DNA of 52,580 nt, from the IMG/VR virus record IMGVR_UViG_3300044712_000547, positions 1 to 52,580 of that record; one strand, given 5' to 3'. Position numbers and translations under genes: made by a program. The notes under the pieces were generated by a model. That model had not been told where the DNA came from. It did not search any database and worked only from the letters and a program-made list of their open reading frames with translations. Below, piece by piece: positions 1 through 52,580 of this stretch. How positions within the stretch are numbered: position 1 is the first letter of the stretch; every line of letters begins with the position of its first letter. The stretch comes from a virus.

Positions 1-1187
1 CTCACCAGACACGGCACCACGAGCGTCTGCCCCGTGGTCAGCGCGGACAGGGCGGCCTGGACCTTCGCCGACTCGTCGGTGCCGTCGCACTTCACGCCCC
101 AGCGGCGCAGGTCGGCCCGAGCCTCAGCCGGCTGCCACGTCAGCGCCGTCACCCCCAACGTGATGGGGGCCGGCGTCTGCAAGTACCAGACGGAGCCGCG
201 GTAGACGGTGCCTTCGGAGATGCGGACGGTGGAGCCGGGGACCACCTTGGCGTCCGTGTCGAAATCGCCAGCACGCGCCCACGGCCCCGACTCGACAATG
301 GCCCACAGGCCGCCGTAGACGCCGTCAGGAATGAGCGCGCGGTCGCCATTGACCAGAGAGACCCCGTCGCACGTCTGCGCCCCGCTGCGCGTCACGGCGG
401 ACGAGCAAATGGCCCTAGCGTGCGGGGCGGCTCCGAGCTTCTGGCCGTTGACCTTGCCGACGGTCAGCGCGTCCAGGTTGCCCGAGACGTCGCCGGAAGC
501 GGTGCCGGCCACAGGGGACCAGGCGGTGCCGTTGAAGCCGAGCAACTGGCCGTTGGACGGGGTCGTCGCAGCGATCGCGTGTCCCCGAAGGTCCGTCGCC
601 GACGACGAGCCGAGGACCGCCACGTTTCCGTGCTCGTCCTTGGTGGAAAGCGCGTTGCCGTTGTCGCTGTCGAGGAACGTGACCTTACCCGTCGCTGGCG
701 TCGGCACCCGGGACGCGCCCATCGGCATCAACCGGAGCGATCCGATCGACGACACCGCGCCGATATCCACGACCGAGATGCGCAGGACGTACGTGGACGC
801 GCTGCCGTCGGCCGTGACGATGAGCGTCACGGTGTACGTTCCGATGCAGTCCGGCGAGAACTTCGGCGACGAGTCCGTGGCCGAGTTGAGTCGCGACGCC
901 GAGCCGGAGCACGTCGGCTTGACCAGGGCCCACGCGTACGCTTGGCCGGAGGGGCCAGACAGCGCGATCGACTCCTTGGTGATGTAGCCGCTTACCGTGT
1001 TGTCGGGCGACGTGTCGGCGGCGAGCATCGTCTGCGTCGCCGAATTGGCCATGATGCCCTGGATCGTGCCGGCGTCGTTGCCGGTCGCCTTGGCTTGGCG
1101 CAGGACGGCGCCGAACACGACGGCGACGGCAATGGTGGCCAGGACCGCAACGGCGCGGGCCAGGGTCGTCTTGATGTTGGTCATCAT
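1..1187 (-). CDS. tail fibre / tailspike protein, partial (C-terminus beyond the left edge)
   Basis: The reading frame is open from ATG at 1187 to the window edge, so at least 395 residues are present and the C-terminus is missing. The start overlaps the stop of the upstream gene (ATGA). The first 30 residues contain a hydrophobic stretch (LARAVAVLATIAVAVVFGAV) that looks like a signal peptide or membrane anchor, which is unusual for a phage fibre. A beta-rich segment follows. Near residues 230-260 is a typical fibre motif (SNGQLLGFNGTAWSP). At the edge is RRWGVKCDGTDESAKVQAAL, which matches the N-terminal motif of pectate-lyase-3 type beta-helices in phage tailspikes (GVKGDG-x-TDDT-x-AIQ). 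The family knowledge suggests receptor binding or glycan cleavage; the catalytic part is not visible. Confidence 0.8.
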   Translation of the reverse strand, partial: MMTNIKTTLARAVAVLATIAVAVVFGAVLRQAKATGNDAGTIQGIMANSATQTMLAADTSPDNTVSGYITKESIALSGPSGQAYAWALVKPTCSGSASRLNSATDSSPKFSPDCIGTYTVTLIVTADGSASTYVLRISVVDIGAVSSIGSLRLMPMGASRVPTPATGKVTFLDSDNGNALSTKDEHGNVAVLGSSSATDLRGHAIAATTPSNGQLLGFNGTAWSPVAGTASGDVSGNLDALTVGKVNGQKLGAAPHARAICSSAVTRSGAQTCDGVSLVNGDRALIPDGVYGGLWAIVESGPWARAGDFDTDAKVVPGSTVRISEGTVYRGSVWYLQTPAPITLGVTALTWQPAEARADLRRWGVKCDGTDESAKVQAALSALTTGQTLVVPCLV

Positions 1188-2299
1188 CCCTCTTCGAATC
1201 CGGCTTGAGCGACGAGCAGCACAGCGCCAGAGTGCGCGGTGGCGGGAGGCGTCGGCGACAGGGCGGCTAGCTGCCCGATGAACAGCGAATGAACCGTGGC
1301 GATGAGCCACATTCCGGCGAGCGAGTTGGTGTTGTCCGCCGCGCCGTGCACGGCCGTGTTGACCCGGTGCGCCTCATACGAGCGAAACACGTCACCCAGG
1401 GCCGCGTACGCCTCGCCGACATCGGCCGCGCTCGTCATGAGCGGCAGGTTCGTCAAGTCGTTGACGTTGGCGCCGCCGACCTTGTGATACACGGACGTCG
1501 CGCTGTCCGGGCCGCCGCCCTTGTCGTTCGTCATGTGCTGACGAAGCGCGCGGAGGATGGCGGTCATCGACGCGGGCAGCGACGCGGGGGTCGGGGCCGA
1601 CCCGTGGCCAACGGCGATCTTGTTGTCGGTGTCGGCCGCGTTGTGCGTGGTCGAGCCAAGCGCCAGGTGCGCGTTGATCTTGCTGACCATGTCGGCGAGC
1701 GTTGTGCTCAGCGTTCCGAGGCACGTGGACGCGACCATGTTGGACAGTGCCGCGACGGCGCCGACGACGCCGGAGTGTTCGGCGGCGGAGCGAGCCTTGT
1801 CGGTCGGGTTGTCGCCAAGGTCAACTCGCGGAGACACCTCGCCGTGTGTGTCGAAGGTGGTCGGCCGGATCGTGTCGTTCCAGACCCAGACGATGAGGTC
1901 CGCCGTGTCCGCGCCATACCCGAGCTTCGTCTTGAGCCGCTGGCCGACGTAGAGGTAGACGGTCTCCTCCGCGCCGACGGGTGTCTCGGTTGGTGCGGCG
2001 TTCGGGTCGCCAGCGTAGCCGCCGCCGTACGACGTGCCGCGCGTGTACGCCTGCGCCTTCAGCGTGTACTTGCCCGAGGCGGTCGGGGTCCAGTACCACG
2101 GGGTCACGCCCGCGTCGCCCTCGTAGACCTGGACGCGGTTGGCGGTCGTGTCGGCCTTCAGCGCCGTGTCCTCTTCCGAGCCGGTGGGCGCGACGGTGCA
2201 CCAGACGCGCAGCCACGAGCCGCCAGCGCCGGCAAACATCACCTTGACCTGTCGGTTCGGAACCGGATAGGTAGGCGTGCAAGTTGCGGTGATAGTCAT
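1184..2299 (-). CDS. tail-tip or fibre-associated protein of unknown function
   Basis: This 371-residue protein sits between two fibre-like genes, so a tail-tip role is inferred from position. The first 150 residues look like an Ig-like beta-sandwich (YPVPNRQVKVMFAGAG; WTPTASGKYTLKAQAYTRG). The rest is Ala/Thr/His-rich and probably helical, with H-N-A-A-D-T-D-N and H-G-A-A-D-N-T-N elements that look like two copies of a short repeat. No enzyme motif is visible. Its stop overlaps the start of the fibre gene, so the two are likely coupled in translation. Confidence 0.7.
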   Translation of the reverse strand: MTITATCTPTYPVPNRQVKVMFAGAGGSWLRVWCTVAPTGSEEDTALKADTTANRVQVYEGDAGVTPWYWTPTASGKYTLKAQAYTRGTSYGGGYAGDPNAAPTETPVGAEETVYLYVGQRLKTKLGYGADTADLIVWVWNDTIRPTTFDTHGEVSPRVDLGDNPTDKARSAAEHSGVVGAVAALSNMVASTCLGTLSTTLADMVSKINAHLALGSTTHNAADTDNKIAVGHGSAPTPASLPASMTAILRALRQHMTNDKGGGPDSATSVYHKVGGANVNDLTNLPLMTSAADVGEAYAALGDVFRSYEAHRVNTAVHGAADNTNSLAGMWLIATVHSLFIGQLAALSPTPPATAHSGAVLLVAQAGFEEG

Positions 2300-2305
2300 G
2301 CTACC

Positions 2306-2333
2306 TTGCGACCGCGCAATACGTGGCTAGAAT
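2306..2333 (+). promoter_or_regulatory. sigma70-like promoter for the lipoprotein gene
   Basis: The sequence shows TTGCGA (2306-2311), a 16-bp spacer and TAGAAT (2328-2333). The ATG at 2341 lies 7 nt after the -10 box, so the mRNA would start at or next to the start codon (leaderless). No Shine-Dalgarno sequence is visible. Confidence 0.5.
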
Positions 2334-2340
2334 GGTCGGC

Positions 2341-2598
2341 ATGGTGAAGATGGTAGTGCTGGTTTGCGCAGTGCTGGCGGGGTGCGGCGGGGCGGTGGCG
2401 GAGGCGGGCGACGCGGGAACGGACGCGGTGGCGTGCTCGGCAACGCCAGCGCGGTGGGAGCCGTACTGTTCGGAACCGGCCCGGCCGTTCACGCTCACCG
2501 ACTGCCCCGACGCCGACGTGGTCCACGTAGACGGCAAGACGTGCCGCGCGCAGGCCAACGTCCTCAGCGAGTGGTATTGTTGCCTGGCGTCGGATTAG
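2341..2598 (+). CDS. small secreted lipoprotein, counter-oriented accessory gene
   Basis: This 85-residue protein has a short signal peptide and a lipobox: MVKMVVLVCAVLAGC, with the lipidated Cys at residue 15. The mature part has seven further cysteines, including a YCC near the end, suggesting disulphide bonds in the periplasm. The start of the mature part (CGGAVAEAGDAGTDA) has the Gly/Ala/Asp-rich linker common in myxobacterial lipoproteins. It lies on the strand opposite to every neighbour inside the tail operon and has its own promoter, the usual sign of a lysogenic-conversion (moron) gene. GTG at 2323 and ATG at 2332 are alternative in-frame starts. Superinfection exclusion or an outer-membrane spanin are possible roles, neither shown. 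Its stop overlaps the stop of the convergent fibre gene. Confidence 0.7.
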   Translation: MVKMVVLVCAVLAGCGGAVAEAGDAGTDAVACSATPARWEPYCSEPARPFTLTDCPDADVVHVDGKTCRAQANVLSEWYCCLASD

Positions 2599-3227
2599 CT
2601 GCCGGCAACCTTGAGCCAATCGGTTCCGTCGAAAGACGAGCGAATCCACCCAAACGAACCGCTGGTGAACGATGCTAGCGTGTTATTGATGGGCCCGTCG
2701 TTGTAGACGATCACGGAGCCGGGGCCGACGCCGTTGTGTGCGACGTGGATCGAGTCCCCGTTGGCCGCGCCGCTGGTTGACAGGTGAATCGTGCGCACGG
2801 TGCTGGCGCACACAGACAACACGTCGTCGCACGTCGTTGCGTAGCAGGTTACGCTGGTGTTGTTAACCTTCTGTAGGCGTCCGGTAATCTTGGCGTTGGT
2901 CCCCACGGTCATGGTGCCGCCAATGTTGGTCGTGCCGTTGAGGCTCAGCGTGGACCCGGAGTTGGCGGAACCCGACGCGCCGGACGCAAGGGCAAGCGTC
3001 GCCCCGCTGGCCACCGTGAGCGTCCCGGCCAGGCTGTGCGCCCCGGTGGACTTCGTGGCTAGGCCGCCGACGGTCAGCGTGCCGGACAGTTCGATCGGGC
3101 TATTCGCGTAGGTGCCGCCGCCGTCACCGTCCACCGCCTTTGGCATCTGGGTGCCAAACAGGTTGATCTGGGTGTCGGTGATCGGGTCGCCGGTGTTCCA
3201 TCCGGCCGGCTTCGGATTTGTTAGCAT
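2595..3227 (-). CDS. tail fibre-like protein, Gly/Ser/Thr-rich beta repeat
   Basis: This 210-residue protein starts with MLTNPKPAGWNTGDPITDTQ, a pattern common at the N-termini of phage tail fibres. Residues 45-115 are low-complexity G-T-L-T-V and A-S-G-A-T-L repeats of the kind that form trimeric beta-prisms or beta-helices. The C-terminal half has four cysteines and ends in a compact beta-rich domain (GFGWIRSSFDGTDWLKV-like). It probably forms part of the fibre or tail tip. Its stop is convergent with, and overlaps, that of the plus-strand lipoprotein gene. Confidence 0.7.
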   Translation of the reverse strand: MLTNPKPAGWNTGDPITDTQINLFGTQMPKAVDGDGGGTYANSPIELSGTLTVGGLATKSTGAHSLAGTLTVASGATLALASGASGSANSGSTLSLNGTTNIGGTMTVGTNAKITGRLQKVNNTSVTCYATTCDDVLSVCASTVRTIHLSTSGAANGDSIHVAHNGVGPGSVIVYNDGPINNTLASFTSGSFGWIRSSFDGTDWLKVAGS

Positions 3228-3238
3228 GTTTAGTCCTA

Positions 3239-3997
3239 TTACAGCGAGTCGATGCCGATTCGGTCAACGCCAACAATGAATCCGGTGCCGACGCCGGCAG
3301 AGAACGTCGCATGAGCCGGGAGCCACGGGTCGAGTAGCGCGTTTAGTTGCACGCGGATAAGGGCCTGGTAGTCGCTGACGGACATACCGGCCGGGATGGC
3401 GGTCTCAATCCACACGTGCGACCGTGGCGACATCCACGCCCCGCCGCCAAGCGAGAACGTCGGATCGCCTGGGTTGACGCCGGGCCAGTAGGTGTTGGTC
3501 GGCGGCGTGTCCAGGTCCGTCCCCTCGTAGGTGTGGACCTCAACGAACGCGTCGCCGAGCAGGTCCGAGACGGCGGCCGTCACGTTGTCGAGCGTCTGGT
3601 CTTGCGCGGCCTTGAAGTGCGCGGCGCAGCGCTTGCGGACGAGCCACGTCGGATCCGTCGGCTTGTTCGGGACGGCCAGGACGGTGGCCCAGTACGGGAT
3701 ACGCTCGTCGGCGCGGGCCGGCGTCGCGTTGGCGCGGAACTTCTCTGGCGTGCGGGAGAAGACCGAGCCGAAGTAGCGGGCAATGGCGACGTTCTCGGCG
3801 TCCACGAGCGTCCCGGCCTTGGTTGTGTAGGCCGAGCCACGCATCGCGTGAAGCTCACGCAACCACATCGCGGCGTATGGCTCGTCGGCCTCGGCGGTGC
3901 AGTCCTCTTTGAGCAGCTCGCCGCCGTAGTCGCCGATTGACGCGTCACGGGACCACGCGGGCGATCCGGTGGGTCTACAGGTTCCGGTGAGAGCCAT
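3239..3997 (-). CDS. baseplate / tail-tip protein, YmfQ (DUF2313)-like
   Basis: This 252-residue protein follows baseplate J and two small tail-tip proteins. The segment ERIPYWATVLAVPNKPTDPT followed by a basic helix resembles the YmfQ/DUF2313 tail proteins, which link the baseplate to fibres. I chose ATG 3997 because it forms a TAATG stop-start overlap with the gene before it; an in-frame GTG lies at 4003. The N-terminus (TGSPAW-x-R ... YGGELLK) matches that of the 179-residue protein at 4428-4967, so the two share a domain. Family assignment is by pattern only. Confidence 0.6.
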   Translation of the reverse strand: MALTGTCRPTGSPAWSRDASIGDYGGELLKEDCTAEADEPYAAMWLRELHAMRGSAYTTKAGTLVDAENVAIARYFGSVFSRTPEKFRANATPARADERIPYWATVLAVPNKPTDPTWLVRKRCAAHFKAAQDQTLDNVTAAVSDLLGDAFVEVHTYEGTDLDTPPTNTYWPGVNPGDPTFSLGGGAWMSPRSHVWIETAIPAGMSVSDYQALIRVQLNALLDPWLPAHATFSAGVGTGFIVGVDRIGIDSL

Positions 3998-4428
3998 TAC
4001 CACACCACCACGAGCTGTTGGCCGTCGGCGAGCGTTCCGACGGCGTACCGACGAATGCGCACGAACCCGGTTCCGATCTCACACTCGGCCGAGCTGCCCG
4101 ACGCGGACCCAACGGCCTTGGCCGCTCGGATCTTGAACGGGTGCTCGACGCCGTATTCATCGGCGTAGGACGAGGCAAACGTAAGCTTGAGCGTGCCCGT
4201 CGCTTCCTTGGTCACGGTGGGTCGGTAAGCAGTGGTGCTGCCGGCCTGACCCTTGAACACAGAGATCGAGCCGGACCCGGTAGATGTGCACGTGATGACG
4301 GCGAGCGGCATCGTCCGCTTGATGGCGCACAGGTCGGCGCACAGGCGGGCGTGTTGCTGCGCGGTCCACCCCTCGGTCGGAGAGCCGCCGAGGCGGAGCG
4401 GCATGGGTGCAAGGGCGCCGAACGGCAT
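3997..4428 (-). CDS. small tail-tip protein, paralogue of its upstream neighbour
   Basis: This 143-residue protein of unknown function starts at ATG 4428, which overlaps the stop of the preceding gene (ATGA). It shares layout and residues with the 179-residue protein encoded just upstream: DLCAI then PLAVITCT, a central FASSYADEYGV, and a final VRIRRY ... VVVW. The neighbour has DLAAL, PVAVLTYT, FAASMTDDYGV and VRVRSY ... LMVW at the same places. The pair looks like a tandem duplication of a beta-rich tail protein. Confidence 0.65.
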   Translation of the reverse strand: MPFGALAPMPLRLGGSPTEGWTAQQHARLCADLCAIKRTMPLAVITCTSTGSGSISVFKGQAGSTTAYRPTVTKEATGTLKLTFASSYADEYGVEHPFKIRAAKAVGSASGSSAECEIGTGFVRIRRYAVGTLADGQQLVVVW

Positions 4429-4967
4429 CACCACACCATGAGCGTGATGGTTGGGCCGACGAGCGCCGTGCCCGACTGGTCGTACGAGCGGACGCGCACG
4501 GTCTGCCCCGACGGGCTGGCTGTCGAGTAGCACGCGGAGACGCCGAGCGGGTCCGAGATGCACTGGGTGGGGGCCCACGCACCTGTCACGCCGTAGTCGT
4601 CCGTCATGCTCGCCGCGAACGTGAACGTTGCGTCGCCGTTGCCGTTGCGCGCCGCGGACGGGTAGCCGGCCGGAGCCGAGTCGCCAGCGTACGACGTCGA
4701 GCGAACGCCGGTCATCGTGTTGGCGTAGAGGACCGTTGGGGCGCCGGAGGTCGAGTCGTTACACGTGTACGTTAGGACCGCCACGGGTGCGACGCGGGCA
4801 AGGGCGGCTAGGTCCGACGCGATCCGGCACAAGTCCTCGGCGCCCACGTCGGTCAGCGCGTCGATCTTGCCGCGGCTGAGATGGTTTTGCTTTGACGTAT
4901 TTCCGCCGTAGCTTTCGTGCGTGTTGGTGCGCATCCACGCCGGGGAGCCGCTGGGAGTGATTGCCAT
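4428..4967 (-). CDS. small tail-tip protein with GSPAW N-terminal motif
   Basis: This 179-residue protein lies 10 nt downstream of baseplate J. The N-terminus (SGSPAWMRTNTHESYGGN) is shared with the YmfQ-like protein at 3239-3997, while the C-terminal 130 residues are paralogous to the 143-residue protein at 3997-4428. It therefore combines modules of both neighbours. The C-terminal part is predicted to be beta-sheet, ending in TITLMVW. Position suggests a baseplate periphery or fibre-attachment role. Confidence 0.65.
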   Translation of the reverse strand: MAITPSGSPAWMRTNTHESYGGNTSKQNHLSRGKIDALTDVGAEDLCRIASDLAALARVAPVAVLTYTCNDSTSGAPTVLYANTMTGVRSTSYAGDSAPAGYPSAARNGNGDATFTFAASMTDDYGVTGAWAPTQCISDPLGVSACYSTASPSGQTVRVRSYDQSGTALVGPTITLMVW

Positions 4968-4977
4968 TAGCTAGCCT

Positions 4978-6489
4978 CTACAGGGGGTATACGCCGAACC
5001 GCTGCGGCACGAGGATGTTGGGCGCACCGCTCACGCTCGCCGGGATGGTCGGCGTCGTCTTGGAGCGGTAGCCGTATTCGTAGTCGGTAATCTCGGTGAA
5101 GTCGCGCGCCATCTTCGCCAGGACCGCGTTGCTGATCGAGCACGGGTCCTCGGCGGTCGTCAGCGGGTGACGCTTGGCGCGGGGCAGGCGGTTGACGTCG
5201 CTTGTATTCTCCCCCGGCCCGAGCGTGCGGAACATCGCGACCCACGCCTCGCCGTACTTGGCGAGGTTCTGCGCGTCGGGGCTCACGTAGTCGCCCGTCT
5301 GCGGCCCGGCGCCGGTCGAGTCAACCAGCGGCTTGTCGAGCGTCAGGACCCACGCGCCCGCCGAGCCAGCAACGGCCGTCACGAGGGCCGGGTAGAACGA
5401 GCGGTCCGCCGAGGACCACCACGCGACGTGGGCCACGTTGGCGATCGGGGTCGTGGTCGTGTTGGCGCTGACCGTGATGTTGTCGTTCGCCGTGACTGTC
5501 GAGATCGAAACCTTGTCTCCGTCCGCAACCACGAGGTCGGGCCACGGCGTCGCGTCCGTCCAGCCGAGGCCGCTGCCGCCGTCGGTTGTGGCGTTCGGGA
5601 TCTCGAGGAGGACCGTCGCGTCCACCGCCTCATCGGCCACGGTCTGGACGACGTTCTCCTGCGGGATGCCGAGCTTCTCCTGGATGTACGTCCGGACCGT
5701 CGCGACACCCGTAGACGACAGCGCCCGCGAGAAGTCAGCGTTGGCGATGTCGAAGTCCTTGACGGGTACGATCTTGCACGACGACGGGCCGCCGAGGGCC
5801 GGGTAGATGTAGCAGTCCTGTACCGTGCCGAGGCCATCGAGCACGATCTGACGGATGCGGCCCCACGCCGAGTCGGACCCGTTGCCAGCCGGCTTGTACC
5901 GGTAGACGTTCAGGATCCGATCGCGCTTCCGCTCGTCGGTCTCGTCGTCCGTGCCGCCCGTGAGCGGCTCGCCCATCGACACCTCGGCCTCCGTGTTGAC
6001 GTTGACGGGTGGCGAGACGAAACGGACGGTCTCGCCGCCGGCAAGGTTGGTTCCGGTCCCGGTGTCGATGGCGGTGACGGCGACTTCGGTGTCGCCAGCT
6101 GAGAGCGACGTGGACCCGGTCGGCCGCCCACGCTTGCCGTTCGGGTAGACGAACGCGTGAGCCGTCGTCAGCGTCGCCGACCCGGTGGCCGTCACAACGA
6201 TCTTGCCGGTAGCCGACGCCGCCGCCACGACCGGCAGGCCAAGGCCAGCCCTGATGTTGTCCAGGTCGGTACCGGTGGCCGTGAGGGCGTTGGTGGCGTC
6301 GCGGTCGGCCGCGATGTTGGCAAAGCCCATCAGGCCCATCTCACCGAGCGACGTGGCGAGGTAGTGCCAGTCGGTGCCTGGCTCCACGGGCGGCGCGGCC
6401 ATGCCGGCGTCGATGGCGGCTAGCCGGATGTCGCGCAACACTTGGTCGCGCAACTCGGCCGCGTTCTCGGGCATGTAGAGATCGGTCAT
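4978..6489 (-). CDS. J: baseplate assembly protein J (P2 gpJ / Mu gp47 family)
   Basis: This 503-residue protein has the family length and layout: a helical N-terminus (ENAAELRDQVLRDIRLAAID), a conserved central block (GGTDDETDERKRDRILNVYR) and an R-Q-I-V-L-D-G-L-G-T-V-Q-D region that matches the baseplate-J domain. In Mu and P2 this protein forms the wedges of the baseplate around the spike. It follows the gp25/gp46-like gene with an ATGA overlap and precedes the tail-tip genes, the expected order. An extra beta-rich segment near residues 310-410 is not part of the core I recall. Confidence 0.88.
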   Translation of the reverse strand: MTDLYMPENAAELRDQVLRDIRLAAIDAGMAAPPVEPGTDWHYLATSLGEMGLMGFANIAADRDATNALTATGTDLDNIRAGLGLPVVAAASATGKIVVTATGSATLTTAHAFVYPNGKRGRPTGSTSLSAGDTEVAVTAIDTGTGTNLAGGETVRFVSPPVNVNTEAEVSMGEPLTGGTDDETDERKRDRILNVYRYKPAGNGSDSAWGRIRQIVLDGLGTVQDCYIYPALGGPSSCKIVPVKDFDIANADFSRALSSTGVATVRTYIQEKLGIPQENVVQTVADEAVDATVLLEIPNATTDGGSGLGWTDATPWPDLVVADGDKVSISTVTANDNITVSANTTTTPIANVAHVAWWSSADRSFYPALVTAVAGSAGAWVLTLDKPLVDSTGAGPQTGDYVSPDAQNLAKYGEAWVAMFRTLGPGENTSDVNRLPRAKRHPLTTAEDPCSISNAVLAKMARDFTEITDYEYGYRSKTTPTIPASVSGAPNILVPQRFGVYPL

Positions 6490-6911
6490 GTCGTCACACT
6501 GTCCGGCTGGCCCGACGAAAGGTCGGTATAGGTAATGGTCGTCTGGCTGCGCCCGCCCTGGCCCTTGATGACGTCGATGCCGTCGATGCGGACAAGCTTC
6601 TCCACGTCCGTCAGTTGGCGGAGGGCCGCGCGCACCGATTGCTGCATCTCGGCCACGAACGTGTCGCCCATCTTCCGCGGCAGGTTGATGCCGTCGTTGG
6701 GCAGCGCCGTGGACGAGCCGCGTAGCTGCGTCACGGCCAGGAGCACGCGCTGGCGCACGGTCGGCATCTGCGCAAGCTGGCCCGTCGCACTGTCGAACGC
6801 GTAGTCGTGGCTGGCCGGGTCGATGTAGCGCACGCCAGCGTCGCCAGTGGGCGGGTCGGCCGACGGGGCCGGTGTGCCGATGCCGTAGGGGGTGAGGGGC
6901 ATGGTGGTCAA
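6486..6911 (-). CDS. baseplate wedge protein, Mu gp46 / GPW_gp25-like
   Basis: This 141-residue protein lies between the spike region and baseplate J, where Mu gp46 or P2 gpW sits. It has the family layout: DYAFDSATGQLAQMPTVRQR near residue 35, a long helical middle (VAEMQQSVRAALRQLTDVEK), and a final beta strand with TTITYTDLSSGQ. In contractile tails the gp25/W family starts sheath polymerisation. The exact subfamily cannot be settled by eye. Confidence 0.65.
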   Translation of the reverse strand: MTTMPLTPYGIGTPAPSADPPTGDAGVRYIDPASHDYAFDSATGQLAQMPTVRQRVLLAVTQLRGSSTALPNDGINLPRKMGDTFVAEMQQSVRAALRQLTDVEKLVRIDGIDVIKGQGGRSQTTITYTDLSSGQPDSVTT

Positions 6912-7246
6912 GGGAGCGACTGGCCGTCTATCGGGCAGACGAGACGCGGCATTCGTAGCTTCGGCAAAGACGGGAGGGCTAGCGACGGGATGGGGATGCG
7001 GATTTTTGGCAGCGCGATCTTGAGGCCAGGCAAGCCGAGGTCGGGTAGCCGGAAGGACGGGATCTTTGGCAAAGAGGGCAAGGCCAGAGAGGGGATCGGG
7101 AGCGCGATCTTTGGTAGCGCGATCGACAGATTCGGCAGGCCCAGATCGGGGACGCGGAACTTGGGCAGCGATGGCAGCGCCGGCAGAGCAAGGCTTAGCG
7201 TCGGGATCTTCGGAAGACCCGGAAGCTTAAAGTGATTGCAGGCCAT
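6908..7246 (-). CDS. Pro/Leu-rich repeat protein of the baseplate region
   Basis: This 112-residue protein is almost entirely Pro, Leu, Ile, Lys, Ala and Ser. After a 17-residue head (MACNHFKLPGLPKIP) it has two full copies and one partial copy of a 35-residue repeat (residues 18-52, 53-87 and 88-112), each built of SLALPSLPK, PDLGLP and ALPKI steps. The tail is VCPIDGQSLP. It overlaps the gp46-like gene by 4 nt and lies 2 nt after the spike gene, so it is translated with the baseplate. I know no function; an extended collar, a spike-associated rod or a membrane-active element are guesses. Confidence 0.7.
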   Translation of the reverse strand: MACNHFKLPGLPKIPTLSLALPALPSLPKFRVPDLGLPNLSIALPKIALPIPSLALPSLPKIPSFRLPDLGLPGLKIALPKIRIPIPSLALPSLPKLRMPRLVCPIDGQSLP

Positions 7247-7248
7247 CT

Positions 7249-7902
7249 CTACATGCCGACGTCAAGGCCCATGGCCGGAGCCAACCCAACGGCAGCCATC
7301 GCGGCCGGCGTGCCGGTGGCGATCTTAACGGCCGGATTCCCTGCGACCCCGCCCGTCATCACCTTGCCAATCAGATAGATCCGGTCGCCCTGCATGAGGA
7401 TCTGGGCGCCTTCACCGTTCGTGATGGTGACGCCTTCGCCCTTCGTGAACTTGAAGCCCATGCCGAACGCGAGGATCTGAAACTCGTTGTTCTTGCCATC
7501 CAGCGACACCAACATCGTGCCGCCGCTTGAGTCCTTGCAGGTGAGGGCCGCCGCTCGCTTCTTCTGCTTGAGCAGTAGCTGCGCGACCTCGTCCGGACCC
7601 GTCGTGTGGACGCACGTGTCGCCGCTGTCGAGCTTGCCGTAGATGCCGGCGCAACGGTTGTCGCGGGCGCCGATGATGATGGCGTCGCGTCCGCCGCAAC
7701 CGGTGGCGACGACGGCCTCGCACTTGCCCTTGTCGTCGCGGGGCCACGGGACCGCTGTGACGCCGAGCGCCTGCATCGAGTCGCACTCGCCGTACGGCTC
7801 CACGTCGTTCGTCTCGTCGCCGACCGGCTTGACGACCTGGATCTGCGGCGCGCCTTCGTCGTTGAGCGTGAACGCGCCCAGGATTGCGGTATCGAGGGCC
7901 AT
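7249..7902 (-). CDS. V: baseplate spike protein, Mu gp45 / P2 gpV family
   Basis: This 217-residue protein starts at ATG 7902 (MALDTAILGAF), 2 nt after the stop of the hub gene. The N-terminal half looks like an OB-fold (IQVVKPVGDETNDVEPYGEC; ALGVTAVPWPRDDKG). The block YGKLDSGDTCVHTTGPDE and the later beta strands (GMGFKFTKGEGVTITNGEGA) are typical of gp45/gpV spikes, whose C-terminal beta-helix pierces the outer membrane. The order hub, then spike, then gp46-like protein matches Mu. The longer open frame upstream of 7902 overlaps the hub gene and is not used. Confidence 0.8.
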   Translation of the reverse strand: MALDTAILGAFTLNDEGAPQIQVVKPVGDETNDVEPYGECDSMQALGVTAVPWPRDDKGKCEAVVATGCGGRDAIIIGARDNRCAGIYGKLDSGDTCVHTTGPDEVAQLLLKQKKRAAALTCKDSSGGTMLVSLDGKNNEFQILAFGMGFKFTKGEGVTITNGEGAQILMQGDRIYLIGKVMTGGVAGNPAVKIATGTPAAMAAVGLAPAMGLDVGM

Positions 7903-7904
7903 GG

Positions 7905-9239
7905 CTAGATGGTCGGTCCTTGGTTGGGGACTACGCCCTCGCGGTACGGCACACCGGCCCACGGCGTCTCGGGCTGTGACTTCTTGCCGCCGCCCGACGG
8001 GACCTCGCTGCGCGCGGCCTCGGTCAGCGCGAACGACTCGGGCCGGTAGCAGACGAGCGACGTCGTGGCGCCTTCTCCTGGCGAGTAGCGCAGCGTCCGC
8101 TCGGCAATCCACAGACGTTCGTGGATGTTGCAGATGTCGTCATCCACATCAACCATCGTGTCCACGGACCAGATCGCGCCCGTCTCGGGGTCGGTGTGGC
8201 CACGCAGATCGACGTGGTAGGCGAGCGTGTCCTTGAGCCGCTCGGCCATCGCGCGGTGGGCGGCGTTCTTGACCTGGTCGTCGTCTCTGGCCACCTCGTC
8301 GCGGTGGTTGAGGAGCCGATAGAGTGCGCCGGTCGCCATTCGGTCGCTCATGTATCCGGGGAGCCACCGGCCCGGCGTCGCGCCGGTGAGGAGAATGTTT
8401 CCTAGCTCCGAATTGAAGCCCTCGAGCTGCGTCCACAGGTCGTATTCGTGCTTGCTGTTCGCAGACGTCTTGCCGCCAATGGCCTGCGTGCCGTTCATCA
8501 GCATGAACGTCGGAAAGCGGCTGTAGTCCCTGTCGGCCGTGGCGCTGACCACGTTGTTGTGTACGCCCGACGCGGACCCGATGCGGCGCCGAATGCTGTA
8601 GAGCGCCTCTTGGTCGAAGATCGGCTCGGAGAGTACGAGGATGTTGCGTCCCTCGCCTGGCTGGATCGTGGCCCCTTCGCGGGCGACGATCTGGCTAAGG
8701 AAGTCGTAGATGCCCTGGCCAGGCTCCGGCTTGAAGTCTACGAACGGCTTTCCGGTGCGCTTCTTTCGCCGGCTCTTACCGCTTCCACCGCTCCGCTTCG
8801 GCTTCTTGCCGCTGCGAATGCCGCCCATGATGACGTCGTCGTCGGCGATGACGGTGTCGATGCCGACTGGCGAGGCGGCGAGCGTGATGACCTCGGCAAG
8901 CGGCTGGCCCCGCTTGATCTTCAGCGACGGGTCAACGTTGCACTCCACAAGGTCGGCGATGTAGTCGCGCCCATCGCACCGGACTGCCGTGCCGTCGCCG
9001 CCGACAGAGGTCCGGTCGATGCGGCCGAAGCATTGTGTGACGCCGTTCACCAGAAGCTCGACGGGCTGGAGCTCTAACCCGCGGAGATTCGCCGGATTCG
9101 GATCCCACAGCGTGAACGAGAAGCCGTCGGTGCTGACCAAGTAGGCCGAGTCGATCGACCACTCCTTGACGAGCGTCGTCTCGTGACCGAGGCGCGTGAA
9201 CCGCACGGTCAGCGGGGAGTCGTAGACTTTGACGGTCAT
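7905..9239 (-). CDS. baseplate hub protein, Mu gp44 (gpP) / P2 gpD-like
   Basis: This 444-residue protein starts at ATG 9239, which overlaps the stop of the DNA-circularisation gene. It has gp27/gpD-like features: an N-terminal beta domain (LRGLELQPVELLVNGVTQCF), GRDYIADLVEC at about residue 90, then TLAASPVGID and the segment GIYDFLSQIVAREGATI typical of the hub family. A Lys/Arg/Gly/Ser-rich insert (residues about 140-165) is probably a surface loop. In Mu and P2 the hub joins the tail tube to the spike. Confidence 0.78.
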   Translation of the reverse strand: MTVKVYDSPLTVRFTRLGHETTLVKEWSIDSAYLVSTDGFSFTLWDPNPANLRGLELQPVELLVNGVTQCFGRIDRTSVGGDGTAVRCDGRDYIADLVECNVDPSLKIKRGQPLAEVITLAASPVGIDTVIADDDVIMGGIRSGKKPKRSGGSGKSRRKKRTGKPFVDFKPEPGQGIYDFLSQIVAREGATIQPGEGRNILVLSEPIFDQEALYSIRRRIGSASGVHNNVVSATADRDYSRFPTFMLMNGTQAIGGKTSANSKHEYDLWTQLEGFNSELGNILLTGATPGRWLPGYMSDRMATGALYRLLNHRDEVARDDDQVKNAAHRAMAERLKDTLAYHVDLRGHTDPETGAIWSVDTMVDVDDDICNIHERLWIAERTLRYSPGEGATTSLVCYRPESFALTEAARSEVPSGGGKKSQPETPWAGVPYREGVVPNQGPTI

Positions 9240-10108
9240 CGGACGTGGACGGTCGTGCCCTTGGGAACGATGGGCGAGCGGGCCAGGGCCGGGTTGGCCT
9301 TGAGGAGGTCGGCCACGGTCATGCCGGCTTCGGCCGCGACAGCAGAGACCGTCTTGGCGTAGCGGGTCACGATCGTGATCGGGTTCGTGTTGGCGCGGTT
9401 GGCCAGGTTGACGGCGGCCGAGCGGGTGCGGCGCGCGGCAGCGCGGACGCCCCAACTCTGCGGCGACTGGACCTTGTCCGCCGTGGCCGCGATCTTCTCA
9501 AGCTTGAACGCGAGGTCATGAAGCGACGCCGTGCCGCGGTCCACGAACGACGGCCCTTGGCGCATGACGCCGTTGATGGCCGAGAGGATGTCGGTCATGC
9601 CCTCCGGCGACGGCTCCTGTTGCCAGTCGGCGGCCTGGACCGCGACGTCTAGCTGCCCGGCGTCGGCCACGATGGCGCCGAGGTTGCCGGGGGACTTGAT
9701 CTCCGGCGTCTCGTCCAGGTCCGGCGAGTGGAGGAACTCCACGCGGACGTCGGTGCCGTCGCGCCGGTTCGGGTCCGAGTCGTCCGTGAACGACGTGGGG
9801 ACGCACTTGAACGGCCCGAGGATCGGATCGATTAGCTCGCCGGCCTCGCGGTTGCGGCAGTCGCGGGCGAGGATGGGCAGGCCGAGCGTGAACAGGTTGG
9901 CGAACGGTCCCCGCGCGATGTCCTCGCGCATCGGGATCGTGTACGTGAAGGTCCACTCGCGGGCGCCGAGTTGCTCAACGAAGGTGCCGTTTTGGTACTG
10001 AATCGAATGTCGCACGGAGTCGTGCGAGAAGGACGCAGATCGGGCCGTGACCGGATAGCGGACTCCACGCCAGGTGAAGTCGGGCATCAAGCGGAGGACG
10101 TCGGTCAC
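9236..10108 (-). CDS. DNA-circularisation N-domain protein (Mu gp43-like) with C-terminal LysM
   Basis: This 290-residue protein begins at GTG 10108. Residues 1-110 match the DNA_circ_N/Mu gp43 pattern (TWRGVRYPVTARSASFSHDS, then REWTFTYTIP and LFTLGLPILARDC). Despite the name, this family is part of the tail between tape measure and hub. The last 50 residues form a LysM-like module (AVAAEAGMTVADLLKANPAL ... VPKGTTVHV). LysM domains bind peptidoglycan, but in tail proteins they often serve as structural connectors, as in gp53-like baseplate parts. Confidence 0.75.
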   Translation of the reverse strand: MTDVLRLMPDFTWRGVRYPVTARSASFSHDSVRHSIQYQNGTFVEQLGAREWTFTYTIPMREDIARGPFANLFTLGLPILARDCRNREAGELIDPILGPFKCVPTSFTDDSDPNRRDGTDVRVEFLHSPDLDETPEIKSPGNLGAIVADAGQLDVAVQAADWQQEPSPEGMTDILSAINGVMRQGPSFVDRGTASLHDLAFKLEKIAATADKVQSPQSWGVRAAARRTRSAAVNLANRANTNPITIVTRYAKTVSAVAAEAGMTVADLLKANPALARSPIVPKGTTVHVR

Positions 10109-10141
10109 TGGGTCACCTGGGTGGCGGCTGGCTCGGTTGGG

Positions 10142-10150
10142 TGCTACTCT
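10142..10150 (+). promoter_or_regulatory. extended -10 promoter candidate for the 86-residue plus-strand gene
   Basis: The sequence TGC-TACTCT forms an extended -10 element, with the hexamer at 10145-10150. The ATG at 10157 is 6 nt further on, so the transcript would be leaderless or nearly so. I see no good -35 box. Confidence 0.35.
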
Positions 10151-10156
10151 CCCGGC

Positions 10157-10417
10157 ATGGCCGGAAGCGCTGGGGATGCGGTGGGGCTGGAACTGCGGTT
10201 TGACCGGATCGACGGGGCCTATTCGGGCCTCTACGTCACGATCGCGGTGGACCCAGACGGCGCCCGAGTCCGGCTTATGATCCTGGACGATGATGGCCGT
10301 AGGAGCGCCTCAGCCGTGCTACTGGACGCCGCCGGGTGGGAATGCCTCAAGGCGACGATCGGGCGCGTAGACGAGGCGCTGGGGGCCAACGTTGGGCGGT
10401 TTAGGCTGGCCCGCTAG
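10157..10417 (+). CDS. hypothetical protein, counter-oriented accessory gene
   Basis: This 86-residue protein sits on the plus strand between tape measure and DNA_circ genes, all of which are on the minus strand. The N-terminal two thirds look like a beta-sheet domain (VGLELRFDRIDGAYSGLYVT, then ARVRLMILDD) followed by an amphipathic helix (GWECLKATIGRVDEAL). No family is recognised. An ATG 6 nt after an extended -10 box, and no Shine-Dalgarno sequence, mirror the lipoprotein gene at 2341. The stop overlaps the end of the convergent tape-measure gene by 4 nt. Confidence 0.6.
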   Translation: MAGSAGDAVGLELRFDRIDGAYSGLYVTIAVDPDGARVRLMILDDDGRRSASAVLLDAAGWECLKATIGRVDEALGANVGRFRLAR

Positions 10418-12594
10418 CCGCCCTGCTTGTTGACCACGGTGCTCGGCTGGTTGGTCCGGTTCGGGGAGCCGGTGGCGCTGCTACCGATCGCGGCGGCGCC
10501 CTTCTCCAGGGCGGCGGACAGTTTCGCGATGGAGGCGTCAAGGGCCTCGCGGTCCTCGTTGTTGTAGGCGATCTGCTGCCACTTGGAGCGCGTCTCCGCG
10601 TTGGGGCCGACGCCGAGCGTGCCGGCGATGGCGTTGCCCATGCCCGTGAATCCGCCGCTCTCGGTCTCGGCGGTCTTGATCTCGCTCCTGACGCCTTGCA
10701 GGTACTTGAGCGCGGCCTCCGGGCTCGTGCGACCCGACGCGACTCCGCCCGCCAGCGCGTTGACGTTCTGCGTCTGTAGCTTGACCCAGTCGGACCCGGT
10801 CTGCTGGCCCGCCGCCTGCGGCGCCAGCATCTTGTCAACGATGAGTGTGCCGACCGTGAGGCCAGCGAGGCCGGCGACCGCGGCGGCGCCAACCGTTCCG
10901 ATGGCCCCAACGGCGCCGCCTCCAGGTGCCCCGGGTGCCACCGGACCCTTGCCGAGCGCCCGCGCCTCGATGGCCCTGCTGATGGCGTCGCCGATGGCGG
11001 CCTTGGCGATGTCGGCCGTAACCTGCGCCGCGATGATGCCGCCGATCGACGCGAACGGGTGGTTGGCGAAGAACCTGACTACGTCGATAAACGCACGGGT
11101 CAGGTCCGACACGTACGGGATGAGTTTCTTCAACTCCGGCGCCAGCTTCACCAACTCGGGGAACAGCTGCGAGGCGACGGCCTCTTTCATCTGCGTGTTG
11201 AACATCTCCAACTGAACGGAGAAGCTCTTCATCGCGTTCGTCGCGTCGGCCTGGATGTCCTTGTACCCGCCCTTGACGTTGGAGAACTCGGAGATCATGT
11301 CCACGACGGCCTTGGTGCCCGCCGCGACGCGCTGTTCCTTGGTGGCTCCGGCCGGCAACCCTGTGGACGCTTGGTTGTACGCGGCCTGCATCTTCGCCGT
11401 GGCGCGCGAGCCTCGGATGTCGAACAGGTCGAACAGTTTGCTGATGTCGCCGCCGGACGCCGCGAGGACTTCGGGAATGATCTGCGTTGGGTCGCGCATC
11501 GTCTGGCGCGACTTGTCGGTAAAGACGTTGACCTTCTTGCCGTTGCCGAACGCCTCTCCGGACTCCATCGCGGAGGCGTTCTTGACCAGGGCGTCCAACA
11601 TGCGGCCGGTGGACGTCGCGGCCTCGGCGGCGTTCTGCGTGCCGCTCATGGCGATCTGAAGGAAGCCTCCGATCTTGGCCGCGCCGCCGACGCCCGTGAG
11701 GCCCATCGACGAACCCTTGGCCAGCAGTTCCGGCATGAACTGCGCCATGTCCTTCAGTTCGAAGGACGCCTTTTTACCCTGGTAGGTCAGGATCGCAAGC
11801 GACTGCGTCATGTCGTCAACGGACTTGCTGCCGTTGTTGAACAGCGACGCGGCGATACCGGCCAGTTCCTCCATGCTGGAGCCGGTGGCCATCGAGAAGG
11901 TCGCCAGCGCCTTCATGCGGTCCACGGCGGCGCCGATGTCGCCCGTCACGCTGACGAACTTGGCCGCGCCGGCCGCCACTTGCTCGGGCGCTACGCCGGT
12001 CTCAACGCCGGTCTGCACCATCTGCTTGCGCAGCTTGTCGGGGTCATAGGCGCCCTTCTCGCCTGCACCGGTCGCGTTGATGATGGTCCGCCGCACCAAC
12101 TCGTCGAGGCGCGAGGCGTCGGCGACGGAAGCGGCGGCCAACCCTGCCCCGCCGATGCCGAGCATGGCGGCGCCGGCCGTACCGACGGCCTTGAGGGTCG
12201 ATCCGACGCGGCCCGCGGCGTTGCCCAGCGTGCGCTTGGTGAACTCGGCGCGGGCGTGGGCCTCGCGCTGGATCATGCGCAGTCGCTCGGTGTGCTGCTT
12301 GCGGACCTGCCGTTCCTCGCGGGCCCAGACCTTGGTGCGCTCGCGGGCCTCGCGATCGATCGTGGCCAGGCGGACCTTCTGGCGATAGTCCTCCAGACGC
12401 TTCGCTTCGCGCGTCGCGTCGGTGGTGACGGACTTCACCGTCGCGGACGGAGACCTGCGAGCCCCGGACGCGGGGACACCGGTCAGGCGCGTGACGGTGG
12501 CGTTGTGCTGCGAAAGGCGCCTCTCGATGCCAGCTAGCGCCTTGTGGACGTTCTGGGCCCCGACGACTTCGATGTCATACTTGAGAGGCGCCAC
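10414..12594 (-). CDS. tail tape measure protein
   Basis: This 726-residue protein is the longest in the window and sets tail length. It starts at GTG 12594. Residues 1-110 are charged and coiled-coil-like (KVWAREERQVRKQHTERLRM). Then come Gly/Ala-rich hydrophobic segments (AVGTAGAAMLGIGGAGLAAA), the TMP core with helical repeats (ALATFSMATGSSMEELAGIA; FELKDMAQFMPELLAKGSSM), and a C-terminal hydrophobic stretch (IGTVGAAAVAGLAGLTVGTL). This is the TP901/phage-related TMP pattern. It directly follows the frameshifted chaperone gene, as in nearly all tailed phages. Confidence 0.88.
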   Translation of the reverse strand: MAPLKYDIEVVGAQNVHKALAGIERRLSQHNATVTRLTGVPASGARRSPSATVKSVTTDATREAKRLEDYRQKVRLATIDREARERTKVWAREERQVRKQHTERLRMIQREAHARAEFTKRTLGNAAGRVGSTLKAVGTAGAAMLGIGGAGLAAASVADASRLDELVRRTIINATGAGEKGAYDPDKLRKQMVQTGVETGVAPEQVAAGAAKFVSVTGDIGAAVDRMKALATFSMATGSSMEELAGIAASLFNNGSKSVDDMTQSLAILTYQGKKASFELKDMAQFMPELLAKGSSMGLTGVGGAAKIGGFLQIAMSGTQNAAEAATSTGRMLDALVKNASAMESGEAFGNGKKVNVFTDKSRQTMRDPTQIIPEVLAASGGDISKLFDLFDIRGSRATAKMQAAYNQASTGLPAGATKEQRVAAGTKAVVDMISEFSNVKGGYKDIQADATNAMKSFSVQLEMFNTQMKEAVASQLFPELVKLAPELKKLIPYVSDLTRAFIDVVRFFANHPFASIGGIIAAQVTADIAKAAIGDAISRAIEARALGKGPVAPGAPGGGAVGAIGTVGAAAVAGLAGLTVGTLIVDKMLAPQAAGQQTGSDWVKLQTQNVNALAGGVASGRTSPEAALKYLQGVRSEIKTAETESGGFTGMGNAIAGTLGVGPNAETRSKWQQIAYNNEDREALDASIAKLSAALEKGAAAIGSSATGSPNRTNQPSTVVNKQGG

Positions 12595-12600
12595 TGTTGT

Positions 12601-13365
12601 TTAGTCCTTCATGGCCTCGGCGACACGGGCCGCGGCCTCGGTCGTCACCGGCTCGTCAACCGAGCTTTCCCCACCATCCGTCGTAGACGTTGCAGCAAGC
12701 TCTCCAAACGAGCCAGTGCCCAAACCGAACCCGGTCAGGCGGGATTTGCAGGTATCCGGCAAGCTCGGCCACAGGCCATCCAGGACGGCGGATAGCGTAT
12801 AGGCTCTGCGCGCCAAGGATAAGGTCAGTTCGTGTGAGCGCGGCAATCGCGCTAGCTCGAAAGGGAGCGCCGTGGCGCCGGCCTCCAGGCGCTTGATCCA
12901 CGCCGTCACGTCGTCTTCCGAGACGCACGACTCGTACGGACCATATTTCGCCTGCACCATCTGGTACGCGGCGAACAGCACGGCCAACTCGTCGGGGCGG
13001 ATCTTGAGCAGGTCGTCCGCGTCACGGAAGACGCGGCCGTAAACAGGCTGACCCTTCTCGTTCTTGGTCAGTTCCTCGGCGGTCATACACGCGACGGCCA
13101 GCACCTCGCGGGCGATCGTGTCCGCCACAACCTCGCGCGTCGCCGGGTTGGTCAGGTCCTCGCGCGTCTTGCCCTTGGCCAAGATCGCCGCCTCGCCCTT
13201 CAGCCTCGCGCGGTCGTGGTCCTCTTGGGCGAGGACGCGCACGCGCAGCTTGCCCACGGGCGTGCCGTCGGCGTTGTAGCGGGGGAAGTCGATCTCCTCG
13301 CTCGGCTCCGGCTCCAAGAGCTTGAGGAACAGCGCGGAAGGCGGGACGTCGGTGGGGGGCTTCAT
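12601..13365 (-). CDS. tail assembly chaperone (zero-frame product)
   Basis: This 254-residue zero-frame product starts at ATG 13365 and ends 6 nt before the tape-measure start. Position directly upstream of the tape measure, preceded by the tube gene, marks it as the chaperone that coats the tape measure (lambda gpG, P2 gpE). Residues 40-150 are acidic and helical (RVRVLAQEDHDRARLKGEAA; DADDLLKIRPDELAVLFAAY). At codon 169 the message has a C CCT TTC slippery heptamer, so a second product in the -1 frame is expected (236 residues). Past that site, zero-frame codons such as TTA, CTA and AAA are unusual for this genome, as expected where two frames are read. Confidence 0.75.
   Translation of the reverse strand: MKPPTDVPPSALFLKLLEPEPSEEIDFPRYNADGTPVGKLRVRVLAQEDHDRARLKGEAAILAKGKTREDLTNPATREVVADTIAREVLAVACMTAEELTKNEKGQPVYGRVFRDADDLLKIRPDELAVLFAAYQMVQAKYGPYESCVSEDDVTAWIKRLEAGATALPFELARLPRSHELTLSLARRAYTLSAVLDGLWPSLPDTCKSRLTGFGLGTGSFGELAATSTTDGGESSVDEPVTTEAAARVAEAMKD
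12656..12859 (-). CDS. tail assembly chaperone, -1 frameshift extension (67 codons)
   Basis: After a -1 slip on the heptamer at 12865-12859 the ribosome reads 67 codons beginning RASAIAALTRTDLILG and ending YDGWWGKLG. The segment is rich in Trp, Tyr and hydrophobic residues (LVWRACCNVYDGWW), as expected of a folded domain and not of a chance frame. In lambda and P2 the frameshifted chaperone carries the domain that contacts the tail tube. The shifted product would be shorter than the unshifted one, the reverse of lambda. The event is inferred, not shown. Confidence 0.6.
   Translation of the reverse strand, partial: RASAIAALTRTDLILGAQSLYAIRRPGWPVAELAGYLQIPPDRVRFGHWLVWRACCNVYDGWWGKLG
12859..12865 (-). 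promoter_or_regulatory. -1 ribosomal frameshift site CCCTTTC
   Basis: Read on the minus strand in the chaperone frame this is C CCT TTC, a canonical X XXY YYZ heptamer (X=C, Y=T, Z=C). It lies within the chaperone gene just before the -1 frame becomes plausibly coding. I could not fold the downstream RNA to look for a stimulatory structure. Confidence 0.6.
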
Positions 13366-13390
13366 GCGTGGCCTATCCTGAGAAACGAAA

Positions 13391-13487
13391 CGCCGCAGCA
13401 CAGCCGCTCCGGATAGGGGGAGAGCGACTGCCGCTGCGGCGTCTCACTTGTGACCTGCCATCGCGCGCGTCGAGGGCCCTATCCCTA
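13391..13487 (-). other. structured gap between tube and chaperone genes
   Basis: The 160-bp gap 13366-13525 holds no gene. It contains an 8-bp perfect stem (CGCCGCAG at 13391-13398 with CTGCGGCG at 13434-13441). A second pair of arms is GGATAGGG at 13411-13418 with CCCTATCC at 13477-13484. A GC-rich arm pair (GCGCGCGT and ACGCGCG) flanks the second. No T-tract follows, so this is not a clear terminator; it may be an mRNA element that lowers expression of the chaperone relative to the tube. Confidence 0.35.
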
Positions 13488-13525
13488 CGCGCGACCGGTG
13501 CGAAGCTATGCTAAGAGGCGAAGTC

Positions 13526-13900
13526 TTATTCGAAGGGCTTGAGTTCTCCGGTCCACTCGAACGAGCCCTCTGTCGAGCCGTTCACGGACTGGCTGATCTT
13601 GCAGCTCATCAGCTTGCCGCGGCCGATGTACGACTTCTTGCCGCAGACAACCTGCGACGTGACGTACGTGCCGTTGGCGCAGTCCTGCTGGAAGTCGTCC
13701 TCGGTGCCGCCGATCGGAACCGCGAAGCCGACCGAGATCGTGACCAAGCCGGAGCCCGGCGTGAATCCGCCGAGACCCTGGTTGAGGAGGTCGATCTTGT
13801 TCTGGCCGCTGTCGGTCGAGATGTCGAGGGAGGTGATCCACTCCAACAGGTTGCCGTTGTAGAAGTAGGCGAGCTTTGCGCCGTCCTGGAGCGTTGCCAT
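13526..13900 (-). CDS. tail tube protein
   Basis: This 124-residue protein follows the sheath gene, as tube follows sheath in Mu and P2. The order and size fit (P2 FII and Mu tube are 118-172 residues). The predicted fold is almost all beta (LAYFYNGNLLEWITSLDIST; GLVTISVGFAVPIGG; NGSTEGSFEWTGELKPFE), and the last segment resembles the closing strands of tube proteins. A strong Shine-Dalgarno (AAGGAGA) precedes the ATG, suiting a high-copy protein. Confidence 0.78.
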   Translation of the reverse strand: MATLQDGAKLAYFYNGNLLEWITSLDISTDSGQNKIDLLNQGLGGFTPGSGLVTISVGFAVPIGGTEDDFQQDCANGTYVTSQVVCGKKSYIGRGKLMSCKISQSVNGSTEGSFEWTGELKPFE

Positions 13901-13914
13901 TAGTCTATGTCTCC

Positions 13915-15507
13915 TTAGCCGACGCTGACCTCAGCGACGCGGAACGTGAACTGGTGCGCGTGGTCGATGACGTGGAGGTCCAGTCCGACCTCGCACCGCG
14001 ACGCGTTGGCCGGCGACTTGACGACGCGGAGGCCGTCCTTGCTCGCCTGGACCTCTTGCAGCTTGGCCGCGGCCTCGTATTCGTTGAGCTGCTTGATGAC
14101 GTCAACCTTGTACTGGCTGGGCGTCAGCACGCCGCGAATGAAGCGCTGATTCGGGTTGACCGAGCCGTCGGCGAGGTATTCGTCGTCCTTGAACTTCTTG
14201 CCCTGGTGGTTGAGCACGGCGTTGTTGCACATCTCGTCAACGAACTCGTCGGCGACGCTGACCCGGTGCGTCTCGCAGGCGCGGAAGTCGTCGAGCGTGC
14301 CGGTGCTGTTCTTAGACCGCGTGTTGACCGACATGACGATGAACGAACCGCCGCCGTCCTTGGACGCAATCGGTGTGATGCCGTCGTTGATGGCGTCGTT
14401 CTGGTCGTCCGCGTCGGGCCAGTCGGCCGTGCTGTACGCGGCCGGCACGAGCCAGTCTGGGCCCGAGTAGCCGGCGTGGTTGGCCGCGCTGTCGGTCTGC
14501 TCGCGCTTCTGGCGGATCGCGGCGAGGTTCGCGGCGATCTGGGCGGGCGTCCAATCGCTGTTCTTCTGCCACGCGATCTGCTCGCGCTCGTAGTTGAGAC
14601 CAGTGGCGAGCGTCTGGCATGCGGCCAGCGTGTGCGTGTAGCCGGCGCAAAGCTCGCTCCGCATGCCCTGCCGCGGCTCGGCCTTGGTGGCCAGATGCGT
14701 CTTGAACGAGCCGAGCGTCGTGTTGAGCTGCGACGACGTGACGAGGTAATACTTCTTCGTCGCGGCGATGTTCGCCAGCGCCGTCGCCGTGGTCGCCGCC
14801 TCGGTCGTGGAGCCGTCGGCGCCCGCAACCGCAGCGCCGCTCACGACGCCGATGCCGGCGCCTGTGTTGGCGAGCGTGATGCCGAGGCCAGCGGTCACGG
14901 ACGAGCGGCAGCGGATCGGAATGAGCGTCCCGTCGCCCTGCGAAAGGCCCTTGAGTTTCGCCGTGACGGTGAGGACGCCGCTGGAGTTGTCGGACACGAC
15001 CGGGAGCCACGTCTTGGCGTTGATCGCGGCCTTGAGGCCGGCGGCGATCGTGGTCACGGTGTCGGCCGTGGTGAACGTGTACGAGCAGTCCTCGCCGCAG
15101 ACGGTCACGATGGCCGTGCCGGTCGCGGTCGGGTTGGTCGCGGCGGCCGTGATGGTCAGGACCCACGTGCCGGCTACGGGCGAGCCGCCCGAGGACTCGG
15201 CGACGGGAAGCGCCCAAAGCTTGGCGTTCTTGTTCGCCTCAAGGAAGACCTTGGCGGCGATGTGGAGCGGAGACCCGGGGCCAGCGCCATCACTGGCGGC
15301 CTTTTCGCTATCGACCTTGTACAAAGTCGCGGGGGTCCACGTGCCGCTGCAAGTCGTGTTGGCCTGGATCATGGGCATGACCAGGCACACTTCGCGCTGT
15401 CCGGCCGACGCCGAGGCGGGGCCCTGCGCAAAGAGGATTTCAGCCGTCGCGCCGGGGACGCGCCAGTCGGATCCGATCCCGGTGATCGGGATGAGGGGGG
15501 AAGTCAT
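13915..15507 (-). CDS. contractile tail sheath protein, Mu gpL-like
   Basis: This 530-residue protein is the sheath, which makes this a contractile-tail phage. The N-terminus (LIPITGIGSDWRVPGATAEI) resembles the Mu sheath start. A large beta-rich insertion domain (residues about 110-240) is followed by the conserved core (NYEREQIAWQKNSDWTPAQI) and a C-terminal domain (CETHRVSVADEFVDEMCNNA) that forms the inter-subunit handshake. It overlaps the DUF2635-like gene by 4 nt and is followed by the tube gene. Confidence 0.85.
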   Translation of the reverse strand: MTSPLIPITGIGSDWRVPGATAEILFAQGPASASAGQREVCLVMPMIQANTTCSGTWTPATLYKVDSEKAASDGAGPGSPLHIAAKVFLEANKNAKLWALPVAESSGGSPVAGTWVLTITAAATNPTATGTAIVTVCGEDCSYTFTTADTVTTIAAGLKAAINAKTWLPVVSDNSSGVLTVTAKLKGLSQGDGTLIPIRCRSSVTAGLGITLANTGAGIGVVSGAAVAGADGSTTEAATTATALANIAATKKYYLVTSSQLNTTLGSFKTHLATKAEPRQGMRSELCAGYTHTLAACQTLATGLNYEREQIAWQKNSDWTPAQIAANLAAIRQKREQTDSAANHAGYSGPDWLVPAAYSTADWPDADDQNDAINDGITPIASKDGGGSFIVMSVNTRSKNSTGTLDDFRACETHRVSVADEFVDEMCNNAVLNHQGKKFKDDEYLADGSVNPNQRFIRGVLTPSQYKVDVIKQLNEYEAAAKLQEVQASKDGLRVVKSPANASRCEVGLDLHVIDHAHQFTFRVAEVSVG

Positions 15508-15842
15508 TTCGTCTTAGGCTCCTCGGTGCGCCTCGTGCCGCTTCCGGCAACCCAGGCACCGTCCTTGAACACAACGGGAACGAACGCGACGCCGAGCGCG
15601 GCGGCGGTATCGGGATCGGCGGGCCAGATGGCGCCCTCGCGGCACAGCTTCGCCCATCGCGCCTTCTGCGGCGTGTCGTCCGGAACGCAGAACGGCTCGC
15701 GCGTCGCCGGGAAACTGGAGGCCGTCTCCTTGTCTCCGCGCACGTGAACGCGGCCGACGTAGTGCGGCGACTGACCGAAGCGAGCGACAGAACCCGGCAC
15801 GTACGCGAGGAGGTCCTCGCGCGAATGAAAGCGCAGCTGCAT
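15504..15842 (-). CDS. small tail protein, DUF2635 (Mu gp38)-like
   Basis: This 112-residue protein directly precedes the sheath gene with a 4-nt overlap, the position of Mu gp38. I chose ATG 15842 because it follows GGATAGGGGACAAC, a leader shared with other starts in this genome; an in-frame start at 15884 would overlap the previous gene. The C-terminal half (ARWAKLCREGAIWPADPDTA) is loosely like DUF2635. The match is weak. Confidence 0.6.
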   Translation of the reverse strand: MQLRFHSREDLLAYVPGSVARFGQSPHYVGRVHVRGDKETASSFPATREPFCVPDDTPQKARWAKLCREGAIWPADPDTAAALGVAFVPVVFKDGAWVAGSGTRRTEEPKTK

Positions 15843-15861
15843 GTTGTCCCCTATCCGTTGT

Positions 15862-16332
15862 CTAGAAACGTCGTGCGATGTCACGCATGCGACCGGTCAG
15901 GCTGAGCACCAGGCGCTCGCCGGCCCGCGTCGCCGCGTTGAACAGGAAGCGATACGGCTTGTTGCCCGGGTGGTTGACCTTCTTGGTCGTCACCCACACG
16001 CCACGGGCCGCCCAGTAGAAGCGCAGGAACGGCGCTCGACGGGCCGCGATGACACGGGGCCGCGCGCCCTTGTCGATGGCCGCCGCGTACGCCTTGCGGT
16101 TCGACAGCCGAATCACGTGGCCCTTGTTGCGAAGGACCCGGACCTCGGCCTTTGTGGCCTTTTGGAGGTCGCCAGAGCGCGGCGTGAACGTGACGCCTGC
16201 CCGCTGGTTCACGAGTCGCAGCGCCGTATCCGCCGTCTCCAGCGAGACCTCGGTCAGCGCCTTGAAGGTCTGGCCCTTGAGCCACTCGTGCGACCTGTGC
16301 ACCTTGGCCAGGTCGAACGGACCGCGCATCAT
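15862..16332 (-). CDS. tail completion / HK97 gp10-like protein
   Basis: This 156-residue basic protein has the HK97-gp10 pattern: an N-terminal amphipathic helix (KALTEVSLETADTALRLVNQ), a central beta region (GHVIRLSNRKAYAAAIDKGA) and the motif NHPGNKPYRFLFNAATRAGE, which corresponds to the family's H-P-G-T-K-P-x-P-F-L. Members sit at the head-tail joint. The ATG 16332 overlaps the previous stop. A second ATG lies one codon later. Confidence 0.65.
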   Translation of the reverse strand: MMRGPFDLAKVHRSHEWLKGQTFKALTEVSLETADTALRLVNQRAGVTFTPRSGDLQKATKAEVRVLRNKGHVIRLSNRKAYAAAIDKGARPRVIAARRAPFLRFYWAARGVWVTTKKVNHPGNKPYRFLFNAATRAGERLVLSLTGRMRDIARRF

Positions 16333-17099
16333 CCGGACACCACCGGCACGTCGCTGGCGGCCTCTACGAGGTCCGGCACCACGTCGGTCGCATCGCCGAC
16401 GCCAACCGTGTAGTCCGCGGCGTCGAAGTCGCCGAACTCTGCCGGATCGTCGTAGCCGATCTCGCTCGTCTCAAGCGTCATCGACAGCGAGTAGTAGACC
16501 GTCCCATCCTCATCGCCCGCGAACGGGATCTGACCCATCGCGAACGACTTGAGGTCGATCGAGGCCAAGCCGCCCTTGTCGGGGAAGAACTGGAGTGCGC
16601 CGGCCTCGTACGCCTTGTGGCCGCGCTGTCGGATGACCGTGCGGACCAGCTTGACGATGGCCATGCAGATGTCGCCGACCTGCCGCACGGCCGCGACGGT
16701 GAGCGGCCCGACGACGTAATCCATGCCCCACTGGCAAGTCAGGCGGTCACGGAACAGCGTGTGCTGCTCCATCGACGGGTTGCCCATGCGGTAGACGGCA
16801 AGTAGTGGGAATGCCGCCTTGCGCTCCAGCATGAACTTGTGCGTGGGCTGTAGCTCTAGCGTGTCCTGTACCGGCAGCGTGCCGTACAGGTCGTGCGTCG
16901 CGCCGAGCCCCGTGGTGCCGCCGGCCGAGCCGACGATCTTCTGCCAGACCTCGGTGAACTCGTAGTTGATGGCCGCCTTGAACAGCGCCGTCAACTTGGC
17001 CCGCGCCGGGTCTAGCGGCGTTAGGGTCGTGTCGAAGTCGGCCGCTTCGACGGGTAGCGAAAGGTCGCCCCACCGCTGGACGATGCTGTCAACGCCCAT
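16329..17099 (-). CDS. tail terminator-like protein of unknown family
   Basis: This 256-residue protein starts at ATG 17099 after GAGGAG. The open frame continues far upstream to 18131 but that part overlaps two other genes and is not used. It lies between head-tail connectors and the sheath, where Mu has gp37 (DUF1834). It has mixed alpha/beta content (KLTALFKAAINYEFTEVWQK; KAAFPLLAVYRMGNPSMEQH) and an acidic C-terminus (DVVPDLVEAASDVP). A tail-terminator role is inferred from position only. Confidence 0.55.
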   Translation of the reverse strand: MGVDSIVQRWGDLSLPVEAADFDTTLTPLDPARAKLTALFKAAINYEFTEVWQKIVGSAGGTTGLGATHDLYGTLPVQDTLELQPTHKFMLERKAAFPLLAVYRMGNPSMEQHTLFRDRLTCQWGMDYVVGPLTVAAVRQVGDICMAIVKLVRTVIRQRGHKAYEAGALQFFPDKGGLASIDLKSFAMGQIPFAGDEDGTVYYSLSMTLETSEIGYDDPAEFGDFDAADYTVGVGDATDVVPDLVEAASDVPVVSG

Positions 17100-17104
17100 G
17101 GTGG

Positions 17105-17560
17105 CTACTCCTCGGACAGTTCGGCGACCGGCTTGGCCCGGATGACGAAGTTCAGCGCCTTCTCTTGGTGCGCGTGGGCGACTCGGTACAGGGCGCCGTT
17201 CGGATGCGACGGGCCGGTGAGCTTCAAGTGGAGCGTTTCGCCCTTGGCGAGCAGCGCCCCGAAGTCGAGCGGATCTACGCCGCCGCCCACGTAGACGGGC
17301 GTCACGGGGCCGATGTCGCAATGGCCGCGGTGAAGCTGACCAAGCGCCAACTCCTCGTCGTCGAGCCAGTGAACCTTGGGCGGCTGGCCGTTGCAGGTCA
17401 GCGCGACCGTGGTGGTGGTCTCGGTGCCGTCGCCCGTGTGCGCGCCCGACCAGGTGCCGACGATAAGCTCGACGGTGTACGGGCGCAGGCCGAGGCGGCC
17501 CGGAAGGGAACGGATGCGGTCTAGCGGCTTGCGCAGACGCGAGGCGAACGTAGAGGCCAT
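17105..17560 (-). CDS. head-tail region protein, hypothetical
   Basis: This 151-residue protein starts at ATG 17560, overlapping the stop of the previous gene. Its basic start (FASRLRKPLDRIRSLPGRLG) is followed by LRPYTVELIVGTWSGAHTGD and a beta-rich remainder. I recall similar hypothetical proteins in the head-tail region of prophages of other high-GC bacteria, but no function. A connector or stopper role is inferred from position. Confidence 0.6.
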   Translation of the reverse strand: MASTFASRLRKPLDRIRSLPGRLGLRPYTVELIVGTWSGAHTGDGTETTTTVALTCNGQPPKVHWLDDEELALGQLHRGHCDIGPVTPVYVGGGVDPLDFGALLAKGETLHLKLTGPSHPNGALYRVAHAHQEKALNFVIRAKPVAELSEE

Positions 17561-18168
17561 CAGTAGACCTCCAGCGTGCTGCCTCCGCCGCGGCTGCCCG
17601 TGAGACCGCGGATGCCGAGCACGCGCGACAACTCGCCGCGCCAATGCTCGCGCTGCCGGGCGAGGTCCGAGAATACCGTAGAGCCGCCCGACGCGGTGTT
17701 GCCGAAAAACTCAACCTCGTCGGCCTTCTTGATGCCAGCGCCGTCCATGGCCTCTTCCTGCCGCTGCTCGATGAGCCGGAGCTTTCGGAGGATGTCGCGG
17801 ACGATGCTCTCGCCGCCTTCGACCGTAACCGGATACGTCCCGGTGTGGGCCTTGGAGAGCGGAAGCGTGACAGCGTTACCGGAGACGGACGCGACGGTGC
17901 CGCGCTCTTGCGCGTCGTCAACGTCCACGACCAGCGTGCACGAGGCAGACACGCCAGTCGCGTCGGCGAGGTTGATGGTGCGGAGCGTGGCCGCCGACGT
18001 GGCCGCGCCCGAGGTTGACGACGTGGTGACGGCGCCAGCGGACAGATAGGGCTGGATGACTCGGTCGAAGATCGCAGCGATGCCGATGTACGGCTCTGCC
18101 CCCGTCTCAAGAACGGGGAACCCGAGTTCAAACCGGATACGCTGCAATTCCGAGGCGAGAAGACTCAT
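17560..18168 (-). CDS. head-tail connector-like protein
   Basis: This 202-residue protein follows the two decoration-like genes and precedes the tail-completion genes. It has an N-terminal helix (ASELQRIRFELGFPVL), a central beta-hairpin domain (LRTINLADATGVSASCTLVV; TVASVSGNAVTLPLS) and a helical C-terminal part (DILRKLRLIEQRQEEAMDGA). Position corresponds to Mu gp36-type connectors. The family is not certain. Confidence 0.55.
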   Translation of the reverse strand: MSLLASELQRIRFELGFPVLETGAEPYIGIAAIFDRVIQPYLSAGAVTTSSTSGAATSAATLRTINLADATGVSASCTLVVDVDDAQERGTVASVSGNAVTLPLSKAHTGTYPVTVEGGESIVRDILRKLRLIEQRQEEAMDGAGIKKADEVEFFGNTASGGSTVFSDLARQREHWRGELSRVLGIRGLTGSRGGGSTLEVY

Positions 18169-18193
18169 GCCAGCCCTATCTCTGTGGGAGCGA

Positions 18194-18634
18194 CTACAGC
18201 GTCTCCAGCCCGGTCAGCGTGCGGTAGCAGTAGCCGACGGAGTAGAGGTCCGTTGCGGCGCCGGTCTGGACGGCGTTGCGGAACGCGCAGCGGGCGAACT
18301 TCCACCCGTACACCGCGGCCGGAGCCGAGATGCACGCCGACACCGCCGTGTCAGCGCCGGCCGTGCCGGTCGCGAACACGACGTTTGCTGCGTTGTTGGA
18401 CGGCGCAGCATCGACGTACGTGCTGTCGTCGTTGCTGACCTGCCAGACGGGCGTAACGGTGATGCCGTTGGTCTCAGCGAGCACGCCGATGAGCGCCGAC
18501 AGGTGCGAGATCTTCTGCGTGTTGGTGCCAATGGCGACGGCGCCACCGGTGGCGAACGTGCCGCCCTCGGTGGTGCCGGCAACGTTGGTGTTGAGGTTGC
18601 CGGAGAGCACGTTGGCGTTGTTGACCATAGTCAT
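18194..18634 (-). CDS. head decoration-like protein, paralogue 2
   Basis: This 146-residue protein starts at ATG 18634 (MTMVNNANVLSGN). It aligns end to end with the protein encoded just upstream (18646-19053): both have SALI/V-x-V, TP-x-WQVS-x-D-x-ST, APSNNAANV and TAVSACI-x-AP-x-x-YGW-x-FAR. A location right after the major capsid gene and a beta-rich sequence suggest surface decoration or head-fibre proteins. The function is inferred. Confidence 0.6.
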   Translation of the reverse strand: MTMVNNANVLSGNLNTNVAGTTEGGTFATGGAVAIGTNTQKISHLSALIGVLAETNGITVTPVWQVSNDDSTYVDAAPSNNAANVVFATGTAGADTAVSACISAPAAVYGWKFARCAFRNAVQTGAATDLYSVGYCYRTLTGLETL

Positions 18635-18645
18635 GTGGCGGCTCC

Positions 18646-19053
18646 TTAGACGTACTTCTCGGCGCCCGTGAGCTGCCGGAAGTTGTAGCCAATGGCCCAC
18701 GTGTCCGTGGCGTCGCCAGAAACGCCGCCGCCCATCACGATGGCGAGGCGAGCGAAGGGCCAGCCGTAGGCGCCAGCTGGCGCCGCGATGCAGGCCGAGA
18801 CAGCGGTCGTCAACGCGACGTTGGCCGCGTTGTTGCTCGGCGGCGCGTCGTAGAAGGTCGAGTTGTCCCTCGAAACCTGCCACTTCGGCGTTGCAGTGAG
18901 CGAACCGGTGTTGAGCGTCACGGCAACCAGCGCACTGAGTCCGTCAATGCGCTGCGCCGCCGAGCCGATGGGCACCGTGCTGCCGGTCTTGGTAGACGCG
19001 GCAGCAACGGCAAAGTCGCCCGTCGAGCTGATCTTGTTGTTGAGGACCGACAT
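18646..19053 (-). CDS. head decoration-like protein, paralogue 1
   Basis: This 135-residue protein lies 13 nt downstream of the major capsid gene. It is paralogous to the next gene (shared DAPPSNNAANV and SACIAAPAGAYGWPFARLA blocks), so a tandem duplication is likely. Both are beta-rich and lack enzyme motifs. Decoration of the capsid is the simplest guess from position. Confidence 0.62.
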   Translation of the reverse strand: MSVLNNKISSTGDFAVAAASTKTGSTVPIGSAAQRIDGLSALVAVTLNTGSLTATPKWQVSRDNSTFYDAPPSNNAANVALTTAVSACIAAPAGAYGWPFARLAIVMGGGVSGDATDTWAIGYNFRQLTGAEKYV

Positions 19054-19066
19054 GCGTTAGTCCCTC

Positions 19067-20149
19067 TTACGCGCTCGACTTCATCGAGATGACCATGGTG
19101 TTGTTCGCCAGTTCGAACGCCATGTCGGCAAGCCAGATGACCTTCTGGGTCTCGCCGTAGTTGTCGTCGCTCGCGAACTGCGTGCGCGGCGGGCGGCCCA
19201 TGCCGACCATGAACGCCCCGGGGGCGATGTAGTGGCCGCGGTGGATCGCAACGCTGGACGTGTTCGCGGTCGTCGCCAAGGTCGTATCCTTGAAGACGTG
19301 CGTCTTGCTGACCGACTTCACGTAGCCCGGGAACAGGTTGCTGTATCCGGGGTGAACGAACGCCGACCGACCGTAGAGCGGATCCACGCCAAGCTGACGG
19401 ACCTGCGTCGGGGTCATGACCGCGAGGCGGAAGCCGTCGGGCAGCGTGGGCAGGTTCGCCTCGTCGGCGGCAGCCTCGGTGCGCAGCAGCTGGTCGAACG
19501 TGAACGGGAACATCCCAGAGTACGTCGCGTCGTTCACCGCCGTCATGCCGTCGGGGTACTTCGTCGTGCTGGCCGTGTCGGCGAGAACTACGGCGACCGA
19601 GTCGAGGAAGCGGTGGAAGTCGCGGGACAGGTGCGTGCCGACGAGCTGCGCCAGGTTGTGGACGCCCATGCCCGAATCGAACGCCTCGATGCTGTAGGGT
19701 GCCACCGCCGAAGCGTCGGTGCTGTAGGGGCCGCCCCACAGCTCCAGCGTCATGTTGGTCTGCTGGCTCTGCGGCTGGATCGGGGTCGTCGAGATCGAGG
19801 AGCCGCGCACGATCTTGCGCGACGCCTTCGTGTACGTCGTGTTCGTGAATACCGGCCGGTTGATGCGGACGGTCGATCCGGGCTTGCCCTTGAAGTCGAT
19901 CGCGGCGGCGACCAACTCCGACGGGAGCGCCCTGGCTAGCACAAGCTCGTCACGGTCGGCCGAGGAGTATGGTGCCCCTTGCCCGCCAACGGGACGCTGC
20001 GGGTTGCCGATGACGGACGGCACTGGCAGCGACGCGCCGAGGGCGCCGATGAGCAACTGCGCGTAGAGGTACTGTGGCTCCGGCTGCGCCAGGAGCTTGG
20101 AGTCGGTGAAATCGTAGAACTCAGCGGGGACGTTGTAACGAGCAACCAT
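19067..20149 (-). CDS. major capsid protein
   Basis: This 360-residue protein follows the scaffold gene and precedes connectors, and has the size and composition of a capsid protein. It has an N-arm rich in polar residues, a central LVGTHLSRDFHRFLDSVAVV helix (spine-helix-like), and a closing segment HRGHYIAPGAFMVGMGRPPR ... WLADMAFELANNTMVI. HK97-fold proteins end this way. I cannot decide whether it is closer to the P22-coat or N4-gp56 type. Confidence 0.8.
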   Translation of the reverse strand: MVARYNVPAEFYDFTDSKLLAQPEPQYLYAQLLIGALGASLPVPSVIGNPQRPVGGQGAPYSSADRDELVLARALPSELVAAAIDFKGKPGSTVRINRPVFTNTTYTKASRKIVRGSSISTTPIQPQSQQTNMTLELWGGPYSTDASAVAPYSIEAFDSGMGVHNLAQLVGTHLSRDFHRFLDSVAVVLADTASTTKYPDGMTAVNDATYSGMFPFTFDQLLRTEAAADEANLPTLPDGFRLAVMTPTQVRQLGVDPLYGRSAFVHPGYSNLFPGYVKSVSKTHVFKDTTLATTANTSSVAIHRGHYIAPGAFMVGMGRPPRTQFASDDNYGETQKVIWLADMAFELANNTMVISMKSSA

Positions 20150-20209
20150 GTGTTGTCATTCCTTCGCAAATGCCTATGGGGCTGCGATGTCCCCGCGGCG
20201 GGAGTTGTG

Positions 20210-20836
20210 TCACGCAGGCTTGAAAATCTCGTTCATGTGTGCCGTCATGTATTGGGCGGCCGCGAACGGGTTTACGGCTTTGAGCGCTTCGTATTGCGCC
20301 TTGTGATTGGGCTCGGAGACGGTGGCGGGCGTAGGGGCTCCGACGGTCGGAACCGTTGTAGCCAACGTGGCCGGCGGCGCAGCGACTGGCGGAGTGGGGT
20401 CCGCCCTGTTCCACGTCGGCTGAAGCGCAGTAATGGCCTTCAACTGCGCGGCCGGGTCATCGCCCGCGATGGCCTTGACCGCTGTCTGCTGTTCGGCGGT
20501 GAGGCCGAGCATCTGTCGCCCGGCCCACTCGCCGACGACGCCGAGGAGGGAGGCTGCCCGCTGCGCCTCGGCGTCGAGTTTGGCCTGCGTTTCGGCCGCC
20601 TTCTGCTCGGCGGTCTTCTGGGCGTTGCGCTTGGCGTCGAGTTCCGCCTTGGCGGCCTTAGCCTCGTCCACGTTCTCGAACCCCGCGGCTTTCAGGGCTG
20701 CGCGGCGTTCGCGGTCCAGGCGCTCAGGGAGCCACTTGGGCTCGCCCTCTGGCTGGACTGCCGGCGGCGCCGGAGCGACCGGGGCGGCGGGCGTTGCGGG
20801 GACAGACGTATCGGCTGCGACTTGGGTGTCACTCAT
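20210..20836 (-). CDS. scaffolding protein
   Basis: This 208-residue protein directly precedes the major capsid gene. The N-terminus is Pro/Ala-rich; residues 30-95 are charged and strongly helical, likely coiled coil (RLDRERRAALKAAGFENVDE; EQKAAETQAKLDAEAQRAAS); a Pro/Ala/Thr linker leads to a C-terminal basic-hydrophobic helix (KAVNPFAAAQYMTAHMNEIF), the usual capsid-binding end of scaffolds. AGFENVDEAK is a common phage scaffold motif. Confidence 0.8.
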   Translation of the reverse strand: MSDTQVAADTSVPATPAAPVAPAPPAVQPEGEPKWLPERLDRERRAALKAAGFENVDEAKAAKAELDAKRNAQKTAEQKAAETQAKLDAEAQRAASLLGVVGEWAGRQMLGLTAEQQTAVKAIAGDDPAAQLKAITALQPTWNRADPTPPVAAPPATLATTVPTVGAPTPATVSEPNHKAQYEALKAVNPFAAAQYMTAHMNEIFKPA

Positions 20837-20913
20837 GGTTCCTCTTTCGCCCGTTGACCGTCGGCGTCACGTGTGAGGATTCTGCTAACGCTAAACGCTT
20901 GCTGCTGTGGCTA

Positions 20914-21300
20914 TTACGCCTCGGAGACGACGACGACGAGTTCGTGGCCGGTGCTGGCGGTCGAGTTGACCTCGTTGGAGATCGTGGAGTCGCACAGCTC
21001 GCCCGTGAGCGAGTCGGTGCTGATGGCGAGGGCGGCGACGGACGCGCCGTTCATGTAGACGGCGCCGCCGGTCGTGTTGTAGCCGGGTCCCATGGCCGTC
21101 GCGGCGTACAGGGTCGAGGTCTTGCCCGACTTGGTGGCGGCGTCGATCGTGGCGCCGACGAGCGGGATTTCGAGGGTGTCCGAGGACGCGGCGTAGGCGC
21201 CAAGGTCGCAGGTCACCTTGTAGGTCTTTAGGGCACCGAGGCCGCGGGTGGCGGCACCGATGAGCGAAACGCCAGTGATGGTTCCAGAGATTGCGGTCAT
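20914..21300 (-). CDS. head-module protein, likely decoration protein
   Basis: This 128-residue protein is beta-rich and Gly/Ala/Ser/Thr-rich (AISGTITGVSLIGAATRGLG; TLEIPLVGATID; HELVVVVSEA). It lies between head morphogenesis and scaffold genes, where lambda gpD-type decoration proteins are often encoded. No direct family match is seen. Confidence 0.6.
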   Translation of the reverse strand: MTAISGTITGVSLIGAATRGLGALKTYKVTCDLGAYAASSDTLEIPLVGATIDAATKSGKTSTLYAATAMGPGYNTTGGAVYMNGASVAALAISTDSLTGELCDSTISNEVNSTASTGHELVVVVSEA

Positions 21301-21725
21301 TGGTTCTTGTTCTCCGTATCGGGCCGGCGTTTGGCGCCCGCCTTGGGTCTGTGGGTGGCGGCGACGATGCGCTGTAGCTCGTCGCGTTTCTTCTTTGCGC
21401 GCTCACCCGCTCGCACGATGACGCTCAGTTCGCGGATACTCGCCTTGATGTCTCTAAGGACATCGCGCGTTGTAGATTCAACGTAGCGCTTCGGCTTAGC
21501 GGCCGGCTTCGGCGAGCCTGGCCGGATCGGAATGACCTGCGCGGGCGGCGGCTCGGAGCCTTCGAAGTCGGCGCGCTCGGCGGCCAGGTCGGCCTCTTGC
21601 TTGTCGGCGAAAGCCACGCTGGTGGCCTCCGCGGCAACGTCGGCAGACATATTGGACGCCACGCCGTCGTAGTCATCTGGCACCTCTACGGCGCCAATGC
21701 CTGGCCTGAATACCACTCTGCCCAT
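21297..21725 (-). CDS. hypothetical head-module protein
   Basis: This 142-residue protein starts after the leader CGGATAGGGGACAAC, identical to the one before 15842. The first 25 residues (MGRVVFRPGIGAVEVPDDYD) look like a small beta element. An acidic stretch (ADLAAERADFEGSEPPPAQV) and a basic C-terminal half (RAGERAKKKRDELQRI) follow. The charge segregation and predicted helices suggest a nucleic-acid or capsid-interior contact, but no family is recognised. Confidence 0.55.
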   Translation of the reverse strand: MGRVVFRPGIGAVEVPDDYDGVASNMSADVAAEATSVAFADKQEADLAAERADFEGSEPPPAQVIPIRPGSPKPAAKPKRYVESTTRDVLRDIKASIRELSVIVRAGERAKKKRDELQRIVAATHRPKAGAKRRPDTENKNQ

Positions 21726-21749
21726 GTTGTCCCCTATCCGTGTTGGCGT

Positions 21750-21932
21750 TTACCGACCGCGGCGCGAACGCCGGAACGGCTCGACGGGCGACGGGGCCGG
21801 AGCCTCCGGCTCGATCGGCTCGATGACCGGCGGCTCGTCCTTGGCGCCCTGATACCAGGACGCCTCGCCGCACGACGGGCACACGGCCACGTCGTCGGCG
21901 GCGGTTCGGCTACAGACTGCGCAGAGCTTCAT
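21750..21932 (-). CDS. small zinc-ribbon protein
   Basis: This 60-residue protein has two CxxC pairs (CAVC and CPSC) spaced for one zinc ion, followed by an acidic Pro-rich linker (PPVIEPIEPEAPAPSPVEP) and a basic tail. Such single-ribbon proteins are frequent in phage head modules. The start overlaps the stop of the upstream gene (ATGA). Confidence 0.6.
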   Translation of the reverse strand: MKLCAVCSRTAADDVAVCPSCGEASWYQGAKDEPPVIEPIEPEAPAPSPVEPFRRSRRGR

Positions 21933-22117
21933 TGGAGGACCAGGCTTTCGGCTTCGGTGAGGTCGTCGGCGGTGGCGGCACCCGTGAGGGTCGTCCTGCC
22001 GTCGCGCACGGTCGCCATCGTGATGCCATGACGCTTCAACTGCTCGTCAATGCTGATGCCGGCGTGCCTCGCCTTGGCGGCAATCGCTCGCCGCTCGTGT
22101 CGGTTCATGCGTCGCAT
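21929..22117 (-). CDS. hypothetical small basic protein
   Basis: This 62-residue protein begins with a very basic stretch (MRRMNRHERRAIAAKARHAG) and has a helical remainder with a C-terminal acidic part. M-N-R-x-E-R-R-A-x-x-A is a start often seen in small phage proteins beside capsid genes. It shares its first base region with the stop of the gene before it. No function is known to me. Confidence 0.5.
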   Translation of the reverse strand: MRRMNRHERRAIAAKARHAGISIDEQLKRHGITMATVRDGRTTLTGAATADDLTEAESLVLQ

Positions 22118-22305
22118 TACTTGGACCTAAGCGGCTCAAGCCATGATGCGTCTTCGGGGATGTGGTCCGCGCACGTGCGCCACGGAACCTCGTACCCAAC
22201 GCGTTCGGTCTCAAGGCTGCCCCAGAACTCGGCCTTGGATTCGCACTCGTCGCACGGCCCCGGGTCAGGTTCGCTCCTGGCCTCGTATGCGCTGACAGTT
22301 GCCAT
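22117..22305 (-). CDS. small Cys-containing hypothetical protein
   Basis: This 62-residue acidic protein starts at ATG 22305 after GGAGTAGGGGACAAG, a version of the recurring leader. It has a CDEC pair and a later TCADH, which may bind a metal (CDEC ... C-x-x-H). It lies between head morphogenesis and the small ribbon proteins. The function is unknown. Confidence 0.5.
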   Translation of the reverse strand: MATVSAYEARSEPDPGPCDECESKAEFWGSLETERVGYEVPWRTCADHIPEDASWLEPLRSK

Positions 22306-22313
22306 CTTGTCCC

Positions 22314-22967
22314 CTACTCCAGCACTAGGTGATACGTGCACCGGCAGCCCGGGTGTGTTGCCCCAGGCCTATCGCCGCCCCACTTGTCTTCGGGCTTGCC
22401 GTCGAGCCAGTTGCATTGTTCGCATGCGTCCAGGAGCGCGTCCCAGTAGGCAACCAACTTGAGGCCCGTCCGCCGCTCCACCTCGGCCCGGTCCACCGAC
22501 TCGGACACGGTCTCAAACCGGCCGGCGTTGAACTCGCGGGCGTTCTCGGTGACGGCTATCCTGTCTAGGCGCCACCGGTTCGCCTTGATGGCGTCGGCCA
22601 GGCTCGCCTCGGTCTCTGCCTCGGCTTGCCTCACCGCGGCCTCGTAGCGCCACGCAGGGCCCATTGCGGCGTCGGCCAGGCCCGTTGGGCCCATTACCTG
22701 CACCGGATCGATTGTGAGGCCAGCCAGGCGGCCTAGCGCGGCAAGGTCTCGCCTAGCGGCAACGGCGCCGGCCTTCCACGAGCGGTAAGCGCCGTTCGCG
22801 ATGGCTTGGCGCAGCGTCAGCCTAAGCGCCGCCGTCCTGAGCGACCGGTGCGCTTGGCTTCCCACCAGCGCCACGCCGAGGAGGACGGCCGCCTCTAACT
22901 CGCGGCGTCTTTGGCGTTCCTGCCGGAGCATCTCCGCCTGCGCCGCCCTTGTTTCCGGTATCGCCAT
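22314..22967 (-). CDS. head morphogenesis protein, Mu gpF / SPP1 gp7-like
   Basis: This 217-residue protein follows the portal gene and overlaps its end by 146 nt. The C-terminal half has the family signature: RIAVTENAREFNAGR, a middle CEQCNWLDGK, and the final ATHPGCRCTY (the family's HPNCRC). Members bind the portal and guide capsid assembly. The N-terminal 40 residues overlap the portal frame, so a later start (ATG 22931) cannot be excluded. Confidence 0.78.
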   Translation of the reverse strand: MAIPETRAAQAEMLRQERQRRRELEAAVLLGVALVGSQAHRSLRTAALRLTLRQAIANGAYRSWKAGAVAARRDLAALGRLAGLTIDPVQVMGPTGLADAAMGPAWRYEAAVRQAEAETEASLADAIKANRWRLDRIAVTENAREFNAGRFETVSESVDRAEVERRTGLKLVAYWDALLDACEQCNWLDGKPEDKWGGDRPGATHPGCRCTYHLVLE

Positions 22968-24642
22968 CGTCCGCTAGGCTCCCGAGCGCGTGCGCCGTCT
23001 CAAGCTGGTGCTGCATGGCCTCGTCGGACTCTTCCTTGAGGTCTTCAAGCGCCTGCTCTACGGACTCGATCGCGAAAATGTTGTGGCGCTTGAACTTCTC
23101 CAGCACCATGCGCTGGGTCACGATCTTCGGGTTGGCGCTGGACGCGGCAACGACGCCGGTGATGATCTGGTTCTCTTCCTCGGGGTCGGGCTTCGCGTAA
23201 CTGCCCCACACGAGCGTCAGGTCGGGGTCGTCCTGTGCGGCCAGGAACTTCGCCAGCACGGCCTTAGCCTTGTCGTAGCCCTTGATGCGCAGCCTGAGGC
23301 CGGAGTCGCCGACCTTGGCCACAATCCGCAGCATCATCAGCATGGCCGGCACGAGCAGGCCGTCGGCGATGTCGTCTCGGATCTGGTCGCAGCGGTTCAA
23401 CTGCCGCTCGCGGAAGGCTTCCATCGCCTTCCCCGACATGGTGGCCTTGGTCTTGATGTTGTTCGGATCCATCAAGACGTGGGCGAAGTTCTGCGCGAGC
23501 TTCGTCACGAGGTCTTCGACGTGCTCGCTGATGGCCTTGAGGGCGTCGGACGGGAGGACGTGAAGCTCGGCCTTGGCGGCCGGGTTCGCAATCTTCCACA
23601 CGATGTCCACGCCGCGCTTCTGGGCGGGCGCCGGGCCACCGTAGGACGACGTGACCGGGTTCTGGCCGTTGATGGGGCCGCCGTTGGCCGTGGCCGGGTA
23701 CGCCGTGCGCGCTTCCTCGGTCAGGTTGGCGTCGGGGTCGATGCCCGTAATCACCCACTGCGGGTCGCTCGCCTTGATGGCGGCGCGGTGCCGGAGCGAC
23801 AGCGCCATATCGACGCCGTGGATCTGCTGTAGCGCAAGCTCGTGGATGGCGCGGCCGTCAACGCTGCCAGACGTCTCGCAGCCGCGCATGAAGGCGTACC
23901 ACTTGACCGGGCAGAAACCGAAGCCGTGGGTGACCGTCTGCTTGGGGTCCGCCTTCCACACGATGGCGTCCAGGCCAACGTTGCCAAGCGTGGCGTCGGC
24001 GGGCAGGTACGTCGTGTCCGTCTGGTCGTCGATGACCCGGCGGAAGACGCGGGCGCGGGCCTTCCACTTGCCCTGCGCGTCCTGGTAGCGGTCAACGTAG
24101 GGGTATTGGATGACCAGGCGCGTCACGTCGCCGGCCTCGTCGAACTCGGGCGAGCACCACTTGGCCTTCACCGTCTGCGCAACGAGCCGCCCGGCCTTGA
24201 CGCCGAGCACGATGGCGGACGACCTAGACGCCTGCGCGTCGCGGAGGACGTCGCGGGCGGCGGCCTTGAAGCGCGACTGCTTGACGGCAACCTGGATGAA
24301 CCGGTCGAGGACCTTGCTCTCGTCCTCGTCTAGCCCAAGCTCGTCGTCCTGCTCGGTGTCGTCCTCGCCGGGGTTCGTGGTGAACACCGGGAAGCGACCC
24401 TCGCCGAGCACAAGGTCAACGTTGGAGTCGATCGCGTCCTTGGCCAGCAGGTAGCGCACGCACGGGGCGCGCTCCATGATGGGCACGTCCTTGGCCGCAA
24501 ACCAATCGGGCCAGCCGTCGTATTGGCGGCCCTCGACCCAGCGTTCCAGCGTGTCTAGCTCGATGTACCTGGGCGGCATGTGCGCCAGGCACACCTTCTG
24601 CGCCTCCGCCAGTCCCTCAAGTTGCTGTGTCTGTAGGGACAT
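22822..24642 (-). CDS. portal protein
   Basis: This 606-residue protein lies just after the large terminase and before the head-morphogenesis gene, the standard portal position. Helical and beta segments fit a portal: NVDLVLGEGRFPVFTTNPGE, KAAARDVLRDAQASRSSAIV, a clip/stem-like region (AELHVLPSDALKAISEHVED) and a crown-like acidic C-terminus (DLKEESDEAMQHQLETAHAL). The last 50 residues are Gly/Pro/Arg-rich and overlap the next gene in another frame. Confidence 0.8.
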   Translation of the reverse strand: MSLQTQQLEGLAEAQKVCLAHMPPRYIELDTLERWVEGRQYDGWPDWFAAKDVPIMERAPCVRYLLAKDAIDSNVDLVLGEGRFPVFTTNPGEDDTEQDDELGLDEDESKVLDRFIQVAVKQSRFKAAARDVLRDAQASRSSAIVLGVKAGRLVAQTVKAKWCSPEFDEAGDVTRLVIQYPYVDRYQDAQGKWKARARVFRRVIDDQTDTTYLPADATLGNVGLDAIVWKADPKQTVTHGFGFCPVKWYAFMRGCETSGSVDGRAIHELALQQIHGVDMALSLRHRAAIKASDPQWVITGIDPDANLTEEARTAYPATANGGPINGQNPVTSSYGGPAPAQKRGVDIVWKIANPAAKAELHVLPSDALKAISEHVEDLVTKLAQNFAHVLMDPNNIKTKATMSGKAMEAFRERQLNRCDQIRDDIADGLLVPAMLMMLRIVAKVGDSGLRLRIKGYDKAKAVLAKFLAAQDDPDLTLVWGSYAKPDPEEENQIITGVVAASSANPKIVTQRMVLEKFKRHNIFAIESVEQALEDLKEESDEAMQHQLETAHALGSLADDGDTGNKGGAGGDAPAGTPKTPRVRGGRPPRRGAGGKPSAPVAQDGGA

Positions 24643-24645
24643 GGG

Positions 24646-26004
24646 TTAGGTCGCGATCCGGTATCCGAGCGGTGCTGCGCTTGCGTGGAGCGCCATGGCC
24701 AGGGCCCACGCGTTGTCGGCGTGGCCGGCGTCCGTGTGCGGCGCGTCGTACGAGATGTTGCCGGCCTTGGTCACGATGCGACGGAGGGACAGGAGGTCGG
24801 CGCGGAGGGCGTCGTCGTCGCGGTTGAACCGGATCGACTTCGCCGCGAGGGCCTGGTAGAGGCCTGTTGCCAGTTCTTCCTTGCTCTGCTGCGTGAAGGT
24901 CAGCGCCTCTACCCTGGACTCGCCGTAGATTTGCTGGAACTCGGCGGCCGGGAACGCGCCCATTCCGGTTGCGTCAACCACGAGCCGACGGCACCGGTAC
25001 GGGTGCTCGAACGCCATCGCGACTAGCGACTTGAGGTCTTGCGGACTGGTGCGCTTGCGCCGCTCGTAGCGCTGGACCCATCGGATGCCGAGCGGGTCGC
25101 GGCGGACGATGTACAGGACGGTCAGGTCGGCCGTGCGGCCGATGTCCAGGCCGGCGAAGTTGTCGCCCTCGTAGCAGTAGGTATCGGGGACGCGGCAGGC
25201 GTCCACGAGGGCGGTGGGGATGTACTGTTGTTCCCCATCGAGGAACTCACAGCAGAAAAGCTGCGAGTAGATCCGATCGTCGCCCTTGGACAGCTTGCGG
25301 CAGTCATCAAGGTTGACGTTCATGCCCTCGGCTAGGGCGCGCTCAAGCGGGAACAGGTGCCGGTTCCACCCCTCATGCGCCTTCGGGTCGCTCCAAAGCT
25401 TGTGGAACGCGTTGCCGACGCCGTTGGGCGTAGACGCGACGCGCATCCGGAAGCCGTGGAGGGCCGAGCCGGCCGCCGCGTCCCAGATCGCATCCGGGTC
25501 TTCTACATACCCGAACTCATCGAGGAACGTGTTGCCGCTGAAACTCCGGCCGCCGCTTGAGGACGGCACGGCGAGGATGCGCCCTCCGCTGTGCGGGAAT
25601 GTCAACTCGTTGCCGCGCCGCTTAGCCTTGGCCCACCGAGAGCCGAGCCGACACAGCGCGACCGCGTGGGCCTGCGCCTTGTCCAGCACCTCTACGGCCT
25701 CGCGTTCACCGACGCTGACGATCGTGGTCGTCTCGCCAAGGAACGCGGCCCACAGCACTGTCGCTGCCGCCGTTGTGTGCGACTGGCCAATCTGCCGGCT
25801 CTTGAGGGCGACGGAGAACCGGCTGAAGTCAAGCAGCCACTCGACCTGGAACGGGAAGAACGTCGTCAGCCACGCCGACAGCGCGGCGAACTCACGCGGC
25901 GGCAGGGCCCCCTTCAGGGCCGCCAGCGTCTTGGCTTGCAGGCTTGGCGGATTCGGCGAGGGCCACGTCTCCCACCTTGATGCTTCGGAAGAGGTCATTG
26001 ACAA
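24646..26004 (-). CDS. terL: terminase large subunit
   Basis: This 452-residue protein packages DNA. It has an ATPase domain with the deviant Walker A seen in Mu gp28-type terminases (SVALKSRQIGQSHTT), the Walker B/catalytic Glu in GNTFLDEFGYV, and a coupling motif in ASTPNGVG. The nuclease domain follows with three acidic sites: FAGLDIGRTADLTVLYIV, RLVVDATGMGA and TDAGHADNAWALAMAL. It overlaps the small-subunit gene by 113 nt; I saw no better downstream start. Confidence 0.88.
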   Translation of the reverse strand: MSMTSSEASRWETWPSPNPPSLQAKTLAALKGALPPREFAALSAWLTTFFPFQVEWLLDFSRFSVALKSRQIGQSHTTAAATVLWAAFLGETTTIVSVGEREAVEVLDKAQAHAVALCRLGSRWAKAKRRGNELTFPHSGGRILAVPSSSGGRSFSGNTFLDEFGYVEDPDAIWDAAAGSALHGFRMRVASTPNGVGNAFHKLWSDPKAHEGWNRHLFPLERALAEGMNVNLDDCRKLSKGDDRIYSQLFCCEFLDGEQQYIPTALVDACRVPDTYCYEGDNFAGLDIGRTADLTVLYIVRRDPLGIRWVQRYERRKRTSPQDLKSLVAMAFEHPYRCRRLVVDATGMGAFPAAEFQQIYGESRVEALTFTQQSKEELATGLYQALAAKSIRFNRDDDALRADLLSLRRIVTKAGNISYDAPHTDAGHADNAWALAMALHASAAPLGYRIAT

Positions 26005-26401
26005 TCTCGCGCGCCTTCTGCGGCGAGGCGTCTCCGATGTCGCCCGAGTGCTCCACGCGCTCCGGGGCGTCGAGCCCGAGCAACTTGGCCCGGCGCTCTT
26101 GAATCTTGATCACGCGGTCGATCGTCTTGAGTTGGATCTCCCGGTCGTCACAGACGCGCGCTTGCTGCCACAGGGCCTCAAGCATCGCGTCCAGCCGCTT
26201 GACCTCTTGGCCGCGCACCCGTTCGGCGGGCTCGCGCACGAGGTCTTCCAGCGCCCTACCGATGGCCTCGTAGACCGTCGGCTTCGACAGCCCGAGCTCG
26301 TCCGCGATCGACTGGTAGGACCGCCCCGCGTCGCGCATGTCTAGCGCCTTGGCTAGCCACTGAGCGTGGGTGACGGTTCCTGGATTCGTGGGCGCGGGCA
26401 T
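25892..26401 (-). CDS. terS: terminase small subunit
   Basis: This 169-residue protein starts at ATG 26401. It has an N-terminal helix-turn-helix (SYQSIADELGLSKPTVYEAI) expected to bind the packaging site, a long helical middle (REPAERVRGQEVKRLDAMLE) that probably oligomerises, and a flexible C-terminus (GGPEGGPAAA). It precedes and overlaps terL. Confidence 0.75.
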   Translation of the reverse strand: MPAPTNPGTVTHAQWLAKALDMRDAGRSYQSIADELGLSKPTVYEAIGRALEDLVREPAERVRGQEVKRLDAMLEALWQQARVCDDREIQLKTIDRVIKIQERRAKLLGLDAPERVEHSGDIGDASPQKAREIVNDLFRSIKVGDVALAESAKPASQDAGGPEGGPAAA

Positions 26402-26423
26402 GGTTGCCCCGTAGGCGGTAACC

Positions 26424-26864
26424 TTAGTGCACACCCGTCCAACACTGGACGGTGAACACCTGGTTGGCGCTGACGTTCGTGTTCTGCGATGCGAGCATGA
26501 CCGTGCGCAACTGGTCGCCGACCGGACCGCCGACAACGGTGTTGGCGTCGATCGTGATGGCACCAGACGTCGTGGACACGCACTTGATGTCGCCGCTGAG
26601 GACGGGCGTCACGAAGAAGCTGGACACGGCGCCGCTGACCCCGACCTGCGGGAACCGGCACCACTCGCACCAAGTCGAGCCGCCGTCGAAGGACCGCTGA
26701 AGGGCGACGTCGAGCGTGCCGGCGTTGTTCGGGCTGCCGAGGTCGGCGCGCACGGTCACGAGGTCGAAGCGCCCGAGGCCCCGGGCGATGACGTCGCACT
26801 TGTACCCGCTCGTCGCGGGACTGGCGACCGTGATGGCCGGGGCGATGTGGTCTTGGGATGCCAT
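26424..26864 (-). CDS. structural protein of unknown role
   Basis: This 146-residue beta-rich protein starts after a strong GGAGGG. It contains AGTLDVALQRSFDGGSTWCE, a pattern seen in phage surface/decoration proteins, and it loosely resembles the two decoration-like proteins at 18.2-19.1 kb. It is the first gene of the packaging/structural operon, just after the 618-bp gap. Two nearby Cys pairs (WCEWC) are notable. Confidence 0.55.
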   Translation of the reverse strand: MASQDHIAPAITVASPATSGYKCDVIARGLGRFDLVTVRADLGSPNNAGTLDVALQRSFDGGSTWCEWCRFPQVGVSGAVSSFFVTPVLSGDIKCVSTTSGAITIDANTVVGGPVGDQLRTVMLASQNTNVSANQVFTVQCWTGVH

Positions 26865-27482
26865 TGGAGCCCTCCGACCGGTGCGACCGGCCGCTATCGG
26901 CTACTGCCGAGGGCAATCGCCGTCGCTAGGACATCGCGCCCCGTGCGGTCGGCGTTCTAGGGTTCGGCCACCTTGCGGCGACTCGGGCTCTAGCGGCCCG
27001 TGGCCCCGATGTCGCTCGGGTGGCTGGCGCGCTCGCCTATGGCGGGGCGGAGCGAAGTAGTGCCGGCTTTACGGGGTCTCCGGCTCCCGGCCCGGGTTGA
27101 CCGGGACTTGATGGCCGGGTGCATCCTTGACGCGCGTCGCTACCGGCCTAGGCACTGTTGCTGTCGGCGCCGTCGCGCTCGTCGCTCCCCTCGGGCGCTT
27201 GCCCGTGTGCTTGGGGACAGAGCTTGCTCAGCCGCTACGCTGGCAGCGGTCCGCGAGCCGAAGCTGGCGGGGTGGTTCCGGTCCGGATTGCTGAGGCGAC
27301 CGGTGTCCTCGGTCCCCGGTTGGCCGTTGTCAGGCTCGGGGAAGTCTAGGGGGTGGGCGACCCGTCTTACTGCGCGGCACCACCGCCTTGCCCGCTGTCA
27401 GGCTTGGGGCCTTGCCGCGCGCGGGTGCGCGACCCTCTGCCAACTAGCTGCGAGGGGTGCGTGTAATGCGTGTCATGGTGGG
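26865..27482 (-). other. 618-bp gene-free region, candidate structured RNA or packaging site
   Basis: I find no gene on either strand that looks real here. The sequence is GC-rich and full of short inverted repeats, e.g. TCGGC-TACT-GCCGA (26897-26910) and CCCGGCC (27086-27092) with GGCCGGG (27113-27119). A 14-mer, TGTCAGGCT(C/T)GGGG, occurs at 27328-27341 and 27396-27409. It separates the early and middle genes from the terminase operon, so a promoter, a large non-coding RNA, or a cos/pac site are all possible. The strand of any transcript is unknown. Confidence 0.4.
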
Positions 27483-27692
27483 CTATCGCGTGTCAAGCCA
27501 CGCCAGCATGGCCTCCCACTGTTCGGGGAACTGCTCGCGCAGCTTGGCCGGCGTGGTGACCACGTACTTGCCGCGCTTGATGGCGATACCCTCAGCCCGC
27601 CACAGTCGCGACAGGCGTTCCGACCGCCACCCGAGGCGCTTGGCGAACTCGTGAGCGTAGATGTAGACGGGCAGGTTGTCCCAGTCGATCAA
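27483..27692 (-). CDS. small DNA-binding (excisionase/HTH-like) protein
   Basis: This 69-residue protein probably starts at TTG 27692, which overlaps the stop of the upstream gene (TTGA) and has GGAG upstream; longer in-frame starts reach 27728. YIYAHEFAKRLGWRSERLSR looks like a winged helix-turn-helix of the excisionase/MerR type, followed by KRGKYVVTTPAKLREQFPEQ, which resembles phage DNA-packaging or directionality factors. It lies at the border of the gene-free region. Confidence 0.5.
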   Translation of the reverse strand: MIDWDNLPVYIYAHEFAKRLGWRSERLSRLWRAEGIAIKRGKYVVTTPAKLREQFPEQWEAMLAWLDTR

Positions 27693-28051
27693 GACGCCTT
27701 CTCCAGGAGCACGTACCCAACGTCGCACTCAGTGACGGTGCCGTCGATAACGCGCAGACCGGTAACGGAGTCGCCGCCCTCCCAGATGATGACCAGATTG
27801 GCCTTGCCCGTAGTCGCCGGCAACACCTCGTCGGTGAACGTGTCGTAGGTGCTACCGGACCCCTCCCCGTACCACCACAGGTCCTTGAGCGTCACGTTCC
27901 CGTCTGCGTCTGGCTCGGCGTCGGCGTACTCGTCGAGTAGGTTGCCCTCGGGCCGATCGACATCTTCGTCCAGGAGCGTGTCCAGCGTCGCCTTGTCGAT
28001 CTTCAGTGGACCGCCAGCGATGACCTTGATGTTGTCGATGTTGTAGCTCAT
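27689..28051 (-). CDS. hypothetical acidic protein
   Basis: This 120-residue protein is strongly acidic (DEDVDRPEGNLLDEYADAEP). The C-terminal half is beta-rich (TGKANLVIIWEGGDSVTGLR). Its start overlaps the stop of the upstream gene. I recognise no family; DNA-mimic behaviour is possible from charge alone but not supported. Confidence 0.5.
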   Translation of the reverse strand: MSYNIDNIKVIAGGPLKIDKATLDTLLDEDVDRPEGNLLDEYADAEPDADGNVTLKDLWWYGEGSGSTYDTFTDEVLPATTGKANLVIIWEGGDSVTGLRVIDGTVTECDVGYVLLEKAS

Positions 28052-28653
28052 TCCTCACCCCACGTCGTCTCGGCCCACGCATTCCCCGCCCTGTCCAGTA
28101 GCGCCTCTGCCTCCGTAGCCATACGTGACAGCTCGTGCTTGAGCTTCTCGGTCGGCGCCCGCGTCTGGATGGCCGCCACGTTGGCCAGCCGCTCGCTCGG
28201 CATCAGGTCCAAGTGCGCCCCGTTGATGGCCTCGCGCGCCATCTCGCGCCGCAGGATGGCCGTACCCGTCCGCGTGTAGGGGTAGAGGCTGACGATGCGG
28301 CCTAGCCCGTCCTGGCGCCCCCAACGTGCCCCGTCGTCGCCGTAGTAGACTTCGATGACCCGGGCCGCTGTGCCGTCCGCGCGCTCCACCTCAAGCAGCC
28401 GGCGGCTCACCCGCGCGAACCTGAACAGGGCCGTGTCGTCCACCTCGTAGCCAGCGCTGCGCACCTCAGGCGGGACGATGATGTACAGCCACCTGTCCGT
28501 CCCCGTCGGCACCGCGATCGGATGCCCCGCGCTGTCTCGGCTCGCCGCCTCGCACCGGGCCAGCGTCGCGCCGAAGCTTGACCGGTAGAACGCCGACACG
28601 CCAGACGACAGGAACCACTCAAGCTCGGTGGCGTCGCGCCCTCCGATTCTCAT
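28048..28653 (-). CDS. hypothetical protein
   Basis: This 201-residue protein starts at ATG 28653, overlapping the stop of the HTH gene (ATGA). It contains RWLYIIVPPEVRSAGYEVDD and ARVIEVYYGDDGARWGRQDG, with mixed alpha/beta character. Its C-terminal part has many Arg and Glu residues. No family is recognised. Co-transcription with an HTH protein suggests a regulatory or DNA-linked role, which is weak evidence. Confidence 0.55.
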   Translation of the reverse strand: MRIGGRDATELEWFLSSGVSAFYRSSFGATLARCEAASRDSAGHPIAVPTGTDRWLYIIVPPEVRSAGYEVDDTALFRFARVSRRLLEVERADGTAARVIEVYYGDDGARWGRQDGLGRIVSLYPYTRTGTAILRREMAREAINGAHLDLMPSERLANVAAIQTRAPTEKLKHELSRMATEAEALLDRAGNAWAETTWGEE

Positions 28654-28892
28654 CGCGTCACCTTGAACCGTGACCACAGCGCCTCGCCGTGCGCCCGGAT
28701 CCAATCCGTGTCCAGCCGCCCCCGCACAACCGGCGCCCCCGCCGCCTTCAGCACCCGCCGCACCGTGCCGCTGGACACGCCGCAGAGTTCGGCCAACTCG
28801 TCCACCGTCGCCACCGGGTCGCCAGGCGCCACGTGCGACGGCGGCGGCAAGTCCTCGCCGTTGACCGAGGCCAGCCATAGACGGCCCTTCAT
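28650..28892 (-). CDS. small HTH DNA-binding protein
   Basis: This 80-residue protein has a clear helix-turn-helix (VDELAELCGVSSGTVRRVLK) and a wing-like C-terminal part. The start follows a 15-codon upstream ORF whose TGA overlaps its ATG. It is likely a transcription regulator for the middle or late genes. Confidence 0.6.
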   Translation of the reverse strand: MKGRLWLASVNGEDLPPPSHVAPGDPVATVDELAELCGVSSGTVRRVLKAAGAPVVRGRLDTDWIRAHGEALWSRFKVTR

Positions 28893-28936
28893 GCTGCCAC
28901 CGCTTTGCCCACTGGCCGCCTTGCCGTTAACGTCAT
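28889..28936 (-). CDS. 15-residue leader peptide candidate
   Basis: ATG 28936 opens a short ORF (MTLTARRPVGKAVAA) whose TGA overlaps the ATG of the HTH gene (ATGA). A TAGGGT hexamer lies 6 nt upstream of its ATG and may be a -10 box. Coupling to the HTH gene is suggested by the overlap alone. Confidence 0.35.
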   Translation of the reverse strand: MTLTARRPVGKAVAA

Positions 28937-28971
28937 GGTTCTACCCTACAGCGTCCTTGCGCGCCCACGAT

Positions 28972-29001
28972 GGTGCCGACGTCACCAGCGGCGTCGGCAC
29001 C
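28972..29001 (-). terminator. strong hairpin after the DGQHR/ParB-like gene
   Basis: GGTGCCGAC (28972-28980) and GTCGGCACC (28993-29001) form a perfect 9-bp stem with a 12-nt loop, 19 nt past the stop of the upstream gene (29021). No T-tract follows, so factor-independent termination is uncertain. It could also stabilise the transcript end or protect the leader region that follows. Confidence 0.4.
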
Positions 29002-29020
29002 ACCAAGGCGATAGCGTTGC

Positions 29021-29830
29021 CTACACGGCGCTCTTGTTCATCGCCTCTCGCAGGCGAGCCACAACGTTCTCCCTGGTCTGATGTTGCATCTTGCTCAGTC
29101 GCTCCCCGGCTAGACATGCTTCGATTCCGCGAATCGTCTTGGTCGCCAACGAGATTCGCACTTCGGAGCCTCCTCCGGTGCGCATCATCACCACGTCTCG
29201 CAACACCGCCTCTGTCTGGTCCAGCCCGATACCGGCGGCAATCTTCTCTGCCAGGGCGTCCACGGCGTCGCTGTTCACGCACCTTGACCAGATGAACGCC
29301 GCGCGCTGCGGGGTGCTAAACGAGTGCGGTCGCAAGTGCCCGCAGATGGCGTCGTAGTCATGCTTGTACCTAACCGCAAGCCTAGCAACAACGGTGTCAC
29401 ACCCGGGCGTTCCGCGCGCCTCGCCAAACTCAATCATCCTGATCACGTGGGCCACGGCGATCCGATCCTTGCCGTTGTCGGGCAGTTCCCCGGCGAGTTC
29501 CTCCATGTCACCAAGGTTTCGCTTGGCGCCACGGTCAATCGCCATCCACGCGGCCTTTGCCTCTTGATAGCTGTCGTACTGCGCCACCCATAGCCACGTC
29601 GGCAGTCCAGCCGCTACGATCGCCGCGAGGCGGTGCTGACCGTCCATCACTTCTCCGTCGGGGAAGAATGCGATGGGTTGGTGGGTTTCGACGAATGACC
29701 CGCCGCGAATCTCTCCGGCGAGTCTGCCGACCCACTGCTTGCGCTCGCTCCTGTTCTTGTTGTTATTCCTTTCCAGGATCTCGGACGCTCTCTCGGGGGT
29801 GAACAGTTGCCTTGAGAAACTGATAGCCAT
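29021..29830 (-). CDS. DGQHR / ParB-like domain protein
   Basis: This 269-residue protein has the motif FPDGEVMDGQHRLAAIV near residue 55, the DGQHR signature of ParB-like and Dnd-associated proteins. The start follows a strong GGAGGAGGAA. Before the motif is a helix-rich N-terminus (ERASEILERNNNKNRSERKQ). Such phage proteins may bind DNA or nucleotides (CTP), or act in partition, regulation or DNA modification; which one cannot be read from the sequence. Codon use appears less GC-biased than that of its neighbours. Confidence 0.65.
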   Translation of the reverse strand: MAISFSRQLFTPERASEILERNNNKNRSERKQWVGRLAGEIRGGSFVETHQPIAFFPDGEVMDGQHRLAAIVAAGLPTWLWVAQYDSYQEAKAAWMAIDRGAKRNLGDMEELAGELPDNGKDRIAVAHVIRMIEFGEARGTPGCDTVVARLAVRYKHDYDAICGHLRPHSFSTPQRAAFIWSRCVNSDAVDALAEKIAAGIGLDQTEAVLRDVVMMRTGGGSEVRISLATKTIRGIEACLAGERLSKMQHQTRENVVARLREAMNKSAV

Positions 29831-29842
29831 GTCTTCCTCCTC

Positions 29843-30040
29843 CTACGATCCACGTACCAACTTCCCGAACGCGCTACGCGCAGCATCACTCAGCCCGCGT
29901 AGTCGAATCTCCCTCGCCTGCACCTCTGCCATGTCCCACGCTTGGTCCTCTGTTAGCCACGGGTAGCGCTTCATCCACCACCGTTTCAGGATCACCGCGT
30001 GCACCCACACCATCTCAGCGAACGGGCCGGGGCGCTTCAT
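29843..30040 (-). CDS. hypothetical small protein
   Basis: This 65-residue basic, Trp-rich protein (VHAVILKRWWMKRYPWLTED) has a C-terminal helical part (MAEVQAREIRLRGLSDAARS). The ATG overlaps the upstream stop and the gene ends 12 nt before the DGQHR start. No family is recognised. Confidence 0.5.
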   Translation of the reverse strand: MKRPGPFAEMVWVHAVILKRWWMKRYPWLTEDQAWDMAEVQAREIRLRGLSDAARSAFGKLVRGS

Positions 30041-30342
30041 GCCGCGTCCTTCGGATCAGGGTCGCCAAGCGACTGCACAGCGACAGCGTCCAGAAGCTTG
30101 TCAATGTCGCGTTTGAACTGCCGCCGGATTTCCTCCGACAGCGCCACGACGTCCGGGTCCTCCGCGTCGGCAATCGTCCTCGTCTTGAAGTCCGCCCACG
30201 GTTCGGACGGCTCGTCCTTGGCCGCTTCGATGGCGGCAGCATCGGCCTCGTCCTCGCCCTTCTTGCCGAAGATGCGGTCGTAGTTCTCCAGGAACTCGGG
30301 GCTGTTCACTCGGCTTCGGATGCGCGCAAAGGGATGGGTCAT
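30037..30342 (-). CDS. hypothetical acidic protein
   Basis: This 101-residue protein starts at ATG 30342; a longer open frame upstream overlaps the next gene. It is acidic and helical (FGKKGEDEADAAAIEAAKDE, then EEIRRQFKRDIDKLLDAVAV). It resembles no family I know. It overlaps the next gene by 4 nt. Confidence 0.5.
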   Translation of the reverse strand: MTHPFARIRSRVNSPEFLENYDRIFGKKGEDEADAAAIEAAKDEPSEPWADFKTRTIADAEDPDVVALSEEIRRQFKRDIDKLLDAVAVQSLGDPDPKDAA

Positions 30343-30349
30343 GTTGGCC

Positions 30350-30631
30350 TCAATTCGGCAACTTCGTCGGGTCCGGCGGCGGCTCCTTGCTGTCATCGCC
30401 GTCGTCCGACAGGAGCGCTTCGATACCGTCCACGCGGTCGCTGACGTGCTGCGCCAGTGACTCCACCGCCGCCAGTTCCGACCGGCGCGCGTCGCTGCCG
30501 CCCTCAAGCATCGCCAGGCGCGTCTCGTGGTTGATGACCGCGTTCACGATGAACTGCTCCACCGACAACCGGAGCCAGTTGCGGAAGTGGAGACGAACTC
30601 GCTCCGACAGGTATCGTCGCAGGGTCAGCAT
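30350..30631 (-). CDS. hypothetical helical protein
   Basis: This 93-residue protein is mostly helical (RVRLHFRNWLRLSVEQFIVN; ELAAVESLAQHVSDRVDGIE) with a Pro-rich end. Its start lies inside the last codons of the upstream glycosyltransferase gene (7-nt overlap). No family is recognised. Confidence 0.5.
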   Translation of the reverse strand: MLTLRRYLSERVRLHFRNWLRLSVEQFIVNAVINHETRLAMLEGGSDARRSELAAVESLAQHVSDRVDGIEALLSDDGDDSKEPPPDPTKLPN

Positions 30632-31875
30632 GGCTTTGACTCTACCGCCGCCTTGCGCGCCCTATACGCTGCCCCCAACTCCAACAGGACGTCGGCCCAC
30701 TTGTGCGCGTTGGCCTCGATCGTCCACGACTGCCACACCGCCTCGTACCCGGCCGCGCCAAGCCGTCGCCGCTCCGTCTCCGACGACACCAGCAGGTCGA
30801 TGGCGTCGAACCAGTCCTTTTCGTCATTGTTGCGGATAAGCATCGCGTGGTCGGCGTGCGGCCGGTACGGCTCGATGTCCGTCGCGATGACCGGCACGCC
30901 GGCTGCGGCGTGGGCCAGGATGCCGACGTCCGACTTCGCGCGGTTGAAGTCATTGAACACGAGCGGCACAAGCCCCACGTCCAGCGACGGCCAGAGTTTG
31001 CTCATCAGGTGCGTCTGTTTCTCAAACGCGACGTTGATGGTCCGGTCCTGCGGCAACGCGGCAAGCGGGTTCACGTCCTCCCACGACCCGTCTGCCGCCC
31101 GGTGCAAGTCCTGCCCGAACGCGCCGAGCCGCACGAACCACATGTTCGGGTGCTTCTCCATCGCCTTGGCCAGCGGCGCCTCTAGGACGTGGATGTCCTC
31201 CCAGTGCGTCGGCGACCCGGCCCACCCGACGTTGACCGTCTCGCGCGACGTGCCCCACGGCGACGGGTCCGGTAGCGTCCAGTCGTCCGGGCGGAAGCTA
31301 TTGGGCAGCACAACGGTCCGCTTGGCCAGGCCCGAGTAGAGGCCGGCGAGGTACGGCGTCGAGAATGAGCAGACGTCGGCGAGGCCCGTGAAGGCGTTGC
31401 AGCCCTCGTTGAACTTGAGCCGCTCGAGCGACTCCGACGCCGGGTTGTACGACGGCACGCCGTCGAGCCAGTCGTCGTTGTCGTAGATGATCGGCCGCCC
31501 CGTCGCCTTGTACGCCTCGGCGATCTTGAGCGACCAGGTGTTGGTGCAGCGCTGGAAAAAGAGCACCTCGGGCCAGCCGATAAGCTGCCCCTCGTTGGAC
31601 GTATAGGCGTTCATCGACACGCGGATGTCGAAGCGCGGGTCTTTCGCCAGTTCCATGCACCACGGCCAGACGCGCCACGGCGACACGCCCGGTTCGCCGA
31701 TGAAGACCCAGACCCGGAGAGCGTCGGCGTTGCGCTTGACGCCAAGCTCAGCGAGGTACGTCTCCCACGTGTCGCAGTAGTCCATCGGACGACCCTTGTC
31801 GTCCACCGGCATGCCGCTCACGGTCTGCTTGCCACGGATGCCATAGACGGCATCCAGGAACGTACGGTCGTTCAT
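30625..31875 (-). CDS. glycosyltransferase, GT-B (family 1/4-like)
   Basis: This 416-residue protein starts at ATG 31875. It has a GT-B layout: an N-terminal domain with LRVWVFIGEPGVSPWRVWPW and TGRPIIYDNDDWLDGVP, then a linker, and a C-terminal nucleotide-sugar domain with VNVGWAGSPTHWEDIHVLEA, LVPLVFNDFNRAKSDVGILA and the acceptor/donor motif AAAGVPVIATDIEPYR, all typical of family 4. It is the last enzyme of a radical-SAM, methyltransferase and glycosyltransferase cassette, and probably builds or modifies a glycan. Confidence 0.8.
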   Translation of the reverse strand: MNDRTFLDAVYGIRGKQTVSGMPVDDKGRPMDYCDTWETYLAELGVKRNADALRVWVFIGEPGVSPWRVWPWCMELAKDPRFDIRVSMNAYTSNEGQLIGWPEVLFFQRCTNTWSLKIAEAYKATGRPIIYDNDDWLDGVPSYNPASESLERLKFNEGCNAFTGLADVCSFSTPYLAGLYSGLAKRTVVLPNSFRPDDWTLPDPSPWGTSRETVNVGWAGSPTHWEDIHVLEAPLAKAMEKHPNMWFVRLGAFGQDLHRAADGSWEDVNPLAALPQDRTINVAFEKQTHLMSKLWPSLDVGLVPLVFNDFNRAKSDVGILAHAAAGVPVIATDIEPYRPHADHAMLIRNNDEKDWFDAIDLLVSSETERRRLGAAGYEAVWQSWTIEANAHKWADVLLELGAAYRARKAAVESKPC

Positions 31876-32546
31876 GCCTCCACCTTCGCACGGGTTTGCG
31901 CGGGGCCGGTCTTGTGCGCCGCGAACAACACCCCGTTCCCGACCTTCCCCCCCATCTCCGGGTCGTCTCGGAACAGGAACACGAGCGGCTCCCACTGGAC
32001 GCCGCTTGTCTGCATGAACCACGTCATCAGGACCCACAGCGACGACGGCGTGAAGACAGACCAGTGGTGGTCCGACTCGCCTTCTTCGGGCGTGGCCGGC
32101 GTCGTGTGCCGCGTGATGGCGTCCTGGATCGTTGTGACCGGACGGCCCTTGTCGATCTCGTTGTAGTCGCGGCCGGGGACGATGAAGAAGACGATCCCGC
32201 CGACGGCGAGCACGCGGTCCCATTCGAGCAGCGTCGCCACGAGGTCGCGGCAATGTTCCAGGACGTGGCTGGACACCACGTAGCCCTGCGAACCGTCGGG
32301 GAATGGCAGGGCGCCCGCGTCCGCCACGACATCGACCGGCGCGACACGGCCGCACAGTTTGCGTTGCTCCGAGGCGTACTGCTCTGGCGGTGGGTTGCAG
32401 CGGTCAACGAAGATGCACTCGCCCTTCAGGTTGAAGGCGTTGTGAGCGGCAGCACCAAGCTCGATGCCTTTGCGCCCGTCGAGCAGATGGTGAGCCAGCG
32501 ACGAGTCGGGGAAGAACCACGGGAAGGGGATGTTGGGGGTTGTCAC
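31872..32546 (-). CDS. class I SAM-dependent methyltransferase
   Basis: This 224-residue protein starts at GTG 32546, overlapping the radical-SAM stop (GTGA). Motif I is GIELGAAAHNAF, followed by DVVADAGALPFPDGSQGYVV and the post-I motif SSHVLEHCRDLVATLLEWDR ... GGIVFFIVPGRD, characteristic of methyltransferase type 11/23. DHHWSVFTPSSLWVLM is seen in sugar or lipid methyltransferases. Position between glycosyltransferase and radical-SAM genes suggests methylation of a sugar or nucleotide substrate. Confidence 0.78.
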   Translation of the reverse strand: MTTPNIPFPWFFPDSSLAHHLLDGRKGIELGAAAHNAFNLKGECIFVDRCNPPPEQYASEQRKLCGRVAPVDVVADAGALPFPDGSQGYVVSSHVLEHCRDLVATLLEWDRVLAVGGIVFFIVPGRDYNEIDKGRPVTTIQDAITRHTTPATPEEGESDHHWSVFTPSSLWVLMTWFMQTSGVQWEPLVFLFRDDPEMGGKVGNGVLFAAHKTGPAQTRAKVEA

Positions 32547-33838
32547 ATTGCCTCGCCTTCTGCCATCAGTTGGAACAGCCGCTCTTGATCCACGCCGCCC
32601 ACGTACACCGTGTCGTTGTCGCGCCGCGCCTGGCACCACGCAGCGAAGTCGGGGAAGCGCGAGTGCCGGAACGAAGCGAAGGGCCCAAGTCGCTCCCACC
32701 TAAAGTCCGGCTGTCCAGGTTCACCGCTCCTGTTGTGTTCGCAGTATTGGCAACCGTCTAGGTGCTCGTCCCAGTCTCGGTCACAACTCGCCACCCAGTC
32801 ATTCCACACCTTCGTTCCGGGCAGCGGCGCGAGGACGTTGACCACGCCGTCGGCCAACTTGCCAGCCGCCATGTTGCGGTTGCGGAACTCGTAGGTGGCA
32901 CGCACGTCGTCCTCGGTTTCGCCCGGCCAGCCGACGATCAGGCTGCATGCGCACGGAATGTGTGCCTCGGCCAGCACCTCAAGAGCCACCTGGTTGTCCG
33001 CCACCGTCGCGCGCTTGTTCGCCGCCTCCAGGATCCGATCGCTCCCCGACTCGGCGCCGAACGCCACGCACTGGACGCGCAGCCGCTTTAGCAGCCCGCA
33101 CAGCTCCGCATCGACGAGGTTTGCCCGGACCGCCAGCGTGTACGCGAACCGCTGCGCCAGGCCGCGCGCGTCGAGGAGATCGACGATGCGGGCGAAGCGC
33201 TTGCGGTCCGCGATGGCGAGGTCATCTTGGATCGACAGCACCGTCGTGTTGGGCTGGGTTGATGCGATGTGGGCGACATGGGCGGCCACGTACTCTGGGG
33301 AATGCCAGCGGACCCCTTTCCAGAAAGCTGACGACGAGCAGAACGTACAAGCGTACGGACAGCCGCGCGAGGTCTGAAGGGTCACCGGCTCGTTCGGATC
33401 GCGCCACGGGAACGGGAGGGAGTCTAGGTCGAGCGGCCCAGCCGCTCTGTACATGCACCCCCTTCTCGGCTTGTGCTTTTCGATCAGAACGTGGAGCATG
33501 TCGGACAGAGCCGCTTCTCCCTCGCCGGCCACGCCCCAATCCATCTCCGGCGCCAGCGTCTCCGGCAGCGCGGTGATGTGGTGCCCCCCGATGACCGTCA
33601 CAATGCTCGGCTTGTACGCCTTCGCCTTACGCGCAATCTCGCACGCCCGGCCGTAGTTCTCCGACGTCGCCGAGATGGCCAGGACGTCGGTCGTCTCGAT
33701 CGATACGCCAGGCTCGTAGCGGTCCATCGTGACGCCCGACACTTCGCGCTCCACGTATGCCTTGAGGGCACCATGCGCCGCGCTTGGCATCCACTGGACA
33801 TCCCACGGCGCGGTCGGCTGGATGAATGTGACTCTCAT
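32543..33838 (-). CDS. B12-binding-type radical SAM enzyme
   Basis: This 431-residue protein has an N-terminal B12-like Rossmann domain (VLAISATSENYGRACEIARK; IVTVIGGHHITALPE), then the radical-SAM cluster motif RGCPYACTFC with cysteines at 160, 164 and 167, and later FGAESGSDRILEAANKRATV and SLIVGWPGETEDDVRATYEF, typical of the family. The usual DxHxxG cobalamin motif is not obvious, so cobalamin may bind in another way or not at all. It shares coupling overlaps with the methyltransferase and the small gene upstream. Confidence 0.82.
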   Translation of the reverse strand: MRVTFIQPTAPWDVQWMPSAAHGALKAYVEREVSGVTMDRYEPGVSIETTDVLAISATSENYGRACEIARKAKAYKPSIVTVIGGHHITALPETLAPEMDWGVAGEGEAALSDMLHVLIEKHKPRRGCMYRAAGPLDLDSLPFPWRDPNEPVTLQTSRGCPYACTFCSSSAFWKGVRWHSPEYVAAHVAHIASTQPNTTVLSIQDDLAIADRKRFARIVDLLDARGLAQRFAYTLAVRANLVDAELCGLLKRLRVQCVAFGAESGSDRILEAANKRATVADNQVALEVLAEAHIPCACSLIVGWPGETEDDVRATYEFRNRNMAAGKLADGVVNVLAPLPGTKVWNDWVASCDRDWDEHLDGCQYCEHNRSGEPGQPDFRWERLGPFASFRHSRFPDFAAWCQARRDNDTVYVGGVDQERLFQLMAEGEAM

Positions 33839-34071
33839 GCTTGGATGTCCCGTTGCGACAGCGCCAGAAGATCCGCCGCAAGTTTGGTCAGCACCTCAGC
33901 CGCCGTTGCGGCCGACCTGGCAGCACCAATAAGATGGTCACGCTCCGGCGCAGCGTCCCACACGTCGTTCGTGGCCCCGTAGATCGCGTCCGATTGCTGC
34001 GCGGCCTTCGCTGCCGCCTCAAGAAGCGCGGCGACCACCGGAACCAGTCTGTACAGTCGCACCGTTATCAT
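33835..34071 (-). CDS. small protein with N-terminal hydrophobic segment
   Basis: This 78-residue protein starts at ATG 34071, overlapping the glycosyltransferase stop. The N-terminus (MITVRLYRLVPVVAALLEAA) is weakly hydrophobic; the rest is Ala-rich and helical (RSAATAAEVLTKLAADLLAL). It lies between two modification enzymes and may be a small partner of one of them; the evidence is positional. Confidence 0.5.
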   Translation of the reverse strand: MITVRLYRLVPVVAALLEAAAKAAQQSDAIYGATNDVWDAAPERDHLIGAARSAATAAEVLTKLAADLLALSQRDIQA

Positions 34072-34838
34072 GTGACCTCCAGCAACCCCGTCGCCTCTTC
34101 TTCCGTCTCGGTCGGCGCGTCGTCTCCTATCCCGTACCGTAGCGCCAGTTTGCGCAGGGCCTCGGCGCTGAAGCCGTGCGGGTTGTCGGCCAGCCATTGC
34201 GCGTATGCCTGCGGCGACTTGCCAGCCTTCGGGTTGTTCGCGTAGTAGTCCGCCCACGCCCGGCACTTCTTCGTCATCTGCTCCGACGACCGGACCGGGA
34301 AGTGTGCGAGCGGCACGTCGGTCCGGTGCAGCTTCACCAGCTCCTTGTCGGCCCTGTACCGGATCTGATGCGCCCCCACGAGCGGCACGATCTCAACGTG
34401 CGGCGCCAGGTCGGCCGGCACCGCGCACTTGACGTATTCGCGCCCCTCCGGCTTGCGGCGGTAGAACTGGCCATCGATCGGCACGTACGTCTGCCACGCG
34501 AACGACGCGCAATGGTCGGGTGGGACGGCCGCGAGATGTGCCCACAGTTGCGAGCGCGAGCAATCAAGGAACTCGTCGGCGTCCAGGAACACGTACCAGT
34601 CGGCCCCGTTCTCGTGCATCGCCGCCGTCATGGCCGCCGAGTGCAGCGCGGACGACTCCTTTCGATACAGCCGCAGCGGCGCCCCGTAGTCGCGCATCAT
34701 GCCGAGGAGCGGGACGGTCCGGTCCGTCGAGCCGTCGTCGATGACGATTAGTCCGTCGAGCAGGCTCTCGTGGTGATCGACCCACTCGCAGATTAGGTCG
34801 TCTTCGTCGCGCACCACGGCGATGCCAAGGATGTTCAT
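34068..34838 (-). CDS. glycosyltransferase family 2 (GT-A)
   Basis: This 256-residue protein has the GT-A pattern: ILGIAVVRDEDDLICEWVDH, LIVIDDGSTDRTVPLL, and a DxD-type site in DWYVFLDADEFLDCSRSQLW. The HQIRYRADKELVKLH ... H-F-P-V-R segment is common in GT2/GT92-type enzymes. The start ATG 34838 overlaps the upstream stop. It transfers a sugar from a nucleotide donor; the acceptor is unknown. Confidence 0.8.
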   Translation of the reverse strand: MNILGIAVVRDEDDLICEWVDHHESLLDGLIVIDDGSTDRTVPLLGMMRDYGAPLRLYRKESSALHSAAMTAAMHENGADWYVFLDADEFLDCSRSQLWAHLAAVPPDHCASFAWQTYVPIDGQFYRRKPEGREYVKCAVPADLAPHVEIVPLVGAHQIRYRADKELVKLHRTDVPLAHFPVRSSEQMTKKCRAWADYYANNPKAGKSPQAYAQWLADNPHGFSAEALRKLALRYGIGDDAPTETEEEATGLLEVT

Positions 34839-35017
34839 CGACCCTTCTCCAGCCGCTCCGCCATGAGCGTCAGCGACAGCGCCGCCCCGATTGCCAGCGA
34901 CGGGTCGCCAAGCGCGCCATTCGCGGCCTCTTTCCACTCGGCCGCTCCGGCGCGAATCTCGTCGATAACCCACTTCGGGACCGGCTCCCTCCGCTCCGCC
35001 TTTGCGCTATCGTCCAC
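34835..35017 (-). CDS. hypothetical small protein
   Basis: This 60-residue protein starts at GTG 35017 and is helical (EIRAGAAEWKEAANGALGDP). It overlaps the GT2 gene by 4 nt and the tiny gene upstream by 11 nt. No family is recognised. Confidence 0.5.
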   Translation of the reverse strand: MDDSAKAERREPVPKWVIDEIRAGAAEWKEAANGALGDPSLAIGAALSLTLMAERLEKGR

Positions 35018-35096
35018 CTGACCCCCACACGCCGCACCAGACGACCGTGACGGCCACGGCCAGCCACCACGCTACCGACAACGCCCAGCCCCTCAC
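35007..35096 (-). CDS. 29-residue single-span membrane peptide
   Basis: GTG 35096 opens a 29-codon ORF (MRGWALSVAWWLAVAVTVVW then CGVWGSGGR) that is almost all hydrophobic. Its start overlaps the stop of the neighbouring 39-codon ORF (GTGA). The paired overlap and strong membrane character support translation, but the size makes it uncertain. Confidence 0.4.
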   Translation of the reverse strand: MRGWALSVAWWLAVAVTVVWCGVWGSGGR

Positions 35097-35212
35097 GCGT
35101 ACCCGCCGCGCGAATGCTTGCAGCCCGACGCCGCCCAGAAGACGAGGCAGGCGGAGAAGATGACCACCGCGAGGCCGACTAGCGCGATGTCCTTTGCCAA
35201 CTGCTTGACCAT
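35093..35212 (-). CDS. 39-residue single-span membrane protein
   Basis: ATG 35212 opens a 39-codon ORF with a basic start (MVKQLAKD) and a hydrophobic span (IALVGLAVVIFSACLVFWAA), ending in a polar Gly/Arg-rich tail. It is preceded by GCGCAAA 20-26 nt upstream. With its overlapping partner it could be a holin- or spanin-like pair, but no lysis gene is near. Confidence 0.45.
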   Translation of the reverse strand: MVKQLAKDIALVGLAVVIFSACLVFWAASGCKHSRGGYA

Positions 35213-35242
35213 GCCGCTACTGTGGCACGGCTTTGCGCAGAC

Positions 35243-35515
35243 TCACCGGTCCACCCACGGCGGCCTCGGCTTGTTGCTCCACTTGGGGCCGGTCCAGTAG
35301 TCCAGCCGCCGCCCGCACACCTCGCACCGCAGCTCGCGCCATTCTGACAGGTACGACTCCGGCCGCTTGTGGCACACCGGCTTGTGCTCTACGCCCACCT
35401 TGCCGCGACACCACCGCTTGCAGTCCTTGCGGCCGGCTACGGGGCGGGGCGTGTCGTCAACGGCGGTGTGCCGCTCGTCGCGTCGTTCGGCGGCACCGCG
35501 CTTCCAGTCGCTCAT
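35243..35515 (-). CDS. small Cys-rich (zinc-ribbon) protein
   Basis: This 90-residue basic protein has Cys residues in KDCKRWCRGKVGVEHKPVCH and a later CEVC, forming plausible zinc sites (C-x3-C-x11-CH and CxxC). Start ATG 35515 overlaps the VRR-NUC stop. It may be an accessory DNA- or RNA-binding protein. Confidence 0.5.
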   Translation of the reverse strand: MSDWKRGAAERRDERHTAVDDTPRPVAGRKDCKRWCRGKVGVEHKPVCHKRPESYLSEWRELRCEVCGRRLDYWTGPKWSNKPRPPWVDR

Positions 35516-35817
35516 GCCCCCGCCGCCTCCCGCACCCACTTGATCGCGTCCTCCACGCTCGTGACCACGAAGTACCACCCGCCGGCCGCTCGCCACCGGT
35601 CGCACCACGCCTGTTGGTTCTTCGCCCACACCCCTCCGGGCCGCTTGACCTCTAGCGCCAACGGCCTGCCCCGGCACACGCCTAGCAGGTCCGCCGTCCC
35701 GGGTTCGGCCCCGCGCGAACGTTGCCGGTAGCCGCCGGCCTGGACCCGGACGACCATGGTCTGCGGCAGCCGGTTGACGGCCTCGCGGATCGCGCGGGAG
35801 ATGTCGGTTTCGGTCAT
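35512..35817 (-). CDS. VRR-NUC domain nuclease
   Basis: This 101-residue protein starts at ATG 35817 and overlaps its neighbours on both sides by 4 nt. It shows the compact VRR-NUC fold: GTADLLGVCRGRPLALEVKR (a PD-x-x-(E)xK variant), followed by a Gln-rich helix (NQQAWCDRWRAAGGWYFVV). Such small phage nucleases act on branched DNA or assist replication; the precise substrate is unknown. Confidence 0.75.
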   Translation of the reverse strand: MTETDISRAIREAVNRLPQTMVVRVQAGGYRQRSRGAEPGTADLLGVCRGRPLALEVKRPGGVWAKNQQAWCDRWRAAGGWYFVVTSVEDAIKWVREAAGA

Positions 35818-36338
35818 CGGTACGCCTCGGTCCGGCACTGGAAGCACTTGAACGTGCCGTCCGGTTGGTTCGGCTCGGCGTATTCATTGAACTCGCCGCA
35901 GCGGGTACACGCCGCGCCGTTCTTTGGCTTCGGCCTAAGCGTGTCGGCCAACACCGGCGCAACTCCAGGCGCCACCTCGGTCAGTGCCGCTCCGTCCTGC
36001 GTCAGTTGGTACGGACCTGTTGGCGGGCCCCATGTCCAAGCAAACGCATCCAGTCTGGGCGACTCGGTGGTCACCGACTTGACGTTGATGGCGAACGTTC
36101 GGCGTGGCGGATCCTTCGGCCTGACGGTGACCGTTCCGCCGGGCGTGGAGACCTCGATCCGCGCACTACCCCCGCCAGCGTCGAGCATGTACATAGCGCA
36201 GACCTTTCCGCACACCAGATTGCACTCGCTCACCATTCGGGTCCACGCGCCATCGTCCACCCAGATCTCGGCAAGCGTTCCGTTCCACTCAGCGAACCGG
36301 TTGGCGCACTCCTGGACGGCCTCAAGTAGACTGGTCAC
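35814..36338 (-). CDS. hypothetical protein with C-terminal zinc ribbon
   Basis: This 174-residue protein starts at GTG 36338. The N-terminal half is helical and may bind a metal (ECNLVCGKVC); the C-terminus has a zinc ribbon, CTRCGEFNEYAEPN ... FKCFQC. The middle is beta-rich and acidic. It overlaps the VRR-NUC gene and may act with it. Confidence 0.55.
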   Translation of the reverse strand: MTSLLEAVQECANRFAEWNGTLAEIWVDDGAWTRMVSECNLVCGKVCAMYMLDAGGGSARIEVSTPGGTVTVRPKDPPRRTFAINVKSVTTESPRLDAFAWTWGPPTGPYQLTQDGAALTEVAPGVAPVLADTLRPKPKNGAACTRCGEFNEYAEPNQPDGTFKCFQCRTEAYR

Positions 36339-36394
36339 GACGCCTCCTCGCGGACCCGGGCCAGCTCGGCGGTGTGGGTGGCGGGGTCAGTCAT
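36335..36394 (-). CDS. 19-residue coupled micro-ORF
   Basis: ATG 36394 opens a 19-codon ORF (MTDPATHTAELARVREEAS). Its start lies inside the end of the small membrane-protein gene upstream and its TGA overlaps the GTG of the next gene (GTGA). The overlap fits the rest of this operon, but the product is too short to judge. Confidence 0.3.
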   Translation of the reverse strand: MTDPATHTAELARVREEAS

Positions 36395-36551
36395 CGTGGC
36401 CCCACAGGTAGAACTGGCGGAACGCCAACAGCCCGATCAGGGCCGCCGCCGTTCCACAGATCGCCGCCCGAGCGTCGGTCATGTGCGGCAGTTCACACGA
36501 CCCGGCCACTACGCCCCACAGCGGGGCAATGAGCCACGTGTATCGGTTCAT
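36387..36551 (-). CDS. 54-residue two-span membrane protein
   Basis: ATG 36551 opens a 54-codon ORF with two hydrophobic segments (WLIAPLWGVVAGSC and ICGTAAALIGLLAF) and a short polar tail. Size and topology resemble small class II-type holins, but there is no endolysin nearby and the role is unproven. The start overlaps the previous stop. Confidence 0.5.
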   Translation of the reverse strand: MNRYTWLIAPLWGVVAGSCELPHMTDARAAICGTAAALIGLLAFRQFYLWGHDD

Positions 36552-36859
36552 CTCACCAACTCCTCTGCAATCGCGGCGCACACGTCGCGGATCGCCTCGC
36601 GGTATGGTTCGGGCTTGTCCGCGCCCATCTGGAGCAGGCGCTTCATGAGCGAGCCGAGGGCCTTGGCTTTGCCGCTGTCGGCGAAGGCGGCGGCGGTGTT
36701 CGGCGGCAGGAAGATGGGTTGCGTTGACGGGACCGACTGCGGAGGCGACGCGTCGGGCCACCATCCAGGCGGATCCAGTGCCGCGTACATCGACACCTGC
36801 AACGGCTGCGGGTCCGGTCTCGGAAACTGCCCGCCGTAGCGCATCATCGCGTTGCTCAT
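36548..36859 (-). CDS. hypothetical protein
   Basis: This 103-residue protein has a Pro-rich first half (DPPGWWPDASPPQSVPSTQP) and a helical second half (ADSGKAKALGSLMKRLLQMG). GCGCAAA occurs 20-26 nt before its ATG. No function is recognised. Confidence 0.5.
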   Translation of the reverse strand: MSNAMMRYGGQFPRPDPQPLQVSMYAALDPPGWWPDASPPQSVPSTQPIFLPPNTAAAFADSGKAKALGSLMKRLLQMGADKPEPYREAIRDVCAAIAEELVR

Positions 36860-37416
36860 ACCGCCACCCTACCCGACGTTTGCGCAGCCACCGCCGCGCG
36901 TAGTTCGATGAACCGCTCCAGGAACGCCGCCTCGGCCTGCTCGGGAGTGAGTGGGTGGATGTACTCGTAGTGCGGATAGCATGGCAGTCCCCACCGCTCC
37001 TTCGGGTCGCACACGCCCATCAGGTCCCGCGCCTCCGTGGCCAGCGCCAACAGGTCGGCGGTCTTCACCGACTCGTCCAGCGGCACGGAGAACCCGAACC
37101 GTTCGGCAATGGCGCCCATGACCCCGTGCTCGCACTGCCCGTAGTCGGCCATGAACGGGGCGCGCTTGAGCGGCGACGGCACGTCCGACACGTACGCCTC
37201 CGGCGAGTCGTGCATGAGGGCCGGGAAGGCGTGCTCTTTGGGGACCAGGCGCGACACCAGCACCGAATGCTGCGCCACGCTGTAGAACCGCCGACAATGG
37301 CCATTGAACCGACATTGCAGCGACAGCGCATGGGCGATGTCCAGGATGTCCACGTCCTCGGCGCGCGGGTTGGCCAGGTCGAAGCGGTGACAGGTGTATG
37401 TCTGGATCCAGGTCAT
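36856..37416 (-). CDS. HD-domain phosphohydrolase
   Basis: This 186-residue protein starts at ATG 37416. It has the metal-binding HD signature: SVAQHSVLVSRLV, then FPALMHDSPEAYVSDVPSPL, and VKTADLLALATEARDL. This matches the YfbR-type 5'-nucleotidase/HD family common in phages, which could adjust nucleotide pools. The C-terminal AAQTSGRV is part of a motif shared with other gene ends here. Confidence 0.75.
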   Translation of the reverse strand: MTWIQTYTCHRFDLANPRAEDVDILDIAHALSLQCRFNGHCRRFYSVAQHSVLVSRLVPKEHAFPALMHDSPEAYVSDVPSPLKRAPFMADYGQCEHGVMGAIAERFGFSVPLDESVKTADLLALATEARDLMGVCDPKERWGLPCYPHYEYIHPLTPEQAEAAFLERFIELRAAVAAQTSGRVAV

Positions 37417-38207
37417 CGTTTCACCTCCGGCCATTGCTGGACCCGCAACCCCTCGGGCCACTCGGACATGTCGCGGCCCTCGGCGTCTTCGGTCTTGAAC
37501 TGAACCCACCCGCGACACATTGGTGGCATTCGCATCGGCCGACGGCCCAACTGTTTGACGAACACCGGAACGCTGGCGGCGCAGCACTCGGCCACCAAGC
37601 GCTCGGCGGCGTTCATGTCGAGCATGCGCGCCTTCGGTCCGCTCTCCCCGCCGATGATGACCCAATCGGGAAGCGTTGCGAACCCGCGGAACGAGATCGG
37701 GCCTAGCATCGGCTCGACGGACAGGAACCGAACGCGCGCATCGATCCGGCTCAACTCGTCCCATCGGTCCGCCGCGTGGCACTGGTCCTCGGCCGTAACG
37801 CCAAGCCACACGTTGGGCGGCAAGTGCTCCGGCGCCAGAATCTTGATGTCGTGATGGCGCTTGGTTAGTAGCAGCCAGTCCAGCCACGGCGTCTCGGCTA
37901 TGAGTGGCCAGAGGCGGGCGCGGTAGGCGTCCAGGTCACGGCGGTCTTCGAACACGTCGGCCATCGACGCACAGAACACCTTAGCTCGCTTGCTGGCGGC
38001 CTCGGCGGCACGGTTCCACGCCAGCGGTTCGGCCCAGTGCTTCGGCCCGAACGACCGGCGCGGGTAATCGCTGCCCCACAGCTTCAAGCCGAGGCGCTTT
38101 GAGAACGTCTCCGCGTAGCAGTTGGCGCAGCCCGGAGATATGGCCTGACAACCCCACCACGGATTGAACGTGTGATCGGTCCAGGCAATCTTGCTGTCCT
38201 TGCTCAC
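37413..38207 (-). CDS. Gp37/Gp68-family protein (DUF5131), radical-SAM-like
   Basis: This 264-residue protein starts at GTG 38207. It begins KIAWTDHTFNPWWGCQAISP and carries the cysteine pattern C-x6-C-x2-C (WWGCQAISPGCANC) typical of DUF5131 phage proteins, which are related to radical SAM. Other family blocks include FCASMADVFED, LLTKRHHDIK and VEPMLGPI. The function is not established. It is preceded by a leader (CACAGGGGGCGGCG) shared with the next upstream gene start. Confidence 0.75.
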   Translation of the reverse strand: MSKDSKIAWTDHTFNPWWGCQAISPGCANCYAETFSKRLGLKLWGSDYPRRSFGPKHWAEPLAWNRAAEAASKRAKVFCASMADVFEDRRDLDAYRARLWPLIAETPWLDWLLLTKRHHDIKILAPEHLPPNVWLGVTAEDQCHAADRWDELSRIDARVRFLSVEPMLGPISFRGFATLPDWVIIGGESGPKARMLDMNAAERLVAECCAASVPVFVKQLGRRPMRMPPMCRGWVQFKTEDAEGRDMSEWPEGLRVQQWPEVKR

Positions 38208-38312
38208 CGCCGCCCCCTGTGGCCCGTGGACGGCCCGCCGACGAGACGGTGCCCGGAAGGGGGTTCCGTCCCGTTTCGTTGGGTTCCTTCAGAGATCTGG
38301 ACCGGCAAACGG

Positions 38313-38579
38313 CTATTCTGAGTCATCGTCGTCCCCCGTCTGGTAGGGCCGGAGCGGCCACAGCGGGCAGGTCGCCCGGCTAGTGCAGGTCCGGATCCGG
38401 TCCCGTGTGCCGGGGTCGGCGTCCGCTCCGACGCAATCCCAGCACTTGGCCACGATGGCCAGTGCCCGCGACTTCGGGTTGCGACGGGCCTTCTCGATGG
38501 GGTCCAGTCGCTCGACCGGCTTGGAGTGGTCCCGGGCAGCCCGGGCCGCCGCGAGCGCTGCCGTGTTGCCGGCGCTCAT
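38313..38579 (-). CDS. small Cys-motif phage protein
   Basis: This 88-residue protein starts at ATG 38579. The C-terminal half has the pattern A-K-C-W-D-C ... R-I-R-T-C-T-S-R-A-T-C-P-L-W-P-L-R-P-Y, a common phage family whose members end in C-P-L-(Y/W)-P-(F/L)-R-P-Y and probably bind zinc. Function is unknown. The 105-bp gap after it (38208-38312) contains no gene that I can see. Confidence 0.62.
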   Translation of the reverse strand: MSAGNTAALAAARAARDHSKPVERLDPIEKARRNPKSRALAIVAKCWDCVGADADPGTRDRIRTCTSRATCPLWPLRPYQTGDDDDSE

Positions 38580-38794
38580 CGTCGCCCCCTGTGCACCGTT
38601 GCCACCGGCGGCGGCGCCCGGAGCGTGTCCGGCACCGCCAGCCGATACGGGATCGGCGCGTCGGCGTAGTCGCTTTCGGCTGCCGCGTACCCCTGCCCCC
38701 AAGCGATGTCCCGGTCGCCCCGGCCGTGGCGCCTGCCGAGTACGTATACGCCGATGAGGGCGGCGGCGGATAAGGCGAGGTAGAGGTAGGTCAC
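38576..38794 (-). CDS. 72-residue single-span membrane protein
   Basis: Starting at GTG 38794, this protein has an N-terminal transmembrane helix ([20 protein letters not shown]) and a polar remainder. The topology resembles an inner-membrane spanin or an anchor protein. The start overlaps the HNH stop (GTGA) and the stop overlaps the next gene. Confidence 0.5.
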
Positions 38795-39297
38795 GCAGCC
38801 TCCTTGCGGGTCAGGTGCTTCCACGTGTGCCCGTTCACGAGCGCAAACACGCAATACTTGCTGACGCAATACAGCTTCGCCAGCGCGCGAAGCGACACGC
38901 CTCCGGCGGCGTACCGAACCAGAATCTCGCGCGCGGTCGACTCGGTGAGGGAAGCGTTCCCGTTCTTCTCCCCTCGCGCGGTGGTCTCCGGGGTGGTGTG
39001 TCTGCCGTTCTTGGATCCGAATGCCTGACGTCGCTTGGCGTCTCTGTCTGCGAGATTGTCCGCGTTGGTCCCAAGGAATAAGTGGGCTGGGTTCACGCAC
39101 AGGCGGTTGTCGCACGCGTGGCACACGCACATGCCGTCGGGGATGCGCCCGAACGCCAACTCGAACGACACACAGTGGGCGCCGCGCTTCTTTCCGCGCA
39201 AACGAAAGCGCCCGTACCCGTCGCGGTCTGGTTTGGCTGTCCACGTCCAGCATTCTTTCTCCGAACCAACGCGCACCTTCGACCAAAATCGGTCCAT
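38791..39297 (-). CDS. HNH homing-type endonuclease
   Basis: This 168-residue protein has a NUMOD4-like start ([16 protein letters not shown]) and an HNH core ([20 protein letters not shown]). The C-terminal segment, [20 protein letters not shown], looks like a DNA-binding helix-turn-helix. Such free-standing enzymes spread between phages by cutting cognate sites. It abuts the end of the RNA ligase gene. Confidence 0.78.
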
Positions 39298-40475
39298 TAC
39301 GCCGCCTCTTTTCTGCACAGGTAACCCTCGCCCGCCAGCTTCAATTGCACTCTTCCGAAGTGCGGGTCGCGCCTTTCCACCACGGGGCGAACCACAAAAC
39401 CCTCGCGACAGTGCTTGGCCCCCGGCATCGTGGACGGCCCCTCGGCCAGCTTCATGAGGTCCAGCGACCAGGGCCCTCGGTAGAGCGTCGGCACGATCGG
39501 CAGGTCCCATTCGGTGCAGAGCTTGTGCAGTTCGTCAACCGACAGGTACGTCCGCGTCTTGGCGTCCATCGCGTCGAACACCACGAACCGCACGCCCTCC
39601 GACTCGGGCACGCCGTATTTGAGATCCTGGACCTTGCCGTACGTCTCACCGAACAGCACGAGGCCGGGCCGCGTCGCAAGCTTTGCCTCCAAGCCGTACC
39701 GCTCGGCGACCTGCCACCATACGTTGTCCTTGTCGAACTTGAACACCGTCCGGCTACCGACGTAGAAGCGCTTGCCCGTGTGCAGATAACGGGAGTTGCA
39801 GCCGTGGACCTTCTCCGACAGCCACACCTCTTCGCCTTCGGCCAGAAGCGACTTGTACTTGCGCAGCCCTTCGATGTCGTAGACGGGCACGGTTGGCGCT
39901 TGGCAAGCGGCGCGGTGCCGAAGGATCGTCAACTTCGCTGCCGCCGCGCAAACGAACACGATCAGGGCCACGGTCCACGCCGGCCAGCCGACCAACGCGT
40001 CGGCGACAGCCAACAGCGCCGACGTCACGAACGCCACCGCCCACGCGGCCCGGTCGAACCGCGCCGTCTCGCTCGCCTTGGCGGATCGCGTCCGGTTGTG
40101 GTTCGGCTCCGGCGTCTCGCGCTCGGACGGCGGCTCCCACTTCTCGACGCCCAGCACCGCGCGCACGTCGTCGCCCTCCTTCGCGCCAGCGGGCGCCGGC
40201 ACGAGCAGCCCCATCGAGAACACGCCGCGAAGCTTCTTGGCCTTGACCCGCTCGTGGGTGCGACCCTTGCCGGCGTCCAGAAACTTGAACTCGGGCCGGC
40301 CCACCGGCACCAGCGCGTCCACCGGTACGTAGACGGCCAAGTCTCCCGGGGCGTAGTCGCCCGTGCGGAAGATGCACGGATAGCCGCCGTACACGTCGCA
40401 TATGCTCAGCGTGTCGGCGTTCGGATGCTTGCGGACTTCGCCAATGCGGACCACCTCGACTCGGAACTCGGTCAC
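39297..40475 (-). CDS. RNA ligase (DRB0094-type) with two-helix membrane insertion
   Basis: This 392-residue protein has an N-terminal OB-like domain (residues 1-60; [20 protein letters not shown]) typical of the DRB0094 group and an adenylyltransferase core starting [20 protein letters not shown], with the nucleotidyl-lysine motif [10 protein letters not shown] (Lys about 222). Motifs [16 protein letters not shown] and [11 protein letters not shown] fit motifs IIIa and IV. Residues about 143-183 form two hydrophobic spans ([33 protein letters not shown]) that are not part of the family. The gene lies 20 nt after a tRNA-Gln gene. Confidence 0.85.
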
Positions 40476-40495
40476 GTGTCACCTCCTGTTGTCTT

Positions 40496-40572
40496 TGGCT
40501 GGCGGGGAAGGGTTCGAACCTTCAACCGATCGGATCAGAGCCGATTGCTCTAGCCAGTTGAGCTACCCGCCA
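40496..40572 (-). tRNA. tRNA-Gln (CTG anticodon)
   Basis: All elements fold by eye: a 7-bp acceptor stem (TGGCGGG with CCCGCCA), D arm GCTC/GAGC, anticodon stem ATCGG/CCGAT with loop CTCTGAT (anticodon CTG, decoding CAG), T arm GAAGG/CCTTC with TTCGAAC loop, discriminator G73 and an encoded CCA. The U1-A72 pair and G73 are glutamine identity features. It lies between the stop of the SH3-like gene and the RNA ligase, in the same direction. Confidence 0.95.
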
Positions 40573-40589
40573 TCACGCTACGCAGCGTC

Positions 40590-41441
40590 TCACCGTTTTG
40601 CGCGCGTCTCCTGCACGTACTCCGCCGTCCATCGCTTCGGCGGCACCAGCACGTAGCGACTCGTCTGCTCGTCGCGGACCACCGCGGTCCCGATGTCGTC
40701 GATCGCCACGACGCGGCCGGTGATGGGCGCGCGGGCGGAGGCGGGGGCGTCGGTGCGCCAGTCGGGGCGCACTGTGACGCGGAGGCCGACGGTGGCGGTG
40801 GGAGGCGCCTGTCCGACGATGCGGAGCTTGCCGCGGTGAATCGCGTCTCTCCACACCGAGACGTCGTACCGGTAGAGTGTGCCTCTGTGCCGAACGACGA
40901 ACCCGCCGTCGCCGGTAGCATCGGCCACGGTGTACCTATCGCCCTCCCAGTCGATGACCATCCCGACCTTCGGCGCCGGCACCTCGTCGGGCAGGACCGT
41001 CACGAACTCGGGCGTCCAGTAGGAATCGGGGATGATGATCCGACCGAGTCCGACGGTGCTTTTCGGCCCCCAGCGATCTGTGATCCAGCCCCCCGCGTGA
41101 CACGCGCCGGTCTGAGCTGACCGGAACGGACCGAGCCCGTCGATGAGCGTGACGTCCACCAGCCCATACGAGTCCGACTTGTACCGCACCCGCATCCCCA
41201 CCCGCGGCGCAGGGAGAGGCTTCGGTCCGATGCGGACGAGGTGGTAGGTGGTGCCGGCCCAGAGGTGGGACGTCTTGATCCACTTGCGCCACTTACGCAA
41301 CTGGCCGACCGCGTCGGATCGGTCATCAAACAACCTGCGCGCACCCTTGTCCGGACTCCAACCGTCAACCTCGGGTTGCGACAGCCACTCCGCGTGTCGG
41401 TTCTCGCCCTTGCACCGCACCGCCCATCTCGTCTGTTTCAT
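40590..41441 (-). CDS. hypothetical protein with SH3-like repeats
   Basis: This 283-residue protein has three related beta modules that begin PAPRVGMRVRYKSDS, PAPKVGMVIDWEGDR and PTATVGLRVTVRPD, spaced 90-100 residues apart and resembling SH3-like or KOW folds. An N-terminal stretch with HAEWLSQPEVDGW precedes them. Ligand and role are unknown. GGAGGG precedes the ATG. Confidence 0.6.
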   Translation of the reverse strand: MKQTRWAVRCKGENRHAEWLSQPEVDGWSPDKGARRLFDDRSDAVGQLRKWRKWIKTSHLWAGTTYHLVRIGPKPLPAPRVGMRVRYKSDSYGLVDVTLIDGLGPFRSAQTGACHAGGWITDRWGPKSTVGLGRIIIPDSYWTPEFVTVLPDEVPAPKVGMVIDWEGDRYTVADATGDGGFVVRHRGTLYRYDVSVWRDAIHRGKLRIVGQAPPTATVGLRVTVRPDWRTDAPASARAPITGRVVAIDDIGTAVVRDEQTSRYVLVPPKRWTAEYVQETRAKR

Positions 41442-41485
41442 GGTCCCTCCAGTCTGCCTCAGCTTTGCGCGCTACTTGGAGCGCC

Positions 41486-42973
41486 TCAGTTGCCGTATCG
41501 GCCGTCGTCGTCGCCCGGGTATTCGTGTGCTTCGAGGTTGTCGAACCGCGTGTACTGACCGGTCCACTTGACCTTCACCTTGCCGGTCGGTCCGTTGCGC
41601 TGCTTGGCGACGATGATCTCGGCGATACCCTTCTCCGGCGAGTCTCTCTCGTAGTAGTCGTCGCGGTGGATAAACAGCACGTTGTCGGCATCCTGCTCGA
41701 TGGCGCCCGACTCGCGCAGGTCCGAGAGCTGCGGGCGCTTGTCCTTGCCGCGCGTCTCAACCGACCGATTGAGTTGCGACAGCGCGATAACGGGAACCTC
41801 CAGCACCTTCGACAGTCCTTTGAGCCCTCGCGAGATGCTGGATATCTCGCCCTCGCGGTTGCAGCTCTGGTCGCCGCTGGCAAGCTGTAGGTAGTCTAGG
41901 ACGATCGCAACGAGGTTTACCCCCTCGCGCGCCCACTCGGCCCGGCGACGGACCACTGCGGCGCGCAACTCAAGCACGCTAATGTTCGGCGTGTCGTCGA
42001 TCCAGATCGGAAGTTGGTAGAGGTCCGTGGCTGCCTTGGTGAGCCTGGACCACTGATCCATCCCGATGGCCCTTGGCGTCCGTAGCAGCGACGAATCTAC
42101 GCGCGCCTCGGAACAGGCCATGCGCCCGGCTAGTTGTTCGCGCAGCATCTCCAGCGAGGCCACGAACACGCCGTTGCGGTACACCTGGACCGGCGCCCCG
42201 TCGTCTGCTTGGCCTGGTCCCACTTCCGCCGTGCCGGCTATGTTCTTGGCGACGTTCATCACGAGCGACGTCTTACCCATGCCCGGACGAGCCGCGACGA
42301 TCGTCAGTTCGCCCTTGTGGAGCCCGGCCATCATCGCGTCGATCCGCTCAAATCCGGTCGGCACGCCCACGATGTCGTCGCCACGTCGCGCCGCCTCTGT
42401 CACCTTGGCGAACACGCTTTCTATAGCCGCCCCGGCGCGCGATCCGTTGTCCGCCTTCGCGTCGCTGGCGATGTCGAACACGGTCTGCTCGTGTTCTGTT
42501 ATGAGCCCGATCACCGGCCCCTTGTGCGTGTACCCCGCCGCCGCTGTGGTCTGACACGTAGCAATCAGCGCGCGCAGCCTGGCCTTTTCGCGCACGATCT
42601 CCGCGTACGTCTCCACGTTGGCATACGACGGTGTGGCGTCTGAGATGCTGGCCAGATACGGAGTGCCTCCAACCTGTACCAGTCTGTCCGTGTCCCGCAG
42701 CCGTCCGGCCACGGTCACCAGATCAACCGGCGTACCCTGTTGCTGTAGCCACAGCGCCGCCTCGTAGATCCGGCGGTTCGCTTCCGAGTAGAACTCGTCT
42801 GGTCGCAGCCATGACACAAGTGCCAGTGCGTTGGGATCGGTCATCGCCGCACAGATGACCGCCGCCTCGGCGGGCAAGTCCTGCGGCAACACGCGGGCGC
42901 GCAAGTCGGCCTCGGTGACGCCGGCAGCGGCGGCCTCAGGGGACAGCGACACTGGTACCACCCTTTCCGCCAA
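41486..42973 (-). CDS. dnaB: replicative DNA helicase, DnaB-like
   Basis: This 495-residue protein has the DnaB N-terminal domain (LPAEAAVICAAMTDP; RPDEFYSEANRRIYEAALWL) and RecA-like core: Walker A ARPGMGKTSLVMNVA, then RRRAEWAREGVNLVAIVLDY, LQLAS (Walker B), SRGLKGLSKVLEVPVIALSQ and RSVETRGKDKRPQLSDLRES. It unwinds the fork in phage replication. It overlaps the DnaD-like gene by 38 nt. Confidence 0.9.
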   Translation of the reverse strand: MAERVVPVSLSPEAAAAGVTEADLRARVLPQDLPAEAAVICAAMTDPNALALVSWLRPDEFYSEANRRIYEAALWLQQQGTPVDLVTVAGRLRDTDRLVQVGGTPYLASISDATPSYANVETYAEIVREKARLRALIATCQTTAAAGYTHKGPVIGLITEHEQTVFDIASDAKADNGSRAGAAIESVFAKVTEAARRGDDIVGVPTGFERIDAMMAGLHKGELTIVAARPGMGKTSLVMNVAKNIAGTAEVGPGQADDGAPVQVYRNGVFVASLEMLREQLAGRMACSEARVDSSLLRTPRAIGMDQWSRLTKAATDLYQLPIWIDDTPNISVLELRAAVVRRRAEWAREGVNLVAIVLDYLQLASGDQSCNREGEISSISRGLKGLSKVLEVPVIALSQLNRSVETRGKDKRPQLSDLRESGAIEQDADNVLFIHRDDYYERDSPEKGIAEIIVAKQRNGPTGKVKVKWTGQYTRFDNLEAHEYPGDDDGRYGN

Positions 42974-43838
42974 ACTTCAGCGCGCTTCCGAGACGCGCAA
43001 CCTCCGCCAGCCCAAGCGGCGCCTCGGATGGCTTTGGCTCTGGCGCGGCCGCCTCGGCCCGCTTTGGGCGTGGGTGCCCGTATCCGGCGATGCGCGACGA
43101 CATCATGGCGATCGGGTGCTGGCGGTCTCCGATCGGGTAGCGCGCGTCGCCCTTGTCACGCAGGTACGAATCGATCCAGTGCGCAAGCAGCGCGTCCGGG
43201 TCGTCCCCACCGTCTCGCCTGGCCTGGAGTGCGATGTCCTTGGCGCGCGTGTTCTCGGACTTGGGGCCCGTATCCACCGGCCACGGGTAGGGCGCGCGGT
43301 ACTTGGCCGTCCAACGAGGGTTCCACAGGCGGGCGAACATGTCGCGGGCAGCCTCGTGGGGCGCGGCGCTCTGACCTGTACCCGTATCCCCGCTCTGGAT
43401 CTCTGAGAACGTATTCAGATCCCGACCCGGCCATTTGCCATCGGTCTCACTCTCAGTTTTGCCATTGGCAAAATCATGGCAATTGCCATCCGGTTTGCCA
43501 TGCGTTTGCCATCGCCGTTCGGCTCCACGACGGCCAGCAACGGACCGCTTTTCGCTGACTTGCGCCGGCTGATACTGCTCGTAGTCATGAATCCGGAACC
43601 CTCCGTCGGCCGTCTCCCAGAGACCCGACTTGACCAGTTCCGACGCGAGTTTTTGGGCTTTGGCTTCGGAAAAACGGACGTACAAAGCCTTCAGTTGGAG
43701 GCTCGGGATGAAGCCGTCGCGCCGGTTCTGGCGGTTGCAGTACATGAGCCCACACGTCCAGAGCCAGCACGCTTCGGCTCCGGCGTTGACCTGCTTGTCG
43801 TGTTCGTTGGCCCGGTCGTCCAGCTTAACCCACGTCAT
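42936..43838 (-). CDS. replication initiation / helicase-loader-like protein (DnaD-like)
   Basis: This 300-residue protein starts at ATG 43838. The N-terminus (TWVKLDDRANEHDKQVNAGA, then CWLWTCGLMYCNRQNRRDGF) matches phage replication proteins in the DnaD/gpO class with a winged-helix start. A linker leads to a C-terminal part with AKDIALQARRDGGDDPDALL. It directly precedes dnaB, the usual order. Loading of the helicase is inferred. Confidence 0.75.
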   Translation of the reverse strand: MTWVKLDDRANEHDKQVNAGAEACWLWTCGLMYCNRQNRRDGFIPSLQLKALYVRFSEAKAQKLASELVKSGLWETADGGFRIHDYEQYQPAQVSEKRSVAGRRGAERRWQTHGKPDGNCHDFANGKTESETDGKWPGRDLNTFSEIQSGDTGTGQSAAPHEAARDMFARLWNPRWTAKYRAPYPWPVDTGPKSENTRAKDIALQARRDGGDDPDALLAHWIDSYLRDKGDARYPIGDRQHPIAMMSSRIAGYGHPRPKRAEAAAPEPKPSEAPLGLAEVARLGSALKFGGKGGTSVAVP

Positions 43839-44253
43839 GTACCCGGTTCCCCTTCTTGAGATTGCACAGAGAGTGGGCCACCTGGAGGTTGGCCAACACT
43901 GTTTTGCCGCCGAGCGACACCGGCCGGATGTGGTCGATGTGGATGTCGTCTCGCTCGACGGGTCCGCCGCACAGACCGCACCACAGGCCGTCGCGACGTA
44001 TGACCCGCTCACGAAGCGCAAGCGGAATCTTGTCGCGGATGGGACGTAGCCGAATGTCTCTGCCCCTGCGCAGATACCACTCGTAGTACGCGCGGGACAT
44101 CATCGAACACAGTGGGCGCCCCTCGGACCCTTCTCCGAATGAGATCCACTTGGGTGGCGGATATGGCCGGCTCGCCAACTCCTCTATCCGCTCTCGGTGC
44201 GCGGCTGGAAACTCGGACAGTGGCAGCGGTCCAGATATCGGATCTTGCGTCAT
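43825..44253 (-). CDS. HNH endonuclease
   Basis: This 142-residue protein starts at ATG 44253. It contains a complete HNH motif: RRDGLWCGLCGGPVERDDIH, IDHIRPVSLGGKTV, and NLQVAHSLCNLKKGNR. The N-terminal half (RPYPPPKWISFGEGSEGR) is unfamiliar. It may be a homing-type nuclease. It overlaps the replication gene by 14 nt. Confidence 0.82.
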   Translation of the reverse strand: MTQDPISGPLPLSEFPAAHRERIEELASRPYPPPKWISFGEGSEGRPLCSMMSRAYYEWYLRRGRDIRLRPIRDKIPLALRERVIRRDGLWCGLCGGPVERDDIHIDHIRPVSLGGKTVLANLQVAHSLCNLKKGNRVHDVG

Positions 44254-44462
44254 CCGGCCGCCCCTTTCCTGCCCCTCCACACCCACCCATCCCGCGCCAC
44301 GATCCGCCCCGTCGCCGCCGCGATCGTCATCTCGCCAGCGACCTCGCTTTCCGGGGCCCCTGTAGCCACGGAGGCCGCCTCAACTACGACCGGCCACTTC
44401 CGGGGCCATCCTCCGCTGAGGGCCCCGCTAATGGCGGCCTGGATAGACTGGCGGGCGGTCAC
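44250..44462 (-). CDS. hypothetical small protein
   Basis: This 70-residue protein starts at GTG 44462, overlapping the upstream stop (GTGA). It is compact and mixed (TARQSIQAAISGALSGGWPR) and ends in a basic tail. A longer frame upstream overlaps the previous gene and is not used. No family is recognised. Confidence 0.45.
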   Translation of the reverse strand: MTARQSIQAAISGALSGGWPRKWPVVVEAASVATGAPESEVAGEMTIAAATGRIVARDGWVWRGRKGAAG

Positions 44463-44779
44463 AGCGTCACCCCGTACCTTTCCCGCACCTCTCGCGCGTT
44501 GCCCACGTAGTCGTAGGCGGTTGCGATGGCGCACCCGATCGTGTCGTGCTCGGAGTGGCCCTCCGGCTCGTTCGTCGCGTAGTCGAACCGCGTCACCCGG
44601 AACGGCGGGCCGCTACACGACCGGTGGATGACCAGGCGCCAGCCGTAGCTAGGCACCTTCAGTTCCACGTGGCCGTCGCGGTCGAAGTCGGCGCGCATGC
44701 CGGTGAGGGTGGCGCCCTTGGCGTTGTGGACCGCTTCGGCGAGGTCGGAGAGCCGTCGGCTATCGCTGTGTCGTGTCAT
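44459..44779 (-). CDS. hypothetical protein
   Basis: This 106-residue protein has DLAEAVHNAKGATLTGMRAD and a beta-rich centre (HVELKVPSYGWRLVIHRSCS). No known family matches. The stop overlaps the next start. Confidence 0.5.
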   Translation of the reverse strand: MTRHSDSRRLSDLAEAVHNAKGATLTGMRADFDRDGHVELKVPSYGWRLVIHRSCSGPPFRVTRFDYATNEPEGHSEHDTIGCAIATAYDYVGNAREVRERYGVTL

Positions 44780-44984
44780 CCCACACCTCCGGCGGCTCGG
44801 TGTTGGCCGCCTCGAAACAGCGGCGGTGGAGGACCTCGAACTCGGCGACCGGCGGCAGCGCGGAGAAGATCGTCCGCGGGTGCAGCGACGAGTAGTAGGT
44901 ATGCGGCGGGTCCACGTTGTCGGGCACCCACCGCCGCGCCCCGCACGAGCAGACGAGGACGGTGCCGGTGGAGAGGGTGGTCAT
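44760..44984 (-). CDS. small Cys-containing protein
   Basis: This 74-residue protein starts at ATG 44984, overlapping the methyltransferase stop. It has an N-terminal CSCGARRW motif and later cysteines, probably for zinc. The C-terminus is acidic. It overlaps the neighbouring gene by 20 nt. Confidence 0.45.
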   Translation of the reverse strand: MTTLSTGTVLVCSCGARRWVPDNVDPPHTYYSSLHPRTIFSALPPVAEFEVLHRRCFEAANTEPPEVWDDTTQR

Positions 44985-45748
44985 TGGGGGCCTCCGAACA
45001 GCGGCACCTGTCCGGCCCGTTGCGCCTGCAACGTCGAGCCGCTCTCCTCGGCGCGGAGCCGCTCTCGGGACAGCTCCGCCCACTTCGGTTCGCGCTCGAT
45101 GCCGATGAACCGACGGCCGAGACGGAGCGCTGCGACGCCGGTCGTGCCGGAGCCGCAGAAGGGGTCGAGGATGAGGTCGCCCGGTTCTGACGTCAGGGCG
45201 ACAAGCCTTACCATCAGGTCTTCCGGCTTCTCGTTCGGGTGCAGTCGGCGAGGCGAGTTAAACCCGATTCCGGGCGCCGCGTCGGTCCACACGTCACCCA
45301 CTCGCGCCTCTCCCTCTCCGCGTTTCGTGTTGATCCCAGCCCTATTGCGATCCCGCACAAGCCTCTTTGCCTTGACGGGGCCGAACACCGCCACATGCTC
45401 TGCCCATCGCGGGAGCCCGGCCCACCGCCCACCAGCCTTGGGCGCGTGATTGGTCGGAAACCACACGATCCACTCGTCGGGGACTCGGCCCATGGCCGCG
45501 CACCACTCAACTAAGTTCTGCGCGTACCCGAAGACCGCAAGCGACGGGATGCGGGACAACTCGCGCAGCGCATTCGACGCGCACCCGTCGTCGGTGGAGT
45601 AGTGACCGAAGTCGTACGGCGGATCCGTGATCACGTGGTCCACGCTCCGGTCCGGCAAGAGCGGCAACACGTCGGCGTTGTCGGCGCAGATGACGGCATA
45701 CCTCCGCCGCCCGTCCAGCACCTCGGCCACTTCGGTCGGTAGGGTCAC
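44981..45748 (-). CDS. DNA methyltransferase, beta class (N4-C or N6-A)
   Basis: This 255-residue protein starts at GTG 45748. The catalytic motif (DPPYDFGHYSTDDG) comes before the SAM-binding motif (LILDPFCGSGTTGVAALRLG), the beta-class order, with FIGIEREPKW as motif X-like end. It modifies DNA, possibly to protect it from host restriction. The target sequence cannot be read. Confidence 0.85.
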   Translation of the reverse strand: MTLPTEVAEVLDGRRRYAVICADNADVLPLLPDRSVDHVITDPPYDFGHYSTDDGCASNALRELSRIPSLAVFGYAQNLVEWCAAMGRVPDEWIVWFPTNHAPKAGGRWAGLPRWAEHVAVFGPVKAKRLVRDRNRAGINTKRGEGEARVGDVWTDAAPGIGFNSPRRLHPNEKPEDLMVRLVALTSEPGDLILDPFCGSGTTGVAALRLGRRFIGIEREPKWAELSRERLRAEESGSTLQAQRAGQVPLFGGPQ

Positions 45749-45966
45749 GCCGCCCCCTTTCGGTCGCGGTTGTGGATGCGTTCGGCGGCGTCCGCGTACG
45801 CCTCGTCGCCGTCCGTGTAGACGGCGGTGTGCTCGGCGGACCAAGACCCAGGGCCCGAACCGCCGCAGTAGCACCACAGCCGGTCGATCGTGGTCTCGTA
45901 CAGGATGTCGGCAAGAACGCTACCCGGAGTCGGATCGCGCACGATGTAGATGGCTGATAGTTTCAC
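45745..45966 (-). CDS. hypothetical small protein
   Basis: This 73-residue protein starts at GTG 45966. It resembles no family but has WCYCGGSGPGSW, which may bind a metal or form a turn. Overlaps on both sides indicate coupled translation. Confidence 0.45.
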   Translation of the reverse strand: MKLSAIYIVRDPTPGSVLADILYETTIDRLWCYCGGSGPGSWSAEHTAVYTDGDEAYADAAERIHNRDRKGAA

Positions 45967-46517
45967 GCCGCCCTCCCCTCTCTGCGCCTCGCAAGGCCGG
46001 CGGTGTCGGCCATCTCGCGCAGGGCCGCCGTGGGCGCGCCAGTGGTTCCGCGCTCTACCATCAGTCGCCTCGATCTCCGCGCCCACTCTGCGCGCATTCG
46101 GCACTTGCTTGAACAGTAGACCTGCCACGCGTAGTTTCTAGAGTCGGCAAGAGCGAACGGTGTTCCGCAGTGCGCGCACTCTCGCTGCCCCGCTTGTTCT
46201 CTGCGCAAGCGTCGTCCTCGCACCCCCGACGCGTTCTTGCGACACAGATTCGAGCAGAACCTTACCTTGCGCCAATTGGCACGCGGGTTCAGTGCCAGTA
46301 GGTCGATGTTCTTCCCGCACCTCTCGCACGACACGCACCGGAGGCCGACAACGGACGCGCGAACGACCTCGTTACGCCCCCGCAGGTCGTCAAGCCTGCA
46401 CCGCTGTCGTGCGACGTACCGAGCCATCAGTGTTGACTGGTACGCAATGGCGTTGCTGTCGTGGCAGCAGTACGACGCAAAATCTTCTAGGATCTGCGGC
46501 TGAAGGTCGATCCACAT
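45963..46517 (-). CDS. Cys-rich zinc-finger protein
   Basis: This 184-residue protein starts at ATG 46517. It has at least two zinc units: RCVSCERCGKNIDLL ... FCSNLCRK and RECAHCGTPFALADSRNYAW ... YCSSKCRM. The second pattern resembles DUF2116- and MYM-type ribbons. The N-terminal 60 residues are helical. It probably binds DNA or RNA. Confidence 0.6.
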   Translation of the reverse strand: MWIDLQPQILEDFASYCCHDSNAIAYQSTLMARYVARQRCRLDDLRGRNEVVRASVVGLRCVSCERCGKNIDLLALNPRANWRKVRFCSNLCRKNASGVRGRRLRREQAGQRECAHCGTPFALADSRNYAWQVYCSSKCRMRAEWARRSRRLMVERGTTGAPTAALREMADTAGLARRREGRAA

Positions 46518-47080
46518 CAGGCACCCACCTTCGCCCGACTTTGCGCAGCCTTCTCCCGCTCGACCGCCTGGCGCACGCCGTCTAGTCCGATCTCGTCCAG
46601 TTCGTCGGCGAGCACCTCCACCGCGTCGGCCACCATGCCGAGCAGCCGATCGATGTGCGGCGGAGGCTCGCCGGTTTCCTCGTTCCAAACGTGAAGGGCG
46701 TCCTCAAGGAGCGTGTAGATTTTGGACATCCCCGAGATTTCGTCCTGCCTTACCTCTATGGGCGAGGCGTCAATTTCGAGCGCAATCCCAAGAATCTCGG
46801 CCGCTTCCAGTGCGCGCCATTCGTCCAGCGCCGCGGTGGCCTCGGCCTTAGAATCGAAACAGCCAAGGGTGCGCTTCACCGGCAGCGGATCCGAGTATTG
46901 GCGGACCTCGATCGCCAGGTCGGCCTGGCGCGCGTTGTACCTGGGCGCGTGTCGCCGCAGGTCTGGAGTGAATACAATCCACTTGCCGATGTCCTTGTTG
47001 AAGGACACGGACCCGGTGCCGCCCTTTCGGGTCGGCGTGATTGGTTCCGGCGACGTGAGAACTAGCGCGGCGGTGGTCAT
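46517..47080 (-). CDS. hypothetical protein
   Basis: This 187-residue protein starts at ATG 47080 after GGAGGT. GGTGSVSFNKDIGKWIVFTP and later KRTLGCFDSKAEATAALDEW resemble the AP2-like/integrase-type DNA-binding segment (a beta-hairpin that wraps the region around F-D-S-x-x-E-A-x-x-A). The C-terminal part is helical and acidic. A DNA-binding role is a guess. Confidence 0.5.
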   Translation of the reverse strand: MTTAALVLTSPEPITPTRKGGTGSVSFNKDIGKWIVFTPDLRRHAPRYNARQADLAIEVRQYSDPLPVKRTLGCFDSKAEATAALDEWRALEAAEILGIALEIDASPIEVRQDEISGMSKIYTLLEDALHVWNEETGEPPPHIDRLLGMVADAVEVLADELDEIGLDGVRQAVEREKAAQSRAKVGA

Positions 47081-47295
47081 ACCTCCTCCACTCCGATCGC
47101 CCCGAGCCCGCTGCCCCACGTGTCGAGCAGGTCACAGACGATGCCGAGGGCCGGGTCCACGATCTGGTAGTGCGGCGCCCACTCGCGGCGGTCGCAGAAC
47201 ACTGGCGCGCCTGGCTCGCCTCCGATGAAGTAGGTCTTAGCGGCCTCGCGGTCGCCGTCGAAACAGAGCGGTGGTTTGCGGGTGACGATGAACAT
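47077..47295 (-). CDS. hypothetical small protein
   Basis: This 72-residue protein has beta strands (FIVTRKPPLCFDGDREAAKT) and three cysteines. The TGA overlaps the next start (ATGA). No family is recognised. Confidence 0.45.
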   Translation of the reverse strand: MFIVTRKPPLCFDGDREAAKTYFIGGEPGAPVFCDRREWAPHYQIVDPALGIVCDLLDTWGSGLGAIGVEEV

Positions 47296-47297
47296 GG

Positions 47298-47984
47298 CTA
47301 GCCACCGACCTTTCCGGCCGCCGTCGTAACGGTCGGCGTGGCGCCGCGCTGGTCAACGTGGACCGCTCTGTCGGCGAGCGACACGGTCGCGCTGCCCCAA
47401 TACGAGGTGACCACGACCTTGTGGATCGCCGTGACCTGCGCCGAGCCGCACGCCGTGACCTGCGCCGAGTCGCACGCCGTGACCTGCGCCGAGCCGCACG
47501 CCGTGACCTGCGCCGAGTCGCACGCCGTGACCTGCGCCGAGCCGCACGCCGTGACCTGCGCCGAGCGATCGACGGCCACGATCCCCGTCTTGATCTCGTG
47601 CTCCCCGAACCGGAGCACGCGGAGGTCGGCAAGGTCGGCGTCGGACAGGGCGCGGACGAGCCTGACGCGGCGGGCGGCCACCTTGCGGTTCGGGTCGGCG
47701 TCACACGATCCGACGACGCCCTCAGCCTCCACCTCGTAGCACTCCGCGCCGGTCACCCACCACCGCGCCGGGTCGTCGGTCAGGTGCAGGCCGTTGCTGC
47801 ACAGGACGATGTCGCCTACCACCTCGGCCCACGCGCCCGGCCTCCACTTGCCCGTGGCCGTCTGGGTTGGCAGCGACCACTTGAGCGCACCACCGTGGCA
47901 CGAGGCGCCGTTGACAAGCACCTTGTACAGCTTCGGGGCGGTGCGCTTGGATGACTTCTTGGCCGGCTTCTTACGTGTCGTCAT
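47298..47984 (-). CDS. DUF7666-like protein with SAQVTAC repeats
   Basis: This 228-residue protein has a basic N-terminus, then KLYKVLVNGASCHGGALKWS and GDIVLCSNGLHLTDDPARWW, the pattern of a phage domain I know as DUF7666. Residues 139-186 are six SAQVTAC(G/D)-type repeats of 8 residues, followed by related V-x-A-type strands. Such repeats probably form a solenoid. Its ATG follows AAGGAGGG. A surface or toxin-like role is not established. Confidence 0.65.
   Translation of the reverse strand: MTTRKKPAKKSSKRTAPKLYKVLVNGASCHGGALKWSLPTQTATGKWRPGAWAEVVGDIVLCSNGLHLTDDPARWWVTGAECYEVEAEGVVGSCDADPNRKVAARRVRLVRALSDADLADLRVLRFGEHEIKTGIVAVDRSAQVTACGSAQVTACDSAQVTACGSAQVTACDSAQVTACGSAQVTAIHKVVVTSYWGSATVSLADRAVHVDQRGATPTVTTAAGKVGG
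47428..47571 (-). repeat. 24-bp tandem repeat, six units, alternating
   Basis: Six 24-bp units sit in frame within the gene at 47298-47984. Units 1, 3 and 5 read GAGCCGCAC at one site; units 2 and 4 read GAGTCGCAC, so the true period is 48 bp; the sixth unit diverges at its end. The alternation implies duplication of a pair, and the near identity implies recent or ongoing copy-number change. Confidence 0.85.
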
Positions 47985-47993
47985 GATCCCTCC

Positions 47994-48239
47994 TTATCGA
48001 ACTGCGAAAAATCCACGGCTGACCCCATTGCGTCCGTCCACGCCGGCCCCACCTTGGGCGGCATGAACCGGCGACCCCGAGGCCCACCCGATGGCGGCGC
48101 GTAGTTGGCGCCGCCGATTGCCGCACGCCGCAGCGCGTGTCTCGACGGGGCCGGAGCGTAGGAACGCGGACGGGGGACGGTGGGCCGGCGCGACTTGGTG
48201 CGCGCGGTGGCTACGTTCGGCCGCGACCGTCTGGGGCAT
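47994..48239 (-). CDS. small uncertain leftward gene (competing frames)
   Basis: ATG 48239 opens an 81-codon frame that ends 10 nt before the next start. It lies 7 nt past the -10 box of a leftward promoter (48247-48275), like the leaderless genes here. The product is Arg/Ala/Gly/His-rich and unconvincing. An alternative frame is open from 48271 to 47981, reads more like a protein (EYCPTCPRRSRPN ... AMGSAVDFSQFDKEGS) and ends in a TGA overlapping the next ATG, but it has only non-standard starts (e.g. ACG 48268) or a late ATG. One of the two is likely to be a gene. Confidence 0.35.
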   Translation of the reverse strand: MPQTVAAERSHRAHQVAPAHRPPSAFLRSGPVETRAAACGNRRRQLRAAIGWASGSPVHAAQGGAGVDGRNGVSRGFFAVR

Positions 48240-48246
48240 GTGGGGC

Positions 48247-48262
48247 AGTATTCCGGAATACT
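48247..48262. promoter_or_regulatory. operator candidate O1
   Basis: AGTATTCCGGAATACT is a perfect 16-bp palindrome. It covers the -10 box and part of the spacer of the leftward promoter, so a bound repressor would block transcription. Its ATTCCG half-site recurs at 48956-48962 and as GGAAT at 48949-48953. Confidence 0.6.
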
Positions 48263-48275
48263 AGCCGTGGGTCAA
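48247..48275 (-). promoter_or_regulatory. leftward early promoter candidate
   Basis: On the minus strand TTGACC (48275-48270), a 17-bp spacer and AATACT (48252-48247) give a sigma70-like promoter. The O1 palindrome overlaps it. A start 7 nt downstream would put +1 at or near ATG 48239. Confidence 0.5.
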
Positions 48276-48345
48276 TAGCCCTCCGCCGTCCCCGCTACTT
48301 TTTTTCTGGTGCGCACATGAGACTACCGCGCGCAGATTCCAGGTT

Positions 48346-48354
48346 TGGTAGAGT
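48346..48354 (+). promoter_or_regulatory. extended -10 element for the HTH regulator
   Basis: TGG-TAGAGT (hexamer 48349-48354) ends 7 nt before the ATG at 48362. This is the same leaderless arrangement seen for the genes at 2341 and 10157. No clear -35 box is visible. Confidence 0.35.
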
Positions 48355-48361
48355 TGGGTCC

Positions 48362-48850
48362 ATGCGTTCCCGATCTCAGGGTCGTAACCTGTCCCCGGCG
48401 GAGATGGATTGCGTCCGGGCTAGGCTCCAGCGTGAGTACGATCGCAACCCGGATCAGATCGCGGTGTCGCAGCAGATGGGCATCAGCCAGTCCACCCTGT
48501 CGAAGATTTTGCGTCGGACCGACTACGTCATAACGCGCGGTCTAGCCCTAGAAATCGCGGAGGCGTCGGGTGTACCCTTGACCGAACTACTCACCGGCAC
48601 GCGGAGCGCCGGGAAGTACGAGGCGGGAGACAAGATGTTGCCTGCGCGGGGACGAGCATTAGACGTGCTTAGCGGCGTGTACTCCGACGACGTACTGGAG
48701 GCGATGCAGCGCCACCAAGCGCCGACCGAGTCCGAGCTGTGGCAGCCGGACCAGTGGGTTGAACACCTGGTCCAGATCAAGACGATGTGGGACCGGGGTG
48801 CCCTTGAGCTTCCCGGGCTGAAGCGCGCGTCCGCCAAGCGCCGTCGCTAG
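48362..48850 (+). CDS. HTH transcriptional regulator, probable repressor
   Basis: This 162-residue protein has an N-terminal helix-turn-helix at about residues 31-52 (DQIAVSQQMGISQSTLSKIL), then EIAEASGVPLTELL. The C-terminal half is helical and has no Ser/Lys peptidase motif, so it is not a LexA/CI-type self-cleaving repressor. It sits between divergent operons and next to three palindromic sites, as phage repressors do. ATG 48317 is an alternative start. I favour 48362 because of the -10 box in front of it. Confidence 0.7.
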   Translation: MRSRSQGRNLSPAEMDCVRARLQREYDRNPDQIAVSQQMGISQSTLSKILRRTDYVITRGLALEIAEASGVPLTELLTGTRSAGKYEAGDKMLPARGRALDVLSGVYSDDVLEAMQRHQAPTESELWQPDQWVEHLVQIKTMWDRGALELPGLKRASAKRRR

Positions 48851-48917
48851 CCTACGCGTTTCCGGCCGAAAAATAAGTAGGCCGCAAGAACGCGAGAACC
48901 TTGCGCAATCGGACTTT

Positions 48918-48931
48918 CGTTCCGGAATAGC
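48918..48931. promoter_or_regulatory. operator candidate O2 (imperfect)
   Basis: CGTTCCGGAATAGC contains the TTCCGGAA core of O1 with one flank matching (GAATA). It lies 11 nt before the -35 of the rightward promoter. Weak by itself, it is supported by its neighbours. Confidence 0.4.
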
Positions 48932-48941
48932 GCGCGCCCCA

Positions 48942-48971
48942 TTGACGCGGAATATTATTCCGCGATATGGT
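48942..48971 (+). promoter_or_regulatory. rightward early promoter candidate
   Basis: TTGACG (48942-48947), an 18-bp spacer and TATGGT (48966-48971) face the plus-strand operon. The O3 palindrome fills the spacer. The first gene's ATG (49005) lies about 34 nt further on, after a GGAGGG, so this transcript is not leaderless. Confidence 0.6.
48946..48964. promoter_or_regulatory. operator candidate O3
   Basis: CGCGGAATATTATTCCGCG is a perfect palindrome with 9-bp arms and one central T. It overlaps the -35 box and fills the spacer of the rightward promoter. Its GGAAT/ATTCC core is shared with O1 and O2. Confidence 0.65.
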
Positions 48972-49004
48972 TAGGGCGTTCGGCACGAGACGGAGGGACG
49001 GACG

Positions 49005-49211
49005 ATGACGACGACGAAGCTGACGCGAGGACGCTGCGACTGCCGCAGCGCGGACGCCAACCACAACCACGACACGCTCGACGTGGTGGACTTCGGCCGC
49101 TACATCCGCGTGTGCGGCATCCCCGGCGAGGTGCGGCGCCTCTGCGAAGTGCACGCGCGCGGCATCAAGGCGCACCGACTGTTCGTCGCCGCCCTCGGAG
49201 GTGCCAAGTGA
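49005..49211 (+). CDS. small Cys/His-containing protein
   Basis: This 68-residue protein is the first gene of the rightward operon. It has RCDCRSADANHNHDTL and later CGIPGEVRRLCEVHARG, which could bind zinc. GGAGGG precedes the ATG. Function is unknown. Confidence 0.6.
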   Translation: MTTTKLTRGRCDCRSADANHNHDTLDVVDFGRYIRVCGIPGEVRRLCEVHARGIKAHRLFVAALGGAK

Positions 49212-49462
49212 GCGCCCGAACGTTCACCGCGCAGCAGCGTGTCCAGCGCGCCATCGAGGACGCGTCTGCGTCGATCGACGACTTCGCGGCAGAGCACGAG
49301 GCGCGCGGCGACATGCTGACCAAGCTCATCGAGGCGGCGCACGAGGTGTACCGCGCATATCAGCGGGAGGACGGGGCGGTCACGCTTGGTGAGGCAACTA
49401 GCGTCGGGGAAGCCATCGTTGCGCTCGACACCTTGGCCGACGAGGCGGAGAGCGTGTCGTGA
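49208..49462 (+). CDS. hypothetical helical protein
   Basis: This 84-residue protein starts at GTG 49208, overlapping the previous stop (GTGA). It is acidic and helical throughout (RVQRAIEDASASIDDFAAEH). No family is recognised. Confidence 0.55.
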   Translation: MSARTFTAQQRVQRAIEDASASIDDFAAEHEARGDMLTKLIEAAHEVYRAYQREDGAVTLGEATSVGEAIVALDTLADEAESVS

Positions 49463-49869
49463 GCGCCTCCCCCGTCATCACGCCGGCCTGGCTTCGTTCC
49501 GCCTGCTCCGACGACGCGCCCGCAACGCTCCGCTCCGCCTCGGTGGGCCACGCGTCGGACACCATCCCCTGCCCGCCGCCGGTCCTCCGCGTCACGTGCC
49601 CGTCCTGCCATGGCGACTCGGAGCCCATCTGCGGCACCTGCTCGGGCAGCGGCGAGGGCATGTATGACGGTTCGCGGTGCCCGATCTGCCACGGTCGCGG
49701 CGACACGCACGTGGACTGCGAGACCTGCGGCGGTGAGGGCGAGATCGACGCGTCCTGCGAGGACTGCGGCGAGCCAGCCACGATGCGCGACCCTCACGAG
49801 GACTACCTGTGCGCCGAGTGCTACGCGTCGCGCGAGCGGGACGACGCGGCCCGCATGGAGGCTCCGTGA
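49459..49869 (+). CDS. DnaJ-type zinc-finger protein
   Basis: This 136-residue protein starts at GTG 49459. From residue 47 it carries repeated CxxCxGxG-type units (CPSCHGDSEPICGTCSGSGE; CPICHGRGDTHVDCETCGGE) as in the DnaJ central domain, and then a further ribbon (CEDCGEPATM ... CAECY). There is no J domain. It may bind unfolded protein or nucleic acid. Confidence 0.7.
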   Translation: MSASPVITPAWLRSACSDDAPATLRSASVGHASDTIPCPPPVLRVTCPSCHGDSEPICGTCSGSGEGMYDGSRCPICHGRGDTHVDCETCGGEGEIDASCEDCGEPATMRDPHEDYLCAECYASRERDDAARMEAP

Positions 49870-50063
49870 CCTGCACCGTCGAAAGCCACGAGGCGACGAA
49901 GCGCGACCGCGAGGCGTGGTCGGCGCTGACCTACCACGCAACGGCCACGTACGACCTCGGCGACGGCGAGACGTTGACTCTGGAGACGAGGCATTGCCGC
50001 TGCGGAAGCACGCTGGCGGTCGAAGTGAACAGGGGGGAGGAGGCGCCGCACACCGCGGCGTGA
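49866..50063 (+). CDS. hypothetical small protein
   Basis: This 65-residue protein starts at GTG 49866 (GTGA overlap). It has a short HCRCGS motif and is otherwise beta-rich (ATATYDLGDGETLTLETRHC). No family is recognised. Confidence 0.5.
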   Translation: MTCTVESHEATKRDREAWSALTYHATATYDLGDGETLTLETRHCRCGSTLAVEVNRGEEAPHTAA

Positions 50064-50068
50064 CGAGG

Positions 50069-50278
50069 ATGAAGATCATCGTGACAGGCGAGACGGTCGA
50101 AGTTCACGACTTGCCGCCCGACATGGCGGCGCGCGACCTGGCGGCTCTGGTGGCCACGCTCGTCACGGCCGGACAGAGGCCGGTTGGGCGCGTGAGGAAG
50201 TGCGACGCTCCCCCAGCCGAGCACTACACGGACGGCGCGGTCATCGACATGACCGAGCGTCGGATGAGGGTGGGCTGA
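50069..50278 (+). CDS. hypothetical small protein
   Basis: This 69-residue protein starts at ATG 50069. It has a beta-helix-beta outline (KIIVTGETVEVHDLPPDMAA). No function is recognised. A longer open frame upstream overlaps two other genes. Confidence 0.5.
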   Translation: MKIIVTGETVEVHDLPPDMAARDLAALVATLVTAGQRPVGRVRKCDAPPAEHYTDGAVIDMTERRMRVG

Positions 50279-50454
50279 TGGACTTCATCGGCCGCGACGC
50301 CCGCCCCGAGGAGGACGACCCGAGCGAGCCGATCCGCGTCGAGCGGACGTATCCGGTTTTTGAGGCGACGCGGCGCAGGTGGCGGCGAGAACGCGAGGAA
50401 TGGCTGAGGACGCAGCGAGAGGAGGACGGACATGGCAACGCGACCGGAGAGTGA
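50278..50454 (+). CDS. hypothetical small charged protein
   Basis: This 58-residue protein starts at ATG 50278 next to the previous stop. It is charged (RDARPEEDDPSEPIRVERTY) and ends in a basic-acidic helix (RRWRREREEWLRTQREEDGH). Its end overlaps the next gene by 23 nt. Confidence 0.5.
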   Translation: MDFIGRDARPEEDDPSEPIRVERTYPVFEATRRRWRREREEWLRTQREEDGHGNATGE

Positions 50455-50650
50455 CCGAGAGCGAGAACAGCGGGAATTGCGCGACAAGATGCGCGACGAG
50501 TTTGCGCGCGTCGTGTGCCGCATCAGCCTTACGCCAGAGGAGCGCGCTAGCGTCATCTCGGCGGCGCGCGACTGGACCGAGGCCGAGGCACACCTGTCCT
50601 TTACGGCCGGCATGGAAGCGTGGCAGTGGGCCACGAAGCCGGCCGCCTAG
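50432..50650 (+). CDS. hypothetical helical protein
   Basis: This 72-residue protein is helical and charged (ESDREREQRELRDKMRDEFA; ERASVISAARDWTEAEAHLS). The 138-bp gap that follows holds an inverted repeat (ACGGACGGG and CCCGTCCGT) and a GCGCAAA, and no gene I can see. Confidence 0.5.
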   Translation: MATRPESDREREQRELRDKMRDEFARVVCRISLTPEERASVISAARDWTEAEAHLSFTAGMEAWQWATKPAA

Positions 50651-50788
50651 CCCCACAGACGGACGGGCCCCCTATGCCCGTCGGCGGAGTTGGCCGCCCC
50701 TCCCGTCCGTCCTCCAGAAAAAGTCGGTCCGACCACGACGACGGGCGCTGCGCAAAACGACGGTATTGGAGACAGACGGAGGACGGAG

Positions 50789-51646
50789 ATGGCGCGCATC
50801 GTAGACGCATCGGTCAAGTCAACGGTTCCGGCCCTATCGCCGAGCGTGGCGAAGACGCTGGTGACCAAGTCGCCGGCTCACGCGTACGCCGAGCACCCGC
50901 TCCTCGGCGGCGTTCCGCGCGAGTCTACCGATAGCATGGAGCGCGGTTCGCTCATCCACGCACTGGTGTTCGGAGAGGGCCGCGAGATCGTGGTCGTGGA
51001 CGCCAAGGACTGGAAGACCAAGGCGGCGCAGGAGGCGCGGAGCGCGGCGCGCGAGGCCGGCAAGCTGGCGGTGCTTGCTCACAAACTGGCCGAGGTGCGC
51101 GAGACGGCGACGGCCATCACGAACAACTTGGCAGAGGCCGGCGTCATCCTCAACGGCGCGTCTGAGGTCAAGATCGAATGGGAGGATGAGGCCACCGACG
51201 GGAGCCGTGTCCTGTGCAGAGGACAACTGGACCACATCGTCGGCGACCGCATCATCTACGACCTCAAGATTGTAGACTCGGCCCACCCGGAGGCGTGTTC
51301 GCGCCAGGCATACGCGTACGGCTACGACATCCAGGGCGCCGCGTACGTTCGCGCACTGTCCGACCTCTACCCGGAGAATGCCGGCCGGATCGACTTTGTG
51401 CTCCTGTTCGCCGAACCTGAGCCCCCGTTCGCGGTGTGGCCCGCGCGGTTCTCTGGCGACATGCGACACCTTGGCGAAACGCGGTGGCAGCGTGCGGTTG
51501 ACCTGTGGGCGACGTGCATGGCCGCGAAGTTGTGGCCCGGGTACGCGGACGAGATCGCAACGCTTGAGGCCCCAGCGTGGGCATTGTCGCGAGAGATGAG
51601 CAAACAGGCGAGCGAGGCCGCCGAGGCCGCTTTCGGATCGCTGTAA
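50789..51646 (+). CDS. RecE-type / PD-(D/E)XK exonuclease (DUF3799-like)
   Basis: This 285-residue protein starts at ATG 50789 after GGAGG. It has the RecE C-terminal pattern: LSPSVAKTLVTKSPAHAYAE, MERGSLIHALVFGEGREIVV, then RVLCRGQLDHIVGDRIIYDL (D..D-x-K core as QLDHI ... DLKIV) and ACSRQAYAYGYDIQGAAYVR. It is expected to resect double-stranded DNA for recombination with the ATPase that follows. Confidence 0.8.
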   Translation: MARIVDASVKSTVPALSPSVAKTLVTKSPAHAYAEHPLLGGVPRESTDSMERGSLIHALVFGEGREIVVVDAKDWKTKAAQEARSAAREAGKLAVLAHKLAEVRETATAITNNLAEAGVILNGASEVKIEWEDEATDGSRVLCRGQLDHIVGDRIIYDLKIVDSAHPEACSRQAYAYGYDIQGAAYVRALSDLYPENAGRIDFVLLFAEPEPPFAVWPARFSGDMRHLGETRWQRAVDLWATCMAAKLWPGYADEIATLEAPAWALSREMSKQASEAAEAAFGSL

Positions 51647-51655
51647 GGAGGGAAC

Positions 51656-52580
51656 ATGGGACGGACATTCGAAGACAAGGATGCCACGCGGGAGCGCGTG
51701 CCGCTGCTTCTCGGGCTCATCGGTCCGAGCGGGACGGGCAAGACATACAGCGCGCTGCGGCTGGCCACTGGCATCCAGCGCGTGAACCATGGACCGATCT
51801 ACTACATCGATACCGAGTCGCGCCGCGCCCTGCACTACGCCGACGAGTTCAAGTTCCGGCACGTCCCGTTTGGGGCGCCGTTCTCGCCGCTCGACTACCT
51901 GGAGGCCATCGACCACTGCCTCCAGAAGGGCGCCAAGACAATCATTGTGGACAGCATGAGCCACGAGCACGAGGGCCCCGGCGGCGTGCTGGAGATGCAC
52001 CAGGAGAGCGTGCGGCGCATGTCCAAGGGCGACCACGACAAGGCCGAGCGCGTCAAGATGCTGGCATGGGCCGAGCCGAAGGCGCAGCGGCGGAGGCTCA
52101 TCAACTCGATCTTGCAGATGGACGCCAACTTCATCTTCTGTTTCCGGGCCAAGGAAAAGCTCCGGATCGTGAAGGGCGCCGAGCCCGAAAAGCGCGGGTT
52201 CCAGCCGATCGCGGGCGAGGAGTTCGTGTTCGAGATGACGGCCAAGTTCCTGCTCCTCCCGGGCGCGGACGGACACCCGTCGTGGAAGTCGGACATCGTG
52301 GACGAGCGCATGATGATGAAGTGCCCGCGCCAGTTCCGCGAACTGTTCACGTCCGACGTCCAGTTGTCGGAGGACCTCGGCGAGAAGATGGCGCGGTGGG
52401 CCGCCGGCACGGCCGCGCTTCCCATTCTGTCGGCGGCCGAACTGATCGAGGCGTACGAGGCGTGCTCGGATCCGGCCACGTTCCGCCGGCTGGAGCAGGT
52501 GCGGCGCGCGTCGTGGTCGTCAATCGAGAAGGCGGACAAGGACGCCCTCAACGAGCTGGCCAAGGCAACCAACCAACGGA
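51656..52580 (+). CDS. RecA-fold / AAA_24-type ATPase (Sak4-like), partial
   Basis: ATG 51656 follows AAGGAGGG, and the frame is open to the right edge (at least 308 residues). It has Walker A (IGPSGTGKTYSALRLA), Walker B (AKTIIVDSMSHEHEG), and a closing FIFCFRAKEKLRIVK block, as in AAA_24/Sak4-type phage ATPases that assist single-strand annealing. Pairing with a RecE-type nuclease supports a recombination role. The C-terminus is off the window. Confidence 0.78.
   Translation, partial: MGRTFEDKDATRERVPLLLGLIGPSGTGKTYSALRLATGIQRVNHGPIYYIDTESRRALHYADEFKFRHVPFGAPFSPLDYLEAIDHCLQKGAKTIIVDSMSHEHEGPGGVLEMHQESVRRMSKGDHDKAERVKMLAWAEPKAQRRRLINSILQMDANFIFCFRAKEKLRIVKGAEPEKRGFQPIAGEEFVFEMTAKFLLLPGADGHPSWKSDIVDERMMMKCPRQFRELFTSDVQLSEDLGEKMARWAAGTAALPILSAAELIEAYEACSDPATFRRLEQVRRASWSSIEKADKDALNELAKATNQR

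Follow-up and report, generated by a model that had tools for sequence, protein, structure and literature searches.

Does a phage RNA ligase that carries two hydrophobic spans, and whose gene lies beside a tRNA gene, point to RNA repair held at a membrane? The question is raised by the virus record IMGVR_UViG_3300044712_000547, whose 52,580 bp (hereafter the window) carry a contractile-tail phage gene set with terminase, tail sheath, tape measure and baseplate J; the record may be incomplete. On its minus strand a replication-initiation protein gene is followed in turn by genes for a DnaB helicase and an unknown protein, a tRNA-Gln(CTG) gene and an RNA ligase gene (Table 1). The ligase is a rare hairpin-bearing variant of the known Rnl5 phage ligases and is probably membrane-held. 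Were the anchor real, phage RNA repair would gain a location, and one could test if defences that cut RNA operate at the membrane.

Table 1. Features of the ligase locus, in window coordinates.
Feature	Position	Strand	Evidence
Rnl5-type RNA ligase, 392 aa, GTG start	39297..40475	-	Pfam PF09414 and PF21189; PHROG 968; AlphaFold2 (AF2) fold match to NgrRnl
N-terminal OB domain, residues 1-118	40122..40475	-	PF21189 at 7-93; phmmer match to NgrRnl at 11-117
Insert, residues 119-196	39888..40121	-	AF2; hydropathy; insertion energies; insert at the same place in L012
Adenylyltransferase domain, residues 197-392; catalytic Lys222, Glu277, Lys379	39300..39887	-	PF09414 at 215-379; invariant columns in 41 sequences
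20-nt gap between tRNA and ligase	40476..40495	-	carries the AGGAGGT ribosome-binding site
tRNA-Gln(CTG), encoded CCA, discriminator G73, U1-A72	40496..40572	-	ARAGORN; Rfam RF00005

Family and domain structure of the ligase

The ligase reading frame opens with a GTG codon preceded by a ribosome-binding site, and two Pfam profiles divide the product between them, the PHA02142 OB domain at its N-terminus (E 6e-13) and RNA_ligase over the catalytic portion (E 2.5e-26), while PHROGs assigns the protein to RNA ligase family 968. A sequence search of the PDB leads to the Naegleria RNA ligase (E about 1e-14) and a fold search with the AF2 model has NgrRnl (6vt4/5cot) as its best PDB match (E about 1e-20), with the T4 Rnl1 and Rnl2 structures ranking far below; the T4 Rnl1 profile PF09511 finds no match in the window ligase. 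The lysine of the SEKVHG motif is Lys222, which in an alignment of 41 sequences is invariant together with Gly225, Glu277, Glu358 and Lys379. The protein ends 13 residues past Lys379, with no C-terminal domain beyond motif V, as in Rnl5. By sequence and modelled fold the enzyme is thus of the Rnl5 type represented by NgrRnl and DraRnl, not of the T4 Rnl1 type, and the preliminary description, which had recognized a DRB0094-type ligase with its catalytic lysine kept, was right in this respect. Rnl5 enzymes seal 3'-OH/5'-PO4 nicks in duplexes, a property also stated in the title of the 5cot entry, and the T4 Rnl1 type is the repairer of anticodon breaks.

Both NgrRnl (PDB 5cot, 6vt0-6vtg) and DraRnl (DRB0094) share with the window ligase an N-terminal OB domain followed by the adenylyltransferase domain with its conserved motifs. 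NgrRnl differs in having a short linker without a hydrophobic hairpin, and the fold alignment gives only about 20% identity between the two proteins. Phage ligases of PHROG 968/PHA02142, such as those of the phiKZ-like Phabio and of PAK_P1-like phages, have the same domain order and family profile as the window ligase but lack a membrane-type hairpin in the members examined; in the phiKZ-like members the linker instead holds a conserved amphipathic helix. Searches with the single ligase protein and with the terminase returned no relatives, and genome matches that covered only about residues 1-91 of the ligase were set aside as other OB-fold tRNA-binding domains.

The hydrophobic insert and its distribution

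The insert occupies the linker between the OB and adenylyltransferase domains and comprises a charged N-terminal flank, two predicted helices (residues 127-162 and 166-191) and a basic C-terminal flank (KLTILRHR). Its hydrophobic spans cover about residues 142-162 and 165-187. The two spans described earlier are therefore present, although the length of about 80 residues given for the insertion was too great: counted on the alignment, the linker is longer by about 64 residues than that of L020, a ligase 52% identical to that of the window. The peak Kyte-Doolittle mean over 19 residues reaches 2.16, within the membrane range and the highest of all the homologues; Asp158 and Lys181 are the only charges in about 43 residues; positive residues stand at both flanks and the turn is uncharged. 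In the AF2 model (mean pLDDT 92, pTM 0.86; input alignment of 41 sequences from the window and the fetched loci) the insert forms a helical hairpin lying between two confident domains and outside both. This placement, as proposed in the preliminary description, and the absence of the hairpin from the 52%-identical L020 led us to reject the view that the spans are core helices. The GC3 of the insert, 0.90 where the domains on either side have 0.90 and 0.86, marks it as genuine coding sequence, and a frameshift or chimera was rejected on the reading frame, GC3 and the counterpart in L012. A fusion with a holin-like gene was likewise rejected, the match to Phage_holin_3_6 being non-significant (E 0.66).

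Among about 125 homologous ligases drawn from IMG/VR, phage records and one genome contig, a hydrophobic insert in the linker is found in the window ligase and in one other, L012, from the 102-kb phage IMGVR_UViG_3300044946_000220; the remaining roughly 123 lack a hydrophobic span there. The L012 insert sits at the same place, so that the hairpin is kept, still hydrophobic, in a second phage. The two ligases are about 50-53% identical overall and 57% over the shared core, but their inserts have diverged much further than the remaining sequence. AF2 again predicts a hairpin for L012 (helices 143-165 and 167-190), with pLDDT of about 62-78 over the block, lower than in the window model. Since the L012 record and the window have only the ligase, DnaB and a replication protein in common, they are not two copies of one phage. 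In the core tree L012 is the nearest to the window ligase; a single origin of the two appears in 46% of bootstrap trees and is not established. A functionless insert, whether neutral, in decay or a product of mis-assembly, would agree with its presence in only two of about 125 sequences, but the recurrence of a hydrophobic insert at one position in two phages with little else in common, the coding-like GC3 throughout and the retention of all catalytic residues make this reading very improbable.

Phages related to the window outside the ligase bear on how the gene is held. In G041 the tail sheath is 64% identical to that of the window and most structural genes are similar; it has a single tRNA-Val and no RNA ligase was found in it. 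G014 has several head-region proteins in common with the window, and its ligase lacks the insert. The ligase gene is thus accessory. The preliminary description had taken insert-less homologues in otherwise identical phages, with no tRNA nearby, as evidence against its proposal; G014 goes part of the way to such a case, and the closer relative G041 shows no ligase.

For the shape and hydrophobicity of the hairpin there is backing from prediction and from a single independent homologue, and the insert is probably a membrane anchor by which the ligase is held. Computed insertion energies, which are only estimates, give -1.29 for the best and 0.86 for the second span of the window ligase and -2.09 for the best span of L012, against a median best span of 3.88 in the other 123 homologues. 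The positive flanks and the uncharged turn fit an N-in/C-in hairpin with both domains cytoplasmic. However, the estimates are poor for span 1 of the window ligase, which holds Asp158, and for span 2 of L012, so that a hairpin dipping halfway into the membrane, or a non-membrane contact, is also possible. In the latter case the hairpin might pack against a protein partner or a second copy of the ligase. Such packing would suit the weak insertion score that each protein has for one span, as well as the finding that this linker hosts other helical modules, the phiKZ-type ligases carrying there a conserved amphipathic helix that has a PWP motif. We nevertheless think it rather unlikely, because the window and L012 inserts share hydrophobicity and little sequence, unlike a typical protein interface, and because about 43 residues with two charges are bordered by positive flanks on both sides. 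A phrase search over a set of papers gave no instance of an RNA ligase described as membrane-bound, membrane-anchored or transmembrane.

Other linkers of these ligases are also occupied. In the phiKZ-like ligases L288, L289, L290 and L011 the amphipathic helix ending in the PWP motif (e.g. DWYGNLVRRILKGLDGSLMPWP) is conserved, and the ligase of Tunturi_3 (L005) has a basic aromatic helix between the OB and catalytic domains; this linker seems to have taken up helical modules repeatedly. In L003 (MW202637) the homologous ligase (593-1600) matches in two pieces, the annotated start lying inside the OB domain and the remainder upstream, which is likely to reflect a wrong start or a frameshift.

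The adjacent tRNA gene and the question of tRNA repair

The tRNA-Gln(CTG) is canonical (Rfam RF00005, 63.4 bits, E 9e-13) and points in the same direction as the ligase. ARAGORN and Rfam bear out the earlier account of a complete tRNA with an encoded CCA end 20 nt ahead of the ligase start, and a sequence scan found no terminator-like site between the two on their strand. Several ligases lacking the hairpin likewise follow immediately on a tRNA of their own strand, namely L026 (12 nt), L194 (16 nt), L048 (19 nt) and L195 (24 nt), and these adjacent tRNAs, that of the window included, differ in isoacceptor (Gln, Ile, Lys, Lys, Gly). L026 and L194, which are 51-54% identical to the window ligase and unlike it have a short linker, fall in one small clade of the core tree. 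Of the 11 clade records with tRNAs, three show a tRNA no more than 60 nt ahead of the ligase, where 0.20 would be expected (P = 6e-4), a count that includes the window itself and whose P becomes about 0.015 without it by a hand estimate. Counts of tRNAs within 4-5 kb over 30 records were left out as a test, some of the records having been chosen for their tRNAs. The ARAGORN scan of the loci, which covered about 5 kb around the ligase, placed all tRNAs of L002, L006, L022, L023 and the tRNA-bearing members of L026-L223 on the ligase strand.

The anchored ligase of L012 lies about 35 kb from the single tRNA (Asn) of that record, and L026, L194, L048 and L195 have the adjacent tRNA without the anchor; the two features are therefore independent. 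A ligase beside a tRNA thus recurs in relatives, as expected from the preliminary description, but the coupling of anchor and tRNA that it envisaged is not supported. The adjacency is probably meaningful and a property of the wider ligase clade, not of the anchored form, and the recurring pair gives an easy way to ask which tRNAs are protected by these ligases.

The tRNA and the ligase could also be mere neighbours, the tRNA serving the CAG codon and the ligase acting on other RNA or on RNA/DNA nicks. In favour of this, CAG is used 23 times per 1000 codons against 6.9 for CAA, Rnl5 enzymes are sealers of duplex nicks, the tRNA is distant from the ligase in L012 and several other records, and no healing enzyme was found in the window record, where AAA_33 kinase, PNK3P, RtcB and RlaP gave no match over 52.6 kb (possibly incomplete). 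Against it, an adjacent upstream tRNA recurs beyond chance with different isoacceptors, and G002, a relative with an adjacent tRNA, also encodes an AAA_33 kinase and RlaP. We give this alternative a substantial chance, if somewhat below an even one.

We lean slightly towards a different account, in which an ATP-dependent Rnl5 ligase with a hairpin in its linker is membrane-held, co-transcribed with tRNA-Gln and serves RNA repair. Lys222 would be auto-adenylated, pass AMP to an RNA end with a 5'-phosphate and allow its sealing to a 3'-OH. The helical hairpin, inserted in the linker that joins the OB domain to the catalytic domain, would most likely dip into the cytoplasmic membrane or cross it twice from the inside, leaving both domains in the cytoplasm and the enzyme held at the membrane. 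The ligase would probably be transcribed together with the upstream tRNA-Gln and would act in RNA repair during infection, with tRNA as one plausible substrate. The domains, catalytic residues, insert, tRNA and spacing can be read from the sequence; the enzyme's membrane location, its substrate and an anti-defence role are what we infer.

The membrane-tethered tRNA repair originally put forward finds less backing, the ligase being of the nick-sealing Rnl5 type, not T4 Rnl1, and no end-healing enzyme having been found in the record. The Pnkp/Rnl1 repair of T4 also involves a phage RNA ligase and possibly has the link to tRNA in common, but Rnl1 belongs to a different family (PF09511) and no Pnkp was found in the window. 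Since no enzyme that heals ends turned up in the record, the breaks that metal-independent nucleases make could be sealed only if healing came from the host or from an unseen gene. In jumbo phages, ATP-dependent ligases commonly occur together with healing enzymes and with tRNAs (PMC7824862). Of the related records, that of L012 has an AAA_33 kinase and that of L026 both AAA_33 and RlaP. A role in tRNA repair is thus plausible. We considered a VapC11-type enemy, which cuts tRNA-Gln(CUG), with kinase-free sealing of 5'-phosphate ends, and dropped it since the ends are reported as 5'-OH (PMC6459853). The broader idea that RNA repair is sited at the cytoplasmic membrane in some phages, through a membrane hairpin in an Rnl5 ligase, to mend tRNAs or other RNAs after cutting by nucleases whose place of action or entry is the membrane, is speculative and we regard it as improbable.

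Some further genes were observed. The L012 record encodes a second RNA ligase, of Rnl1 type (1470-2639, minus strand; PF09511, E 2e-10), 1.35 kb from the hairpin-bearing one. In the window a B12-binding radical SAM protein lies near glycosyltransferase-like genes (32543-33838, 34068-34973 and 30625-32355, all minus strand), possibly a cluster for the modification of DNA, glycans or metabolites, and a DUF5131 protein with an SPGCANCY cysteine motif is encoded at 37413-38207 on the minus strand (E 4.5e-63).
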